Positions 1 through 64,000 of a stretch of DNA of 64,000 nt are shown one piece after another (within the stretch, counting starts at the first letter, position 1; every line of letters starts with the position of its first letter). This stretch comes from Thiothrix unzii. GTDB lineage: Bacteria; Pseudomonadota; Gammaproteobacteria; Thiotrichales; Thiotrichaceae. The notes beneath the pieces are model-generated. The model did not search any database and was not told the origin of the DNA. It saw nothing but the letters and a program-made list of their open reading frames with translations. The stretch lies in contig NZ_CP072793.1 in the NCBI RefSeq assembly GCF_017901175.1, positions 1,488,001-1,552,000 on the forward strand. Direction: 5' to 3'. Position numbers and translations under genes: made by a program.

Positions 1-791
<791 letters not shown>

Positions 792-803
792 TTACTTATA
801 ATC

Positions 804-838
804 CTTTTGTTGGGTGTTTCAGGGACACCCAACAAAAG
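804..838. terminator. Hairpin between comEA-like gene and galE
   Basis: A perfect 14-bp inverted repeat (804-817 and 825-838) with a 7-nt loop. The arms start and end in T4/A4 runs, so on the minus strand it works as an intrinsic terminator after the comEA-like gene and just before the galE start. Confidence 0.7.
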
Positions 839-848
839 ATAGCAGCGA

Positions 849-1274
849 TTAGGTATTGCTGTCAGTTTTTGATGCGGATTTTTCCGATACTTTGTCGGTT
901 TTATCCGCTGATTTGGCATCTGCTTTCTCTGCTTTGTCGGCCTTGTCAGTGGTTTTTGCATCCGCTTTGTCGGTCGATTTGTCCGGTGTGGTGGTGCTGG
1001 CAGTGCTTGCGCCTTCTGTCAGGGAAATATCAGCTTTAATTTTATCAAATAATTTGTCGCCGATACCGCTGACTTCTTTGAGTTCGTCTAAGGTTTTGAA
1101 TTCGCCGTGTTCAGTACGGTAAGCAACAATGGCTTCCGCTTTTTTCGCGCCAATACCATCCAAACCATCTAAGGTGGCAGCATCGGCCTTGTTAATATTG
1201 ATCATTTCGGCGAAAACAGATGGTGCGCAAGACAGGCAAGCTAACAGGGTAGCGGCAATCACAGTTTTTTTCAT
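849..1274 (-). CDS. ComEA-like helix-hairpin-helix exported protein
   Basis: 141 residues. The start at 1274 was chosen because MKKTVIAATLL opens a normal signal peptide (cleavage near SVFA/EM); the longer frame to 1355 adds an implausible leader. Residues 24-85 carry the ComEA helix-hairpin-helix pair (ININKADAATLDGLDGIG and VSGIGDKLFDKI), a non-specific DNA-binding fold. The family helps pull transforming DNA into the periplasm, or occurs as short ComEA-like proteins of unknown role. The last 50 residues are a low-complexity Lys/Asp/Ala/Thr tail with repeated KADK/TDK units, probably disordered. No other competence gene lies nearby. Confidence 0.85.
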   Translation of the reverse strand: MKKTVIAATLLACLSCAPSVFAEMININKADAATLDGLDGIGAKKAEAIVAYRTEHGEFKTLDELKEVSGIGDKLFDKIKADISLTEGASTASTTTPDKSTDKADAKTTDKADKAEKADAKSADKTDKVSEKSASKTDSNT

Positions 1275-1475
1275 GGTGAAACACTCAAGGGTAATGTTAT
1301 ATAAATAATTATGGGTTTGCTTAAGCTGGGCGTAATTTCTCATAAGATAGTGCATCGTTGAACTATTTTCTGATAATTGGTCGGGTGATTTTTTAGCTTT
1401 ATTCTGACAGGGTTTTGTGGATTTTGCGTGAGTGATTGGTTATTGTGGCGCATCCATTTTTTATAGGAGCAACCC

Positions 1476-2168
1476 ATGCGTAAACCTTATGTTAAAAGCA
1501 TTCTTTCTTATTCGATGGTCGGTAGTATTGGCCTGACTATCGTTGCCAGTTTGCAAGGTTGCGGTGGCGATCAACCGCCTACGCCGCCACAAAATCAAGC
1601 TCCCGGTGCGATTTCAGACGCAGCCAAAGGCGAGGGGATGTTTTTGGTGATTCAGCAAACCGGTGCGAATCCAGATACTTATGAGTTGAAAGAAAAACAC
1701 CCTTCCAGCGAAGGTACACGCGCGATTCTCAAGGGCATGGATGGCTCTGAGCGCATCCTGAGTGAAGCAGAACTCAAGAAAATTGCCGAAGAAGAAGCTA
1801 AGAAAGTCGAAGATGGCACGTCCAAACTGACTCAGCCAGCCGCAGAAAATCAAGGCTTGAGCTTGGGTGAAACCTTGCTGGCTTCGGCGGCGGGCGCACT
1901 GATTGGCGGGATGATTGCGAATAAACTCATGGGCAATTCCAATTATCAGCAACACCAACAGCAGCAAACCCAACGGGCGCAAACCAGCATTAGCCGTCCG
2001 GCAGCGGGTGGTACTGACACGCGTGCAGTGAATCCGGGGCAAAATCAGCCTAAATCGGGTTTCATGGGTAATAACAATAATGGTGCTGGTTCTGCTGCGG
2101 GAGCGGGTGCAGGGTCAAGCACATCGGGCGGTTCTTCAGCGTCCGGTAGCAATTCTTACGGTGGTTAA
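1476..2168 (+). CDS. YgiB-like (DUF1190/UPF0441-type) lipoprotein
   Basis: 230 residues with a clear RBS (AGGAG) before the ATG. The N-terminus is a lipoprotein signal with lipobox LQGC (Cys29) and a Pro-rich linker. A charged helical stretch follows (about 95-120), then a Gly/Ala hydrophobic stretch (ALIGGMIANKLMG), a Gln-rich segment and a Gly/Ser-rich tail ending SYGG. This layout and the ATP-grasp gene 6 bp downstream match the E. coli ygiB-ygiC pair, where YgiB is an envelope protein of unknown function. Sequence similarity to YgiB is low, so the call rests largely on context and architecture. Confidence 0.55.
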   Translation: MRKPYVKSILSYSMVGSIGLTIVASLQGCGGDQPPTPPQNQAPGAISDAAKGEGMFLVIQQTGANPDTYELKEKHPSSEGTRAILKGMDGSERILSEAELKKIAEEEAKKVEDGTSKLTQPAAENQGLSLGETLLASAAGALIGGMIANKLMGNSNYQQHQQQQTQRAQTSISRPAAGGTDTRAVNPGQNQPKSGFMGNNNNGAGSAAGAGAGSSTSGGSSASGSNSYGG

Positions 2169-2174
2169 ATCACA

Positions 2175-3353
2175 ATGATTCGTTTGGAAAAAGTCAATCC
2201 CATTAGCCCCGCGCTGATGGAGGAAGTCGGCATGACTTGGCACACTGACCCAGATGGGCAGCCTTACATTGCCGATGAAATTGTCCTGGTCACGGAAGAC
2301 GAAGTAGAAGCGTATTACGAAGCGGCGAACACCCTGTACGATATGTACGTTGAAGCTGCGCAGCACGTTATCGACAACGAGCGTTTTTTAGAGCTGGATA
2401 TTCCGTTTAACCTTGTTGATCCGATTAAACGTAGCTGGGAAAACGATCATCGGCATTTATACGGGCGTTTCGATTTTGCCGGTGGGGTGGATGGTTTGCC
2501 GATTAAACTGATTGAGTTTAATGCGGATACCCCGACCAGTTTATTTGAAACGGCGATTGTGCAATGGGCATTGCTGAAAGCCAATCATATGGATGAGGCT
2601 TCGCAGTTCAATTCTGTGTATGAAAGCATTCGCAACAGTTTCCGGCGTTTGGTGACGGGCGATAATGATCCCGATACTTTCGGCGAGTATTATCGTTTCC
2701 AAAATATTTTGTTTTCCAGTGTGCGCAATGAGCCGGAAGACGAGCGCACTGTGCGGTTTTTGCAGCATTTAGCCAGTGATGCGGGGTTTCAGACCGACTT
2801 TTGTTACACCGACGAAGTGGGCTTTTTGGAAGAAGAGGGGATTTTTAACCCGCAACAAACGCGCTTCGATTATTGGTTTAAGTTGTATCCGTGGGAAAAT
2901 ATCGCGCTGCAAACTGACGGTATTAATGGCATTTTAGATGACATTACCCGCAATACCGACACCGTGATTCTCAACCCGGCGTATACCTTGCTGTTCCAAA
3001 GCAAAGGTATGCTGAAAGTGTTGTATGAGCTGTTCCCGGATTCGCCGTATTTGCTGGAAACCCGTGGTGAGCCATTGCAAGGTCAACAACAGGTGGCAAA
3101 GAAAATGTTTGGGCGCGAAGGTGCAAACACGGTGATTTACGATGCGGCAGGGGCGATTTTGCACGCAATGCCGGGTGAATACGACCGTTACCGCAGCATT
3201 TACCAAGCGTTTGCCGCTTACCCGAAAGATGCGCAAGGCCGCAGCTACCAAGCTGGGGTGTTTTTCGCGTGGGAAGCTTGTGGCTTAGGTTTCCGCCGTG
3301 GCGGGGAAATTCTCGACAATCTCAGCAAGTTCGTGGCGCACCGCATGGTGTAA
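2175..3353 (+). CDS. ygiC: YgiC-type ATP-grasp ligase (glutathionylspermidine synthase family)
   Basis: 392 residues, the full length of the YgiC/YjfC branch of the glutathionylspermidine synthase C-terminal family (about 386 in E. coli). Conserved blocks include IEFNADTPTSLFE (about 115-127) and the C-terminal GVFFAWEACGLGFRRGG. The fold is an ATP-grasp amide ligase joining a carboxylate to an amine. E. coli YgiC does not make glutathionylspermidine, so the real substrate is unknown. It follows the lipoprotein gene by 6 bp and is surely co-transcribed with it. The family is secure; the function is open. Confidence 0.85.
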   Translation: MIRLEKVNPISPALMEEVGMTWHTDPDGQPYIADEIVLVTEDEVEAYYEAANTLYDMYVEAAQHVIDNERFLELDIPFNLVDPIKRSWENDHRHLYGRFDFAGGVDGLPIKLIEFNADTPTSLFETAIVQWALLKANHMDEASQFNSVYESIRNSFRRLVTGDNDPDTFGEYYRFQNILFSSVRNEPEDERTVRFLQHLASDAGFQTDFCYTDEVGFLEEEGIFNPQQTRFDYWFKLYPWENIALQTDGINGILDDITRNTDTVILNPAYTLLFQSKGMLKVLYELFPDSPYLLETRGEPLQGQQQVAKKMFGREGANTVIYDAAGAILHAMPGEYDRYRSIYQAFAAYPKDAQGRSYQAGVFFAWEACGLGFRRGGEILDNLSKFVAHRMV

Positions 3354-3356
3354 GTT

Positions 3357-3719
3357 TCACACGGCTAACTGGACATAAGCGTAAATAGCACCCAAAACGG
3401 CAGCTAACGGAATGATCAGTATGCCGACCGTGAGCCATAGCAACAAACGTCTAAAGGGATAGCCCTGATGTCGCCAAAAGCGCGTCAGGGTGTACACCCC
3501 GATCAATAAGACTTCCAACAACGCTGTGCCAAAAATAGCGAACAGTGCCCAATCAAGCATATCGCTGTAACCGCTCAGCAATAATGAACTTACCAGCGCA
3601 ACCCCGCGCCCGATGAAATACACCGGTATCAGCAGCGATACCCACGATAGCCAGAACAGCGTGTGTTGCCATCCGGCATAATTTTGAACACCCAACTTAC
3701 CCATAACTAGGACACTCAC
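3357..3719 (-). CDS. Small four-helix membrane protein, unknown function
   Basis: 120 residues starting at GTG 3719 (an in-frame ATG at 3704 is possible; neither has a strong RBS). Four hydrophobic segments are visible at about 18-40, 47-57, 60-85 and 92-118, the second short, with little sequence between. It lies convergent with ygiC, 3 bp from its stop. I recognise no family. Unknown small inner-membrane proteins are common next to ygiBC-type genes, but nothing here ties it to them except position. Confidence 0.55.
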   Translation of the reverse strand: MSVLVMGKLGVQNYAGWQHTLFWLSWVSLLIPVYFIGRGVALVSSLLLSGYSDMLDWALFAIFGTALLEVLLIGVYTLTRFWRHQGYPFRRLLLWLTVGILIIPLAAVLGAIYAYVQLAV

Positions 3720-3849
3720 TAATGGCAGGGGGAGTGAGCGGGGTGTTTCAGCAAGCCCCGTTCACTTGCCTCATTGATAACAGATTTTGCGGTAATCTGC
3801 TGTATCATCTATAGCCAACTGGCAGTATTTGGCGGATGGGGAGTATCGG

Positions 3850-4443
3850 ATGAACAATTTGGACAGTTTAACCCTCGCGGAAATCACGCAATGTTTGTGT
3901 CAACCAGGTGGCGCAACCCATGATGTACCGTTGCAGGCTAACCGTGACGCGGGGGTGTTAGTCCCGTTTGTGCGGGTGGCGGAAAGCTGGCATCTGGTCT
4001 TTATCCGCCGCCCGAAGTCTGAGCGCGATTACCATAGTGGGCAGGTGGCATTCGCGGGGGGTAAGCGTGACCTTAGCGACAGCGATTTGTGCATGACGGC
4101 ATTGCGTGAGGCGTATGAAGAAATCGGGGTGGCGATGCAAGATGTGACGATTTTGGGGCAGTTGGGTATCCATCACAGTGCCAGCCGTTACCGCATTACA
4201 CCCACCGTTGGGGTTATGCCTTGGCCTTATGCACTCACCTTAAATCCGCTGGAAGTGGCGCGGGTTTTCACCATCCCGTTGCAATGGTTGGCGCAGCCGC
4301 ACCACCACGAAATCCGTTACCGCGAATTGGCGGGCTTTGCCGAACCTGTGCCTATGGTGTATTTTCAGGAATACGACGGCGAAGTGCTGTGGGGGGCGAC
4401 GGCGCGGATTACGTTGTCGTTGTTGGCGTGTTTACGGGCATAA
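3850..4443 (+). CDS. CoA pyrophosphatase (Nudix hydrolase, NudL-type)
   Basis: 197 residues. The ATG at 3850 is preferred over the TTG at 3829 because GGGGAG sits 7-12 bases before it. The protein hydrolyses CoA or acyl-CoA to phosphopantetheine and 3',5'-ADP. The CoA-pyrophosphatase signature is visible as FIRRPKSERDYHSGQVAFAG, followed by the Nudix box GGKRDLSD...ALREAYEEIGV, whose glutamates bind Mg2+. It is monocistronic, convergent with ilvC across a bidirectional terminator. The length is normal for the family. Confidence 0.88.
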   Translation: MNNLDSLTLAEITQCLCQPGGATHDVPLQANRDAGVLVPFVRVAESWHLVFIRRPKSERDYHSGQVAFAGGKRDLSDSDLCMTALREAYEEIGVAMQDVTILGQLGIHHSASRYRITPTVGVMPWPYALTLNPLEVARVFTIPLQWLAQPHHHEIRYRELAGFAEPVPMVYFQEYDGEVLWGATARITLSLLACLRA

Positions 4444-4444
4444 A

Positions 4445-4470
4445 AAAGGGCGCGATCAACGCACCCTTTC
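4445..4470. terminator. Bidirectional terminator between nudL-type gene and ilvC
   Basis: AAAGGGCGCG (4445-4454), loop ATCAA, then CGCACCCTTT (4460-4469), a 10-bp stem with one C-A mismatch. A runs lie before it and T runs after it, so it can end both convergent genes. Confidence 0.7.
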
Positions 4471-4494
4471 TTTTCGATTAAGTGAACCGCAGGA

Positions 4495-5526
<1,032 letters not shown>

Positions 5527-5541
5527 TCAATCAAATACTGG

Positions 5542-6036
5542 TTAAGCGCGTAACGCGGTATCGCCACGTGCAATGCCCATACTGCCGGAACGCACCACTT
5601 CAATGATGCGAAAATCTTTGAGTGTGCTAACAAACGCATCCAATTTGGAGCGATCACCCGTCAACTCAATGGTGTAGGTGTGGTCAGTTACGTCAATGAT
5701 ATTGCCACGGAAAATGTCCGAAAGGCGTTTGACCGCTTCACACGTCGAATTTTTATCAACGCCGACTTTAATGAACATCATTTCGCGTTCAATGTGAGGA
5801 TACTGCGCCAAGTCCATGATCTTGACCACATCAATCAGTTTGTGTAACTGCTTGAGTATCTGCTCGACAATTTCATCACTGCCGCGTGTTACCAGCGTCA
5901 GGCGGGAAAGGGTTGCATCTTCAGTCGGTGCAACGGTCAGGGATTCAATATTGTAACCCCGTGCGGAGAATAATCCGGCAACACGCGACAACGCGCCTGC
6001 TTCATTCTCCATTAAAATGGAAATCACATGCCGCAT
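5542..6036 (-). CDS. ilvH: Acetolactate synthase small (regulatory) subunit
   Basis: 164 residues. The N-terminal ACT domain (MRHVISILMENEAGALSRV, SARGYNIESL) binds valine for feedback inhibition, and the C-terminal domain resembles IlvN/IlvH (about 80-160). It activates and regulates the large subunit encoded 8 bp upstream. The length matches IlvH (163 in E. coli) rather than the shorter IlvN. Confidence 0.96.
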   Translation of the reverse strand: MRHVISILMENEAGALSRVAGLFSARGYNIESLTVAPTEDATLSRLTLVTRGSDEIVEQILKQLHKLIDVVKIMDLAQYPHIEREMMFIKVGVDKNSTCEAVKRLSDIFRGNIIDVTDHTYTIELTGDRSKLDAFVSTLKDFRIIEVVRSGSMGIARGDTALRA

Positions 6037-6044
6037 CTTGTCAC

Positions 6045-7745
6045 CTATACCAGAATCATTTCGTTATGACCAGCACCTGCCGGAACCATCGGGAACACGT
6101 TATTTTCCTGTTCCGTCACGAAGTCCATGAATACCAAACGGTCTTTCATTGCCATCGCTTCTTTCAATGCGCCTTCCACATCTGCCGGATTTTCGATGCG
6201 CATCCCGACATGCCCGTAGGCTTCGGTTAACTTCACGAAATCAGGCAGGGAATCCATATAAGACATGGCGTAACGCTTCTGGTAGAAGAATTCCTGCCAC
6301 TGACGCACCATGCCGAGGTAGCCATTGTTTAAGCAGATGATTTTAACGGGCAAGCGGTATTGCAGACACGTCGCCAGTTCCTGAATACACATCTGAATAC
6401 TGCCGTCGCCGGTAATGCACGCCACGGTTTCTTCCGGGAATGCCAGTTGCACACCCATTGCTGCCGGTAAACCAAAGCCCATCGTGCCTAAACCACCGGA
6501 GTTAATCCAACGGTTCGGTTTATTGAACTTGTAATACTGCGCCGCCCACATCTGGTGTTGACCGACATCGGAGGTGATATACGCATCACCGCCAGTAACT
6601 TCCCAGAGCTTTTCAATGACGTACTGCGCCCGAATCGCTTTTTGCGGGTCTTGCGTGTATTTCATGCAATCGACGCTGCGCCATTCCTCGATTTGTTTCC
6701 ACCACGTAGCGAGTGCCGCCGGATCAGTGCGTTCGGTGCGCGTGCGCAATTCTTCCAGCAAATCGACAATCACGTTTTTGACATCACCAACAATTGGCAC
6801 GTCTACTTTAACGTTTTTAGAAATGGAAGCCGGGTCAATATCAATATGAATGATTTTGGCGTAAGGGCAGAATTTTTCAATATTGCCGGTAACGCGGTCA
6901 TCAAAACGTGCCCCAATCGCAATAATCAAATCGGAGTCATGCATCGAATGGTTGGCTTCATACGTGCCGTGCATCCCCAACATGCCGATGAACTGCTTAT
7001 CCATTGACGGGTAAGCACCCAAACCCATCAGGGTATTGGTAATCGGGAAGCCCAATTCACGGGTAAGCTCAGTCAATTCGTGCGCTGCACCGGATAACAC
7101 CACGCCACCCCCGGTGTACAATACCGGACGTTTAGCTTCCAGCATCAGGTCAACCGCACGGCGAATTTGCCGTTTATTGCCTTTTACCGTGGGGTTATAC
7201 GAGCGTAAGGTGATTTCCTGCGGGTAATGGAACTCGCAACGCGCAGTAGTAATGTCTTTAGGAATATCGACTAACACTGGCCCCGGACGACCGGTGCTGG
7301 CGATAAAAAACGCCTTCTTAATGGTCGTGGCAAGATCTTTAACATCCGTTACCAAGAAATTGTGTTTCACGCACGGGCGCGTAATGCCCACAATATCCAC
7401 TTCTTGGAATGCATCATTACCAATGAGCGCGCGCGGCACTTGCCCGGTAAAGACTACCAGTGGCACAGAATCCATGTAGGCATCGGCAATGCCTGTTACT
7501 GCATTGGTCGCGCCAGGGCCTGATGTGACTAGCACAACACCCGGTCTGTTGGTTGCTTTGGCGTACCCTTCCGCTGCATGGACAGCAGCTTGCTCATGTC
7601 TTACGAGAATATGGTTGACCTTATCCTGTTGCTTATACAGCGCATCATAGATGAACAGGACAGCACCTCCGGGATAACCGAAGATGGTTTCAACCCCTTC
7701 TTCCTTAAGACACTCGACGAATATCTCGGCTCCGGTCAGTTCCAC
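6045..7745 (-). CDS. ilvB: Acetolactate synthase large (catalytic) subunit
   Basis: 566 residues from a GTG at 7745, preferred over the ATG at 7766 because AGGGAG lies 6 bases before it and the product then starts MELTGAEIFVECLKEEGVET like its homologues. It condenses two pyruvates (or pyruvate plus 2-ketobutyrate) using ThDP, Mg2+ and FAD. The catalytic glutamate is in HEQAAVHAAEGYA, and the ThDP motif GDGSIQMCIQEL...NNGYLGMVRQWQ is in the C-terminal third. First gene of the ilv operon. The 228 bp between it and gspD holds both divergent promoters; I saw no clear leader peptide or attenuator. Confidence 0.96.
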   Translation of the reverse strand: MELTGAEIFVECLKEEGVETIFGYPGGAVLFIYDALYKQQDKVNHILVRHEQAAVHAAEGYAKATNRPGVVLVTSGPGATNAVTGIADAYMDSVPLVVFTGQVPRALIGNDAFQEVDIVGITRPCVKHNFLVTDVKDLATTIKKAFFIASTGRPGPVLVDIPKDITTARCEFHYPQEITLRSYNPTVKGNKRQIRRAVDLMLEAKRPVLYTGGGVVLSGAAHELTELTRELGFPITNTLMGLGAYPSMDKQFIGMLGMHGTYEANHSMHDSDLIIAIGARFDDRVTGNIEKFCPYAKIIHIDIDPASISKNVKVDVPIVGDVKNVIVDLLEELRTRTERTDPAALATWWKQIEEWRSVDCMKYTQDPQKAIRAQYVIEKLWEVTGGDAYITSDVGQHQMWAAQYYKFNKPNRWINSGGLGTMGFGLPAAMGVQLAFPEETVACITGDGSIQMCIQELATCLQYRLPVKIICLNNGYLGMVRQWQEFFYQKRYAMSYMDSLPDFVKLTEAYGHVGMRIENPADVEGALKEAMAMKDRLVFMDFVTEQENNVFPMVPAGAGHNEMILV

Positions 7746-7973
7746 AATTAACTCCCTAAATCGCATTGGGCGAAGGAAAAGATTCGCATCATAATACGAA
7801 CGCTTCAGGGATTACACCCCAAAAACCGTAATGTTGGCGGATTTTTTCAGGTTTGCAGCATTTCATTGTTACCTGTCAGCTAAAATGCAATGCGTGTCGG
7901 GAAAAATTGGCGATGTAGTGATAGAATCCACACTCTAACTGAACAGATTGCCGCAGCATACACAGGTTTTTGA

Positions 7974-10043
7974 ATGAAATATTCGCGTTATTCCCACAAA
8001 ACAATGGTTCATCGTCTTTTGTTAGCTTCCATGTTGTGGTTGGCAACTGCGCCGAGCGGCATGGCTGAGGATGCGCCGCGCATCAATTTACAGGATGTTG
8101 AAATCCGTCAGTTAGTTGATATTGTTGCAAAAGATACCGGTAAGAATTTCATTGTTGACCCCCAAGTGCGTGGCAAGATCACCTTTGTTTCAGGGCGTGG
8201 CTTGGATAAGTCCGGCTTGTATGAAGCCTTTCTTTCGGTGCTACAAGTTCACGGTTTTGATGCGATTGAGTCGGGTGATTTAATTAAAATTGTGCCCGTG
8301 GGCAAGGCGCGTTCTCAGGTCGCTCCCTTGGTAAACAACGCTGGTGAAAGCAATGTTGATGAAACCGTCACCGAAGTCATCAAACTGAATTACATTCCTG
8401 TCGCGACGGCATTACAGACGTTGACCCCATTGAGTGGTCAAGGCGAAACCCGGATTCAGCCGAATCAGGCCAGTAACTCTGTGGTTATTACCGGGCGGGC
8501 GCAAAACGTCGCACGCTTACGCGCGGTGGCAGAGAGTATTGATAACCCTAATAACGATGATTTTGAGCTGGTGGAATTGCAGTATGCAGTAGCTTCGCAA
8601 GTGGCAACCACGTTACAAGGTTTAATGGCTCCCGGTGGCGCGGCAGGCGAAGGTGCATTGCCTGCAACCGGGCGGGTATCAGCAGATGAGCGCACCAATA
8701 GCGTATTAGTTTCCGGCGACAAGCAAACCCGCGAACGCATGAAAAAAGCGATTGCCAAACTGGACGTGCAACGTGCTACCGAAGGCGATACCCGTGTTAT
8801 CCCCTTGCGTTACGCTAAAGCGGAAGATGTGGTGGCGGTGCTTAACGGTGTATCCCCTGCGTTGCAAGAACAATCGGGGGCAACCCCCGCTGCGGGTGGA
8901 GCTGCCCCAGCCGCAGTAGCGAGTGCCGCACGCAGTGGTGGGGTGACGGTATTAGCGGATAAGTCCAGCAACTCGATTATTATCAGCGGCCCGCCGACCT
9001 TACAGAAAAACATGATGGGCGTGATTGCACAACTGGATCGGCGGCGTGCGCAGGTGCTGGTTGAAGCGGTTATTGCGGAAGTTTCGACCGACTTGAGCAA
9101 TAAAATTGGCGCGACTTTGCTCTCCAATGGTGCAGCCGATGGTAAGGGCGCGGTGGGTTACAGCAACTTTGCTACCGACGGTTTAAATACGGCGATTGCG
9201 CTGGCAAGTGGCACAGCAACAGCCGTACCTGGTGGTTTGTTGCTGGGTGGTGGTAATAAAAGTTTTGGTGCGATTGTGGAAGCCCTCAAGGGCGATGCAG
9301 CTACCAATATTCTTTCCACGCCTACCTTGGTGACAATGGATAATGAGGAAGCGGAAATCACGGTTGGTCAGGAAGTGCCGTTTATTACCGGCAAAAGTAC
9401 CAGCAGCTCTAGCGATACCACCAATCCGTTTACCACCATTGAACGCCGTGACGTGGGCTTGAAGTTTAAAATTACCCCGCAAATCAATCGTGGCGAAACG
9501 GTTAACCTGAAAATTGAGCAGGAATCCTCCAATGTGGCTTCCAGCAGTGCGGGCGCGTCCGATTTGATTACCAATAAACGCCGTATTATGACCAATGTGA
9601 TGGTGGATGACGGGCAAATTTTGGTGTTAGGCGGTTTAATCGAAGACAATTACCGCGATTCTGAAAATAAAGTGCCGGTGCTGGGCGATATTCCGGTATT
9701 GGGCGGCATTTTCCGTAATAACACCACCAACAAAACCAAAAATAACCTGATGGTATTTATCCATCCGGTGATTTTGCCGGATGCGCAATCCGCTGATGCG
9801 TATACCCGCCGTAAGTACCAAACCATGCAACAGCAACAACAGCGCAGCCAAGTGACTCAGCGCGGTAGTTTGCCAGAAAAAGCCTCCACTTTGCCTGCGG
9901 ATATGAGCAAAGTGAGCAATGGTTCGGCGGACGATTTGCACCTCGGCTCACCGCTATACCCCGTCCAGGGAAGACCGCATAAACCTGCCCAGCAAGGGGC
10001 GTGCGTTAATTCGGCAGACCCGTTCTGTAATGGTACGTTATGA
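7974..10043 (+). CDS. gspD: Type II secretion secretin GspD
   Basis: 689 residues with an N-terminal signal (cleavage near SGMA/ED). The order is N0 domain (INLQDVEIRQLVDIVAKDTG), N1-N3 repeats to about residue 360 with a Gly/Ala-rich loop, then the secretin barrel containing VPFITGKST, RRDVGLKFKITPQI and LGGLIEDN. It forms the outer-membrane channel through which folded exoproteins leave the periplasm. The C-terminus is Gln-rich and may be the pilotin-binding end. It overlaps gspE by 4 bp (ATGA). No gspC precedes it. Confidence 0.95.
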   Translation: MKYSRYSHKTMVHRLLLASMLWLATAPSGMAEDAPRINLQDVEIRQLVDIVAKDTGKNFIVDPQVRGKITFVSGRGLDKSGLYEAFLSVLQVHGFDAIESGDLIKIVPVGKARSQVAPLVNNAGESNVDETVTEVIKLNYIPVATALQTLTPLSGQGETRIQPNQASNSVVITGRAQNVARLRAVAESIDNPNNDDFELVELQYAVASQVATTLQGLMAPGGAAGEGALPATGRVSADERTNSVLVSGDKQTRERMKKAIAKLDVQRATEGDTRVIPLRYAKAEDVVAVLNGVSPALQEQSGATPAAGGAAPAAVASAARSGGVTVLADKSSNSIIISGPPTLQKNMMGVIAQLDRRRAQVLVEAVIAEVSTDLSNKIGATLLSNGAADGKGAVGYSNFATDGLNTAIALASGTATAVPGGLLLGGGNKSFGAIVEALKGDAATNILSTPTLVTMDNEEAEITVGQEVPFITGKSTSSSSDTTNPFTTIERRDVGLKFKITPQINRGETVNLKIEQESSNVASSSAGASDLITNKRRIMTNVMVDDGQILVLGGLIEDNYRDSENKVPVLGDIPVLGGIFRNNTTNKTKNNLMVFIHPVILPDAQSADAYTRRKYQTMQQQQQRSQVTQRGSLPEKASTLPADMSKVSNGSADDLHLGSPLYPVQGRPHKPAQQGACVNSADPFCNGTL

Positions 10044-11545
10044 GTGATACCCAACCCACTGCGCTGCTAAAAGATTTACCGTATAGCTTTGCCAAGCGGC
10101 ACGGGGTATTGCTGCAAAACACTTCAGACGGGGCAACGGTGCAATGTCGCCAAGGTGTCAGCGCGTTAGCATTGGCAGAAGTGCAGCGATTGGTGGCGGG
10201 TGAACTGCACTTTCAAGCCGTGGATACCGAAAGTTTTGACCGTTTGTTAGCGGCGCATTATGAGCGCAGCCAAGTCGGGTCTTTGATGATTCAGGAGATT
10301 GATGAGGATGTTGATCTTCAGGATATTGCCGGTTCCTTGCCAGAGCCAGAGGATTTGCTGGAGTCGGCAGATGATGCCCCGATTATTCGTTTAATCAATG
10401 GGTTGTTGGCGCAAGCGGTGAAAGAAAACGCCTCGGACATTCATATTGAAACCTTTGAAAGCCGGATGTCGGTGCGAATGCGGGTGGATGGCGTATTGCG
10501 TGAAATTATCGAGCCGCCGCGCCGTTCCGCACCCGTGATTATTTCGCGGATTAAAGTCATGGCGCGTCTGGATATTGCCGAAAAACGCTTGCCGCAGGAT
10601 GGGCGTATTTCTTTACGGATTGCGGGGCGTGCGGTGGATGTGCGGGTGTCAACCTTGCCGTCGGGTCATTCGGAGCGGGTGGTATTGCGCTTGCTGGATA
10701 AGCAGGCGGGGCGGTTAAACTTATCGCATTTGGGAATGGATGAGGGTGTCCACACGCGCTTGCAGTCGCTCATTGAAAAGCCGCACGGGATTATTTTGGT
10801 GACGGGGCCAACCGGTTCGGGGAAAACCACTACCTTGTACGCCGGATTGACTCACTTGAATGATCAGCGGCGCAATATTCTGACGGTAGAAGATCCGATT
10901 GAGTATTACATCGACGGTATCGGGCAAACCCAAGTCAATAATAAGGTGGATATGACCTTTGCACGGGGTTTGCGGGCAATTTTGCGCCAAGACCCGGACG
11001 TGGTAATGGTCGGGGAAATTCGCGACATTGAGACTGCCGAAATCGCGGTGCAAGCGAGTTTGACCGGGCATTTGGTGTTTTCAACCTTGCATACTAATAC
11101 CGCGATTGGGGCGGTGACGCGCTTGCGGGATATGGGGGTGGAGCCTTATTTATTGTCTTCCAGTTTATTAGGGGTGGTGGCGCAACGCTTGGTGCGGGTA
11201 TTGTGTCCGGCCTGTAAAACGCCGATCTTACCGGATAAAACGGAGCGGGATTTTTTCCGCAAACACCTTTCTGACGGCGACGATTTGGAAGGCACAACGC
11301 CGTTTCGCCCGGTGGGTTGCCCTGCGTGTAACCATACCGGTTTTGTGGGGCGGGTAGGTATCTATGAATTGGTGGAAATTGACGACACCTTACGCCAAAT
11401 GATCCATGACCGTGCCAGCGAAATTCAGATGGGCGAATACGCTCACCAACACGCACCCAGTTTGCGGGATGACGGTATCCGTTTGGTGTTGGAAGGCAAA
11501 ACTTCATTGGATGAAATTTTGCGGGTAACGCGGGAGGATGCCTAA
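10040..11545 (+). CDS. gspE: Type II secretion ATPase GspE
   Basis: 501 residues, the cytoplasmic hexameric ATPase driving pseudopilus assembly. The N-terminal domain (1-110) would contact GspL. The ATPase core has Walker A GPTGSGKTT (about 256), Walker B DVVMVGEIRD and the His box HLVFSTLHTN. The four-cysteine zinc element (CPAC...CPAC, about 389-432) is intact and separates GspE from PilT. It overlaps gspD by 4 bp and abuts gspF, so the three are translationally coupled. Confidence 0.95.
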   Translation: MSDTQPTALLKDLPYSFAKRHGVLLQNTSDGATVQCRQGVSALALAEVQRLVAGELHFQAVDTESFDRLLAAHYERSQVGSLMIQEIDEDVDLQDIAGSLPEPEDLLESADDAPIIRLINGLLAQAVKENASDIHIETFESRMSVRMRVDGVLREIIEPPRRSAPVIISRIKVMARLDIAEKRLPQDGRISLRIAGRAVDVRVSTLPSGHSERVVLRLLDKQAGRLNLSHLGMDEGVHTRLQSLIEKPHGIILVTGPTGSGKTTTLYAGLTHLNDQRRNILTVEDPIEYYIDGIGQTQVNNKVDMTFARGLRAILRQDPDVVMVGEIRDIETAEIAVQASLTGHLVFSTLHTNTAIGAVTRLRDMGVEPYLLSSSLLGVVAQRLVRVLCPACKTPILPDKTERDFFRKHLSDGDDLEGTTPFRPVGCPACNHTGFVGRVGIYELVEIDDTLRQMIHDRASEIQMGEYAHQHAPSLRDDGIRLVLEGKTSLDEILRVTREDA

Positions 11546-12766
11546 GTGCCAGCCTTTGAATACCTTGCATTAAACCCAGCGGGTAAAGAAGAGCGCGGTA
11601 TTTTGGAAGCGGATGCGCCGCGTCAGGTGCGCCAATTATTGCGCAATCGTGAATTAGTGCCGCTGGAAGTTAACGAGGTTGCCCAAAAGCAAAAGACGGC
11701 GGAAAACCGGGGCTTTCTGGGAAGCGGTCGGTTAAATCCGACCGACCTTGCGTTAATGACGCGGCAATTAGCCACTTTGGTTGGTGCAGGTTCACCCGTT
11801 GAAGAAGCCTTGAGTGCCATCGTGCGCCAAACCGAACGGCCTTCCGCGCGGCGTATTTTCTCGGCAATTCGGGCGCGGGTTATGGAAGGTCATGCCTTGG
11901 CAAACGCGCTGGCGTTGTTTCCGGGGGCGTTTCCGGTGTTGTATCGGGCAACCGTGGGCGCGGGTGAACAATCGGGGCATTTACCGGCAGTGTTAGAGCG
12001 GTTGGCGGAATACACCGAAAATCACCAGCACGGGCAGCAAAAAATCATGACGGCGTTGGCTTACCCTACCGTATTACTGTTGGTGGCGATTGGGGTGGTG
12101 GTGGCGTTATTGCGTTTTGTTGTGCCGAAAGTGGTGGAAGCTTTTGAAACCCTTGATGTGACATTGCCGCTGCTGACGCGGATGCTGATTGCCTCCAGCG
12201 AGTTTTTACAGAATTACGGTTTGGTGTTACTGCTGGGCATTGGTTTGGTGGTGGCGGGCGTGGCGTGGTTATTACGTAAGCCGCAGTGGCAACGGCGTTA
12301 CCATCAATTGCTGTTGCGCGTGCCGATTATTGGACGCTTGGTGCGCGGTATTAATACTGAACATTTTGCCCGCACTTTTAGCATTCTCAATAGCAGCGGG
12401 GTGTCGGTGTTAGAGGCGATGAAGATTTCGGCAGAAGTCGTGACCAATATTCCGATGCGCGAATCCGTGTTGAGCGCGGCAGATCGGGTACGCGAAGGGA
12501 TGCCGATTCATAAAGCATTGGAGCGTTCGGGGTATTTTCCGCCGATGATGGTTTACCTGATTGCCAGCGGAGAAGGCAGCGGTCGTTTGGATCAAATGTT
12601 GGAACGCGCTGCGATTCAACAAGAACGCGAAACCCAAGCCCGACTCGCTACCTTGTTGAGTTTGCTGGAACCTGGGCTGATTTTGTTCATGGGCGGCATT
12701 GTTACCTTGATCGTGTTGTCAATTATGTTGCCGGTGATGGGCGGCATGTCTAATTTAATGCATTAA
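11546..12766 (+). CDS. gspF: Type II secretion inner-membrane protein GspF
   Basis: 406 residues starting at GTG directly after the gspE stop, with GGGAGG about 10 bases before. Two GspF four-helix cytoplasmic repeats (about 70-190 and 270-390) are joined by membrane segments near 170-190, 220-245 and 375-400. Start [17 protein letters not shown] and motif [17 protein letters not shown] are typical. Its 3' end overlaps convergent mutS by 12 bp. No pseudopilin genes follow. Confidence 0.94.
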
Positions 12767-15352
12767 TCTTTTTAACCGATATAACTCGTCTAACGCTTGG
12801 CGTGGGGTGAGTTCATCCGGGTCTACGGCGGCGAGTGCCGCTTTCACCTTTTCGGCGATTTCATCTTTGGGTTCGGTGGGTGTGCCGAACATCAGTGGCA
12901 GGGTTTGCCCCGGTTGTGGGGCTTGCTGGCTGTGCTTTTCCAGTGATACCAGTTTCTTTTTTGCCTGTGCAATCACGCCTTTGGGTACACCTGCCAATTG
13001 TGCTACTTGCAGGCCGTAGCTTTGGTTGGCGGGGCCTTCTTTCACCGCGTGTAAAAACACGATTTTGTCGCCATGCTCTACTGCGTCGATATGCACATTC
13101 GCAATGGTGCTGATTTGTTCGGCGAGGGAGGTTAGCTCGAAATAGTGGGTGGCAAATAGGGTGAAAGCTTTGCGGTCGCGGGCGAGGAATTCGGCGATTG
13201 CCCATGCCAGTGACAAGCCATCGAATGTGCTGGTTCCGCGCCCGATTTCGTCCATTAATACCAAACTGTGGGCGGTGGCGTTGTTGAGGATATTGGCGGC
13301 TTCGGTCATTTCTACCATGAAGGTTGAACGCCCGGTGCTTAAGTCGTCGTGTGCGCCAATGCGGGTGAAAATACGGTCAATATTGCCAAGACGAGCGGTT
13401 TGCGCGGGGACGTAACTGCCAATGTGTGCCAGCAACACGATCAACGCAACTTGGCGCATGTAGGTGGATTTTCCGCCCATATTCGGGCCTGTGACCATCA
13501 ACATACGGCGGCGCGAGTCCATGTATAAATCGTTTGGTACGAAGGGGTTATCGAGGGTGCGTTCGACTACCGGATGCCTTCCGCCTTCGATTTGAATACC
13601 CGCACCATCCACCAGCGCGGGGCAGTTGTAATTTAAGGTGTTGGCGCGTTCGGCGAAATTGCTCAATACATCGAGTTCGGCGATGGCTTGTGCGGTGTTG
13701 CGAATGGGGTTTAAGTGTTCCAGTAAATCACGTAACAGGTTGTCGTAAATCGCTTTCTCGCGGGCAAGGGCGCGTTCGCGGGCAGACAGCACTTTGTCTT
13801 CAAATTTTTTCAGTTCGGGCAGAATGAAGCGTTCCACGCCTTTAAGCGTTTGGCGACGGATGTAGTCGGCGGGAATCCGGCTCAGTTGACTTTGCGGGAT
13901 TTCGACGTAATAGCCGTGGATACGGTTGTAGGCGACTTTGAGATTGTTGATACCGGTGCGGACTTTTTCGCGGGCTTCGAGATCAAGCAGGTATTGGTCG
14001 GCGTTCTCGCTCAAATTGCGTAATTCATCGAGTTCGGCATCGAAACTGGGAGCGATTACGCCACCGTCGCGGATGACCACGGGTGGGTTGTCGATAATGG
14101 CGGAATCCAGCAGGTAGCGGAGTGCCTCGTGCAGGTCGATATTGCTTTGTAATTGCTGGATGTGCGGGTTGTCGATGGTGCCGATCAAACCGTGAATGCC
14201 TGGCAATACGTGCAAGGAACTACGCAGGGTGGACAGGTCACGCGGACGTGCTGAGCCGAGGGCGATGCGGCTGGCGATGCGCTCGATGTCGCCGATGCCG
14301 CGCAAGGTTTCCAGCAGGGTTTCGTAGCGGTATTGGTCGAGCAATGCGCCGACAGCTTGGTGGCGGTTGCGTAAGGTAAAACGGTCGCGCAACGGTTTGT
14401 TGAGCCAGCGGCGTAGCAGGCGGCTGCCCATGCTGGTGGCGGTTTTGTCGATCACCGAAATCAGGGTGTTTTTGTGTTCACCGCTGATGCTGTATTCGAG
14501 TTCCAGATTGCGGCGGCTGGCGGCATCGAGAATGATGCCTTCGTCGCTGAGTTCCACCGTGAGGCTGTTGATGTGGGGCAGGGCGGTGCGCTGGGTTTCT
14601 TGCACGTAATTGAGCAATGCGCCCGCAGCGGCAATCGCAAGTGGCAGGTGATTGCAGCCGAAACCGTCGAGATCGTGTACCCCGAATTGGCGTAGCAGCA
14701 GGCGTTTGGCGGTGTCGAGGTCGAAGTGCCATTGCGGGCGCGGGGTGGAAATGCGGTTGCGGGCGAAGGCGGGTTTCCAGTCTTCGTCGTGCAGGATTTC
14801 AGCGGGTTGCAGGCGTTCGATTTCATTGTGCAGGGTGGTGTCGGAATCGGCTTCTTGCACGGTGAAGCGTCCGGTGCTTAGGTCGATGGCGGCGATGCCG
14901 TAAGACCCCCCCTTCCCCGGCCCTTCCCCCGCAAGGGGGGCAGGGAGTCTATGAATCGCGACGAGCAGGTTGTCGCGACGATCATCCAGCAAATAATCAT
15001 CAGTGACAGTGCCGGGGGTTAGTAGGCGGGTGATTTTGCGTTCGACCGGGCCTTTAGACTTAGCGGGGTCGCCGACTTGTTCGCAAATGGCGACAGATTC
15101 GCCGACTTTAAGGAGTTTGGCGAGGTATTGTTCGACCGCGTGGTAAGGCACACCCGCCATCGCAATCGGTTCCCCAGCGGAAGAGCCGCGTGCGGTGAGG
15201 GTGATGTCGAGCAAGGCAGCGGCTTTTTTTGCGTCATCCATGAACAGTTCGTAGAAATCGCCCATGCGGTAAAACAGGAGGATGTCGGGGTATTCCGCTT
15301 TGATTCGGAAATACTGTTGCATCATGGGGGTGTGTTGCTGTTCTTTGCTCAT
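12755..15352 (-). CDS. mutS: DNA mismatch repair protein MutS with in-frame repeat insert
   Basis: 865 residues from [18 protein letters not shown]; the frame extends to 15442 but that leader is not MutS-like. It recognises mismatches and recruits MutL. The mismatch-binding region has FYELFMDDA (the Phe-x-Glu wedge), and the ATPase domain has Walker [10 protein letters not shown], Walker [17 protein letters not shown] and THYFELT. A palindromic repeat (14907-14947) lies in the connector domain and encodes [14 protein letters not shown] where E. coli MutS has a short loop between LLAAI and GYATLD. All catalytic motifs are intact, so the protein is probably active. Confidence 0.96.
14907..14947 (+). 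repeat. In-frame palindromic repeat copy A, inside mutS
   Basis: A 41-nt C/G-rich element with a central CCCCCGCAAGGGGG palindrome. It matches the two 41-nt copies at 46045-46085 and 46300-46340 with two base differences. The host frame is kept open and gains about 9-14 residues ([14 protein letters not shown]). Confidence 0.85.
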
Positions 15353-15495
15353 GGCTCGTCGGGGCTGCTGGATTAAGCAGGAGAGTTTAGCAGTAATCGG
15401 GGGAGGGCGTGAACGGATTGGGAAACGGCATTTTTCACACATCGCCCATCATTCCCGTCTATAATTACCCCACACCATGATTCCGGGGGCTTCTC

Positions 15496-18369
15496 ATGTT
15501 AACCACACTCCAACGCGCCTTGCTGCTTGCCGTCCTGCTGCTGGCGGCTTTACCCACCCTTGCGGCAGAACCCGACCCCACCCCCATCCTGCGCATCGAG
15601 CCGGGAATGCACTTCGCCCAAATCAAGCGGATTGACGTGGATGCTGCCGAGCGTTTTATGGTCAGTGCCGCCGATGACAAAACCGCACGGGTGTGGGATT
15701 TGCACACCGGCAAGCTGTTGCAGGTGCTGCGCCCGCCGCAGGGTGAGGGGCATGAGGGCAAGTTATTTGCCGTGGCGATTTCCCCGGACGGGGAACAGGT
15801 GGCGGTGGCAGGCTGGGACGCGAATATCTACCTCTTCCAGCGCAGCAGCGGCGCATTGCTCACCCGGCTGCGTGACCTGGCTGATGTCATCAACCACCTC
15901 GCCTTTTCCCCGGATGGCAGCAAGCTGGCTGTAGCGTTGGGAGAAGGTGGCATCCGCCTGTTCTCCACCCGCGACTGGCAGGAGCTTGCCCGTGACAGTG
16001 ATTATGGCGGCAACAGCTACAGTGTCGATTTCGATGCGCAGGGGCGTGTGGTCAGCACCAGTTACGATGGTCAGGTGCGCCTGTACGATGCCGGGTTGAA
16101 GCTGCTGCACTCATACAAAACGCAGGGCGGCAGCCGCCCGTACTTCGCCCGTTTCTCCCCCGATGGCAAACAAGTGGCTGTGGGCTTTGCCGACAGCACG
16201 GCGGTGGAAATCCTCGCCGCTGCCGGTTTGCAGCCCGTGCGCAGGCAGGATACGCAGGGGATTGATAATGGCAATCTGGGCAGGATTGCCTGGTCGCAGG
16301 ATGGTCGCCGTCTGACTGCGGGTGGGCGTTATGAGGACGGCAACGGCAGGCCGCTGGTGGTCTGGGACAAGGGCGGCGCAGGCAAACGCTCGCTGTGGCG
16401 TGCTTCGCAGAATACCGTGATGGACATCAAGCCGCTCAAGGATGGCGGGGTGGTGTATGCCAGTGCTGATCCTGCCATCGGACGGCTGGATGCCAACGGG
16501 CAGGTGGTGTGGAAGCAGACTTCCGGGGTGTTGGATTATCGGGATATTGATGTTTCTTTAGGAGATACGGGCGATATGGTTGCCATCCCATATGCCTATG
16601 AAACTAAAAAAGGTGATGTTGTTAGGGGTAAATGGGAATGGTTGGTGAATGAACTTCAATCGCCAAAGCAGGGTACTGCTAATCTCAAAGGAGTACGACA
16701 AACCGCACCGGGATTGAATATTTCTGAATGGAAAAATACCACACATCCCAAACTCAACGGCCAACCCCTGCCGCTGCAAGACTACGAAACCTCCCACAGC
16801 CTCGCCATCGACGCCCAAGGCAACAGCTTCGCGCTGGGTGCGGACTGGTCTTTGCGGCTGTATGGCAAAGACGGCTCCTTGCGCTGGCAACAGTCCGTGC
16901 CAGTGGCATGGGCGGTCAATATCAGTGCCGATGACCGCTGGGTGGTGGCAGCACTCGGCGATGGCACGATCCGCTGGTACGAAAAGGCAAGCGGCAAAGA
17001 GCGGCTGGCCTTCTACCTGCACCCGGATGAAAAACGCTGGGTGACGTGGACGCCGGAGGGCTTCTACGCCGCTGCCGAGGGTGCGGAGGATCTGATCGGT
17101 TATCACCTCAACCGGGGCGCGGATCAGGAAGCCGAATTCGTCGGGGTGGAGCAGTTGCGCCAAGTGTTCGCCCGCGCCGATCTGGTCACCAAAGCGCTGG
17201 ATGACGACTACCCGCAACTGGCACAGGCCGCGCTGGAAAAAGCAGGCGATGTACGCCAAATCCTGCAAGCCGGTCTGCCACCCACGGTCGAGGTGGGGGG
17301 TGGGCCACAGCAGCAACTCAAACAGCGCAGCTTCGATCTGGATGTGACCCTGCATGATCAGGGTGGCGGCATCGGGCGGGTCGAATACCGCGTCAACGGC
17401 GAGGTGGTCAACAGTGCCGCCGCCCGCCCGTTTAGCCCACGCTCCCCCGCAGGGCAACAGGCATTGCGCCGCCCATTCTCGCTGCGCAACGGCGACAACA
17501 CCATCGAAGTAGTGGCCTACAGCAAAAACGACAAGGTGGCTTCCAAACCCGTGCGTGTACAGGTGCAGGTGGATGACCCGGTGCAGCGCGAACCGTCGCT
17601 GTACATCCTCAGCATCGGCGTCAGTGACTACCGCGACCAGAGTTTCGCCCTCAAATACGCCGCCGATGACGCGGTGGATTTCGCCGCTGAACTGCAAAAA
17701 CACGGCGACATGTTCCAGAAGGTCGAACCCAAAGTCCTGCGTGACAAGGACGTGACCCTCGCCAGCATCCACGCCGCATTCGAGGAAATGGCAGCCAAGG
17801 TGCAGCCGCAGGACGTGTTCGTGCTCTACCTCGCCGGGCATGGCGTGGTTGCCGATGGGCGCTACCACTACGTGCCGCAGGATGTGGTCTACGAAAACAG
17901 CGACGCCATCCGCCAGCAGGCGCTGGGCGAAGAAAAGCTGCGTGACTGGCTGTCACTGGTGGAGGCAGGCAAGCGCGTGATGGTGATCGACACCTGCCAC
18001 GCGGGCAAAAGCCTCACCACCCTCGCCGCGCTCGACACCCCGGCCGCACGCGGCATGGATGACAAGGCTGCCATCGACCGCCTGATGCAGGCTACCGGCA
18101 CCTCGATCCTCGCCGCTGCTTCCAGCCAGCAACAGGCACTGGAAGGCATCGCCGAAGGCGGGCAAGGCCACGGCCTGTTCACTCACGTCTTGCTCAAAGG
18201 CTTGCAGGGCAAGGCCGACCTGATCAAAGATGGCACGGTCAACGTGGGGGAACTGCAAGCCTACGCCCGTGACGAAGTGCCGCGCCTCTCCAAACAGCAA
18301 TGGCAATACGAACAGTTCCCCATGTTCCAGTTGAACGGGCAGGACTTCCCGCTTGCGCAGGTCAAATAG
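15496..18369 (+). CDS. Exported WD40 beta-propeller caspase-like (C14) protein
   Basis: 957 residues. A signal peptide (cleavage near TLAA/EP) sends it to the periplasm or beyond. Residues 35-500 hold WD40-like repeats (SAADDKTARVWDLHTG, VAISPDGEQVAVAGWD, LAFSPDGSKLAVAL and others), followed by a beta-rich linker (600-690). The C-terminal caspase fold (about 700-955) starts LYILSIGVSDYRD and keeps the catalytic dyad: His782 in LYLAGHG and Cys834 in IDTCHAG. A TATAAT lies at 15460 and a G-rich RBS at 15485. The next gene starts inside its stop (TAGTG). It is visibly more GC-rich than its neighbours except for an AT-rich patch at 16537-16755. The substrate is unknown. Confidence 0.88.
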   Translation: MLTTLQRALLLAVLLLAALPTLAAEPDPTPILRIEPGMHFAQIKRIDVDAAERFMVSAADDKTARVWDLHTGKLLQVLRPPQGEGHEGKLFAVAISPDGEQVAVAGWDANIYLFQRSSGALLTRLRDLADVINHLAFSPDGSKLAVALGEGGIRLFSTRDWQELARDSDYGGNSYSVDFDAQGRVVSTSYDGQVRLYDAGLKLLHSYKTQGGSRPYFARFSPDGKQVAVGFADSTAVEILAAAGLQPVRRQDTQGIDNGNLGRIAWSQDGRRLTAGGRYEDGNGRPLVVWDKGGAGKRSLWRASQNTVMDIKPLKDGGVVYASADPAIGRLDANGQVVWKQTSGVLDYRDIDVSLGDTGDMVAIPYAYETKKGDVVRGKWEWLVNELQSPKQGTANLKGVRQTAPGLNISEWKNTTHPKLNGQPLPLQDYETSHSLAIDAQGNSFALGADWSLRLYGKDGSLRWQQSVPVAWAVNISADDRWVVAALGDGTIRWYEKASGKERLAFYLHPDEKRWVTWTPEGFYAAAEGAEDLIGYHLNRGADQEAEFVGVEQLRQVFARADLVTKALDDDYPQLAQAALEKAGDVRQILQAGLPPTVEVGGGPQQQLKQRSFDLDVTLHDQGGGIGRVEYRVNGEVVNSAAARPFSPRSPAGQQALRRPFSLRNGDNTIEVVAYSKNDKVASKPVRVQVQVDDPVQREPSLYILSIGVSDYRDQSFALKYAADDAVDFAAELQKHGDMFQKVEPKVLRDKDVTLASIHAAFEEMAAKVQPQDVFVLYLAGHGVVADGRYHYVPQDVVYENSDAIRQQALGEEKLRDWLSLVEAGKRVMVIDTCHAGKSLTTLAALDTPAARGMDDKAAIDRLMQATGTSILAAASSQQQALEGIAEGGQGHGLFTHVLLKGLQGKADLIKDGTVNVGELQAYARDEVPRLSKQQWQYEQFPMFQLNGQDFPLAQVK

Positions 18370-19907
18370 TGGGTACGCCGCCGCTCAGGATTTTCATCAG
18401 CTATAGCCATGATTCTGATGAACACCGTCATAGGGTTCTAGCACTTTCAGACGGCTTGAATAAAAGCGGTCTGAACTGCGATATTGACCAATACATCAAT
18501 GGTTCACCGGAAGAAGGCTGGCCTCTGTGGATGGAGCGGATGTTGGAAACAGCATCGTATGTTCTTGTCATTTGCACTGAGACTTATCTGAATCGTGTAC
18601 AGCGCAAAGAAAAGCAGGGCATCGGCAAGGGCGTAAAGTGGGAGTCATTACTGACTTATCAGGACATTTACGACAACGACGGGTTAAACCGCAAATTTAT
18701 CCCGGTTGTCTTCACCGCCGATGACACCGTTTTCATTCCCAAACCGCTGCGGGCAGTGTCGCATTACAACCTCAGCATTGAAGGCAGCTACGAAAAATTG
18801 CTGCGTCACCTTACAGGGCAACCTGTTGCTGTCAAACCACAACCGGGGCAAGTACCCTCTTTAGCACCGATCAACCATTTTCCTCCACTTTCCCCTGATA
18901 CCTTGGCGGATATTCACCACCGAGTATTTCTAGCCAATTCATCTCATCAACTTAACCAAGTGAGGTATGAGCTTGAACAATATATGGCAGATTATCCCCA
19001 TTCTCCCGATGCTTTAATGCTGCTTGACCGTCTAAAAATCGCTATTGAAAAAGAAGATGAACGAAATCGTCTTCCTTCCTCTGCACCTTTAAAAAGTGCC
19101 CATATCTCTTGGTGGAGTGTGATCCTATTAGTCCTCGCAATTGTTATGGGGCTGATTTTTTATTGGCTTAGTCAGAAGACAACGCCTATTGGTGAAACCC
19201 TGCTCCAACAAGGCGAATACCAGCAAGCCCAACAGGAATGCCAAGCCGCTCCCGCATCCACCGCCCGCGAGCGTTGTTTGCGCATCACCAGCCTGATGCT
19301 GGAACCACGTGATGTAGAAACCTTTTACGCCGCCGCCAACCCTGAAGACTCTGCTTACGCATTGGCGGTGATGGGCGAAGCCGAAGCCAGCCGCGAAGAC
19401 TTCAGCAACGCTGAAAAACACTATCAGGATGCGATTCAGCGTAACCCTGCTGTGGCACAAGCCTATTTCGGTATGGGGCAAATTCGTCAGATGCAAAACC
19501 GTGCCGCAGAAGCATTGGACTGGTACAAACAAGCAGTGGATTATGCGCCCAATAACCGCCGTTTCCAGCTAAATCTCGCCTCCACTTATGTCGAACAGGG
19601 ACAATTACCCGCAGCCGAACAGCACTACCGAAAAGTGTTGTCATTGGATAACAGCACCTTGCTGGCTTACGCCGAGTTAGTGGATGTATTGCTTAAACAG
19701 CAGAAAACTGTCGAAGCCCGCGCATTGGCACATCATGCACAACAAGGGCTGGCGAATAATCCCGACTGGAAAAACAGCCCGCTCAATCAGGATGTATGGT
19801 TGGTGATGCAGGATGGCAACCCCGCCTATCTGGAAAGCTGGGAAGACAAGCAGGCGTATTTGCTTGCGCAGTTTCAGAAAGCAGGCTTTGTAAGCGAGAA
19901 TAAATAA
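18369..19907 (+). CDS. SEFIR-domain membrane protein with TPR ectodomain
   Basis: 512 residues from a GTG sharing one base with the upstream TAG stop; upstream frame to 18300 only overlaps the caspase gene. Residues 1-135 match the SEFIR family, a TIR relative: RIFISYSHDSDEHRHRV, DQYINGSPEEGWPLWM, VICTETYLNRV and KGVKWESLL. A helical linker is followed by one membrane helix near 246-268 (WWSVILLVLAIVMGLIFYWL), then TPR-like repeats (about 330-480). With N inside, SEFIR is cytoplasmic and the TPRs face the compartment to which the caspase is exported. SEFIR or TIR domains act as signalling adaptors or NAD-cleaving enzymes; which applies here is not known. Confidence 0.85.
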   Translation: MGTPPLRIFISYSHDSDEHRHRVLALSDGLNKSGLNCDIDQYINGSPEEGWPLWMERMLETASYVLVICTETYLNRVQRKEKQGIGKGVKWESLLTYQDIYDNDGLNRKFIPVVFTADDTVFIPKPLRAVSHYNLSIEGSYEKLLRHLTGQPVAVKPQPGQVPSLAPINHFPPLSPDTLADIHHRVFLANSSHQLNQVRYELEQYMADYPHSPDALMLLDRLKIAIEKEDERNRLPSSAPLKSAHISWWSVILLVLAIVMGLIFYWLSQKTTPIGETLLQQGEYQQAQQECQAAPASTARERCLRITSLMLEPRDVETFYAAANPEDSAYALAVMGEAEASREDFSNAEKHYQDAIQRNPAVAQAYFGMGQIRQMQNRAAEALDWYKQAVDYAPNNRRFQLNLASTYVEQGQLPAAEQHYRKVLSLDNSTLLAYAELVDVLLKQQKTVEARALAHHAQQGLANNPDWKNSPLNQDVWLVMQDGNPAYLESWEDKQAYLLAQFQKAGFVSENK

Positions 19908-19920
19908 AATACTGGCTTGG

Positions 19921-21456
19921 TTAACCCTCCACCACCCAATCATCCACACTCTTCAGCTCACTGCTAAAATTAATACCCACCAACACCTTCGAGCGCGGAT
20001 CATCCCGAAATGCCCCCGCGTAATCGCGAGCCTTGATCTGCGCCATTGCCGCCTGTGCCGTTTTATCCAGTTTGAACTCCAGAATATAAATATGCGTTGC
20101 CGTTTTCACCACGCAATCAACCCGCCCATTACTCTCATTGACTTCCGCTTCGCTGTACTGCCCCAGATAGAAAAACGTCAAGTAAATCAAACTGTGGTAA
20201 TACGCCTCACGGTCTTGCAGGAAAATCTGATACGGAATTTTCTTGAATACCGTTTTGATGATTTCAATTACCTCAGGTAAATCATTGCCGTCAAAGGCTT
20301 CACTCAGATGCACCACCATTGGTGTTGTCCTGGCAGGTTCAACATGCGCCCATTCCGCCATCAAAAACATCATCATTGACGCACGTACTTCACGGTTAGG
20401 GTAATCCAACCAATACATGCCACGTTTATCTTGGTCTTTTAGGGTCAAATAGCCTGTCTGGAACATTACGGGGACAAGCTCTAATTCTTCAAGATCGTAA
20501 TTGCCCAAAGCCAATTCATCTACCCGCAACTTATCCAGACGATACACTTTCTTGCGGCGCATCAACTTCGGCAAAAACGTCGGTGTGCCCGATTCAAACC
20601 AGAAATTGCGGAATGCCTGCGCCTGAAAGAAGCTCAAGATCGAATACGGATTGTAAACGCGGGTACGTAAGTCCCAACTGTAACCGTTATACCATTCACG
20701 GATTTTTTCCTGCAATGCCGCACGGGTTAAGCCAAGATAGCTTTCCGTTTCCGGCATATAGGGTGTGAAATAGTGCTCCAATTCCGCTTGTGTATACCCC
20801 AATAGCGTGCTGGCACTGCGGTCAAATGTCAGGTCAAACAGGTTATTCAAATCCGAGAAAATCGACACGCGGCTAAACTTCGACACGCCGGTAATCAGCA
20901 AAAACTCCAAATACGGATCACTGTCTTTCAGCACCGAATAGAAAGTTTTCATGGTCTGTTGATTGGCTTTGGCTTGCGGAATGTCATCAAGGTAGTCAAT
21001 CAACGGCTTGTCATATTCGTCGATCAGCAACACCACATTGCCTTGCTGTTTGGCAAGTTTTTCAAGTAGTTCAGCAAACACGTTTTTCAGCGTTGTGCTT
21101 ACCAAAGTAAGGCCATGTTGCGTTGCAATCGCTTCCAGCGTTTGTTGCAAAGCTGTTTCCAGACCCAAACCCTGATAATCAAGCTTGTTGATAGACAGGT
21201 GAATCACGGGGTGGGTCTTGCTCCAATCCCATTGATCCGCGATCCACAGCCCATCAAACAGGGCACGATTGCCTTGGTAGATTTCTTTGATGGTGGAAAG
21301 CAACAACGATTTACCAAAACGGCGCGGTCGCGACAGGAAGAAATATTTGCCTTTGCACAGTAACCGTTGGATAGCTTCCGTTTTATCTACGTACAGACAG
21401 TCGCGTTCTCTCAACTCTGAAAACGTCTGGATACCAACAGGGAGGCGTTGCAGCAT
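19921..21456 (-). CDS. AAA-ATPase-like / PD-(D/E)XK nuclease family protein
   Basis: 511 residues of the paired AAA-ATPase-like plus PDDEXK_9 (DUF1703) architecture. It opens LPVGIQTFSELRERDCLYVDKT and carries a P-loop SRPRRFGKSLLLST (about 42-55), Walker B-like VVLLIDEYDKPLIDYL, and the sensor region FLLITGVSKFSRVSIFSDLNN. The C-terminal nuclease-like segment has GRVDCVVKT...YILEFKL, the D...ExK pattern. The family is multicopy in many bacteria and its function is not established; defence or selfish roles have been proposed. Convergent with the SEFIR gene (13 bp apart), with no sign of decay. Confidence 0.9.
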   Translation of the reverse strand: MLQRLPVGIQTFSELRERDCLYVDKTEAIQRLLCKGKYFFLSRPRRFGKSLLLSTIKEIYQGNRALFDGLWIADQWDWSKTHPVIHLSINKLDYQGLGLETALQQTLEAIATQHGLTLVSTTLKNVFAELLEKLAKQQGNVVLLIDEYDKPLIDYLDDIPQAKANQQTMKTFYSVLKDSDPYLEFLLITGVSKFSRVSIFSDLNNLFDLTFDRSASTLLGYTQAELEHYFTPYMPETESYLGLTRAALQEKIREWYNGYSWDLRTRVYNPYSILSFFQAQAFRNFWFESGTPTFLPKLMRRKKVYRLDKLRVDELALGNYDLEELELVPVMFQTGYLTLKDQDKRGMYWLDYPNREVRASMMMFLMAEWAHVEPARTTPMVVHLSEAFDGNDLPEVIEIIKTVFKKIPYQIFLQDREAYYHSLIYLTFFYLGQYSEAEVNESNGRVDCVVKTATHIYILEFKLDKTAQAAMAQIKARDYAGAFRDDPRSKVLVGINFSSELKSVDDWVVEG

Positions 21457-21513
21457 GGTAACAGTCTACGTAAGTAATCACATTGTGAAGGATAGCAGAT
21501 TCTACACCCATGC

Positions 21514-22704
21514 CTAAGCCCACCGTCCGATAAACAGCTTGCCGCCTGCTTTTTGCTCCATCAGCGTAGTGCGTGCACTGTAGCGGGTTTTGACAATGTA
21601 ATCGGGTTCGGATGACCAAGTGACGGTTGAACTGCTGATGCGCCCGTTGCTGTCTAATTCTACGGTCACTTCTTCCGCGTAAGTATTAATCAGCCCAAGG
21701 TTGGTGGGTTCAGTGTCGGATGAATTGTCACGTATATCGTCAAATGAACCCACCGCCATCACCAGTTTGCGGGTGCGATTGCCGCTATCCCGCTCAACTT
21801 TAATGACATTGACAGTATGGTCGAAACTGCCGTTGCCGCTGTGGTCAATGAAAATCAGATGACCGGGTTGTAACTGATTGACCGGCACTTCTGGTTTGCT
21901 GGTGTCACCGCCATTATGGGACGCGCTACTCCAGTCCCACACCCGCGTACAAGCTCGTGCCACGTGATGCGCACTGACTTCAGGGTAATGTACCGCTACG
22001 CCGTACAGCATGGAATGTTGCGGATCGAGTTTTTCCACGACTTTTACCGCCTCATAACCCGCCCGATTCGCGGGTGTGCCGCTGTCAGAACGATTGAAAA
22101 ATCCGCGTGTTTTGTCGCGTGTTGCCACAATCCACGGTTTTTCCACCGCGCCGCGCCGCACCGGATGCGTCAGACTAATAAAACGGTCTTGCAAGATTTG
22201 CTTACGGAATTGATCCATCAGAAATAACGCCATGCCCTTGCAATCGGCTTCCACGCGGTTTTGCTTAAGCACTTCCCAGTACGAACCCACCCATTTGCCG
22301 TAAGCCACCTGAATTTCGGGGCTTGACCAGTTGTAGATTTCGCGTGTGCCGACGATGCGGATTTCCGGCATTTGTAAACTGCGAAAATCTGACAAATACG
22401 CCAAGGGATCAGCGGCTTTCATCGCGGGTGTACGCAAATCCAGTCGCGCCACCACGCTATCCAGTTTGGTGAGCAGCGCGGCATCCACCTTACCTGTGAC
22501 CGGCAAACCGACCGCACGTTGATAGACCTTGAGCGCGGTTTCAGTATTACCGCCAAATTTTCCATCACATAAATCGTGTAAATGCCCTAACCGTCCGAGC
22601 GCGTATTGCACCGCTACCACAGCCCTGCCGCTTGCCCCACGCACGATTTCACCCTGCAAACCATTCGGAAATGCCTTGCGTAATGCCGAGTCCTGAAACG
22701 CCAT
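21514..22704 (-). CDS. Peptidoglycan-binding protein with possible Cys/His hydrolase domain
   Basis: 396 residues with a good RBS (AGGAG). No Sec or lipoprotein signal is visible. Residues 14-80 form a PG_binding_1 domain (GASGRAVVAVQYALGRLG, KVYQRAVGLPVTGKVDAALL). The rest matches no family I know by eye. An isolated DCKGMALFLMD (Cys155) and a later GHLIFIDHSGNGSFDHTVNV (His296) are spaced like the Cys and His of a papain or NlpC/P60-like fold, which is inference. Without a signal it could be exported by another route, e.g. as a secretion-system effector, but no immunity or secretion partner is adjacent. Confidence 0.6.
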   Translation of the reverse strand: MAFQDSALRKAFPNGLQGEIVRGASGRAVVAVQYALGRLGHLHDLCDGKFGGNTETALKVYQRAVGLPVTGKVDAALLTKLDSVVARLDLRTPAMKAADPLAYLSDFRSLQMPEIRIVGTREIYNWSSPEIQVAYGKWVGSYWEVLKQNRVEADCKGMALFLMDQFRKQILQDRFISLTHPVRRGAVEKPWIVATRDKTRGFFNRSDSGTPANRAGYEAVKVVEKLDPQHSMLYGVAVHYPEVSAHHVARACTRVWDWSSASHNGGDTSKPEVPVNQLQPGHLIFIDHSGNGSFDHTVNVIKVERDSGNRTRKLVMAVGSFDDIRDNSSDTEPTNLGLINTYAEEVTVELDSNGRISSSTVTWSSEPDYIVKTRYSARTTLMEQKAGGKLFIGRWA

Positions 22705-22857
22705 CGCCTTACTCCTTTGTTAACATTGCCATGAGTGTATAAACAAGCTGAGGGATTTGCAGGAATAACACTTTCCTTAACTCCATTTGGGCAGCTATCC
22801 CAACAGAATCCGCTGGTGTTATGCTCCGCACGATAAGCTTTTTTAGAAGGAGGAGTC

Positions 22858-23775
22858 ATGTCAGTAAAACACCCTATTGTCGCGATTACCGGTGCGATGG
22901 AATCAGGCTCTGTGTCGGTTATTCAGGCGTTGGAGCGGATTTTCTACCGTGAGCGGGTCAAGGCTGTGTATATCGACGGCAGCGCATTTCGTCGTTATGA
23001 CCGCACAGCGATGCGCGATGAAGTGAATAAGGCCAAAGCGGAAGGCCGTGTGTTAGGGCATTTTGGCCCGGATGGTAATCATCTGGATAAACTCGAAAGC
23101 TTGTTTGTTGAATACGCAACGTCTGGTCAAGGTTCACATCGTCATTATCTGCACACTTCGGCGCAAGCGGCTAAATACGGACAGGCTGTAGGCACATTTA
23201 CCCCTTGGGAAAGCATGGATTCCGACAGCGATTTATTGTTGTATCGTGGTTTACACGGTGCGGCGGTAGCCGATGGCATTAATATTGCGCAACATCCTGA
23301 CTTGTCGATTGGGATTGCGCCGAATGCTAATCTGGAGTGGATGGCGAAAATTCAGCACGAAATCCACGATCGTGGCGTGGCTTTAGATGACGTGAAAAAT
23401 GGCTTGCTGAATCGTCTGCACGATTATGTGCATCACATTACCCCGCAATTCATGCGTACCCATATCAATTTTCAGCTTATTCCGTTGGTGGATACTTCCG
23501 ATCCGTTTGCCGCAGAACCTGTGCCGACAGCCGATGAATGTTATTTAATTATTCATTTCTGCGATAAATATTGGCCGGATTTCCAGCCTTTGCTGGCAGA
23601 CATTCCGGGCGCGTTCATGACGCGCCGCAATACAATGGTAGTGCCGAGCAGCAAGATGTTAATGGCGATTGAACTGGTGTTGATGCCGATCATTCACGAC
23701 CTGATTATTGCAAGTCGTGAAGTGCGCGGTATTACCGATGTTGCCGAAGACCGTGGTGCGGGGCTGTGCGCTTAG
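22858..23775 (+). CDS. Phosphoribulokinase-family protein lacking catalytic residues
   Basis: 305 residues with a strong RBS (GGAGGAG). It aligns along its length with proteobacterial phosphoribulokinase and E. coli PrkB ([61 protein letters not shown]). The active site is changed, however. The P-loop, normally GSSGAGTS, is GAMESGSVS. The catalytic Asp (D42 in the Rhodobacter enzyme) is Ser42 and His45 is Arg45. The Glu of YEGLHG is Arg130. The R168-D169 pair is His167-Glu168. Arg49, Lys165 and Arg173 equivalents remain. It is probably not a kinase. Its stop overlaps the convergent nadB stop by 4 bp. Confidence 0.8.
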
Positions 23776-25370
23776 TACGGATGGTAAGTGGTAATCGGAT
23801 CAAGTACCGTAGGGATGCCATCCATCCGTGCATCGGTTTTAGGGAAGTCGAGGGTGTAATGCAGTCCGCGACTTTCCTTACGCAACAACGCTGAACGGAT
23901 AATCAACCGTGCCACCACTGCCAAGTTACGCAACTCGATCAAATCGCTGCTAATACGGAAATTGGCGTAATATTCATCAATTTCCCGTAGCAGCAATTCA
24001 ATCCGATTACGGGCGCGTTCAAGGCGTTTGGTGGTGCGTACAATCCCGACGTAATCCCACATAAAGCGGCGAATTTCATCCCAGTTATGGGTAATCACCA
24101 CGCGCTCATCCGAGTCTGTAACCCGACTTTCATCCCACACTGGCATGGGTAAATCCAGCGGGGCTTCGTTGAGGCGTGCGCTAATGTCGTGTCCTGCGGC
24201 CTGCCCGTAAACAATGCACTCCAGCAACGAGTTACTCGCCATGCGGTTCGCGCCATGCAAGCCCGTGTAAGACGCTTCACCAATGCAATAGAGTGCGTCA
24301 ACATCAGTGCGCCCGTTTAAATCGGTCATAACCCCGCCGCAGGTATAATGCGCTGCGGGTACGACTGGCACGGGTTGCTTGCTCATGTCATAGCCAAATT
24401 TTTCACAAGTGGCGTACACATTGGGGAAGTGACTAATAATGAAATCTTTTGGTTTGTGGCTAATATCGAGATAAACGCAATCCAGCCCCAGCCGTTTCAT
24501 TTCGTGGTCGATGGCGCGTGCCACAATGTCACGTGGGGCTAATTCTGCACGCGGGTCAAAACGCGGCATGAAACGGGTTCCGTCCGGCAATAACAAACGC
24601 CCGCCTTCGCCGCGCACCGCTTCGGTGATAAGGCTGGATTTTGCGTGCGGGTGATACAAACAGGTGGGGTGGAATTGCATGAATTCCATATTGGCGACCC
24701 GACACCCCGCCCGCCAAGCCATCGCAATGCCATCGCCGCTTGCCCCGTCGGGGTTGCTGGTATACAGATAAACCTTGCTGGCTCCGCCGGTAGCAATGGT
24801 GGTAAACCGTGCTTGCAGGGTGCTAATTTTTTTGGTTTTTCGATTAAAAATGTACGCGCCCACGCAACGGTTATCCCGATGACCGAGTTTGCGGCTGGTA
24901 ATTAAATCAATCGCAATATGGTGTTCTAGCACGGTGATATTCGGGCGATGGCTGATTTGTGCCACAAGGGTGTTTTCAATCGCCGCACCACTGGCATCGG
25001 CAGCGTGGGCAATGCGACGGTGGCTATGACCGCCTTCACGGGTTAAGTGCAGGCGTGACTGGTCGTGTTCATCGCGGGTAAACGGTACACCGGCATCCAG
25101 CAACCATTCGATAGATTTTGCCCCATGTTCCGCCGTCATCCGCACCACATCCGCGTCACACAAACCCGCACCGGCGTTGAGGGTGTCTTCAACGTGTGAA
25201 TCCACGCTGTCGGTTGCATCTAATACCGCTGACATCCCGCCTTGTGCGTACACGGTACTGCCTTCGGTAATCACATCTTTGCTCAAAATCGCAATCGTAC
25301 AGGTTTCCGGTAAGCTGAGTGCGAGGGTAAGTCCGGCAGCTCCGCTGCCAATAATAAGCACGTCGTACAC
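23772..25370 (-). CDS. nadB: L-aspartate oxidase
   Basis: 532 residues from a GTG at 25370 with AGGAG 7 bases upstream, giving [18 protein letters not shown]; the frame to 25463 only adds leader. It oxidises aspartate to iminoaspartate, the first step of NAD synthesis with NadA. The flavoprotein signature includes the GSGAAGL dinucleotide motif, [39 protein letters not shown] and [17 protein letters not shown], plus the C-terminal helical domain. Divergent from rpoE. Confidence 0.96.
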
Positions 25371-25422
25371 AATGTAGCTCCTGCTAGAGGGGGCGATATT
25401 ACGCCGGATTATGATTCTGGTG

Positions 25423-25448
25423 TTGACAGCCAACTTGTAGGATATAAT
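25423..25448 (+). promoter_or_regulatory. Possible sigma-70 promoter of rpoE operon
   Basis: TTGACA (25423-25428) and TATAAT (25443-25448) are both perfect hexamers but are only 14 bp apart, short of the usual 17. TATAAT alone with a weaker -35 is also possible. I found no clear sigma-E type GGAACTT/TCxxA pair. Confidence 0.35.
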
Positions 25449-25481
25449 CTTGGCGGAAAACAACTATGGAGTACAGCCCTG

Positions 25482-26057
25482 ATGGGCGAGAAGCCTACTG
25501 ATCTCGAACTGGTTCAACGGATCCAGACCGGGGATAAAAAATCGTTTGACGTTCTGGTGCTTAAATACCAGCACAAGGTTGTTAGCCTAGTGCTGCGTTA
25601 TGTGCATGATCATGATACTGCGCAGGATGTGGCGCAAGAAGCCTTTATTAAAGCCTATCGTGGCCTTAAGAATTTCCGTGGCGAAAGTGCGTTTTACACT
25701 TGGTTGTACCGCATTGCGATCAATACAGCGAAAAATCATCTGGTTTCACAGGGTCGTCGAATACCGGATACTGATATTGATGCAGAAGAAGCGGAACAAT
25801 TTGGGGGGGAGTCCGCTCTAAAGGAATACGCAACGCCTGAACATGAATTATTGACGGCGGAAATCCAGCGGGTCGTTAATCGGGCGATTGACGATTTACC
25901 CGAAGATTTGCGCACAGCCATCATGTTGCGTGAACTGGAAGGGATGAGTTACGAAGAAATTGCGGTGACAATGGAATGTCCGATAGGTACTGTGCGTTCG
26001 CGGATTTTCCGTGCGCGTGAGTCAATTGATAAGGTCTTGAGGCCATTGCTGAGTTAA
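25482..26057 (+). CDS. rpoE: ECF sigma factor RpoE (AlgU type)
   Basis: 191 residues. Directs RNA polymerase to envelope-stress promoters. Region 2 (FDVLVLKYQHKVVSLVLRYV, DVAQEAFIKAYRGL, FYTWLYRIAINTAKNHL) and region 4 (LPEDLRTAIMLRELEGMSYE, CPIGTVRSRIFRARESI) are complete and typical. RBS GGAG precedes the ATG. First gene of rpoE-rseA-rseB-rseC, followed by a periplasmic protease. Confidence 0.97.
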   Translation: MGEKPTDLELVQRIQTGDKKSFDVLVLKYQHKVVSLVLRYVHDHDTAQDVAQEAFIKAYRGLKNFRGESAFYTWLYRIAINTAKNHLVSQGRRIPDTDIDAEEAEQFGGESALKEYATPEHELLTAEIQRVVNRAIDDLPEDLRTAIMLRELEGMSYEEIAVTMECPIGTVRSRIFRARESIDKVLRPLLS

Positions 26058-26097
26058 AACCCCACGAGAGTAGTGTCTCAAGGTGCAGGTGAAACAA

Positions 26098-26703
26098 ATG
26101 AACACAAGTAAAACAGAATTCTTATCGGCTTTATTAGACGATGAGGCGGGTGAATTTGAGCAACGTCGGTTGCTGAATGAGCTGAACAAAGATGCTGAAT
26201 TAGGGCAAACGTTATCGCGTTACGCGCTCATGGGTGAAGTGATGCGTGCGGGCAATAGCGGTCAACGCATGGGTTCGGGCATGTCGTTACTGGCGCGTAT
26301 TCATGACGAGCTGGACGCCGAACCGGTGTATGCTGAAAACGTTATTCCCTTGCCGGTTGCTAAACCTAAATATTCCTACAAAACCTTGGGAATGGGTATG
26401 GCAGCAGCGGTGGGAGCTATCGCCTTAGGCGGCGTATTGTTCTTGCAACAACCCACTAGCGAAACCCAGCCGTTGGCAACGATGCCTGCAACCACGCCAG
26501 CCACTTCCGCACCTGTTGCAGCACAAGCCTTGGCTGCGTTACCGGCAGCCGACAGTGTGGATGCACGGATTCAGCAAGTTGGGCGGATTGACCCGCAAAC
26601 CCGCGACATTCTTAAACAGTACGTGGCGCAGCATGTTAAATATGCTTCAACCACAGCCATTGCTCCTTCAATTCGAGCGGTTTCTTATGCCAATGAACGT
26701 TAA
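26098..26703 (+). CDS. rseA: Anti-sigma-E factor RseA (MucA)
   Basis: 201 residues from MNTSKTEFLSALLDDEAG (ATG 26098; a frame to 26083 adds five residues). The N-terminal 80 residues form the cytoplasmic sigma-binding domain (SALLDDEAGEFEQRRLLNEL, RYALMGEVMR). One membrane helix lies near 97-120 (GMGMAAAVGAIALGGVLFL), and a periplasmic tail would bind RseB and be cut by stress proteases. Co-transcribed with rpoE; overlaps rseB. Confidence 0.92.
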   Translation: MNTSKTEFLSALLDDEAGEFEQRRLLNELNKDAELGQTLSRYALMGEVMRAGNSGQRMGSGMSLLARIHDELDAEPVYAENVIPLPVAKPKYSYKTLGMGMAAAVGAIALGGVLFLQQPTSETQPLATMPATTPATSAPVAAQALAALPAADSVDARIQQVGRIDPQTRDILKQYVAQHVKYASTTAIAPSIRAVSYANER

Positions 26704-27592
26704 ACTTAAGCTGTTAGTGTCCGTGCTGCTGGCATTGCCTACGGTCAGTATGGCAGACCAAGCTGCTGATCTGTTGGCGAAAATGCGCGGTGCGGTGCAC
26801 ACCTTGAGTTACCAAGGAACGTTGGTGTATGCGCGGGGCAATGAGCTTTCCACCTACCAGATTCGGCATGTGTTGGAAGGTGGTGCGGAAAAAGACAGCG
26901 TGATTCGCTTAACGCAGGGTGCGCAAGGCACGAATGCGCCAGCGGAAGAAAGTTTTTCACTGGCGAAATTCGAGCAAGTGCAACCGCAAATGGAGCAGGT
27001 TTACGCGCTAGATGTCGGCGGTGAAGAATCCGTTGCCGGGCAAACTTGCCGTATCGTGGTGGCACGCCCGCGTGACCGGATGCGTTATTTACAACGTTAC
27101 TGCATTGATCCAAACAGCGGGATGTTGTTGAAATACGCCTTGGTGGATCGTTCGCATCAATCGGTTGAACAATTAATGTTTACCGCGTTGACGATTAATC
27201 CGCCGAGTGAAGCTGTTGTTGCACCGGCAATGGCAGTACCTCCACCTAGTGTTGCGGTTAAAGCGGAAGCGTTACCAGCCACAGTTAAAAACGATGCAGA
27301 ATGGTCGTTTAGTGCGTTGCCAATGGGTTTTCAGCAAACACGCAATTTGGAACAAGCGGGTGCGGCAGGGCAAGCAGCAGTGCGTCAAATAATTTTGTCG
27401 GATGGCATGACTTCGGTATCGGTGTTTATTGCGCGTCCAGACAGCCCCGGTGTGCCGGAAGCCTTGTCTTTGTCAGCGGGTGCTATGAATATTTTCACCA
27501 CCGAAGTGGATGGGCATAAGGTGACTTTGGTGGGTGAAGTGCCGGTAGCGACGTTGGAGAGTATTAGTAAAGGCTTACGTCATGCTCGCTGA
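26687..27592 (+). CDS. rseB: Sigma-E regulatory protein RseB (MucB)
   Basis: 301 residues from ATG 26687 (or ATG 26693), overlapping rseA by 17 bp; GAGCGG lies just upstream. Signal peptide (cleavage near VSMA/DQ), then the large MucB/RseB lipid-sensing domain (LLAKMRGAVHTLSYQGTLVY, CRIVVARPRDRMRYLQRYC) and the small C-terminal domain with the closing ISKGLRHAR. It protects RseA from cleavage in the periplasm. A Val/Pro-rich linker joins the domains at about 170-195. Confidence 0.93.
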   Translation: MPMNVKLKLLVSVLLALPTVSMADQAADLLAKMRGAVHTLSYQGTLVYARGNELSTYQIRHVLEGGAEKDSVIRLTQGAQGTNAPAEESFSLAKFEQVQPQMEQVYALDVGGEESVAGQTCRIVVARPRDRMRYLQRYCIDPNSGMLLKYALVDRSHQSVEQLMFTALTINPPSEAVVAPAMAVPPPSVAVKAEALPATVKNDAEWSFSALPMGFQQTRNLEQAGAAGQAAVRQIILSDGMTSVSVFIARPDSPGVPEALSLSAGAMNIFTTEVDGHKVTLVGEVPVATLESISKGLRHAR

Positions 27593-27674
27593 TCAGAAAG
27601 ATCCATTGATTAAGTTTAAAGCAAGCTCCTCAGTATATGATGGTGACATAACATCAATAACGAGGGAGCACAAA

Positions 27675-28160
27675 ATGATTGAACAAACAGCAACCGTTGT
27701 CAGCGTTGAGGCTGGTTACGCGTGGGTAATCCCACAACAAGCGGCTGGAAGTTGTGGTTCTTGCAAATCCAGTGGTTCGTGCGCAACCTCGTCACCACTG
27801 GAATTATTGTCACGTAAAGAGCCGCAGAAAATGCGGGTGTTGAACCCATTGTACGCACGTCCCGGTGAGCAGGTTGTGGTGGGAATGCAGGGTGAAGCGT
27901 TAATTGTCTATTCTCTATTAGCGTACTTAGTGCCGCTATTAGCTCTATTATTTGCAGCATTTATCGGGAGTGAAGTGTTTGCTTTCTTAGGCTTTAATGA
28001 TGAGTTAGGGGCGATGTTAGCGGGTGTGGCTGGGCTATTGGGCGGTTTGCGCTTTGCTAATTTATTTAGTTTGCGTTCGTTAAATTCGCCAGATTTTCAG
28101 CCGGTTATTTTACGCGCTAAAGAGTCTGTGATTTATAGCCAGATTATTCCTTCCCCTTGA
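27675..28160 (+). CDS. rseC: SoxR-reducing / sigma-E regulatory membrane protein RseC
   Basis: 161 residues from ATG 27675 with GGGAG before it. The N-terminal RseC/MucC domain has a cysteine cluster (CGSCKSSGSCA) that may bind an iron-sulfur centre. Two membrane helices follow (about 75-95 and 105-125). The family modulates sigma-E and, in E. coli, helps reduce SoxR. The last gene of the core rse set; the protease gene follows after 63 bp. Confidence 0.9.
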   Translation: MIEQTATVVSVEAGYAWVIPQQAAGSCGSCKSSGSCATSSPLELLSRKEPQKMRVLNPLYARPGEQVVVGMQGEALIVYSLLAYLVPLLALLFAAFIGSEVFAFLGFNDELGAMLAGVAGLLGGLRFANLFSLRSLNSPDFQPVILRAKESVIYSQIIPSP

Positions 28161-28170
28161 TTCTTAGTTA

Positions 28171-28217
28171 CTTTCTCCCGCATAGTGTGGCTTGTTTGAG
28201 TCACGCTCAGGAGAAAG
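28171..28217 (+). promoter_or_regulatory. Two-stem RNA hairpin over the RBS of the serine protease gene
   Basis: An 8-bp perfect stem (CTTTCTCC 28171-28178 with GGAGAAAG 28210-28217) encloses a second 8-bp stem with two G-U pairs (28184-28191 with 28200-28207) and an 8-nt loop. The Shine-Dalgarno AGGAG (28209-28213) sits in the outer stem, 10 bases before the ATG at 28224. It could act as an RNA thermometer or as an attenuator after rseC; no T-run follows, which argues against a simple terminator. Confidence 0.5.
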
Positions 28218-28223
28218 GGCTTT

Positions 28224-29342
28224 ATGTCGCAACGATTCTTATCCGCCGTATTGCTGGTGTGCTGCCAGTTAGCAGCCGCCAACCTTTACGCGCGTGATTT
28301 GCCAGACTTCACCCGTCTGGTAAAAGCTAACAGCCCCGCTGTGGTTAATATCAGCAGTCAACTGCCTTTCCCTGATCTACCCCTTTCGCTGCAAGACAAA
28401 CCACAATCGCCCGAAACCGATGCCTTATTTGATGAATTGATGCGTCAATTGCTGGAGGAGGGCGGCGGCACGAATCCGTTTAATTTCGATGGAAAAGCCC
28501 ACGGTTCGGGATTCGTGTATTCCACTGACGGTTATATTGTCACCAACCACCACGTCGTCAATGCCGCTTCTGACATTAAGGTCAAGCTCAACGATGGGCG
28601 CGAATTGCCCGCTCGTTTGATTGGCAGCGATGAACGCACCGATCTTGCTTTATTGAAAGTAGATGCGCGGCGTTTACCCGTTTTAAAGCTAGGTAACTCG
28701 AAAAAGCTCGAAGTGGGCGAGTGGGTGTTGGCTATTGGTTCCCCGTTTGGTTTTGAACACAGTGCGACTGCCGGTATTGTCAGTGCTAAGGGGCGCAGTT
28801 TACCCAATGGTAACTACGTGCCGTTTATTCAAACCGATGTGGCGATTAATCCTGGCAATTCCGGTAGCCCATTATTCAATTTAAAAGGCGAAGTGGTGGG
28901 CATTAATTCGCAGATTTACAGCGGTTCCGGTGGTTTCATGGGGGTATCGTTTGCGATTCCGATTGATCTTGCCCGCGATGTGATTCAGCAGTTAAAGAAT
29001 CAGGGTCGGGTATCACGTGGGTGGCTGGGAATTTACATCGGTGAAATGGATGCGGCTTTGGTGCGTTCCTTGAAGTTACCCAAACCGATGGGGGCGTTAG
29101 TAACAGAGGTGTTGCCTCACAGTCCTGCGGTGGGGGTGCTGCAAGCCAACGATGTGATCGTGGCTTTTGAGGGCAAACCGATTGCGAATGCGGCGGCATT
29201 GCCGTTGTTAGTGGGGGCGACAACCTTGGGTAAAACGGTCAATTTACGCATTTTGCGTGGCGGACAGGCGCAAGTGGTGCAGCTCATGATCACGGAATTA
29301 CCCAATAACAGCGAATTGGATGGCGCGAATGCAACTCAGTGA
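28224..29342 (+). CDS. Periplasmic HtrA-family serine protease with one PDZ (DegS/DegQ-like)
   Basis: 372 residues. A signal peptide or N-anchor (MSQRFLSAVLLVCCQLAAANLYA) precedes a trypsin-like protease domain with catalytic His110 (TNHHVV), Asp140 (DLALLK) and Ser213 (GNSGSP). A single PDZ domain follows (about 255-360: GWLGIYIGEMD, VLPHSPAV, NDVIVAFEGKPI). DegP and MucD normally have two PDZ domains and about 450-470 residues, so this one resembles DegS in length. Its place after rseC suggests it cuts RseA or clears misfolded envelope proteins. Overlaps the next gene by 23 bp. Confidence 0.92.
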   Translation: MSQRFLSAVLLVCCQLAAANLYARDLPDFTRLVKANSPAVVNISSQLPFPDLPLSLQDKPQSPETDALFDELMRQLLEEGGGTNPFNFDGKAHGSGFVYSTDGYIVTNHHVVNAASDIKVKLNDGRELPARLIGSDERTDLALLKVDARRLPVLKLGNSKKLEVGEWVLAIGSPFGFEHSATAGIVSAKGRSLPNGNYVPFIQTDVAINPGNSGSPLFNLKGEVVGINSQIYSGSGGFMGVSFAIPIDLARDVIQQLKNQGRVSRGWLGIYIGEMDAALVRSLKLPKPMGALVTEVLPHSPAVGVLQANDVIVAFEGKPIANAAALPLLVGATTLGKTVNLRILRGGQAQVVQLMITELPNNSELDGANATQ

Positions 29343-29586
29343 AGCAAAAAAGCATCTGAGCGTGTATCATCGCGTGGGCTGCCATTTGTGTGACGAGATG
29401 GTGGCTCTTTTGGCTGAATTTCAGGATGAACTGGACTTTAGTTTCGTGCTGGTTGACATCGACGCTGACGCAGACCTGGAGGTGCGTTTCAATGCTGATG
29501 TTCCAGTGGTGGCGTGGGGAGAGCGGATTTTGTTCCGGCATTTCTTCGACGAAGCGATTTTGAGGCAAGCATTACAGCATGGGTGA
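29320..29586 (+). CDS. Glutaredoxin-like (DUF836) thiol protein
   Basis: 88 residues; ATG at 29329 is an equally good start. Thioredoxin-fold protein with the motif GCHLCDEM (CxxC) and the cis-Pro segment [12 protein letters not shown], as in the short DUF836/glutaredoxin-2-like family. Likely a cytosolic thiol-disulfide protein; the partner is not known. It overlaps the protease gene at its start and lepA by 8 bp at its end, so the three are coupled. Confidence 0.85.
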
Positions 29587-31384
29587 GGCGAACAAGAACA
29601 TCCGCAACTTTTCGATTATTGCGCATATTGACCACGGTAAATCGACACTTTCCGACCGCTTTATTCAGTATTGCGGTGGTTTAGAACAGCGTGAAATGGA
29701 AGCACAAGTACTGGATTCAATGGATCTGGAGCGTGAGCGCGGCATTACTATTAAGGCGCAGAGCGTCTCACTGGATTACAAAGCGCGTAATGGCGAAACC
29801 TATCATTTAAACTTTATCGACACCCCTGGGCACGTGGATTTTTCTTATGAAGTTTCACGTTCATTGTCCGCTTGCGATGGCGCATTGCTGGTGGTGGATG
29901 CGTCACAAGGTGTGGAAGCGCAAAGTGTTGCCAACTGCTACACCGCGATTGACCTGAATCTGGAAGTTGTCCCCGTCCTCAATAAAATTGACTTGCCTGC
30001 GGCTGATCCTGACCGTGTGTGCCAAGAAATCGAAGATATTATCGGCATTGATGCATCGGAAGCGATTCACGTCAGTGCTAAGAGCGGCATCGGTATTGAA
30101 GACCTGCTCGAACAGTTGGTGCAACGCATTCCACCACCCGTGGGCGACCCTGATGCGCCGCTAAAAGCCTTGATCATTGACTCGTGGTTTGACAACTACC
30201 TCGGCGTAGTAGTGTTGGTGCGGGTGATTGACGGCGAAATTCGCAAAAAAATGAAAATTCGCTTTATGTCCAGCGGGCGTGATTTCCAAGTCGAACGTGT
30301 TGGCGTGTACACCCCGAAAATGAAAGATTTGGACGTATTACGCGCGGGTGAAGTGGGTTTCATGATTTCCGGCATCAAGGAAATCGCCGTCGCAAAAGTG
30401 GGCGACACGCTGACCGATGCGCAACGTCCAGCCAGTGTTCCGTTACAAGGCTTTAAGGAAATTCAGCCACGTGTTTTAGCTGGTTTGTTCCCGATTGAAT
30501 CTGACCAGTACGAAAACTTACGTGACGCGCTTTCCAAGCTGAAATTGAACGATTCCGCGTTGTTCTATGAACCAGAAACTTCGCAAGCCTTGGGCTTTGG
30601 TTTCCGTTGCGGCTTCTTGGGTATGTTGCACATGGAAATTGTGCAAGAGCGTCTGGAACGTGAATACAACCTTGATTTGATTTCCACCGCGCCGACGGTT
30701 ATTTACGAAGTCGTCTTGACCAATGGCGAGAAAAGTTTCATCCACAGCCCGTCTGAATTGCCACCGATTAATAAGTTGGCGGAAATCCGTGAGCCGATCA
30801 TTGTGGGGACGATTCTCGTGCCGCAAGAGTATGTGGGCAACGTGATTACCCTGTGCATTGAAAAGCGCGGCGTACAAAAGAATATGCAGTACATGGGTGC
30901 GCAAGTGTCGCTGACCTTTGAATTGCCGTTAGCTGAAGTGGTTATGGACTTTTTTGACCGCTTGAAATCGTGCAGCCGTGGTTATGCGTCATTCGATTAC
31001 GCGATGAACCGTTTTGAAGCCGCGCCAATGGTGCGCGTTGACGTGCTGGTAAATGGTGAAAAAGTTGACGCACTGGCGTTGATGATTCACCGCGACTTCG
31101 CTCAGTCTCGCGGGCGCATGTTGGTAGAAAAGATGAAAGACCTGATTCCGCGCCAGATGTACGAAGTGGCGATTCAGGCAGCAATTGGCAGCAATATTAT
31201 TGCCCGTAGCACCGTCAAAGCGATGCGCAAAGACGTAACGGCGAAATGTTATGGCGGTGACGTGAGCCGTAAGCGCAAGTTGCTGGAAAAGCAAAAAGAA
31301 GGCAAAAAACGCATGAAGCAGGTCGGCAGCGTGGAAATTCCACAAGAAGCCTTCCTCGCTGTGCTAAGAGTTAGCGATAAGTAA
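29579..31384 (+). CDS. lepA: Translation elongation factor 4 (LepA)
   Basis: 601 residues, full length. Ribosome-bound GTPase acting in initiation or back-translocation. G motifs: [30 protein letters not shown]. The LepA-specific C-terminal domain is intact ([38 protein letters not shown]). Placement before lepB is the common gammaproteobacterial order. Confidence 0.98.
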
Positions 31385-31404
31385 CACGGAACAGGGAATA
31401 CGAG

Positions 31405-32169
31405 ATGGCTTTTGATTTGGAGTGGATACTGGTTAGCGCGACAGCGATCAGCGGCGTTATTTGGGCGTTGTATCGGTTGTTAGTACGCAATGCTTCCGAA
31501 AAACCTGAACCGGTGCTTGTCGAATACGCCCGTTCCTTTTTCCCGGTATTACTGGCAGTGTTGGTATTGCGCTCGTTTGTGCTGGAGCCGTTTCGGATTC
31601 CTTCGGGTTCCATGTTGCCGACCTTAGAAATCGGCGATTTTATTTTGGTGAATAAATTTGCCTATGGGTTACGTTTACCGGTAGCACACACCAAAATCCT
31701 TGAGACCGGTAAACCGCAGCGCGGCGATGTGGTGGTATTTCGTTTCCCCAACAATCCAGACATTGATTACATCAAACGTTTAATCGGTGTGCCGGGTGAT
31801 GTGGTGGAATGGGATAATAAGAACCTGCGTGTGAATGGTGTGGATTTAGCGCGTGTTGCGGTGGGGCAGTACAACGCGCTGGATCAAAACAACGGGGTAC
31901 ATGCCACCTTCCGTCTAACGGAGGATTTATTGGGCATTTCTCATGATATTCTGGTTGTGCCCAACACGGGCGGTTCGCGTGGCTCAATAACTGTACCGGA
32001 AGGCAGCTATTTTATGATGGGTGATAACCGTGACATGAGCCATGACGGGCGTGCTTGGGGTTTAGTGCCGGAAGCGAATTTGGTGGGTAAGGCGACTTAC
32101 GTGTGGATGCACGCTAATTTTGGCGGCGATGGTTTTAAACCGTCACGTATTGGTAACTCAATCGACTAA
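31405..32169 (+). CDS. lepB: Signal peptidase I
   Basis: 254 residues. Two N-terminal membrane helices (about 5-25 and 44-62), then the periplasmic catalytic domain with Ser69 in IPSGSMLPTL and Lys124 in DYIKRLIGVPGD, and the box MGDNRDMSHDGRAWG. It removes signal peptides from exported proteins, including several encoded in this window. Follows lepA by 20 bp. Confidence 0.97.
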   Translation: MAFDLEWILVSATAISGVIWALYRLLVRNASEKPEPVLVEYARSFFPVLLAVLVLRSFVLEPFRIPSGSMLPTLEIGDFILVNKFAYGLRLPVAHTKILETGKPQRGDVVVFRFPNNPDIDYIKRLIGVPGDVVEWDNKNLRVNGVDLARVAVGQYNALDQNNGVHATFRLTEDLLGISHDILVVPNTGGSRGSITVPEGSYFMMGDNRDMSHDGRAWGLVPEANLVGKATYVWMHANFGGDGFKPSRIGNSID

Positions 32170-32218
32170 TTCATTTTCCTGCGTATTTAATTAATCATAA
32201 CAATAAAGGTAAAACACA

Positions 32219-32602
32219 ATGCGTAAGCAACAAGGTGCGACCTTCCTGTCATGGATGGCGACGGCTAGTGTGGTTATTTTTTCGCTGGTGACAGCCGTTA
32301 AGCTTGTCCCCGGTTATTTGGAATTTCGTGCGGTGAAGTCGCTGGCTCATGATATTGCGATGAATCCCAGCATGAAAAGTGCCAGTAAGCAGCAGATTAA
32401 AGCCAAAGTTGATGATTATTTGAATATCAACGGGTTGTATACGCTGACCTCGGATGCGTTTTCGGTAGAGCCAGTTCCGGGCAAGAAAAATGTCCGTGAA
32501 CTGGTAGTACACTACGAATCACGCAAAAACTGGTTGGCAAACATTGATTTTTTGACAACGTTCCATTATTCGATTGAATTGGGAAAGGCTGGAGATACTT
32601 GA
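32219..32602 (+). CDS. DUF4845 membrane protein
   Basis: 127 residues. One N-terminal membrane helix (about 8-30, FLSWMATASVVIFSLVTAVKLVP) and a small extracytoplasmic domain. The family is found between lepB and rnc in many gammaproteobacteria, as here. Function is not known. Its stop overlaps the TTG start of rnc. Confidence 0.85.
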   Translation: MRKQQGATFLSWMATASVVIFSLVTAVKLVPGYLEFRAVKSLAHDIAMNPSMKSASKQQIKAKVDDYLNINGLYTLTSDAFSVEPVPGKKNVRELVVHYESRKNWLANIDFLTTFHYSIELGKAGDT

Positions 32603-33267
32603 GCAAACTAAAAAAGCTACTGGGTAGCGAATTGATGGCGACGGACACGTTTAGCCGCGCCATCACCCACCGCAGTGCGGATGGTAAACATAATGAGCGC
32701 ATGGAGTTTCTTGGTGATAGCGTGCTTGGGCTAATTATCACCACGGAGCTTTATCAGCGGATTCCACGGGCAAGCGAAGGTTATTTGAGTCGTTTGCGTG
32801 CGTCTTTAGTCAATGAAAATGCTTTGGCTGGGATTGCGGTTGAATTAGCGATTGGCGATTTATTGCGGCTGGGGCCGGGTGAACTCAAAAGTGGCGGGTT
32901 TCGGCGCAAGTCGATTATTGCGGATGCGTTCGAGGCATTGGTTGGCTGCATTTATCTGGAACAGGGCATGGACGCGGCACGCCAATTTGTATTGACCGCT
33001 TACGGCGAACGCCTTAACAATTTACCCACCGAAGATAGCCTCAAAGACCCCAAAAGCCGTTTGCAAGAATTCCTCCAGTCACGTGGTCACGATTTACCTG
33101 ACTATCAGTTACTTGAAGTACACGGCGAAGCGCACAAACAGACGTTTACCGCTGAATGTGTGATCAACAGTTTAAACATCCGCACGCAAGGCACATCCGG
33201 GAGCCGCCGCAAGGCAGAGCAGGAAGCCGCCGCGCTTGCCTTTCAGCAGGTAATGGCTAAAAAATGA
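32599..33267 (+). CDS. rnc: Ribonuclease III
   Basis: 222 residues from a TTG start overlapping the DUF4845 stop; GGAG lies 5 bases before it. Signature ERMEFLGDSVLGL with catalytic acidic residues, a second acidic cluster (ADAFEALVGCIYLEQG), and a C-terminal double-stranded RNA-binding domain (about 150-222). Processes rRNA precursors and duplex mRNAs. Overlaps era by 4 bp. Confidence 0.97.
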   Translation: MSKLKKLLGSELMATDTFSRAITHRSADGKHNERMEFLGDSVLGLIITTELYQRIPRASEGYLSRLRASLVNENALAGIAVELAIGDLLRLGPGELKSGGFRRKSIIADAFEALVGCIYLEQGMDAARQFVLTAYGERLNNLPTEDSLKDPKSRLQEFLQSRGHDLPDYQLLEVHGEAHKQTFTAECVINSLNIRTQGTSGSRRKAEQEAAALAFQQVMAKK

Positions 33268-34163
33268 CTGAATTATCTTCACAACGTTGCGGTTATGTCG
33301 CGATTGTTGGGCGACCTAATGTGGGTAAATCCACGTTGATGAACCATTTGATTGGTTTCAAAGTATCGGCGATTGCGAATAAACCGCAAACTACGCGCCA
33401 CAGCATCCGGGGGATTCTCACCGAAGGCGATTATCAGATGATTTTCGTCGATACGCCGGGAATTCACCGCACTTCCAAAAGCTTGCTCAATAAAACCATT
33501 AACCGTGAAGCGGTGGCCTCTATTGAAGGTGTCGATGCGGTGGTGATGATTGTTGAAGCGATGCGCTGGCAAGATGAAGATAATCTGGTGTTAGAGCGTA
33601 TTGCGCACGTCCAATGCCCGGTGTTTTTGATCGCCAATAAAGTGGACAAGATTGAGAAAAAAGAAAAACTGTTTGGCTGGTTGCCGGAGGTATTGAGCAA
33701 ATACCCGTTCAAAGAAATTTTCCCGCTGTCGGCAACTAAGGGTACGAATACCGAACAGCTTAAAAACGCGCTGGCTAAAGTCATGCCGCAGCAAGACTGG
33801 ATTTACGCCGAAGATGACGTGACCGACCAATCAACGCGCTTTATTTGCGGTGAATTGATCCGCGAGCAGTTAATGACGTATTTGCATCAGGAAATGCCGT
33901 ATTCCACCGCTGTTGAAATTGAAACCTTTACCGAAAAACCACACATCACCGAAATAAACGCGGTCATTTGGGTGAGTCGCGAAAACCAAAAAGGCATCGT
34001 GATTGGGAGTAAAGGCGATACCCTCAAGCGCATTGGTAGCTCGGCACGGATTGCACTGGAAGCCTTTTTAGAGCGCAAAGTGATGCTGAAATTGTGGGTG
34101 CGGGTGGAAGAAAACTGGGAAAACAGCCCACGGCATCTGCAAAGCTTGGGGATTTCAACCTGA
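33264..34163 (+). CDS. era: GTPase Era
   Basis: 299 residues. G motifs GRPNVGKST, DTPGIH and NKVDK are followed by the C-terminal KH domain (about 200-295, with VIGSKGDTLKRIG). Acts in 16S rRNA maturation and 30S assembly. Coupled to rnc by a 4-bp overlap and followed directly by recO. Confidence 0.98.
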   Translation: MTELSSQRCGYVAIVGRPNVGKSTLMNHLIGFKVSAIANKPQTTRHSIRGILTEGDYQMIFVDTPGIHRTSKSLLNKTINREAVASIEGVDAVVMIVEAMRWQDEDNLVLERIAHVQCPVFLIANKVDKIEKKEKLFGWLPEVLSKYPFKEIFPLSATKGTNTEQLKNALAKVMPQQDWIYAEDDVTDQSTRFICGELIREQLMTYLHQEMPYSTAVEIETFTEKPHITEINAVIWVSRENQKGIVIGSKGDTLKRIGSSARIALEAFLERKVMLKLWVRVEENWENSPRHLQSLGIST

Positions 34164-34853
34164 GTGTTGCCCCCACTTTCGCCAGCCTTCATCTTACGCC
34201 GTAACCCCTACCGCGACACCAGCGTATTGTTGGATTTGTTTACCCTTGAAGCTGGCAAGATTACCTGCGTTGCCAAATTCGGGCAGGGCAAAAACTCGCG
34301 CTCCAAGGGAATGCTCGAACCTTTCCGCCAACTCGATGCCAGTTGGACGGGAAGGGGCGAAGTATTTACGTTGTTTAATGCTGAAGAAAAACGCCGTTTC
34401 CCGCTGAAAGCTGCTGGTTTGGTGCGTGCCGTTTACGCCAATGAATTGTTGCTGCGGGCATTGTGGCAACACCAGCCGCAGCCGGAATTATTCGCCCAAT
34501 ACCAGCAAACCTTGTTCCGCCTCGAAAACCCCGCTGACGTACTCGCACTGCCGCTGTTTGAACTGGACGTGCTGGCAATGGCGGGCTATGTTCTCAATCT
34601 ATGGCACGATGACGCAGAGGGACATGACATTGAACCCGCGATGCGTTACCGTTTCCGCCCCGACCACGGTTTGTATGCGGATGTGGGGGAGGGTAAAGGT
34701 GTACCCATTTCGGGTAACTTACTGATTGCGTTGCGCGAACCTGAAGCGATGAACTCCGAACAGCGGCTGGAATTGCGCCATACCCTCGATTACCTGATCC
34801 AGATGTTGCTGAAAGGCAAAACCTTGAATGCGAGAAAATTGTTCCATGAATAA
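34164..34853 (+). CDS. recO: DNA repair protein RecO
   Basis: 229 residues from a GTG immediately after the era stop. N-terminal OB fold ([42 protein letters not shown]) and a helical C-terminal domain. Works with RecF and RecR to load RecA on gapped DNA. The zinc cysteines found in some RecO proteins are absent, as in E. coli. Overlaps pdxJ by 8 bp. Confidence 0.93.
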
Positions 34854-35580
34854 GATCGAACTCGGTGTCAATATTGACCATATCGCCACTTTGCGCCAAG
34901 CACGCGGCACGGCTTACCCCGATTTGCTGGAGGCAGTACGGCTGGTGGAAGACGCAGGCGCACACGCCATTACCATTCATTTGCGCGAAGATCGCCGCCA
35001 CATTCAGGACGCGGATGTGTACGCGATTCGCCAAATGTGTACGCGCCGTTTGAATCTGGAACTGGCGGCAACTGATGAAATGGTTGGGATTGCCTGCGAT
35101 GTATTGCCGAATGATGCGTGTGTCGTTCCTGAAAAGCGCGAAGAACTCACCACCGAAGGCGGTTTGGACATTATCGGGCAATTCGAGCGGGTGCGCAGCG
35201 TGACCCAACGCTTAAATGCGGCGAATATCCGCGTATCGTTGTTTATCGAGCCGGATATTGAGCAAATCCGCCGTGTGCCTGACATTGGTGCACCTGTGAT
35301 TGAATTGCATACTGGCACGTATGCGAATGCCAGTGGCGAAGCTAGACAGCGCGAATTAAACCGTATTCGCGAAGCCACCGAATTTGCACACAGTCTCGGT
35401 ATTCAGGTAAACGCTGGGCATGGGTTGGATTACCACAATACCCAAGCGATTGCCGCGATTGCCAATATTCGTGAACTCAATATCGGACATTCAATGGTAG
35501 CGCGGGCAGTGTTTGTGGGTATCCGCCAAGCGACGCTGGAAATGTTGGAGTTAATGCAAGCAGCCAGAGCGGGTGCATGA
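34846..35580 (+). CDS. pdxJ: Pyridoxine 5'-phosphate synthase
   Basis: 244 residues from ATG 34846 (frame opens at 34828, but [21 protein letters not shown] matches the family start). TIM barrel that joins 1-deoxyxylulose-5-phosphate and 3-amino-2-oxopropyl phosphate to make pyridoxine phosphate. Conserved [29 protein letters not shown] and [13 protein letters not shown] are present. Confidence 0.97.
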
Positions 35581-35960
35581 CCATTCTTGGCATCGGCACA
35601 GACATCGTGGAAATCGCCCGCATTGAACAAATGTTAGCGCGGCATCCCCAACGTTTAGCCGCCCGTATTTTGCACCCCAATGAACTCGAACGCTTCGCCA
35701 GTCAAGCCAACCCGGCAGCATGGCTGGCGAAACGCTTCGCCACCAAAGAAGCCCTTGCTAAAGCCCTCGGCACAGGTATCGGCAAAGAGGTGCGCTTACA
35801 AGAAATCGAAACGACTCACGATTTACGCGGTAAACCGTTGTTGCAATTGCATGGTGTAACACTGGCAACGGCGACAGCAATGGGTGTCGCCTCGTGTCAA
35901 CTCTCAGTTGCCGACGAGCGCAGCCACGCCCTCGCTTTCGTGATTGCGGTGGGGAACTGA
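35577..35960 (+). CDS. acpS: Holo-[acyl-carrier-protein] synthase
   Basis: 127 residues. Transfers phosphopantetheine from CoA to acyl carrier protein. Motifs [14 protein letters not shown] and [20 protein letters not shown] carry the Mg2+-binding Asp and Glu. Overlaps pdxJ by 4 bp. Its last 57 bp overlap the antisense 3' end of the hybrid kinase gene, so both C-termini share DNA. Confidence 0.95.
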
Positions 35961-37805
35961 GGCAAGCCACTGCTGCAATTCCGCTGCCAAGGTTGGCGTA
36001 TCCAATGGTTTACCGATATGCCCGTTCATGCCTGCTTTTAAGCATTCAGCAATATCATGACTCATGGTATTTGCGGTGAGCGCGATGATGGGAATTGAGG
36101 GGTTACGCACGGCTGCCATACCCGCGTGAATGCTATTGCCCCGGATATGGCGGCTGGCTTCCAGACCATCGCATTCCGGCATTTGTACGTCCATCAATAC
36201 CAGATCATAATCTGCGTCAATCAGGTGTTGGATGGCTTGTTCGCCATTTTCTACGGTATCAACACGACTTAGCCCCAAGGTTTCCAGCATGGCTTGGGCA
36301 ATGATTTGGTTGATGGGGTTGTCTTCTGCCAACAAGATGCGGCAATTAGGGTCAAGCGGGGTAAGTTCCGCTGGCTTTGGCTCGGATACCGGAGCGATTG
36401 GCGTTGGGGTTGCTACCTGATAAGGAATCTCGAACCAGAAACACGAGCCTTGCCCTTGCTGGCTTTGCATCCCGATTGTGCCGTGCATCAGGTTAACCAA
36501 CTGCTTGGAAATTGCCAGACCCAAACCTGTTCCGCCGTATTTCCGTGCTGTTGATGATTCCATTTGTTGGAAACTACTGAATAATAAACCCTGTTTTTCA
36601 GCAGGAATGCCAATGCCAGTATCCCGAATCTCAAAGCGCAGTCGTTCGCCATCTTGTGTCGGTTTGATTGTCAGCGTAATCGTGCCTGCGTCGGTAAACT
36701 TGATGGCGTTACCAAGTAAGTTGAGTAATACCTGTTGGGTGCGGATTTCGTCACCTTTTAAATAGGGTGCGATGTCGGCATCCATCTCGATAACAAACGT
36801 CAAGCCTTTTTCTTTAGCGCGAATGTCCAGTAAGTGCTGTAAATGCGCCACCATATCGTGGAGCGGATAGTGGGTTAACTCCAGTTCCATCTTGCCCGCT
36901 TCGATTTTGGAAAAATCCAGCAAATCATTCAGCAGTGCCAGTAGCGTTTTGCCGCTGCGATGGATCAGGGAAACGTATTGTTGTTGTTCAGCCGTTTTCA
37001 CCAACGGGGTCAGCAATTCACTTGCACCCAGAATACCGTTCATTGGGGTGCGTAATTCGTGGCTCATGTTCGCGAGAAAATGGCTTTTGGCTTGATTAGC
37101 GATTTCCGCCATTTCTTTGGCAGCGGCAAGGTTAGCAGTCTGTTGTTCCAGTAAATCGTTTTTGTATAAAAGCTGAAAGTAATCTTTATGGATAGTGTTG
37201 CCCATCGCGATGGTAAAAATTCCAAGCAGGAATAAGCCTAGCGCAATAATGTAGGCATCGGTTGTCCCGGTATGCTGCATTACCAGAATCGTTGGCCACA
37301 GTAGGATATTATTGAACAGTATCAGCAGGTTTCTGTCAGGCGACAAATGTGAAACCGAACCGGCTCCGATCATGAGCAATGGCAATAGCATGATTGTGCC
37401 ATGCGTGCCCACGCCTACCTGAGACAATCCCCACGCGGTAAATAACCCCCAAATACAGCTTGATACCAACACATTGCTGCGAAACAGCGTCAGCCAGCGT
37501 TGCGGATTTTTAGCGCATAAAGAAGGTTGTCGCTTGATGAGAAACAATCGCCACAAAGTCAGCAGCAACATGAATAAGCCGGTTATGTAAACCAGCGTCG
37601 GGCTGTATTGGGTAAGGTGCGTCCCCTGCACCAATACAACCCAACTTACCAGATAAGCAAGTGTCCCGGAAACGGAACGCTGCGCCAGATCAGTGTCACG
37701 TTGCATTAACATGGCAGCGGACATATTGATGGAGGCTGTTTTGTTGGGGGCTACTGCTGAAACTGGCTGGATAAAAGGAGCCAAGATCTTGGTTGCGCTA
37801 CTCAC
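35904..37805 (-). CDS. Membrane-bound hybrid histidine kinase
   Basis: 633 residues from GTG 37805 (AGGA 8-11 bases upstream). About five to six hydrophobic helices between 45 and 205 form a membrane sensor with little periplasmic loop. HisKA follows with phosphoacceptor His249 in [18 protein letters not shown], then HATPase with [18 protein letters not shown] and GGTGLGL. A receiver domain (about 480-610) has [10 protein letters not shown] and phospho-Asp in [14 protein letters not shown]. No HPt or output domain is attached and no partner gene adjoins. The signal sensed is unknown. Confidence 0.92.
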
Positions 37806-37953
37806 ATGATTTCCTATTTATTATGTTTATTCGCAGGTTTGACACGTTACCTGATTATCAGATCAGGTCAAGTCAAATTCGTCGGTAGGTAGCGGATAAG
37901 TGGGATGGCTGGTAAGCTCTTTCTGCATCAATACCAAAGCAAGAGCGACGAAC

Positions 37954-38847
37954 ATGCATTACCCCACCATCGAAGATTTTATCGGCAATACCCCGCTAGT
38001 GCGTCTGCAACGTTTGCCGGGTGCAACCACTAACACTATTTTGGTGAAACTCGAAGGCAACAACCCGGCAGGTTCAGTCAAAGACCGTCCGGCATTAAGC
38101 ATGATTCAGCGAGCCGAAGCCCGTGGCGATATTAAACCCGGCGATACCTTGATTGAAGCCACCAGCGGTAATACCGGGATTGCGTTAGCAATGGCAGCGG
38201 CAATTAAAGGTTACAAAATGGTGCTGATTATGCCGGAAACCATGAGTGCTGAACGCCGCGCTTCGATGAAAGCCTACGGCGCGGAGTTAGTGCTGGTTTC
38301 CAAAGAAGCGAGCATGGAAGGGGCGCGTGATCTGGCCTTGCAAATGGAGCGCGAAGGCAAGGGCAAAGTGCTGAATCAGTTCGCTAATGAGGATAATCCA
38401 CAGGCACACTTTCATTCTACCGGGCCGGAAATCTGGCGCGATACGCACGGGCAGGTAACGCATTTTGTCAGCAGCATGGGAACGACGGGAACCATTATGG
38501 GCACGGGACGCTTCCTTAAGTCCAAAAATCCGCAAGTGCAAATTGTGGGGGTGCAACCTGCTACGCAAACCGATCAAATTCCCGGTATTCGTCGCTGGAC
38601 ACCGGAGTATTTACCGGAAATTTTTCACCGTAACGAAGTCGATCTGGAAATTGATATGAGTCAGCCGGAGGCGGAGCAAATCATGCATCGGCTGGCAGCA
38701 GAAGAGGGGATTTTCTGCGGTGTATCGTCGGGTGGTGCGGTTGCGGCGGCGTTACGTTTATCTGCAACGTTGCAAAATGCGACGATTGTGGCGATTATTT
38801 GTGACCGGGGGGATCGTTACATTTCCACCGGAATTTTCCCTGCCTAA
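37954..38847 (+). CDS. cysM: Cysteine synthase B
   Basis: 297 residues from ATG 37954; the frame opens earlier at 37900. PLP enzyme making cysteine from O-acetylserine and sulfide or thiosulfate. Lys43 in NPAGSVKDRPA binds PLP, EATSGNTGIALAM binds substrate, and SSMGTTGTIMGTG holds the phosphate. Sequence and length fit CysM (with YPTIEDFIGNTPLV) better than CysK. Thiosulfate use would suit a sulfur oxidiser, but that is inference. Confidence 0.94.
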   Translation: MHYPTIEDFIGNTPLVRLQRLPGATTNTILVKLEGNNPAGSVKDRPALSMIQRAEARGDIKPGDTLIEATSGNTGIALAMAAAIKGYKMVLIMPETMSAERRASMKAYGAELVLVSKEASMEGARDLALQMEREGKGKVLNQFANEDNPQAHFHSTGPEIWRDTHGQVTHFVSSMGTTGTIMGTGRFLKSKNPQVQIVGVQPATQTDQIPGIRRWTPEYLPEIFHRNEVDLEIDMSQPEAEQIMHRLAAEEGIFCGVSSGGAVAAALRLSATLQNATIVAIICDRGDRYISTGIFPA

Positions 38848-38962
38848 AACGGCTGTTTGGGCTAATACATTGATAATACCAATAATTAAATGTAGCAAAA
38901 TGCGTAAACTCGACTATAGTTAGAGCCATTGTGTGTCCTAACGATCAGAACGGATTCTGAAA

Positions 38963-40378
38963 ATGTCGAAAACATTCGCGGCGTGTCAGTTGCAGGGAGT
39001 CTTTTTCCCTGCACATAAGCAGCAAACCTTCCACCGGATTAACCTCGAATACCTCGTGCCGTTACAGGCATTGGGTCGTCAGCACGTCTACAGTTTGCTG
39101 GATGCGGGGCTGCGCAGTAATTTACGTAAAGCCGGTGGTGCGGACGATGTTTTGCACAGTTTACGCCCGCAATTGGAAACGCTGGCCTCTCACGTTTCTG
39201 TGCAAGGTTTGAGCTTAATGCAAGGGCGCGAAGATTTACGCAAGCAATTATTAGCGCGTAGCCAAGGCAGTTTTTCGTTGTACCGTGCGAGTATGGGGGC
39301 AGATTTTGCCAGCAAGAAATTGGCAGAATCTTTAGTGACTGAAGGGCAGGCGGCACAACAACGGGTGATCTTGGCAGAACATATGCTGCACGATGCGGTG
39401 GCGGCGAATGCCGATAATTACCGCGCTCATTTTGAATTGGGTTGGATGTATTTATTTTTGTTGGGCAAACTGGAACGTGCAGCAACGCACTTTCAGGCAG
39501 CGGTGCAACACGCGCAATTGCTTGACCCGGCCTTTGCGCAATTTGCACGGCGGCATCTGGCAGATGCGTATTACGGTAATGGGCAATTCAGCGCGGCGGT
39601 GGAAACGGCGTTGCGCGCTACCCACGCGGTGGGGCTGGACGACATGGAAAGTGCCTATGAGTGCGCCCGTTATTTAGCCGCTGAAGGTGCGAATAACGCA
39701 GCGGCAGAACGCTTGGCGCAAGTGGTGGCACGTTCCCCGGTGTATTACGTGCAAGCGCAGATGGAACCGGATTTTGCCAATAACACTGAGATTGGCGGAA
39801 TGTTACGTGACTTGCGTTCGGTGCGGGTCAAGCGCATTCAAACCTACGTGCAAACCCACTGGCAACAGCACCCGATGGCGGTATTGGCCTTACCTGATCA
39901 AATCAATAGCGGCGATTTATTCAAGCAAGTGGTACATCAGCACGTGCGGGTATTGTCGCATTTACCGTATGTCACCCTCAGCCAGCGTGAACAACAAATC
40001 GGCAAATTGATTTTAGCCGCTTCCCAAAAACGCATTGTACGCGAAGTGCAGCACCGTTCCCGTCATTACGAGCAAGTGGCAGAGCAACAGCGTTCGCGCT
40101 GGGGCTGGGTTAACCAAATCGGCGGGGTATTGATTCACGCCTCCGCCGTATTGTTGCTCGCCGCCCTGATGTTTTACCTATTGCGTATGGTTTCCGGGTT
40201 TTTCGGTATCGGTGGCCTGTTAGGTTCCGATGAAGTCATCAATCAACTGCTGGGAAGCATGTTGTTGTTGGGTGCAACCGGGATCACCTTGTTTCAGTTC
40301 GTGCCTTTCGGGGTGAAGCGTCTGCTGCGTAAACAGGTGGAACTCGACAATACTTTGCACGTTTTACGCTCATCCTAA
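38963..40378 (+). CDS. TPR-containing membrane protein, unknown
   Basis: 471 residues with no signal peptide. Helical repeats resembling TPRs lie at about 130-270 (HFELGWMYLFLLGKLERAATHFQ, HLADAYYGNGQFSAAVETAL). Two membrane helices near the C-terminus (about 390-412 and 428-450) would anchor a large cytoplasmic N-terminal part. I recognise no family. Its last 95 bp overlap the convergent protease gene. Confidence 0.7.
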   Translation: MSKTFAACQLQGVFFPAHKQQTFHRINLEYLVPLQALGRQHVYSLLDAGLRSNLRKAGGADDVLHSLRPQLETLASHVSVQGLSLMQGREDLRKQLLARSQGSFSLYRASMGADFASKKLAESLVTEGQAAQQRVILAEHMLHDAVAANADNYRAHFELGWMYLFLLGKLERAATHFQAAVQHAQLLDPAFAQFARRHLADAYYGNGQFSAAVETALRATHAVGLDDMESAYECARYLAAEGANNAAAERLAQVVARSPVYYVQAQMEPDFANNTEIGGMLRDLRSVRVKRIQTYVQTHWQQHPMAVLALPDQINSGDLFKQVVHQHVRVLSHLPYVTLSQREQQIGKLILAASQKRIVREVQHRSRHYEQVAEQQRSRWGWVNQIGGVLIHASAVLLLAALMFYLLRMVSGFFGIGGLLGSDEVINQLLGSMLLLGATGITLFQFVPFGVKRLLRKQVELDNTLHVLRSS

Positions 40379-41309
40379 CCCCGACAGCGATCAATATCGC
40401 GCTCAATACGCCGATAAACCACGCTAAATCCATCCCGCCCGCGCCGCCGGGGTAAAGCATTTTGGGATTATCGGGTGTGGTGATTGGCATTCCGGCATAC
40501 GGTGGTGGCGCGTATTGCTGAATCCAGGGCGCGTAATTGGCAACGCGGGTGTAAATGCCGTATTTGCCGGGGCGGGCGCAACCATCACCTTGACTGACAA
40601 TGCCGACCTGACGATAAACCCCGTTTAAACGCACCATCAACGGGCCGCCGCTGTCGCCCACGCACGCATCTTTTCCGCCTTCCGGCAAGCCTGCGCACAG
40701 CATATTGCCTTGTATTTTGCCGCCGTAAGCGTTGGGGCGATTACACACTGCATTGTCCACAATTGGGATGCTGACTTGCTGTAAGGTGCGTGGGTAATTG
40801 GCGGGAATGCCGTCTTTGCCATTGGCTTGGCGTGCGCCCCAACCAACGACGGTGGCAGCCGTTCCGGGCGGTGGGTTATTGGCGTAAACCGGCATGGTCG
40901 CGCCTTCCAGCGGTGCGCTTAACATCAATAACGCTAGGTCGTTGATACCGCTGTGAGGGTTGTAATGCGGGTGAACCACAATGCGGCTCACATTCATATG
41001 CCGCCCTTTGGGGGAATCCAGACCGATTGCCCCGGAAAAAATCACCATATCGGGTGGGGTGTATTCATAGCTTAAGCCCGCTGCTTCCCCTTGCACACAA
41101 TGCGCAGCGGTTAACACCCACAGCGGGTGAATTAAATTGCCGCCGCACAGCACTTCACCCGTTGCGGTAGTTTTAATCGCTACCACCGAAGGCCAAGCAT
41201 TTTGCCCAGCGGGATTGCCCCCCACAATACGCATCATCCGATCTGTATTCGCACCCGCTACTTGCCATGGCAAAAGCAGGATAAAAATTATCCCCAATAC
41301 CTTATACAT
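40284..41309 (-). CDS. Trypsin-like (S1) protease with C-terminal membrane tail
   Basis: 341 residues. Signal peptide (cleavage near AGA/NT), then a mature-looking RIVGG N-terminus at 27-31 that implies zymogen cutting. Catalytic His70 (TAAHC), Asp124 (NDLALL) and Ser220 (GDSGGP) are present, with Asp214 in the S1 pocket giving Lys/Arg specificity. After the domain come PGGAGG (288-292), a membrane helix (294-312) and a basic cluster, resembling a GlyGly-CTERM sorting tail; 24 more residues follow. Such proteases are often type II secretion cargo in gammaproteobacteria. Confidence 0.88.
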   Translation of the reverse strand: MYKVLGIIFILLLPWQVAGANTDRMMRIVGGNPAGQNAWPSVVAIKTTATGEVLCGGNLIHPLWVLTAAHCVQGEAAGLSYEYTPPDMVIFSGAIGLDSPKGRHMNVSRIVVHPHYNPHSGINDLALLMLSAPLEGATMPVYANNPPPGTAATVVGWGARQANGKDGIPANYPRTLQQVSIPIVDNAVCNRPNAYGGKIQGNMLCAGLPEGGKDACVGDSGGPLMVRLNGVYRQVGIVSQGDGCARPGKYGIYTRVANYAPWIQQYAPPPYAGMPITTPDNPKMLYPGGAGGMDLAWFIGVLSAILIAVGVRMSVKRAKYCRVPPVYAADASPRKARTETR

Positions 41310-41394
41310 TCTGTGTCCCCTGTCACGTTATCATGTAGCCCACAACGTTCGACCACCAAAACCGGCGAATTACTGCATTTAATGGGAAAATTTT

Positions 41395-42261
41395 ATGAGT
41401 TTTATTTTAATCACCGGCAATGCCACGCTGGATATTGTCAATCGCGTCGCGCATTACCCGCACGAAGACGAAGAGCTGCGGGCGTTGGAACAATGGAGCG
41501 ATTTAGGAGGCAATGCGGCGACAATGGCGCGGGTATTAGCCGCACACCGTCACCGTTGCGATTGGGTTGGGGTTGTTGCCAATGACAGTGACGGCGATAA
41601 AATCCTTGCCACCTTAAAAGCCCACCAAGTCGGCGTTGAACACGCTGACTGTCAGGTGGGTGTGTCACCGGTGTCGTACATTACCGTCAATCAGCAAAAC
41701 GGTAGCCGCACGATTGTGCATTACCGCGATTTACCCGAATTAGCCGCCGAAGCTTTCATGGAAATCGAAGTGGAGCGTTACGACTGGTTGCACTTTGAAG
41801 GGCGTAATGTTGCCGCCTTGGGTGAAATGCTGCAATTCGCGCGTGAACGGGTGGTGGATCAACCGCTGTCACTGGAAATCGAAAAAGTGCGTGACGGGCT
41901 GGAAGAGCTGATTCCATTGGTGGATGTGGTGCTGTTTTCGCGTGCTTACGCGCAGGCACAAGGTTTTAAGGATGCAGTGAGTTTTTTGCAGGATCGTCAG
42001 GCAACCCACGGCGCGTTGTGGATGACCTGTACCTGGGGTGAGCAAGGTGCCTGGGCGATTGATCATGACGGTGCTATTTTTCACGAACCCGCGCTTGTCA
42101 CCCCCGTGGTCATGGATACCGTGGGGGCGGGTGATGTGTTTAATGCGGGTTTAGTCCACGCGCTGGCTACCGGGCAACCGTTGGAGCAAGCCCTGCAATA
42201 CGCGGTGCAATTAGCAGGGCGTAAAGTGCAGCAGCAGGGCTTCCAAAGTGTCGGGCTTTAA
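41395..42261 (+). CDS. PfkB-family sugar kinase (ketohexokinase-like)
   Basis: 288 residues. Ribokinase fold: GNATLDIV near the N-terminus, DLGGNAATMARVLA for sugar binding, and the signature DTVGAGDVFNAGLVHAL with the catalytic Asp near the C-terminus. The overall sequence resembles ketohexokinase-like members that phosphorylate fructose-type sugars, but the substrate cannot be told. Monocistronic; its stop overlaps the next convergent gene by 4 bp. Confidence 0.88.
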   Translation: MSFILITGNATLDIVNRVAHYPHEDEELRALEQWSDLGGNAATMARVLAAHRHRCDWVGVVANDSDGDKILATLKAHQVGVEHADCQVGVSPVSYITVNQQNGSRTIVHYRDLPELAAEAFMEIEVERYDWLHFEGRNVAALGEMLQFARERVVDQPLSLEIEKVRDGLEELIPLVDVVLFSRAYAQAQGFKDAVSFLQDRQATHGALWMTCTWGEQGAWAIDHDGAIFHEPALVTPVVMDTVGAGDVFNAGLVHALATGQPLEQALQYAVQLAGRKVQQQGFQSVGL

Positions 42262-43508
42262 GCCGCTTGCGCACTGACACCGACAATGCGCTCATGCAAA
42301 TGGCGATTGAGGCGGTGAATATCCGTATCCAGCCCGTAACTATCGCGCCATTCGTGACGGGGCGAAGTTGGCAAAATCGAACATTCATGGGTTTTGCCAC
42401 TCGCGGTCGTCACTGACAGCACCGTGACCGGCGCGTGGAAATAATGGCGATGCACATTGTCGGGCAATGCGGCTTTCAACGCTGGTAATTCGGGCAGGGT
42501 TTGCTCACTCAGGCGTACCTGGGTGAGTTGTGCATACGGGTAAAACTCGTACTGTTCCTGCAAAAACTGATCCATAACCCGGTCGTAATACCCGCAACCT
42601 AACAGCAAGCCACGCTCAGTCAGTACCCACAAATGCAGGTATTGCACCCGGAAAATATTGTCACCTTTGCGCCCGTGCGCGGCATTTTGCATCGCCATCA
42701 AGCCATTATTTGCACTATCCAACAGCAACGTATGGATTTGCTTATCCGCCTTGCCGTGCAGCGGTAGTTGTAAATGCCCCCAGCTTTCGGTGATAAAACC
42801 CTGCCAATGACGTTTGCTTAACACTTTATGGAGATCGTCTAATTCGTGCGGGCGTAATACCCGTTGCAAGGTGCGCCGGAATAATTGTGCAATGGCCTGC
42901 TGATAACATTGCTGCATGTGCTCCAACGTTGCGGCAGGCGGCAAGCTGGCAAGCTGGTGTTGCAAGGTTTCCTGTTGCTGATGCAAGGTTTTCATTTGTT
43001 CTAAATGCTGGATCAAATCTTGGCGGGCTTGGCGCGATTGACGTTCGCTACGCAGCCAATACCATGCCAGTGCGCCAATCGGAGCCAGCGGTAACAAAAA
43101 GTGCCCACGCATTACCAGCAATATAATGGTTAAAACGGCTGCAAATAATGCTGCCAGTCGCGGTGAAGTTGCGGTGCGGTACTGGTGTTTGAGCATTGCC
43201 AGTTGCTGATTTAACGCCAGCGCGTGTGATTCGTGCGGTAACTGGTGCGGATCAGGGGTGAAAAAAAACCGCCAACGTTGGCAGTGCGCTTCATTCATCT
43301 CAGGTGCGAGTAGTTCCGTTGCCGCGTGCTGCGGGCAGGTGTGATTGGTGAAAATCGGGTAATCCAGCAGCTCATTACCTAAACGTGGGTAATCCGCTTG
43401 GAATTGTTGGTGTTGTTGTTCACTTTCCTGACGTTGGTTGCATTGGGCGCGGAATTCACGCAGCATGTGTTGCGTCATTCCCAACGTTTGGTATTCATTG
43501 TTATTCAT
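42258..43508 (-). CDS. Membrane-anchored coiled-coil protein, unknown
   Basis: 416 residues with no signal peptide. One or two membrane helices near 118-148 (LAALFAAVLTIILLVMRGHFLL, LAPIGALAWYWL) separate a Gln/His-rich N-terminal part from a helical stretch (150-210), likely coiled coil (ARQDLIQHLEQMKTLHQQQ). A mixed alpha/beta C-terminal domain follows. I recognise no family. Sits between the sugar kinase and xerD without a shared operon. Confidence 0.65.
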   Translation of the reverse strand: MNNNEYQTLGMTQHMLREFRAQCNQRQESEQQHQQFQADYPRLGNELLDYPIFTNHTCPQHAATELLAPEMNEAHCQRWRFFFTPDPHQLPHESHALALNQQLAMLKHQYRTATSPRLAALFAAVLTIILLVMRGHFLLPLAPIGALAWYWLRSERQSRQARQDLIQHLEQMKTLHQQQETLQHQLASLPPAATLEHMQQCYQQAIAQLFRRTLQRVLRPHELDDLHKVLSKRHWQGFITESWGHLQLPLHGKADKQIHTLLLDSANNGLMAMQNAAHGRKGDNIFRVQYLHLWVLTERGLLLGCGYYDRVMDQFLQEQYEFYPYAQLTQVRLSEQTLPELPALKAALPDNVHRHYFHAPVTVLSVTTASGKTHECSILPTSPRHEWRDSYGLDTDIHRLNRHLHERIVGVSAQAA

Positions 43509-43571
43509 TGGTATAGCCCCTGTTGTATCGGCAAGGATCGTTTAAAATTCTAACTCTTTGGCACTAAGACC

Positions 43572-44510
43572 ATGACTTCTGTAAAAAAATCCCTACCCGC
43601 TATCATTCGCTTAACATGCCTTAATCAGGCATTAATTGATCGTTTTTTAGATGCCTTTTGGTCGGAACGGGGAGCAAGCCGCAATACCCTCGCCAGTTAT
43701 GAGCGCGATTTACGTTTGTTGTGTCATTGGCTGGGGGAGCAGGGCAGCACGCTGGAACACGCGACACGCGGGGATTTGCTCGAATATTTAGCGATTCGGG
43801 TACGTGATGGGGCAAAATCGACCTCTACGTCACGCTTGCTTTCCAGTATGCGGCGTTTTTACCGCTGGCAAGTGCGTGAAAATATGCGTAAAGATGACCC
43901 TTCCGCCCAGATTGAAATGCCGAAACAGGGGCGTTATTTACCTACCGTGCTGTCAGAAATCGAAGTTGATGCGTTATTAGCCGCGCCCGACAATACTCAA
44001 CCGCTGGGTTTGCGGGATCGGGCGATGTTGGAATTGCTCTACGCTACCGGCGTGCGGGTGTCGGAATTGGTGGGGATTCGCTTGCACGAAATATCCTTGT
44101 CAAACGGGGTAATCCGCATCACCGGCAAAGGCGGTAAAGAACGTCTCGTACCCTTGGGCGAAGAATCGCACGAGTGGATCACCGCGTATTTGCGCGAAGC
44201 CCGCCCGATCCTGATGCAAGGAAAACCGATTGATGAACACGTGTTTGTTACTGCACGTGGCGGCGGGATGACGCGCCAGATGTTCTGGGTACTGATTCAA
44301 CGTTATGCGTCGCAAGCGGGAATCGCCCGCTCGATTTCACCGCATACATTGCGCCATGCGTTTGCTACCCACTTGCTGAATCACGGCGCGGATTTGCGGG
44401 TGGTGCAAATGCTGCTGGGGCATACCGATTTGTCGACCACACAGATTTATACCCATGTGGCGCAGGCGCGGTTGCAGGATTTGCATCGGGAGCATCATCC
44501 GCGCGGGTAG
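43572..44510 (+). CDS. xerD: Site-specific tyrosine recombinase XerD
   Basis: 312 residues, about 15 longer at the N-terminus than E. coli XerD. N-terminal SAM-like domain (FWSERGASRNTLASYERDL). Catalytic domain with Arg in ATGVRVSELVGI, Lys in ITGKGGKERLVPL, HxxR in SPHTLRHAFATHLL, His in LLGHTDLSTTQ and Tyr in IYTHV. Resolves chromosome dimers at dif with XerC. XerC itself cannot be fully excluded. Confidence 0.9.
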   Translation: MTSVKKSLPAIIRLTCLNQALIDRFLDAFWSERGASRNTLASYERDLRLLCHWLGEQGSTLEHATRGDLLEYLAIRVRDGAKSTSTSRLLSSMRRFYRWQVRENMRKDDPSAQIEMPKQGRYLPTVLSEIEVDALLAAPDNTQPLGLRDRAMLELLYATGVRVSELVGIRLHEISLSNGVIRITGKGGKERLVPLGEESHEWITAYLREARPILMQGKPIDEHVFVTARGGGMTRQMFWVLIQRYASQAGIARSISPHTLRHAFATHLLNHGADLRVVQMLLGHTDLSTTQIYTHVAQARLQDLHREHHPRG

Positions 44511-44513
44511 GGG

Positions 44514-47500
44514 TTACCCAAACCCACCACCGCCCGGCGTGGCAATGGTCAGCACATCACCTGCGCTGACTTCCACCTGCGCAATCCCTTCCAGCGTTTG
44601 CAAGTAGCCATCGGCTCGTAATACACGATTCACGCCGCACTGCCCATTTCTGCCGCCCGCCATGCCATACGGCGCAACCTTGCGATGCCCCGACACAATG
44701 CTCACGGTCATCGGTTCCAGAAACCGGGTTTTGCGCACCACGCCATCGCCGCCGCGCTGTTTGCCCTTGCCGCCAGAATGTGGGCGAATGTGGAACGCTT
44801 CCAGCCGCACCGGAAAGCGCGTTTCGAGAATTTCGGGGTCGGTTAAGCGTGAATTGGTCATGTGGGTATGCACCGCACTCGCACCGTCCGCATTCGCGGT
44901 TGCCCCCGCACCGCCGCATAGGGTTTCGTAATACTGGTGTTGTGCATTGCCCCACGTTACGTTGTTCATTGTGCCTTGAGCCGCGCCCATCATGCCGAGT
45001 GCGCCAAACAGCGCGTCGACCACGTATTGCGAGGTTTCCACATTGCCCGCTACCACGGCAGCGGGGTATTGCGGGTTCAACATCGAGCCGGGGGGAATGA
45101 TAATGTGCAACGGTTTCAAACAACCTTCGTTGAGCGGAATATTGTCTTGCACCAGACAGCGGAATACGTACAGCACCGCCGCGCGGGTAATCGCGGTCGG
45201 TGCGTTGAGGTTGCCGGGGTGTTGATGGCTGGTTCCGGTGAAATCCAGCGTGGCGGAACGGTTGGCTGCATCCACGGTAATTTGCACGCAAATCCGGCTG
45301 CCATCGTCCATGTCATACTGGAAACTGCCATCTTTGAGATTGCCAATCACCCGCCGCACCGAGGCTTCCGCATTGTCCTGCACATGGCGCATGTAGGCTT
45401 GCACCGTCGCCAACCCCATTTGCGCAATCATGCGGGTGAGTTCGGTTTCGCCACGGGTACACGCCGCAAGTTGCGCCTTCAAATCGGCGATGTTGTAGTC
45501 GATATTCCGTGCCGGATACGCGCCGGAAGCCAGCAATGCACGGATTTCAGTTTCGCGGAAATGCCCACGCTCCACCAGTTTGACGTTGGTGAGGAGGATG
45601 CCTTCTTCGTCAATCGTGCGACTTTGTGGCGGAATCGAGCCGGGGGTAATGCCGCCCACATCCGCATGGTGCCCACGGGTGGCGACGTAGAAAATGATGG
45701 TGTTGCCACTTGCTTCAAACACGGGTTTGACGACGGTGATGTCGGGCAAGTGCGTGCCGCCGTGATAGGGGTCGTTGAGGACGTAGGCATCGCCCGCTTG
45801 CATTTGCCCTAAGTTAGCACTGATTACGGCTTTGATGCTTTCGCTCATGCTGCCCAAGTGAACCGGCATGTGCGGCGCGTTTGCCACCAGATTGCCGGAG
45901 GGGTCGAAGATCGCGCAGGAAAAGTCTAGGCGTTCCTTGATGTTTACTGATACTGCCGTTTGTTCTAGCACGAAGCCCATTTGTTCGGCGATGGACATGA
46001 AGAGGTTGTTGAAGATTTCTAGGCGGATTGGGTTGGGGGAATTACCCCCCATCCCCGACCCTTCCCCCGCAAGGGGGGCAGGGAGTGAAGAGGAGGAGGG
46101 GAGAGAGAACATCTCAAGATTGCCAAGTTCGGTTAGTTGAACTGTCCAATTAGGTTCAACTACCACCGTCCCGGTACTTTCCAGAATTACCGCTGGCCCT
46201 GTAATTATTTGCCCAACACACAAATGATCCCGTTGATAAAACGGCGTATCCTGCCATTCCCCACGCATAAATACTTGATGCGAAGTGATGTGCTCTTCGC
46301 TCCCTGCCCCCCTTGCGGGGGAAGGGTCGGGGATGGGGGGAAGTCGGGCTTCAGCCCGACCCGCAGCAATCCCCTCCACCTCAACACTAGCAACAACAAC
46401 CGCTTTTTCCGCCGCAGTAAACCCAAACCGCTGCCGATGCACCCCCTCAAACGCAGCCCGAATCCCCGCCGCATCCTCACCAACCCACGCCAGCAGCAAA
46501 CTCGAATCCGATCCCGCATAACGGCAATGCAGCCGCGTTTCATGCCGTATGTGCACCGTGCTGACACCTTGGCTACGAATATGCGCCGTCGTTTCCGCCA
46601 CCAATTCCGCCTGTTGTTGCTGCAACCCAACCAGCAGCGCATCATCTAACACCGCTTCCACACTGCGCGTCACAATATGGCGCACATCCGCCAACCCCAT
46701 GCCATAAGCCGACAACACGCCCGCAAACGGATGCAAAAACACCTTGCGCATTCCCAACGCTTCCGCCACCAGACACGCATGTTGCCCACTCGCCCCGCCA
46801 AAGCAGCACAGCGCGTATTCGCTCACGTCATAGCCGCGCTGCACCGAAATCTTTTTGATCGCGTTTGCCATGTTTTCGACGGCAACGCTGATGAAACCTT
46901 CGGCGACTTGTTCGGGAGTGAGGCTTCGACTGCGCTCAGCCAGCATGGTGAATTTTTTTCGCACTACCGCCACATCCAGCGGCTCATTGCCTTCGCGCCC
47001 GAAGATGTGCGGGAAATAATCTGCCTGCAACTTGCCCAGCAACACATTGCAATCGGTAATGGTCAATTCGCCACCGCGCCGATACGCCGCTGGCCCCGGA
47101 TTTGCTCCAGCAGAATCGGGACCAACGCGGAAACGTTGCCCATCGAAATGCAGGATGGAGCCACCACCCGCAGCGACAGTATGGATCAGCATCATTGGCG
47201 CACGAATCCGCGCCCCGGCAATGTGGCTTTCCAGCGTGCGTTCGTATTCGCCCGCAAAGTGGCACACATCGGTAGACGTGCCGCCCATGTCAAAGCCTAT
47301 CAATTTGTCGAAACCCGCAGCCTGCGCGGTTTGCACCATGCCGACCACGCCACCCGCAGGCCCCGACAGGATCGCATCCTTGCCCGCAAAGTGATCCGCG
47401 TGCGTCAAACCGCCGTTGGATTGCATGAAAAACAGTTTCGTCTCCGGCAATTCCCGCGCCACTTGCTCGACATAACGGCGCAACACCGGGGAGAGGTACG

Positions 47501-48140
47501 CATCCACCACCGTGGTATCGCCGCGCCCGACGAATTTGATCAGCGGGCTAACCGCGTGGCTGGTGGAAATCTGGGTGAAACCGATTTCGCGGGCAATCGC
47601 TGCTACCAACGTTTCGTGCTGCGGGTAGCGGTAGGCGTGCATGAACAAAATCGCCACCGAACGCAAACCCTTGGCGTAAGCGGCTTGCAGGTCAGGGCGG
47701 ATTTGCTCCGCATCCGGTGCTTGCAAGATTTCACCGTTGGCAGAGATGCGTTCGTCGATTTCCAGCGCGTCGGTGTAGAGCATTTGCGGCAATTCGATGT
47801 CGAGCGCGAATAGGTGGGGGCGTTGCTGATAGCCAATCCGCAAGGCATCACCGAAACCGCGCGTTGTCACCAGCAGCACCGGTTCGCCTTGGTGTTCCAG
47901 CAGGGCGTTGGTGGCAACGGTTGTACCCATGCGCACCGTGTCGATTTGTTCGGTGGGGATTGCTTGCCCAGCCTCCAGCCCCAGCAAATCGCGAATGCCT
48001 TGAATCGCTGCATCGGGGTAGCGTTCCGGGTTTTCGGATAGCAGCTTGTGGGGGCGTAATGTGCCGTCCGGGGTTTGCGCCACGATGTCGGTGAATGTGC
48101 CGCCACGGTCGATCCAGAATTGCCAGCGGGCTTGGGTCAT
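44514..48140 (-). CDS. Fused hydantoinase/5-oxoprolinase with two in-frame repeat inserts
   Basis: 1208 residues from ATG 48140 (GGAG before it). HyuA half (1 to about 690) begins [19 protein letters not shown], with [27 protein letters not shown] and [16 protein letters not shown]. The HyuB half (about 715-1208) has [38 protein letters not shown] and [17 protein letters not shown]. The fusion is the eukaryote-like 5-oxoprolinase layout; the true substrate may be oxoproline or another cyclic amide. Two 41-nt palindromic repeats lie in the linkers, one coding [14 protein letters not shown] and the other [14 protein letters not shown]. Confidence 0.93.
46045..46085 (+). repeat. In-frame palindromic repeat copy B, in hydantoinase gene
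   Basis: 41-nt element identical to the inverse of copy C at 46300-46340 and two bases different from copy A in mutS. On the coding strand it reads [14 protein letters not shown] in the linker between the HyuA and HyuB halves. Confidence 0.85.
46300..46340 (-). repeat. In-frame palindromic repeat copy C, in hydantoinase gene
   Basis: Exact reverse complement of copy B, 214 bp away. In this orientation the same DNA encodes [14 protein letters not shown] near the end of the HyuA half. The frame stays open. Confidence 0.85.
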
Positions 48141-48275
48141 GGGGATGCTCCGTCGAGATTGGGATGGGGGATTATAGTCGGATGTCGGGTTGAAGTCCGG
48201 CGGTTGTGGGTTTCTAGTTAGGTGGAATTCTGCTATTAATCCATCAGGAATTTTTCACAGGAATTGTTGCGTCTT

Positions 48276-49559
48276 ATGTCTCAAGTACCACAGGTTTTTA
48301 TCAGCTACGCCCGAGATGGCGGTGTCAGTGAACAGACGGCGACTGCGTTGCATGAACAACTGGTGCAAGCGGGGATTGCGGCTTTCCGCGATGTGGAAAA
48401 TATTGATCCCGGTAGCCATTGGGCAGCGGTGATTGAGCAACAGATTTTAGCCAGCCATTTGATGGTGGTGGTGGTGTCTAAACCTGCGCTTGACCCGCAG
48501 CGTTGGGTAATGCGTGAATGTTTGTTTGCTGCCAATAAAAGAATTCCGATTATTCCTCTGTTGGTGGAGCAGGTGGAACTGCCTTTGTGGTTGACGCATA
48601 TTAATGCCTTGGATTTTACGCAAACTCAGCATTGGGGGCGTTTATTGCTTGCGGTTGGCAAATACATTGCTGTCGAGCCAGTGATAGAAGCAGTCCCACT
48701 CGCGCAAGTCGTACCAAAACCACGGCAACTTTCAGAAGCTGAACGCTTGTTGCAAGAGTTGCAAAACCCGCAGGTATTGCCACCACGCCGTTTTGAGATC
48801 GGTAATCGCCTGAATATTATTGGTGATCCACGTCCCGGTGTGGGTCTTGATGCCAACGGTTTGCCCGACATCGACTGGGTGAAAATTCCCGTTGGTGAGT
48901 TTATTTATCAGGATAGCCAACGTTTGTGGTTAGGTGATTATCAGATGAGCCGTTATCCTGTTACTAATCAGCAATTTCAGGCATTTGAGAAGGCTGGTGG
49001 CTATAACACTGATAAATGGTGGGAAGGGCTGCAAAAGCCTGATTCCCTGCCAAGCCATCGTTGGATAGATGGCAATCGCCCGGTAGAAAATGTGGACTGG
49101 TATGAATCCATCGCCTTCTGTCGCTGGCTATCTGCAAAAACAGGTCAAGAAATCCGCTTGCCAACAGAACAGGAATGGGAAAAAGCAGCACGGGGCACGG
49201 ATGGTCGGGAATACCAGTGGGAAGGAAGTTACAAAACGGGTTATGCCAATATTGATGAAACATGGAAAAAAGACGGCGACTTTTACCTGCGAGAAACGTC
49301 TGCCGTTGGTATTTACCCTCAAGGTCAGTCGCCCTACGGTTTGATGGATATGTCCGGGAACGTCTGGGAATGGTGTCTCAACAAGTACGAAGAACCTTCA
49401 ATGATTACCCCTGATCTTTCCGGCGGTGTTCGTGTGGTTCGGGGCGGCTCGTGGAACTACCTTACTGAGCTTTGCCGCTCTTCTTTTCGCAGTCGTGGGA
49501 ATCCAGTCTATCGTCTCGACTCTCAGGGTTTTCGGTTGTTGTGTTGTTTCCCCTATTGA
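48276..49559 (+). CDS. TIR - FGE/C-type lectin fold protein, likely DGR variable protein
   Basis: 427 residues from ATG 48276; a TTG at 48264 also lies in frame but is too close to the AGGAA at 48259. Residues 1-130 are a TIR domain (QVFISYARDGGVSEQTA, AFRDVENIDPGSHW, VVSKPALDPQRWVMRE). From about 195 the C-terminal part is an FGE-sulfatase domain (WVKIPVGEFI, MSRYPVTNQQF, RLPTEQEWEKAARG, GLMDMSGNVWEWC). The final 42 residues start RVVRGGSWNY and end GFRLLCCFPY. This is the layout of C-type lectin variable proteins whose 3' end is rewritten by a DGR. No signal peptide, so cytoplasmic; TIR would be the effector and FGE the binding part. Confidence 0.88.
   Translation: MSQVPQVFISYARDGGVSEQTATALHEQLVQAGIAAFRDVENIDPGSHWAAVIEQQILASHLMVVVVSKPALDPQRWVMRECLFAANKRIPIIPLLVEQVELPLWLTHINALDFTQTQHWGRLLLAVGKYIAVEPVIEAVPLAQVVPKPRQLSEAERLLQELQNPQVLPPRRFEIGNRLNIIGDPRPGVGLDANGLPDIDWVKIPVGEFIYQDSQRLWLGDYQMSRYPVTNQQFQAFEKAGGYNTDKWWEGLQKPDSLPSHRWIDGNRPVENVDWYESIAFCRWLSAKTGQEIRLPTEQEWEKAARGTDGREYQWEGSYKTGYANIDETWKKDGDFYLRETSAVGIYPQGQSPYGLMDMSGNVWEWCLNKYEEPSMITPDLSGGVRVVRGGSWNYLTELCRSSFRSRGNPVYRLDSQGFRLLCCFPY
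49431..49556 (+). other. Putative DGR variable region (VR) at 3' end of TIR-FGE gene
   Basis: Fixed codons (RVVRGGSW, CRS, GFR) alternate with codons TAC, CTT, ACT, CTT, TCT, TTT, AGT, CGT, GTC, TAT, CTC, GAC and TCT, nearly all ending in C or T. That is what adenine-directed rewriting of AAY codons in a template repeat would leave. No matching A-rich template is seen in the window. Confidence 0.65.
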
Positions 49560-49587
49560 ACACTGATTTACTGGTCACTGAACCCCT

Positions 49588-49618
49588 GTCAGCCGCTACG
49601 CGGCTGACGATTTTTTTT
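49588..49618 (+). terminator. Hairpin with T-run after TIR-FGE gene
   Basis: GTCAGCCGC (49588-49596), loop TAC, GCGGCTGAC (49600-49608), then GA and T8. A strong intrinsic terminator for the TIR-FGE gene. Its place 28 bp after the stop also resembles the cruciform found downstream of DGR variable regions. Confidence 0.8.
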
Positions 49619-49824
49619 CACCACTTGAACTGCTTTAGCATGTGCTTTCTTAGTCCCCATGAATCGGCATAACGGACGTGGTTGGTCCAGCCTTGTACGC
49701 TGGCATCGAATTCGGCGAAGCTGATGTTGCCTTGTCGCCAATCAGCAAACCGTTTGCCCAGCGGTCTTGTCGCTTCAACTACTTTGCGGGATTTCAAACG
49801 CCGATGTGTCGGGTATATTGGGTG
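49618..49824 (-). pseudogene. C-terminal remnant of a DGR/retron-type reverse transcriptase
   Basis: About 69 residues on the minus strand end in a stop at 49618: [18 protein letters not shown], then [20 protein letters not shown] and [20 protein letters not shown]. This matches the maturase-like C-terminal end of DGR and related reverse transcriptases, with the typical SVQGWxxHxxxADxxxLR pattern. The catalytic palm (YxDD) is absent: immediately upstream the sequence turns into a palindromic repeat pair (49868-49990). The gene is therefore truncated at the 5' side, and it faces the TIR-FGE gene. Confidence 0.75.
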
Positions 49825-49867
49825 TGAACAAAAATGTGGTTTTGTTCGATTACTGCACTCCGAACTT

Positions 49868-49990
49868 CCCCTCACCCCCCAGCCCCCTCTCCCTCAAGGG
49901 GCGAGGGGGAGCAAGAGAATCAGGCTCTTAGCCCCTCGCCCCTTGAGGGACGACGCTGAAAGCGGCTGGGTGCGGGGTTGGGGTGAGGGG
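49868..49990. repeat. Inverted pair of palindromic repeats (BIME-like)
   Basis: Outer arms CCCCTCACCCC (49868-49878) and GGGGTGAGGGG (49980-49990) match exactly. Inner arms CCCTCAAGGGGCGAGGGG (49891-49908) and its reverse complement (49932-49949) are also exact. The design resembles the in-frame repeats of mutS and the hydantoinase gene but differs in sequence. The gene-free stretch 49560-50084 holds this, the hairpin at 49588 and the RT remnant; I see nothing else in it. Confidence 0.75.
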
Positions 49991-50084
49991 TAACGGCGAA
50001 AAGCCGCCCAGATACACCACAAAGCCCAGCCCCGGAACACCCGTATCACATGGTATCAATCACCTAGATTTTGGCTAAATCCTG

Positions 50085-50441
50085 TTACCGCACAATCTCC
50101 AGCCGCACTTCCGCCGTACCCGGCAGGATTAGCCCAAGCTGTTCCGCCGCTGCCAACGACACATCGACAACCCGCCCCGCTTTGTAAGGGCCACGGTCAT
50201 TCACTCTTACCAGGACAGCACGTCCGTTTCGCAGGTTGGTCACGCGCAGCAACGTGCCGAAAGGCAAGCTGGGGTGGGCGGCAGTCATCGCATACATATT
50301 GTACGGTTCACCGCTGGCAGTCGGGCGACCGTGGTATTGATGCGCGTAGTACGAAGCCTTGCCTGCCATGCCAGTTCCCAGTGTCTGGCAAGCGACCAGA
50401 AAAAAGCAGGCCAATAGCGGCAAAATGTTGGATTTATTCAT
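50085..50441 (-). CDS. RlpA-like septal lipoprotein, short form
   Basis: 118 residues. Lipoprotein signal with lipobox LVAC (Cys18). The double-psi beta-barrel of RlpA follows: [38 protein letters not shown] and [22 protein letters not shown] with the conserved Asp and His of the lytic transglycosylase fold. No SPOR domain is present, unlike full-length RlpA, so targeting to septal glycan is less certain. Confidence 0.88.
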
Positions 50442-50646
50442 GGTGTACCCCCGTTTTTGTTTCGATAACTTTCTACTTGTTTTTATTTTTGGTATTACAT
50501 ACGATCTGAATTATTTGGCATTGGTGGGTAATAAGCACGATATTTTTTACCTGTGGCGACTGATTCTCAAAGATCCAAAAGATGATCATGTGTTGGAATT
50601 CGCAGATCGTTTTCCAGATGAAATTAAAAAAGGACATAAAACGTGA
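50440..50646 (+). CDS. Possible small hydrophobic/charged protein, uncertain
   Basis: 68-residue frame whose ATG overlaps the rlpA start on the other strand. It reads through a hydrophobic stretch to [21 protein letters not shown] and overlaps the exonuclease start by 4 bp. The acidic C-terminal half looks protein-like, but there is no RBS at the ATG and no recognised family. May be real or chance. Confidence 0.3.
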
Positions 50647-51422
50647 ATACCCTAGTCTTTGACATCGAAACCATTCCCGATATTGAGGGTGGGCGTAAGT
50701 TGTACGATCTCGGTGATTTGGATGCGGATGGCGTGGCTAAGGCAATGTTTCACCTGCGTTTTCAGAAAAACGGTACGGAGTTTCTGGCGCATCATTTACA
50801 GCGTATTGTGGCGATTTCGGTGACGTTTCGCGGGCGCGGTGATGAGTTTAAAGTGTGGACGTTGGGCGATGAAAGCGCGGATGAAAAAGAGATTCTGCAA
50901 CGCTTTTTTGATGGGATTGATCGTTATACCCCGACGTTGGTGTCCTGGAATGGCAGTGGTTTTGATTTACCGGTGATTCATTACCGTGCGATGAAACATA
51001 AAGTCACCGCGCCGCGTTATTGGGATATGGGCGAAGACGATAGCAGTTTTAAATGGAATAATTACATCAGCCGTTATCACACGCGCCACACGGACTTGAT
51101 GGATTTGCTGGCGTTATACAGCGGACGTGCCAATGCACCACTGGATGAATTAGCAACGTTATTCGGCTTCCCCGGCAAGATGGGCATGAGCGGCGCGAAA
51201 GTGTGGGATGCGTATCAGGCGGGGCAGTTGGCGGATATTCGCAATTATTGTGAAACCGATGTGCTGAATACTTGGTTGGTTTATTTGCGGTTCCAGTTAA
51301 TGCGCGGGCATATTTCCCACGAAAAATACGACGGCGAATGCGCTTTAGTGCGTCACCATTTGCGGCAGTCGGCTAAAGCGCATTTACTGGCATTTGAGGA
51401 AGCGTGGGAAGCTGGCGCGTAA
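50643..51422 (+). CDS. Predicted 3'-5' exonuclease of the PolB-like family
   Basis: 259 residues from GTG 50643 with AAGGA upstream. RNase H-fold DEDD exonuclease: DIETIPD (ExoI), WNGSGFDLPVIHYRA (ExoII), and YCETDVLNTWLVYLR (ExoIII). Stand-alone relatives of the DNA polymerase B proofreading domain have this length. A role in DNA repair is likely but unproven. Convergent with the hybrid kinase (2 bp). Confidence 0.9.
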   Translation: MNTLVFDIETIPDIEGGRKLYDLGDLDADGVAKAMFHLRFQKNGTEFLAHHLQRIVAISVTFRGRGDEFKVWTLGDESADEKEILQRFFDGIDRYTPTLVSWNGSGFDLPVIHYRAMKHKVTAPRYWDMGEDDSSFKWNNYISRYHTRHTDLMDLLALYSGRANAPLDELATLFGFPGKMGMSGAKVWDAYQAGQLADIRNYCETDVLNTWLVYLRFQLMRGHISHEKYDGECALVRHHLRQSAKAHLLAFEEAWEAGA

Positions 51423-51424
51423 CT

Positions 51425-53242
51425 TTACGCAGCGCACGCGGTTTCTTGTAGCGTAAGCCACTTGCTCACCAGTTTCAGCAATTCTTCTTGTTTGACGGGC
51501 TTGGCGAGGTAATCGTCCATGCCCACGCTCAAGCTTTTTTCCCTGTCGCCTTTGAGGGCGTTGGCGGTCATCGCAATCACTGGGGTGCGCTTTTTGAGAA
51601 TGCCTTCCCTTTCCCATTTGCGGATGTAACGGGTGGCGGTGTAGCCGTCCATTTCCGGCATATTAATATCCATCAACACCATATCGTAAGCACGGGTGCG
51701 GATGGCTTTGAGTGCCAGTTTGCCGGTGGTTACGTGATCGACGTGGACATCGGCTTGCTCCAGCATAGTAATCGCAATCAGGGCGTTAACCGGATTATCT
51801 TCCGCCAGTAAAATTGTTTGCGTGTGGGTTGCCGGTGGCACGAAGGTGGCGGCAGGTGCGGAATTCGGTGCAGTTGAGTGCGCCGGACGACCATAACGCT
51901 GTAAGGTATCGTTTAAGACATCGCGCAAGGTAATCGAGCGTATCGGTTTGGTCAGCGCGGTTTGAATACCCGCTTGTTGTTGTTTTTCTTGGGAAATTCC
52001 GTAAGAAGTCAACATCACAATCGGGGTGTGGTCGTGCTGCGGATTGCTGCGGATGGCTCTGGCGAGGGCGATGCCATCCATGCGCGGCATAAACCAGTCG
52101 AGCACTAAAATATCAAACGGGCGTTGTTGGTGTTCGGGGGCTTCTAAGGTGGCGAGTGCTTCGTCACCGCTGCTGACCAAGGTGATTTCGGCCTGCCATG
52201 CCTGCAAATAGTTTTCAAGGATCAGGCGGTTGGTTTCGGTGTCGTCCACCACCATGACTTTGCGCCCGCTTAAATGTTCGGTTTTGTGTGAAGCACTTGC
52301 GTCGACCACTTGCGCCGGAATTTCAAACCAAAAGTGACTGCCTTGGTCGGGGATGCTATCCAAGCCGATAGTGCCGCCCATCATTTCGGCAAATTCGCGC
52401 ACAATGGTTAGCCCCAAACCCGTACCGCCGTACCGCCGGTTAATGGATGCGTCGACCTGCACAAAGGATTCAAACACGCTTTTGTGCATCGCGGGTGGAA
52501 TGCCAATGCCGGTATCACGTACTTCAAAGCGCAAGGTAACATTACCGTCTTTGGCTTCGCGGCAGCTTAATGCGGTGTAAACTTCGCCGTGATCGGTGAA
52601 TTTAATCGCATTACCAATCAGGTTCATCAACATTTGCCGCAACCGTGCGGGGTCGCCTTTGACCCGTTCGGGCAAGGTATCAGCAATTTCGCAACGCACG
52701 ATAAGGTTCTTTTCCTGCGCCATTGTTGACATGATTGTACTAATGCCTTCGACCAGTTCGCGTGGGGAAAACTCAATCACTTCAAGATCAATACCGCCCG
52801 CCTTAAGCTTGGAAAAATCCAGAATATTATTGATGATGTCGAGCATTACCTCGCACGAGGCATAAGCAGTGTCGATGAATAACTGCTGTTTTTCATCAAG
52901 CGGAGTGCTTTTGACGATTTCGAGTGAGCCGAGAATGCCGTGAATCGGAGTGCGTAATTCATGGCTCATGTTTGCCATGAAGCGGGTTTTTTGTTCGGAT
53001 TTATGCAGGGCATCAATGCGCTGTTCGGTTTCCGTTTTAACATCTTCGTAGAGCTTGCGCATTTCTTGAGAAGACACTTCCAAGGAACGCTCTAACAAAT
53101 ACTGCGCATTCGTGGTATCGGTGTAAGAACGATCAATCAAATGCAAAAAATCCTGCCATTTGCTCAGATCATCCGGTAAATCTGTTGCATTCAGGCCGCT
53201 GCGTTTGAGCTGTTTTTCAAGGCGTTTTTGTAAGTTATTCAT
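51425..53242 (-). CDS. Soluble hybrid histidine kinase with two receivers (NahK-like)
   Basis: 605 residues, no membrane helices. N-terminal helical part (1-85, with LERSLEVSSQEMRKLYEDVK) leads to HisKA with His94 in [15 protein letters not shown]. HATPase has [18 protein letters not shown] and GGTGLGL. Two receiver domains follow: VMVVDDTETN with phospho-Asp in ILVLDWFMPRMDG, and LLAEDNPVNA with phospho-Asp in MVLMDINMPEMDG. It is coupled by a 4-bp overlap to a FIST protein, the arrangement known for the nitric-oxide sensor NosP and kinase NahK. Unlike NahK I see no PAS domain. The downstream HPt partner is not in the window. Confidence 0.92.
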   Translation of the reverse strand: MNNLQKRLEKQLKRSGLNATDLPDDLSKWQDFLHLIDRSYTDTTNAQYLLERSLEVSSQEMRKLYEDVKTETEQRIDALHKSEQKTRFMANMSHELRTPIHGILGSLEIVKSTPLDEKQQLFIDTAYASCEVMLDIINNILDFSKLKAGGIDLEVIEFSPRELVEGISTIMSTMAQEKNLIVRCEIADTLPERVKGDPARLRQMLMNLIGNAIKFTDHGEVYTALSCREAKDGNVTLRFEVRDTGIGIPPAMHKSVFESFVQVDASINRRYGGTGLGLTIVREFAEMMGGTIGLDSIPDQGSHFWFEIPAQVVDASASHKTEHLSGRKVMVVDDTETNRLILENYLQAWQAEITLVSSGDEALATLEAPEHQQRPFDILVLDWFMPRMDGIALARAIRSNPQHDHTPIVMLTSYGISQEKQQQAGIQTALTKPIRSITLRDVLNDTLQRYGRPAHSTAPNSAPAATFVPPATHTQTILLAEDNPVNALIAITMLEQADVHVDHVTTGKLALKAIRTRAYDMVLMDINMPEMDGYTATRYIRKWEREGILKKRTPVIAMTANALKGDREKSLSVGMDDYLAKPVKQEELLKLVSKWLTLQETACAA

Positions 53243-54381
53243 GGGCGTTCATACAATAGCGAAAGTGTCATAGTGGCATTGTGATGGCTACAGCCGCCGC
53301 CGTATTCAGTGGGGGCGAGTTCACCGAAGCTGTAAAAGCCAAACTGTTGACTGCCATTGGGCAGATTTTCCAGCACTGTTTTTAATTCTTGGGCAGTATC
53401 TTCACCCATAATGAGTTGTCGTGCCGCACAACTGATGGTGAATGCTAAGACAGGCGTATTGTTGGGCAGTTTAGCTACCAAACTTTTTACCGCATCTTCC
53501 GCGCCATCTACTAAATAATCGGCACTGCCGTACATAAATTGGGCTTGATAGCCGGATGGAATATCAGCAATAAAGCCCAAGCTTTGGGTGGCTTCGTCCA
53601 CCGCTACCGGCACACGTACCGCATAATGGGTTTTGTCACTATTCCAAATCGCTAGTGGAAAATTCAACGCACTTTGCGGTAAATATTGCGCGTGTTCACC
53701 TAAATATTCTTTGTAAACTTGCAGGGCAGGGCGATGGTCAATTTCGTAAATAGTGCGATTATCCGCACGGGTAATGCGACGTTCGGGGCCAAATGGGCGG
53801 AAACCATCCCGCGATTGACTCGCAAACACCACTTTTTCACCGTAAAAACCAATGCCGCAGGCTCGCCCTGAACAAGGCACACCGTTATGCAAAACCCAGG
53901 TTGCTTGAAATGCCATCCGGTCGCTGGCTAAACCGCCAACAATAGCGACAGATTCCTGATCAATGTGAGCGGCTAACCCGCGAATCAGCTCTGTACCTTG
54001 CGTGTTAAGACCGTCAGTGAGTAACAAAACCCCTTTCAAATCGGGAGCCTGAAGCTGCAAACCCAAATATTCGCCCGCTTGACGTGAAGCCGCAGGCGAC
54101 GACAGTGGTGTTTCCGCCAAAGCCAAACGTGCGTGATCAAAGCGTATTACCCCGACGACCAAGCCTTCTTGCTGCAAATGTTCGCCGAAAATACCCGCCA
54201 TTGATGCACAACCGGCGATAACAGAAGTAGGGTATTGGGTTTGAATGGATTTAAAAACACCCGGAAAGGCATGGTGATCCGGCTCACCAAACACCAACAC
54301 CAAGGTTTGCGATGAATCCAGATCGGGCAATGGCTGATGCCAACCCTTTGCTGGTGTGAAGAACGTTAAAATAACCTGCAT
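53239..54381 (-). CDS. FIST-domain sensor protein (NosP-like)
   Basis: 380 residues of the FIST_N plus FIST_C architecture (about 20-220 and 220-365). Landmarks are VIAGCASMAGIFGE, GVLLLTDGLNTQGTEL, VAIVGGLASDRM, ACGIGFYGEKVV and FTISCAARQLIMGEDT. FIST proteins are cytoplasmic ligand sensors; the NosP group binds haem and senses nitric oxide, and is usually encoded next to a hybrid histidine kinase, as here. Haem binding cannot be proven from the sequence. Confidence 0.87.
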   Translation of the reverse strand: MQVILTFFTPAKGWHQPLPDLDSSQTLVLVFGEPDHHAFPGVFKSIQTQYPTSVIAGCASMAGIFGEHLQQEGLVVGVIRFDHARLALAETPLSSPAASRQAGEYLGLQLQAPDLKGVLLLTDGLNTQGTELIRGLAAHIDQESVAIVGGLASDRMAFQATWVLHNGVPCSGRACGIGFYGEKVVFASQSRDGFRPFGPERRITRADNRTIYEIDHRPALQVYKEYLGEHAQYLPQSALNFPLAIWNSDKTHYAVRVPVAVDEATQSLGFIADIPSGYQAQFMYGSADYLVDGAEDAVKSLVAKLPNNTPVLAFTISCAARQLIMGEDTAQELKTVLENLPNGSQQFGFYSFGELAPTEYGGGCSHHNATMTLSLLYERP

Positions 54382-54474
54382 CGGTCATTATCCCCTGTCG
54401 CGCTGAACCTTATGGCCTATGATTTTTTATTTAGGATATGCTTAAAAAATACTACCACAAAAAGGTTCATTGCC

Positions 54475-54503
54475 GCCGCTACCTTTTGTCGGAAGGTAGC
54501 GGC
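54475..54503 (-). terminator. Hairpin after the glycosidase-like gene
   Basis: An 11-bp perfect stem GCCGCTACCTT (54475-54485) and AAGGTAGCGGC (54493-54503) with a 7-nt loop, 20 bp after the gene's stop on the minus strand. A T5 run lies a little further on. Confidence 0.6.
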
Positions 54504-54522
54504 ATGGGTAATTAAACCGCGC

Positions 54523-56883
54523 TTAACAGCCGTTCCACCAGCATTTGCCTTGGGTTTCTTGGAACTTCATCGCGGCATCGTATTTTGGAGTGCTGTAACG
54601 CGGTTGTAGCAGGGTTTCTTTCATCGCAAACAAGCCCCACTTGTGGAACGATTGCGGTTGGGTATACAGCATAAATTGTTGCCCGCCCGCTGTTTTCCAG
54701 CCGTTGAGCAACGTGGTGTAGCGTTCACCCATGCGCGGGTCACGATTCGCTGCTTCAAATACATTGCGGCGGATGTCGTCGGTATTGCCATCAACGGTTA
54801 AATGTTGCCCACCTTCGTAGGCATATAAGGCTTTACCAAACCGTGCCACTTCAGTGGCTTGAGCCGCCAGATTGATCTGCAATTTTGGCAAACCATTAGG
54901 ATCGTTGGCATTGTCAATCGCGGCAAACACTTCATCCACCGTCGTTACCTCATTCAAGGTTTTCGGAATGGTGGTGGTATTGGAGCAACTGGTGCTGGTG
55001 CGATCCAAGCACGCATAAAAATAGGCATTGGTGGCGACTGCATCCACATGATCTTTGGTATCAAGGTAGTTCAGCATATTGCGTGTCAGGAAGATGTCGG
55101 TTTGCACCGTTCCCAAAATACGCACTAAACGGCTATTGTCGTTGAAAGCCGTTTCCCACAACTTGAAGATTTCGGTGGCACGTTTTGCGTAATACAATGC
55201 ACCCGCCCAGTATTCTTGGTTGGTAAATGCGCTACCCAAACCTAAATCCATGCCTTTTTTACGGGCGTATAAAGAACCCCAGAAAATGTAATTCCATGCT
55301 TCATTGGTGTATTCAATGTGTGCTTTTAAACCCGCATTGAGGTTAGCGTGTACATAATTCGCAAATTCTGTGACGTATTCATCGGTGGCATTGTGTGGAA
55401 TATTAAACCACGGGTGTGCTTTCAACTGATTTGCCAAAGCCACTTGCACTTCCAGCGGTGCGCCGCGCCCGTAGCGTTGCAGCAGTGGGTTGTTGGCACT
55501 GGCAGAACCACCCCAAGTTGCATCCGTCAGTTTGGCGCGTTGCGCCCATGTGAAATCCTGAAGTAAACAGGTGTTATAGGCATCACCTGAACCAGTACAG
55601 GGGTTGCGCGGGCTGGCTTCCATTAAGTTCATCATCCGTACCACGCGGAAATCTTTCATAAAATTCAGATAATCCGGGTTAAAGACGATAGTATTACGGT
55701 TGACTAAAGTATCTGCAAACGCTTGATACTTACCTGCTGGGCAGCCATCCGCATTCGCCACACGTACAAAAGGATTACCCTCGCAAACACCACCCGGCAT
55801 CACAATGCGGATGTTCTTGATGGGATTATTGACGTTGTTAACGGTAATGGATAAATCCATGCGTTCCAAACGCACTGCCACGCCGGTAAATTTAATATCA
55901 ATCAAGTCCCTACCGGGTGAGCGTGATACTAATTGCGCGTAATTGCCGTAAACAATGGTTCCCTCGCCATCGTACAATACGGTGTAACGTCCTTCAGGGA
56001 TAACTTCGCTAAAACGACTAGCGGGAATGGTTCGCCCAATATTTTCTGCCGCTACTGTTGGATTGGCGAGGATCGCGCCTGATAATAAGGTGGTACGAAT
56101 GCCGCAATCTGCGGTAGGGGCTGAGGTAGGCCAACCGTTAGCGTCATAAGTCACGGATGCGCATGACAGTGTTTTAAATGGTCGTGCAATGCGGAACAAA
56201 TCAGCAAACGGCACGCTTTGAATAATGCTGTCTTGTTCAGCTTGCGGTGCTTCGGTATTGATGCCGAGTGATGGTGTAAATGCTGTTAAGGGAGTTATGC
56301 CTTTCTCTACAAGTTGTTCGTTTAATTCACTAGCAAAAGTTTCATCACCAAGAGATTCGTTTGGTGGTGGTGTAAAACTTGCGTCCAGATTTATGCCATT
56401 ACTTGGATTGCGATCAATGTCACCGTTAAGTAAAAACAGCTCGATATTGTTAGCAGTAGTGGCTTGACGGCTGGTATCGCTGGTGCTGGCGGTTGCCAAC
56501 ATTTCTGCGGTCACTACGCTTGCACCAGTGAGGGTAAGGTTTTGGTTGGCAATGGTGAATGTCACTGTTTCACCGCTATTATAAGTGAAACTACCATCCA
56601 AGCCAGTGACACCGCTTGCCTGTGCAGTCACCGTGCCAGCAGCATTTGCGCTTGCAGCACTGCTGTAGCTGACATTGCCGACAGCGCGTTCTGCACCATT
56701 AACGGAAATGATCAATTTACCCTGTAATGTCGTAGGCGTAGGCGTAGGGTCTGGGGCTGTACCACCGCCTCCACCGCCACCTCCACAGCCAGTCACGAGA
56801 GCTAAAGCTGTTATCGCCATACTATGTATCAATGCACGGTTTACCCAATGTCTTGATGACTTATTGTTTGCTAGATAGTGCAT
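54523..56883 (-). CDS. Large lipoprotein with glycosidase-like TIM-barrel domain
   Basis: 786 residues with RBS GGAG. Lipoprotein signal with lipobox LVTGC (Cys33), then eight glycines and a Pro/Thr linker. A beta-sandwich-like segment (60-170) and a middle domain (230-360) precede the large C-terminal domain. That domain has HIEYTNEAWNYIFWG and, later, ALYAYEGGQH, a pair of Glu motifs expected for acid/base and nucleophile of a clan A-type glycoside hydrolase. Related long proteins are annotated as cellulose-binding or hypothetical. Substrate unknown; surface polysaccharide or sheath glycan is a guess. Confidence 0.6.
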   Translation of the reverse strand: MHYLANNKSSRHWVNRALIHSMAITALALVTGCGGGGGGGGTAPDPTPTPTTLQGKLIISVNGAERAVGNVSYSSAASANAAGTVTAQASGVTGLDGSFTYNSGETVTFTIANQNLTLTGASVVTAEMLATASTSDTSRQATTANNIELFLLNGDIDRNPSNGINLDASFTPPPNESLGDETFASELNEQLVEKGITPLTAFTPSLGINTEAPQAEQDSIIQSVPFADLFRIARPFKTLSCASVTYDANGWPTSAPTADCGIRTTLLSGAILANPTVAAENIGRTIPASRFSEVIPEGRYTVLYDGEGTIVYGNYAQLVSRSPGRDLIDIKFTGVAVRLERMDLSITVNNVNNPIKNIRIVMPGGVCEGNPFVRVANADGCPAGKYQAFADTLVNRNTIVFNPDYLNFMKDFRVVRMMNLMEASPRNPCTGSGDAYNTCLLQDFTWAQRAKLTDATWGGSASANNPLLQRYGRGAPLEVQVALANQLKAHPWFNIPHNATDEYVTEFANYVHANLNAGLKAHIEYTNEAWNYIFWGSLYARKKGMDLGLGSAFTNQEYWAGALYYAKRATEIFKLWETAFNDNSRLVRILGTVQTDIFLTRNMLNYLDTKDHVDAVATNAYFYACLDRTSTSCSNTTTIPKTLNEVTTVDEVFAAIDNANDPNGLPKLQINLAAQATEVARFGKALYAYEGGQHLTVDGNTDDIRRNVFEAANRDPRMGERYTTLLNGWKTAGGQQFMLYTQPQSFHKWGLFAMKETLLQPRYSTPKYDAAMKFQETQGKCWWNGC

Positions 56884-56931
56884 TGCCTACTCCGTAATTG
56901 TATCCTTCGCCTCAGTAGATAAGGATTTAGT

Positions 56932-57360
56932 ATGAAAACTCCATTAATGCTTAGTATTGTAGTCACTTTATTGACCGCGTGTAACCCCGCTAAACGTGAC
57001 GTTGTTCCACAAAGCCCGTTAAGTGCAGCAATCACCATTCCCTCTGATGCAAAGCCCTTACTGATTAGTGAAAAATATCAAATACGCGCCACTGTCTATG
57101 TCATTGATGGTGTGGTTATGGTTCAAAAGCAAGGCGCGGATGCGCAACGCTTAACCGGGATTAATCCTGCGTTATACCCTGATTTTCAGAAAGTATTTTT
57201 CCGTGTTCAGGACAAAAATCGTGATGGACTCAATGAAATTGCGGTGTTGGCGGGGACAAGTTTCGGTGCTACGGAGCGTTGTTATGACGTGTTTCACTAC
57301 AATCTGAAACAAGGGATATTTGAGCGGCGTTGGGAAGATTTTTACTGTACATCGCACTAA
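56932..57360 (+). CDS. Small lipoprotein with EF-hand-like Asp loop
   Basis: 142 residues, AAGGA before the ATG. Lipobox LLTAC (Cys17). The mature part has one calcium-loop-like DKNRDGLNEIAV (about 97-108), as in XAC2610-like periplasmic proteins, and two cysteines near the end that may pair. Divergent from the large lipoprotein and followed by a bidirectional terminator. Function unknown. Confidence 0.65.
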   Translation: MKTPLMLSIVVTLLTACNPAKRDVVPQSPLSAAITIPSDAKPLLISEKYQIRATVYVIDGVVMVQKQGADAQRLTGINPALYPDFQKVFFRVQDKNRDGLNEIAVLAGTSFGATERCYDVFHYNLKQGIFERRWEDFYCTSH

Positions 57361-57384
57361 AAACCGCCTGATGTCAGGCGGTTT
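57361..57384. terminator. Bidirectional terminator between small lipoprotein and porin genes
   Basis: AAACCGCCTGA (57361-57371), loop TG, TCAGGCGGTTT (57374-57384), an 11-bp perfect stem flanked by A and T runs. It closes the iron operon on one strand and the lipoprotein gene on the other. Confidence 0.85.
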
Positions 57385-57396
57385 TCAATCAGTAGC

Positions 57397-58440
57397 TTAA
57401 AACTCGTAAGCCACTTGCGCCGTTAACGCACGGGTTTTGGCATCGTCATAGCCTTTCGACTGACGCAGTTCGATAGCACCTGTTAAATCTTTGTATAACG
57501 GTTGGCGATAGGCAACACCGTAAGCGGTTTTATCCAACCCCAGTTGTGCGGCTTGTTTGGTTTTATCCCAACCGATGGCGATAGTTCGGTCGTTTTGCAG
57601 ATCGAAAGCTGCTTCCAAGTGAGTAGCCGACGGTTTGGCGGCAGCGTCCAAAACTGAATCGGGTGTACCATCACCATCTTCGTCAGCACTTGCTAAATCA
57701 CCTGCTTGGAAGGCTTTGGTTGCCATCAGGTGTTCGCCCATTAAGGTGACGTTGCCGAGCTTGGTTGAGCCGTAGATGCTGACACCCGGTACTTTCTTGC
57801 TGGCATTACTGACATCACCAAAACCACCGGATTCGGTAATGTTCGATACATAGTCGATGCCGCCGCTTAGTTTTTCAGTTTCATAGCCCACGCCCAGACC
57901 GAAACCACTTTTGTGTTTACCCGTTCCGTCGGTTTTTTCAGCTTCGCCATTAAACAAATAAGCTGTTGCGGAAAGGTTGCCGTTTTTGGTTGATGCTTGC
58001 AGCACTTCTTTGCGGTTGGTTTCGCCCAACTCCAATGTCAGCGGATCAGAAACCATTGAGGTGTCGTATTTGCCGAAAGACAGGTATTTTTTCCCGGCAG
58101 TAATATCAAGCTTTTCTGCGGGCATAGCGTGCCAGGTAACGAAGGCTTCATCCAATTCCAGCGGGGTAGCTACGGCGTTTAAATCTTCTTCGTACAAAAA
58201 CGAAGTAGTGATGTCGAATTTATCATTGGGTTTAATGATAGAGCCGAACGCGCCGGTTGCCAACGCGGAGCCTTTTTCGGTGGTGGTTGTGCCGTCAGCC
58301 TGCTTAGTTTTGTTGTTGCCATATTCCACTTCAATCGTGCCGAATACTTCGAGTTGGTCGCTGACTTCAGCAGCTTGAACGGTGTGTAGCGGGGTAGCAA
58401 GCGCGGTAGCAATCAAGCTTGCCAGTAAGGTTTTTTGCAT
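57397..58440 (-). CDS. Outer-membrane porin, LbtU-like
   Basis: 347 residues from ATG 58440 with GGAG upstream; the frame opens at 58494. Signal peptide (cleavage near VQAA/EV), then alternating strands throughout, ending AQVAYEF with the C-terminal aromatic expected of outer-membrane barrels. The start EVSDQLEVFGTIEVEYG resembles LbtU-type siderophore porins. An acidic Asp-rich loop (DEDGDGTPDS) may face outward. Last gene of the operon, 27 bp after the DUF1513 gene. Confidence 0.75.
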   Translation of the reverse strand: MQKTLLASLIATALATPLHTVQAAEVSDQLEVFGTIEVEYGNNKTKQADGTTTTEKGSALATGAFGSIIKPNDKFDITTSFLYEEDLNAVATPLELDEAFVTWHAMPAEKLDITAGKKYLSFGKYDTSMVSDPLTLELGETNRKEVLQASTKNGNLSATAYLFNGEAEKTDGTGKHKSGFGLGVGYETEKLSGGIDYVSNITESGGFGDVSNASKKVPGVSIYGSTKLGNVTLMGEHLMATKAFQAGDLASADEDGDGTPDSVLDAAAKPSATHLEAAFDLQNDRTIAIGWDKTKQAAQLGLDKTAYGVAYRQPLYKDLTGAIELRQSKGYDDAKTRALTAQVAYEF

Positions 58441-58466
58441 CGTTGTATTCTCCAAATTAGTCAAAA

Positions 58467-59594
58467 TCAGGCAATCGTTAAGTGATTGTCCCATAAGGTA
58501 TCGGTAAATTTATGCAACAAAGTTGCATTTGTCGAGTGTTTTGTGACTTGGCAACGGTGTAAATCGCCGTTCGCTCCCGATACCACAAAACCTTGTGCGG
58601 GAATAAAAGCCAAACCACTGGGTTCAGTGAGCGGAATCGCTGCTAAAAACGCCCCGGCATCGGTATCCCAAAACGTTACGTGATTGCCGCGCGGTGATGT
58701 CACAGCGGCGATGCGTTGCTGCGGGTCGTAAGCTAAATCCGCCATGTAGCCGTTAAACTGCGCAACGGTAGGATTATCAACCGCCAGTAAGCGTAAATCT
58801 CCGCCCGCGTGTTGCCATGCAACTAAGGACGCGGGTTGTTTGCGGTACAAATCACCTTCGTATTGCAAGGCCACCCCAACATCGCCATCGGGGGTAACGA
58901 TCAGGTGACGTATGCTTAATTGATGGTCTGGTAGACGGTATTCATCAAGCTTTTTGCCGGTTTCGCTATCAAGGTAAACCAATGAGGGCTGCATGGTATC
59001 GAGATTCAACTTACGTCGCCCAAAGTCAGGGTGAGTCTCAATGCCACCGTTCGCAACAACTAGCGTTTTACCATCGGGCAGCAACTGCACATCGTGCGGA
59101 TCAAGCCCGTAAGTGGTGTATTCCCCCACGGGTTGCAAGCTTTTGCTGTCACGAATGCCCAGCACTCCACGCTTACCGTTGTAATCATTTTCGGTGGTAA
59201 ACAGCACGTCCCCGCGCCCCGACAAACACCCGTGTCCGGCAAAATGCCGCCCGTTAATCGCGTTCAGGGTAAGATTGCTGGCATCGTCGAAGTTGACGAC
59301 TTCACAAGCAAACGCCGGTCGTCGCCCAAACATTAAAACGCGCCCGTCACTCATGGGTAAGACACCATGCCCACGCACGCCAACCGGTAACGACTGCACA
59401 GTGCCGCTGCTTAGATCGAGCTTACTCAGAAAATGTCCGCCCGCCGGATTGTCACTAGCGGAATATAACCAAGTCGGTGTTGGCTTTGCTGATACAGGGG
59501 CAGGTTGTGCCGCAAACTTCATTAACTCGCTGACTCCCAAAGCAGCACCGAAGCTTCCGGCAGTGGCGAGTAACAGGAACTGACGACGATTCAT
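58467..59594 (-). CDS. DUF1513 Tat-exported beta-propeller protein
   Basis: 375 residues. N-terminal Tat-type motif NRRQFLLLAT followed by a hydrophobic stretch. The body is a repeated beta-propeller (SGTVQSLPVGVRGHGVLPM, GRGDVLFTTENDYNGKRGVL, LPDGKTLVVANGGIETHPD). The DUF1513 family accompanies imelysin and DUF1111 genes in iron-regulated clusters; its ligand is not known. Starts 4 bp after the imelysin gene. Confidence 0.9.
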   Translation of the reverse strand: MNRRQFLLLATAGSFGAALGVSELMKFAAQPAPVSAKPTPTWLYSASDNPAGGHFLSKLDLSSGTVQSLPVGVRGHGVLPMSDGRVLMFGRRPAFACEVVNFDDASNLTLNAINGRHFAGHGCLSGRGDVLFTTENDYNGKRGVLGIRDSKSLQPVGEYTTYGLDPHDVQLLPDGKTLVVANGGIETHPDFGRRKLNLDTMQPSLVYLDSETGKKLDEYRLPDHQLSIRHLIVTPDGDVGVALQYEGDLYRKQPASLVAWQHAGGDLRLLAVDNPTVAQFNGYMADLAYDPQQRIAAVTSPRGNHVTFWDTDAGAFLAAIPLTEPSGLAFIPAQGFVVSGANGDLHRCQVTKHSTNATLLHKFTDTLWDNHLTIA

Positions 59595-59597
59595 GGG

Positions 59598-60713
59598 TTA
59601 ATCTCCGTCATTATCATTGAAACCCAGTTGCACACCCATCGCCGGGGCTAATTGGGTGCGGATTAAACTACGGATGCTTTCTGCACGCTGGTAATAATCA
59701 TCCAATGCCGCGCCTTGACCTTGGCTAATTAACTCAAACGGATCCGCTTCCGGTACAGGCAGCTTTAAAAAGGCTTCGATTGCCGTGGTTAACTGTTCGG
59801 CAAGAGCTTGGTTGGCGGTTTGTGTTTTCAGTTGTGCGAGGATGCCGCCATCGACTAACAGACGTTGCAAACCCTGCATATTGGCACGCACGCTTTGAAT
59901 GGCATATCCGCTGCGCCATGCTTCCAATTGGTAAGCGTTCGATTGATTTTGCACCGTATCGTGATTCGTCCCACTGCTGACTAAGCCTTTGCCTAAGGGA
60001 TTTCCTAAACGGTTTTTTGCGATTTTTTCGGAAGATTGATAGATTTTTCCGACCAATGTATCCAATGCCTGTTGGGTATTGGCTAAGTGCGCGTTACCTC
60101 GCGCCGCTGTTTTAAAGGCTTTGGCGTAATTGTCACCTTCGTCTGCCCAAGCTTGTGCAATCTCGTGTAAGTCGCCTTGCAATAATTCACTGGCGGCTTG
60201 AACATACGCACAACGGCGTTTACCGCCGTCTTGCTGGAACGTTTTGAGTTGCGCATCAATGGGTTGTTCGCGGTCAAACAAGAGCCACTCTAGTGCGGGC
60301 AAACCACGCCCACCCACCCCAGTTTGCGCGATCGTGTCCGGTGTGAGTGCGGTGCTGGCGTTTAAATGTTTCTGGATCACCAGTTTTTTCGGCGGGGTAA
60401 AATGCACATTGAAATCCCGCTGATTCTCAACTGCCGGGCCAAACAGCAGGGCATCCGTGCGTTGCCATGCCAGTAAGGTTTCCGCCCATGCCTGACGTAC
60501 TGCTGTAAAATTTGCCTGATTCGGGTTACTGCAAAATACTTTGCTTTGTTGTGCCAAAGCTTCCCCGGCTTTATCGAGTTCGCGGTACAGCGGTTGAATC
60601 GCCTTTTCAGTGATACTGACCAGTAATCCGTCGGAATCAGGCAGTGGTGTAACGGTTTGCGCCCATAAGGTGGTCGGGGCAAGACAAAGTAGCAAAATCA
60701 GTTGCTTAAACAT
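59598..60713 (-). CDS. Imelysin-family periplasmic protein (second copy)
   Basis: 371 residues from ATG 60713. Signal peptide (cleavage near LWAQ/TV), then the helical imelysin (peptidase M75) domain with LLAWQRTDALLFGP and GVGGRGLPALEWLLFD. The GxHxxE motif of classical imelysins is altered to GLPALE, so the His ligand is missing in this copy. Members act in iron handling; protease activity is unproven. Confidence 0.9.
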   Translation of the reverse strand: MFKQLILLLCLAPTTLWAQTVTPLPDSDGLLVSITEKAIQPLYRELDKAGEALAQQSKVFCSNPNQANFTAVRQAWAETLLAWQRTDALLFGPAVENQRDFNVHFTPPKKLVIQKHLNASTALTPDTIAQTGVGGRGLPALEWLLFDREQPIDAQLKTFQQDGGKRRCAYVQAASELLQGDLHEIAQAWADEGDNYAKAFKTAARGNAHLANTQQALDTLVGKIYQSSEKIAKNRLGNPLGKGLVSSGTNHDTVQNQSNAYQLEAWRSGYAIQSVRANMQGLQRLLVDGGILAQLKTQTANQALAEQLTTAIEAFLKLPVPEADPFELISQGQGAALDDYYQRAESIRSLIRTQLAPAMGVQLGFNDNDGD

Positions 60714-60726
60714 GGTATGCGTTCCA

Positions 60727-62037
60727 TTACAAGGAGTTGAGGAAGTGCAGCAACGCTTCCCGTTTGGTTTTTGGCATGGCGACAACCGCTTGTTTGGCTG
60801 GTTCCGCTTCGCCGCCGTGCCACAAAATGGCTTCGAGCAGATTGCGGGCGCGTCCGTCGTGTAAAAAGCGGGTGTGACCGTTAATTTTTTCGGTTAAGCC
60901 AATGCCCCACAGCGGCGCAGTGCGCCATTCGCGTCCGCTGGCTGCAAATTCCGGGCGGTTATCGGCTAAACCCTCGCCCATATCGTGCAGCAATAAATCG
61001 GAATAGGGCTGGTGAGGCTGGTTTGCCAATGCTGTAAAACTAGGAATATGGCAGGCCGCACAACCCGCTTGCCCGAACAATTGCTGCCCTTGAATTACCT
61101 GAATGTCATTGGTTGTGCGACGCACTGGTACGGGTTGGTTAGCAACATGAAACACCACGGTAGCAAGTAAATCGTCGGGAATTTCAGGTTTACCGCCAGT
61201 AGGTAATTGCAAACAATCGGTTTGTACCGCACTGCATGGCTGTTCAGGAAATAAGCTTGAGGTAATCCCAATGTCGTTACGAAACGCATCTGCGCTTTGC
61301 TGGCGAATGCTGGGCTGATTCGCTTTCCAGCTAAAGCGTCCTAACACGGTTTGCTGTTTGGCTATGTCCCACACAGTGTTGGGTTTGCCTGATATTCCGT
61401 CACCGTTACGGTCATCTGGGTCAGCATTGGCAAGAATGTCCGTTTCAGGAATGCTTTCCAGCAACCCCATGCCCAGCAATGGCGGTGCAACCCGTGCAGA
61501 AAACTGAATATCGGGGGCGAACGCACCGTAATTCGGCTGGGTGATTTCCAAATGCGGTTTCAGCAGGGTATAGCTAGTGCCATCTTTGAATTCCCCTTGG
61601 ATTTCGCTGTAACGAAAACGCGGGGTCGCTTCGCTGGGTAAGCCTTTAATACCTAAAGTTTGTAAATGATCGCCGTAAACAGGGTCAGGTGCGACACCCA
61701 ATACCTTGGCTTGCTCGTGTTGTTGGGAATCCCGAATAGGGACACCCAACTTAACGATGGTCGACATAAACGGTTCGGCATCGGTAAACGGCGGATGTCC
61801 GCGCCCATGTCCAATATGGCAGGCAAGGCAACTATTAGCCTTGAATAACGGCCCCAAACCATCGCGTGCGCTGGTCGAGGCGGGGGCGATAACCCAGGGT
61901 TGCTGAAAGAATGCGCCACCGACGGCGAAATCTTCATGCTGTTGCGGGTTCCCGCTCAGGGAACGGGGGGTATCGCCGTTGGCTAGACCTGACAGCAGCA
62001 TCAAGCTACTGAGGGTCATGGCTAAAGTTACTCGCAT
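60727..62037 (-). CDS. DUF1111 dihaem cytochrome-like protein
   Basis: 436 residues. Signal peptide, then two haem c motifs: CLACH (Cys70, Cys73, His74) and CAACH (about 326-330). The DUF1111 family ('dihaem oxidoreductase') is periplasmic and related to MauG/cytochrome c peroxidase-type proteins. The ATG abuts the imelysin stop (TAA/ATG), showing tight coupling. It could change the redox state of iron or haem delivered to the imelysins; that is inference. Confidence 0.92.
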   Translation of the reverse strand: MRVTLAMTLSSLMLLSGLANGDTPRSLSGNPQQHEDFAVGGAFFQQPWVIAPASTSARDGLGPLFKANSCLACHIGHGRGHPPFTDAEPFMSTIVKLGVPIRDSQQHEQAKVLGVAPDPVYGDHLQTLGIKGLPSEATPRFRYSEIQGEFKDGTSYTLLKPHLEITQPNYGAFAPDIQFSARVAPPLLGMGLLESIPETDILANADPDDRNGDGISGKPNTVWDIAKQQTVLGRFSWKANQPSIRQQSADAFRNDIGITSSLFPEQPCSAVQTDCLQLPTGGKPEIPDDLLATVVFHVANQPVPVRRTTNDIQVIQGQQLFGQAGCAACHIPSFTALANQPHQPYSDLLLHDMGEGLADNRPEFAASGREWRTAPLWGIGLTEKINGHTRFLHDGRARNLLEAILWHGGEAEPAKQAVVAMPKTKREALLHFLNSL

Positions 62038-63273
62038 TTATCCACCAAAAGAGTCGCTGCTTTCAGGGCTTAAATTGTCGATACCCAAGGCTTTTGCGGC
62101 TGCTTCAATGTCGCCTGTTTGACTGCGTAACGCGGCGATCGCTGCTTTAATACGCTGATTACCTGCTTTATTTTCAGCGGCAATCTGCTGATCAAACGCT
62201 TCGCCTTTTTTGGCAGTTTCGACAATGGCAGTCACTTTTTGCTGGGTGTCGCTCAATTTACCGACCAGTGTTTCGCTGGCTTTCACGTCTTTGCTGGCGA
62301 CGAGTTGCGCAAGGCTTGCACCTTCGAGCTTCGTCCCATCAGCGCGTTGATAGGTTCCATTGAAAATATTCTGGATGCTGCGAGCGTTTTCCGCAATGTC
62401 ATTATGGGTATTATCGCTAAAGCAGGAATGCTCATCTTCCTGCGAATGCGCCAACAACGCGACATTCATGCGCTCACCGGCTAATTCACCCAAACTCAGG
62501 CTACCCATGCCGAATAACATACGCCGCATTGCTTCTTTTTCATCTAAAGCGAGGAAGGTTTTGCGGTAATTGTCTTGCGCATCTGCCCAATCATCCGCCA
62601 TCGTTTGCAAATCCGCGACCAGCAAATCGGTCACAGCTTTGAGGTATTCAGCGCGGCGTTCGCAATTACCGTTGGTGCAGGTATCACCTTTGGCGTAATC
62701 CGTGTGTGCACGTGTACCTGCGTCGTTGGGGCTGGCATTGAAATCTTGCCCCCACAGCAAAAACTCAACCGCGTGATAGCCGGTGGCAACATTAGCTTCA
62801 GAACCGCCTTTTTCATGGGAGGCTTTCAGTAACTCGGCATTGATTGGCTCTTTGCCCGCGATAATATTGGCAGTGGCAAATTTATTGCCTTCTTCGTGGT
62901 CGTAAAGGTCTTGTTTAACGTAATCAATCAATCCTTCGTCTAACGGCCAAGCATTCACTTGACCTTCCCATGCATCCACGTTGGGATTACCGAAACGAAA
63001 TGCCTCGGTTTGGCTGTATGGAACACGTGCCGCCAACCATGCGGCTTTAGCCGCTTGCTGAGTTTCAGGCGTTGGATTGGCAATGAAAGCATTCACTTTT
63101 TCTTGCAGCACTTTACCTGTGCTCAAGGTATCACTAAAACCAGCGTGGGCAAGATTAACGTAATGCTCCATAACCGTTTTAGCGGTGACAGTTTCAGCAG
63201 CAACACACAATGGCGCGATAGTTAACGCGCTACCGAAGAGTGCGCTTGCTACCAGTTGGCGAATACGATTCAT
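62038..63273 (-). CDS. Imelysin-family periplasmic protein (first copy)
   Basis: 411 residues from ATG 63273 with GGAG upstream. Signal peptide (cleavage near CVAA/ET). Imelysin domain with the intact GxHxxE motif (GYHAVEFLLWGQDF), AWEGQVNAWPLDEGLIDYV and GMGSLSLGELAGERMNVAL. Two extra cysteines (TCTNGNCERR) suggest a disulfide. Members bind or process iron-containing ligands. Overlaps hemP by 44 bp. Confidence 0.93.
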   Translation of the reverse strand: MNRIRQLVASALFGSALTIAPLCVAAETVTAKTVMEHYVNLAHAGFSDTLSTGKVLQEKVNAFIANPTPETQQAAKAAWLAARVPYSQTEAFRFGNPNVDAWEGQVNAWPLDEGLIDYVKQDLYDHEEGNKFATANIIAGKEPINAELLKASHEKGGSEANVATGYHAVEFLLWGQDFNASPNDAGTRAHTDYAKGDTCTNGNCERRAEYLKAVTDLLVADLQTMADDWADAQDNYRKTFLALDEKEAMRRMLFGMGSLSLGELAGERMNVALLAHSQEDEHSCFSDNTHNDIAENARSIQNIFNGTYQRADGTKLEGASLAQLVASKDVKASETLVGKLSDTQQKVTAIVETAKKGEAFDQQIAAENKAGNQRIKAAIAALRSQTGDIEAAAKALGIDNLSPESSDSFGG

Positions 63274-63442
63274 GACAATTTTTCTCCGAAAAAAGCGAGT
63301 CATCGTCCGCTGAGGTCAAAATCAGGTTGCCACGGCGGGTAATGGTGAGGAAATAGGGACGCTTGCCGTGCTGTAAAATGACCTTTTTACAACCACGCAT
63401 CAATTCTTCTAAATTGACTAGGGGAGGTTTGGTATCCGTCAT
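63230..63442 (-). CDS. hemP: Hemin uptake protein HemP
   Basis: 70 residues from ATG 63442 (GGAG 9 bases before). HemP core VNLEELMRGCKKVILQHG followed by YFLTITRRGNLILT. The usual protein ends about there; here about 20 further residues overlap the imelysin start. Small cytosolic protein tied to hemin uptake gene control in other bacteria. Placed between bfd and the imelysin genes. Confidence 0.87.
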   Translation of the reverse strand: MTDTKPPLVNLEELMRGCKKVILQHGKRPYFLTITRRGNLILTSADDDSLFSEKNCHESYSPTGSKRTLR

Positions 63443-63459
63443 TCTCAAGGCTCCAGACA

Positions 63460-63672
63460 TCATGCGAATGCACCTTGCATTAGGTTGAGGTTAAAGGAAA
63501 AGGTGTCGGGGTTAAGGGTTTCTTCGATGACTTCACAGGCATGACCTTTGCACCGCCCGCAACACGTGCCCACTTTCAGCTCTTGCTGAATGGCTTCCAG
63601 CGTTTCATGGCCTTGCTTGACGGCCTTTTTAATCGCTTTGTCGGTCACAGAGTGGCAAATACAAACGTACAT
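63460..63672 (-). CDS. bfd: Bacterioferritin-associated ferredoxin
   Basis: 70 residues. The [2Fe-2S] cysteines of Bfd are visible as Cys4 and Cys6 (MYVCICHS) and Cys38 and Cys41 (GTCCGRC). It donates electrons to release iron from bacterioferritin under iron starvation. First gene of the operon; Fur-like sites lie 36-148 bp upstream. Confidence 0.95.
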   Translation of the reverse strand: MYVCICHSVTDKAIKKAVKQGHETLEAIQQELKVGTCCGRCKGHACEVIEETLNPDTFSFNLNLMQGAFA

Positions 63673-63707
63673 GGCATCACCTAAACAATAATCGTTCTTG
63701 ATAGTGC

Positions 63708-63726
63708 ACTGATGATAACCATGCGC
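63708..63726. promoter_or_regulatory. Candidate Fur box, near bfd
   Basis: ACTGATGATAACCATGCGC matches the 19-bp Fur consensus at 12 of 19 positions by hand count, with the core GATAACCAT. It lies 36 bp before the bfd start. An AATAATCGTT half site lies just upstream of bfd as well. Confidence 0.4.
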
Positions 63727-63801
63727 AATTGCAAATACAAGTAGTTCTCAGTAATTTACCGAAATGAGAAAAGTTCTCAAAATGTTCTTGACCGATAAAA
63801 C

Positions 63802-63820
63802 GCGAATTATTATCATTTGA
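63802..63820. promoter_or_regulatory. Candidate Fur box, stronger site
   Basis: GCGAATTATTATCATTTGA matches the Fur consensus at 13 of 19 positions by hand count, with an intact ATTATCATT-type core. It lies between bfd and the partial gene at 63942, so it could serve either. Confidence 0.5.
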
Positions 63821-63941
63821 TTCATGTTACAGGTTTTGCCTCTCCTCAAAACGGCAATAAAAAGTAGCCAAGCCAGTGTATGAATTTGTGACTCCGCACC
63901 AGCCAGGTTATTTCTTTTTTAAGAGATAAATGGAGGTGTGT

Positions 63942-64000
63942 ATGACGTTTTATGTAAACGCATGGTTGGATCGGGTTGATCCATTTATCAGCTTGCACAA
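63942..64000 (+). CDS. Start of an unknown protein, cut by window edge
   Basis: Strong RBS (GGAGGTG) 7 bases before ATG 63942. About 19 residues are visible, starting MTFYVNAWLDRVDPFISLH. No family can be named. It is divergent from the iron operon and may share the Fur-like site at 63802. Confidence 0.6.
   Translation, partial: MTFYVNAWLDRVDPFISLH

Follow-up and report, generated by a model that had tools for sequence, protein, structure and literature searches.

The analysis of a 64,000-nt stretch of Thiothrix unzii DNA (NZ_CP072793.1, positions 1,488,001 to 1,552,000; hereafter, the window) points to an undescribed two-gene system, in which an apparently exported caspase and a membrane-spanning receptor are encoded side by side and could signal across the membrane. 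The receptor has the architecture X-TM-TPR, i.e., a domain X predicted to be cytoplasmic, a transmembrane helix (TM) and a TPR ectodomain, and in the window X is a SEFIR domain. The preferred reading, held with a probability of about 0.5, is that both proteins form one membrane-spanning unit, in which the propeller-caspase sits in the periplasm and, by engaging the TPR ectodomain, controls a TIR/SEFIR output that consumes NAD in the cytoplasm. All coordinates below refer to the window, and all features lie on its forward (+) strand.

The first gene, P0001 (15496..18369, stop included), encodes a WD40-caspase of 957 aa that is predicted to be exported, and its AlphaFold2 model is confident (pLDDT 88.4, pTM 0.84). 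Residues 1-24 (15496..15567) form a hydrophobic, signal-like stretch by hydropathy and by eye, and are taken as a putative signal peptide. The beta-propeller region, residues 30-540 (15583..17115), is recognized by WD40-type Pfam models (E 2e-24), has 43 strands between residues 31 and 538 in the model, and has propeller or WD-repeat chains by title among the best 50 Foldseek matches listed. A beta-sandwich linker, Ig-like by eye from the strand pattern of the model (residues 597-695, 17284..17580), leads to the caspase (C14) domain at residues 702-955 (17599..18360; PF00656, E 7e-15 at 705-945). The residues that are catalytic by family are His782 (17839..17841, in LAGHG) and Cys834 (17995..17997, in DTC). 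Both are invariant in an eight-sequence caspase alignment, and in a 45-row alignment Cys834 is invariant and His782 at least 90% conserved. P0001 therefore has the C14 domain and His-Cys dyad by which an orthocaspase (Peptidase C14) is recognized.

The second gene, P0002 (18369..19907, GTG start, stop included), encodes a receptor of 512 aa, for which the structure model is weak overall (pLDDT 77.1, pTM 0.50). Its SEFIR domain, cytoplasmic by prediction, covers residues 8-157 (18390..18839) and belongs to the SEFIR family by PF08357 (residues 8-135, E 6e-12, 46.5 bits against a cut-off of 23); the bacterial SEFIR structure PDB 5y8e matches it at E 8e-10. A single transmembrane helix is predicted by hydropathy (2.55) at residues 246-264 (19104..19160). 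The TPR ectodomain, predicted to be periplasmic, follows at residues 268-509 (19170..19895) and is matched by a profile of the other receptors' ectodomains (E 3e-46) and by TPR models; the 50 Foldseek matches listed for P0002 are TPR or helical-repeat chains by title. In the model, the ectodomain ends with a beta-hairpin (477-488) and a helix (491-509).

The two genes meet in the sequence TAGTG (18367..18371), where the caspase stop TAG and the receptor start GTG (18369-18371) share one base. An alternative in-frame ATG lies at 18300, but GTG fits the starts of two relatives (L325 and L326) better. In 12 of the 21 pairs found (see below), the caspase and receptor genes overlap or lie no more than 6 nt apart; in the window, the overlap suggests translational coupling. 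An earlier, sequence-only reading of this DNA had placed the pair at 15496-19907, and had described a signal peptide, an intact His/Cys dyad, and a SEFIR gene starting inside the caspase stop, all of which agree with the present results. By eye, the surroundings of the window pair contain mutS and genes for type II secretion; an AAA-ATPase_like/PDDEXK_9 gene also lies there, and nothing with the look of a defence island was seen. The idea that a third gene completes the system was rejected for now, because no third gene family was common to more than two of the compared loci, leaving aside ORFs that run out of frame within the two genes.

A wider search with a caspase profile gave 129 loci, 126 of them with an ORF over 550 aa, and revealed 21 pairs of a caspase with an X-TM-TPR receptor in Pseudomonadota and Acidobacteriota. 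A survey of conserved adjacency, which the sequence-only reading had proposed, thus succeeds for the general architecture, and the strict SEFIR version was found twice, in the window and at L274, the latter in two frames. Chance neighbourhood, which genus-level searches showing no pair had left as an explanation, was rejected on this recurrence. The distribution is patchy: a full-length caspase relative was absent from all 15 other genus genomes, and the count for the order is 3 of 63 genomes, the window's genome included. A plasmid search returned four records matching the caspase at E 1e-30 and 117 matching P0002, none of the 117 over 80% of P0002. For the tree, the window was added and a floor of 690 bits gave 79 rows, of which two of at least 1250 aa were removed, leaving 77. 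Two loci stayed off the tree, namely, L278, a pair in which the caspase is a 491-aa fragment, and L294, whose caspase is broken into pieces and precedes a TPR protein of 1471 aa, perhaps a variant partner. All 20 paired caspases on the tree fall within one clade of 25 (SH-aLRT 99). Outside this clade, 48 relatives are followed by 1500 nt or more of sequence, and all of them lack an X-TM-TPR receptor; inside it, no partner was seen in 5,991 nt downstream of L178, whose upstream side is cut. L122 has none in 747 nt. Pairing needs two changes on the tree, a count made without a shuffle control over 20 paired and 49 unpaired rows with at least 1500 nt downstream (excluding L122, L130, L139, L148, L225, L269, L283 and L306). 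A comparison of paired rows with just three rows near contig ends gave no sign of clustering, since all 500 shuffles scored as low, and is uninformative. The His-Cys dyad is present in all 21 clade ORFs reaching that region, and also in fragments of L275 and L278.

It is also conceivable that the pair serves housekeeping or development in the envelope, as a protease with a TPR adaptor anchored in the membrane, having no immune or death role and using TIR/SEFIR as a scaffold only. The neighbourhood of mutS and secretion genes (by eye), the receptors in which no cytoplasmic domain is recognized, and the many roles proposed for prokaryotic metacaspases in the available part of PMC3501461 would suit such a function. 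It is nevertheless considered distinctly improbable, given the patchy distribution, the domain swaps, and the ThsB- or bSEFIR-type domains described below. Such features are usual in conflict systems.

When P0002 was left out of the ectodomain profile, it still scored 156 bits, while the two highest-scoring other non-partners in a set of 5050 ORFs reached 109 and 56 bits, and generic TPR similarity was rejected on this basis. A reciprocal search with the ectodomain matched 6 of 194 genomes, all six of which carry the pair. By tree and leave-one-out profile, the window locus is itself such a pair, i.e., a caspase of the clade next to a receptor whose ectodomain is that of the clade. Over 18 pairs, distances between caspases go with distances between ectodomains (r = 0.71, permutation p 0.0002), a value that is uncorrected for shared descent, which by itself can produce it. 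Export-like N-termini were seen in 24 of the 25 clade caspases (19 by rule and 5 by eye; the remaining one is without its N-terminus), all calls resting on hydropathy and eye, and several relatives look lipid-anchored in the periplasm. Together, the recurrence of the pair, the export-type N-termini and the distance correlation lend good support to a predicted partnership of caspase and TPR ectodomain in one compartment. The three K/R residues on the N side and one on the C side of the P0002 helix fit the SEFIR domain inside and the TPR region outside, as had been proposed from the sequence. Across 20 receptors, the charges favour TIR or SEFIR inside in 12, with four ties and four pointing the opposite way. 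The earlier reading had named as grounds against itself a pair that is not conserved or a signal peptide that does not function; at the sequence level, the strict SEFIR pair was found twice, the pair recurs as caspase plus X-TM-TPR, and 24 of 25 N-termini look export-like. The earlier reading is partly supported.

In contrast to the ectodomain, X is exchanged among the pairs: 14 of the 21 carry a TIR (mostly Thoeris ThsB-like), two a SEFIR, and five no recognized cytoplasmic domain (L124, L151, L275, L279 and L331). Among 19 receptors scanned with PADLOC, 13 are TIR-bearing and 12 match ThsB, and the SEFIR domains of the window and L274 receptors are of bSEFIR type (PADLOC). Caspase and TIR distances give r = 0.09 over 12 pairs, 0.73 without L330 (11 pairs), and 0.85 without L329 and L330 (10 pairs). 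Free shuffling of TIRs, suggested by the first value, was rejected on the last, and since r rises to 0.85, the ThsB-like TIR appears to be mostly co-inherited with the caspase and replaced or lost in a few lineages. The window SEFIR looks like a domain swap, because it is 79% identical to the SEFIR of another SEFIR protein from the same genus. Because five of the 21 receptors have no recognized cytoplasmic domain, NADase output is not a universal role, which argues against any model that always requires a TIR/SEFIR output. Signalling might also run inside-out, with SEFIR/TIR sensing a cytoplasmic event and the TPR ectodomain, as a caspase-activating scaffold, activating or releasing the periplasmic caspase, which would attack envelope proteins and lyse or remodel the cell. 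Caspase and ectodomain do form the constant core, X being exchanged or unrecognized in nine of the 21 pairs (two SEFIR, two aberrant TIR, five none), and the excerpted account of Craspase gives a precedent for TPR-plus-caspase-like regulation. This direction seems unlikely, as the available part of PMC12847820 describes bacterial TIR domains as NADase effectors or signal makers rather than as sensors driving a periplasmic protease.

The nearest described system is type IV Thoeris, in which, from the part of the source available, a TIR protein is encoded with a caspase-like protease and N7-cADPR is the signal (Rousset 2025, as cited in PMC12847820). The two are alike in that a TIR-family protein and a caspase-like protease occur together, as in 14 of the 21 pairs, where the TIRs match ThsB models best; the window pair has SEFIR instead. 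As far as that partial account allows, the differences are the export-type N-terminus and WD40 propeller of the caspase, and the tethering of TIR/SEFIR to a TM-TPR ectodomain, which would put the active domains on opposite sides of the membrane. The Thoeris caspase is reachable by the TIR messenger and has a nucleotide-binding region; P0001 would by prediction differ, as the Pfam search shows propeller and C14 families only and its N-terminus looks export-type. A Thoeris-like mechanism, in which a TIR/SEFIR nucleotide messenger activates a caspase that either makes no use of its signal peptide or is already active in the cytoplasm prior to export, draws on the TIR-caspase operon being a described immune arrangement (PMC12847820, as available) and on the ThsB matches of the TIR domains. 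It is judged very unlikely in view of these families, the export-type N-termini in the clade, the five partners without recognized TIR/SEFIR, and a pairing that tracks the TPR ectodomain.

P0002 shares its SEFIR domain with the bSEFIR defence protein (PADLOC PDLC03957; E 1.4e-49), but the match spans only positions 40-203 of the 412 in the profile; instead of the second half it has the TM-TPR region and a caspase partner, and it is not a full-length bSEFIR protein by PADLOC. The bSEFIR defence system acts by NADase activity and abortive infection. A candidate NADase glutamate, Glu92 (18642..18644, in GVKWE), aligns with the Glu of GVGTE in 5y8e, which is only suggestive of a bSEFIR-like NADase. 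EACC1-associated caspases and membrane-associated two-gene conflict systems are treated in the available part of PMC7159879; the model of these caspases, NF047832, is the sole NCBIfam match of P0001, below cut-off (75.5 bits against 140), and the partner here is different. Prokaryotic WD40-metacaspases likewise join caspase and WD40, with N-terminal helices that are possibly signal peptides, and the portion of PMC3501461 available names no TIR/SEFIR-TM-TPR operon partner for them. No paper was retrieved by a literature search on caspases that are periplasmic or secreted and on transmembrane receptors with a TIR. Animal Toll and IL-17 receptors cross the membrane once, have their TIR or SEFIR on the inner side and bind proteins through an ectodomain on the outer side. 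The present receptor runs in the opposite N-to-C orientation, its ectodomain is made of TPRs and its partner is a caspase, and the likeness is an analogy only.

Under the preferred reading, the two genes would act as one functional unit across the cytoplasmic membrane. The caspase would be exported to the periplasm, where its propeller, as sensor or docking surface, would bind and perhaps cleave the TPR ectodomain of a single-pass receptor whose N-terminal SEFIR (TIR in most relatives) would lie in the cytoplasm. An envelope event, e.g., phage adsorption or envelope damage, would alter the caspase-ectodomain complex, the receptor would then cluster or be released, and SEFIR/TIR would consume NAD+, leading to dormancy or death, or make a nucleotide signal. 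Physical binding, the direction of signalling, proteolysis, NADase output and an antiphage role of the pair are what we infer here. A fuller proposal is put forward tentatively, at somewhat less than even odds: that a propeller-caspase outside the cytoplasm binds or cuts the TPR ectodomain of a single-pass TIR/SEFIR receptor and thereby gates it. Cytoplasmic outputs would be interchangeable and no messenger would have to cross the membrane, so that the logic would parallel, in prokaryotes, that of Toll and IL-17 receptor signalling set off by a protease.

To our knowledge, known bacterial TIR and caspase systems sense infection inside the cell. If the preferred reading is true, bacteria would in addition monitor their envelope through TIR-family receptors that span the membrane, much as Toll and IL-17 receptors work. 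The natural swaps on one conserved ectodomain (ThsB-type TIR, other TIRs, SEFIR, or none recognized) make the question directly testable, and would allow different outputs to be compared on the same sensor.

Two plus-strand genes are flanked by a divergently oriented mutS-like gene (identified by eye; 12755-15442, minus strand) on one side and, on the other, by an AAA-ATPase_like/PDDEXK_9 gene that converges on them (19921-21456, minus strand). The first (15496-18369) encodes the 957-aa WD40-caspase P0001, in which a signal-like stretch at the N-terminus is followed by a propeller region, a beta-sandwich linker and, last, a caspase domain (C14); AlphaFold2 models it with confidence (mean pLDDT 88.4, pTM 0.84). 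Both H782 and C834 are invariant in an alignment of eight relatives; with 45 relatives, C834 is invariant and H782 is at least 90% conserved. The second gene starts with GTG at 18369 and ends at 19907, overlapping the caspase stop in TAGTG, where one base is common to stop and start. It encodes the 512-aa receptor P0002, i.e., a SEFIR domain (46.5 bits vs a cut-off of 23), a single transmembrane (TM) helix (residues 246-264), and TPR repeats that close with a beta-hairpin and a helix. The two-gene architecture proposed in the sequence-only reading, a signal-like WD40-caspase with His/Cys dyad and a SEFIR-TM-TPR gene starting in its stop, was confirmed. A low-GC patch (16500-16800; 47%, the rest of the propeller gene being about 62%) lies in a poorly aligning part. 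The pair of locus L328, which belongs to another family, also has a relative of the mutS-like gene beside it (694-3621), differently oriented.

SEFIR proteins are frequent in the genus: counting the window's genome, they occur in 13 of its 16 genomes, and in 18 of all 57 genomes searched. A phmmer query with the caspase domain of P0001 found no caspase ORF in 30 larger loci around SEFIR matches (some genomes represented twice); in the 15 other genus members, the caspase search gave partial matches only, and the caspase profile gave no match at an E-value of 1e-100. Taken alone, these results would refute the conservation of the pair expected in the sequence-only reading. For the wider search, an alignment of five WD40-caspases was used to scan a collection of 84,980 species, which yielded at least 551 relatives, of which the best 80 loci were kept. 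TIR-TM-TPR genes come after several of the closest listed relatives of the window's caspase (L125, L126, L127, L132, and L123), with a gap of 3 nt in L125 and an overlap of 4 in L126 (both Acidobacteriota), and gaps of 2 in L132 and 305 in L123, the latter cut by a contig end. The L126 contig opens with a partial second WD40-caspase (1-1098), directly upstream of the caspase in the pair. An eight-caspase profile (A2) was run on eight genomes, on 396 from the phylum of genome G404, on four families (194, 199, 38, and 250 genomes), and on the window's order (63 genomes); this last search added L325 and L326, from the window's own family, each beside a TIR-TM-TPR gene.

The predicted conservation of the pair fails among the 15 genus mates, in which no full-length caspase relative was found, and holds in the wider profile search, where 21 pairs were counted, window included, mostly with TIR. 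Fourteen carry TIR (L123, L125, L126, L127, L132, L153, L273, L278, L325, L326, L327, L328, L329, and L330, the TIR of L330 being recognised by Pfam), two carry SEFIR (the window and L274), and five have a TM-TPR partner without a recognised cytoplasmic domain (L124, L151, L275, L279, and L331). Both genes lie on the same strand in all 21 pairs, and the receptor gene is downstream of the caspase in 19 and upstream in two (L153 and L279). The genes overlap or are at most 6 nt apart in 12 of 21 (the window, L125, L126, L127, L132, L151, L273, L278, L325, L326, L328, and L331), and in L330 a 1009-nt gap holds a 178-aa ORF. These counts include receptors (L123, L273, L325) and a caspase (L153) cut by contig ends, two-frame genes (in L151 and L275 the caspase, in L274 the receptor), and a caspase fragment only (L278). 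In L274 (3161-4872), SEFIR and TM-TPR are split over two overlapping frames, either through a frameshift in the assembly or because the gene is broken.

All 20 paired caspases on the 77-row caspase tree sit within a single 25-row clade (SH-aLRT 99 by a quick method, with 17 forks open). Among the unpaired clade rows, no partner was found over 5,991 nt downstream of L178 (upstream side cut by the contig end), 747 nt at L122, and 799 nt at L148, in which the caspase domain was not seen; just 0 and 484 nt were available for L130 and L269. Outside the clade (52 rows), the receptor is absent downstream of all 48 rows with at least 1500 nt there. Pairing on the tree (20 paired and 49 unpaired rows) needs two changes, and one gain and one loss suffice. 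Seven of the caspases from the 21 pairs went into the locus-finding profile, which inflates their scores; the other 14 pairs did not contribute to it. The gene after a non-clade WD40-caspase codes for a short TPR protein, weakly matched by the ectodomain profile, in L167 (7923-8567; 56 bits; a lipoprotein by eye) and L296 (2718-3347; 45 bits), perhaps a simpler caspase-TPR pairing.

A hydrophobic N-terminal stretch was found in 19 of the 25 clade caspases (15-residue hydropathy rule). By eye, the caspases of L148 and L328 are lipoproteins, a lipobox also occurs in those of L123, L275, L327, L329, and L331, and L125, L330, and the separate N-terminal ORF of L151 have the look of a signal peptide; the L178 caspase is without its N-terminus. 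Two predicted export routes within one clade suggest that caspase location matters. For the receptors, the K/R count beside the TM helix is higher on the N side in 12 of 20, with four ties (L123, L132, L327, and L329) and four opposite cases (L153, L273, L279, and L331); in the L125 receptor, no TM helix was found by the hydropathy rule. From these sequence features, TIR/SEFIR is likely to be inside and the TPR ectodomain outside.

The P0002 ectodomain matches a profile of the other receptors, P0002 left out, at an E-value of 3e-46 (156 bits), and the part shared by the receptors extends past the TPRs to a C-terminal motif (W, then K..Y) that takes the form of a hairpin and a helix in the model. 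The top non-partner among 5050 ORFs (overlapping loci counted repeatedly) scored 109 bits and the next 56. This top non-partner, 1471 aa long, has TPRs and is hydrophobic near its N-terminus; it follows a two-ORF WD40-caspase after 28 nt in L294 (4674-12001), and is perhaps a variant partner. For the reciprocal test, 15 ectodomains were made into a profile, which was run against 194 genomes of one family, scoring the best 11 candidates per genome, and matched six (G403, G408, G851, G896, G930, and G946), the same six where the pair had been seen; since four of these supplied profile sequences, the value of the test lies in the lack of a match in the remaining 188. A second, partial match was found on another contig of G946. 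Genome G863, the source of L294, was not matched, although its long TPR protein had scored 109 bits elsewhere; given also the best-11 rule, weak variants can be missed, and the reverse count is incomplete because the caspase fragments of G863 and G971 are off the tree. Distances between caspases correlate with those between ectodomains (r = 0.71, p 0.0002, 18 pairs), which shared descent alone can explain; for the propeller, linker, and caspase parts, r = 0.62, 0.60, and 0.56 (18, 17, and 17 pairs).

PADLOC ThsB (PDLC00420) matches 12 of 19 receptors scanned, in the TIR part only, 13 of the 19 being TIR-bearing; the L330 receptor has no PADLOC match. TIR and caspase distances give r = 0.85 without L329 and L330 (10 pairs) and r = 0.09 with both (12 pairs). 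Probably, the ancestral cytoplasmic domain was a ThsB-like TIR that was several times replaced or lost; on the tree, two SEFIR vs 13 TIR members need two changes. Identity of the window's SEFIR is 37% with that of L274 and, over 163 residues, 79% with that of L096, which comes from a different genome of the genus; the window's SEFIR forms a group with the L096 one and two more (100/99). GC content drops from 65% to 48% at the start of the window's SEFIR gene. From this likeness and the GC drop, we read the window's receptor gene as having taken up its SEFIR from within the genus. The L096 SEFIR protein has a P-loop motif by eye, with AAA_22 below cut-off, and L096 (5946-11974) carries two genes for SEFIR proteins with roughly 2 kb between them; their SEFIRs come closest to that of the window (79% and 73%).

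Other WD40-caspase arrangements were also seen. A second caspase-like gene follows in L117 (3160-8267) and L120 (2688-7869), with C14 and DUF4384 by Pfam, and in L187 (1095-6044) and, weakly, L199 (5860-10995) by phmmer match only. A 1679-aa protein of L157 (6001-11040) has two tandem propeller units and, by eye, a different peptidase-like region at its C-terminus (LHGHA, DTCYSG). In type IV Thoeris, N7-cADPR couples TIR to a caspase-like protease (excerpts of PMC12847820), and excerpts of PMC7159879, PMC8195603, PMC3501461, PMC10907252, PMC13142454, and PMC13174449 describe conflict systems with TIR, caspase, or WD40 components, other than this pair. No description of an exported caspase with a TIR/SEFIR-TM-TPR receptor was found among the literature matches listed for SEFIR, bSEFIR, Thoeris, TIR, and periplasmic/secreted caspase, mostly non-subscription papers, and within these searches the pair appears undescribed.

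Across the pairs, the caspase and TM-TPR form a constant core, and what varies is the domain on the cytoplasmic side. Two other schemes stay in play given the five members in which no such domain was recognised, namely, that the cytoplasmic domain senses and the caspase acts outside, or that the caspase is a housekeeping protease and TIR/SEFIR serves scaffolding only. The constant core with its variable cytoplasmic domain favours a periplasmic caspase/TM-TPR pair that would do the sensing and switching, with TIR or SEFIR as the output.
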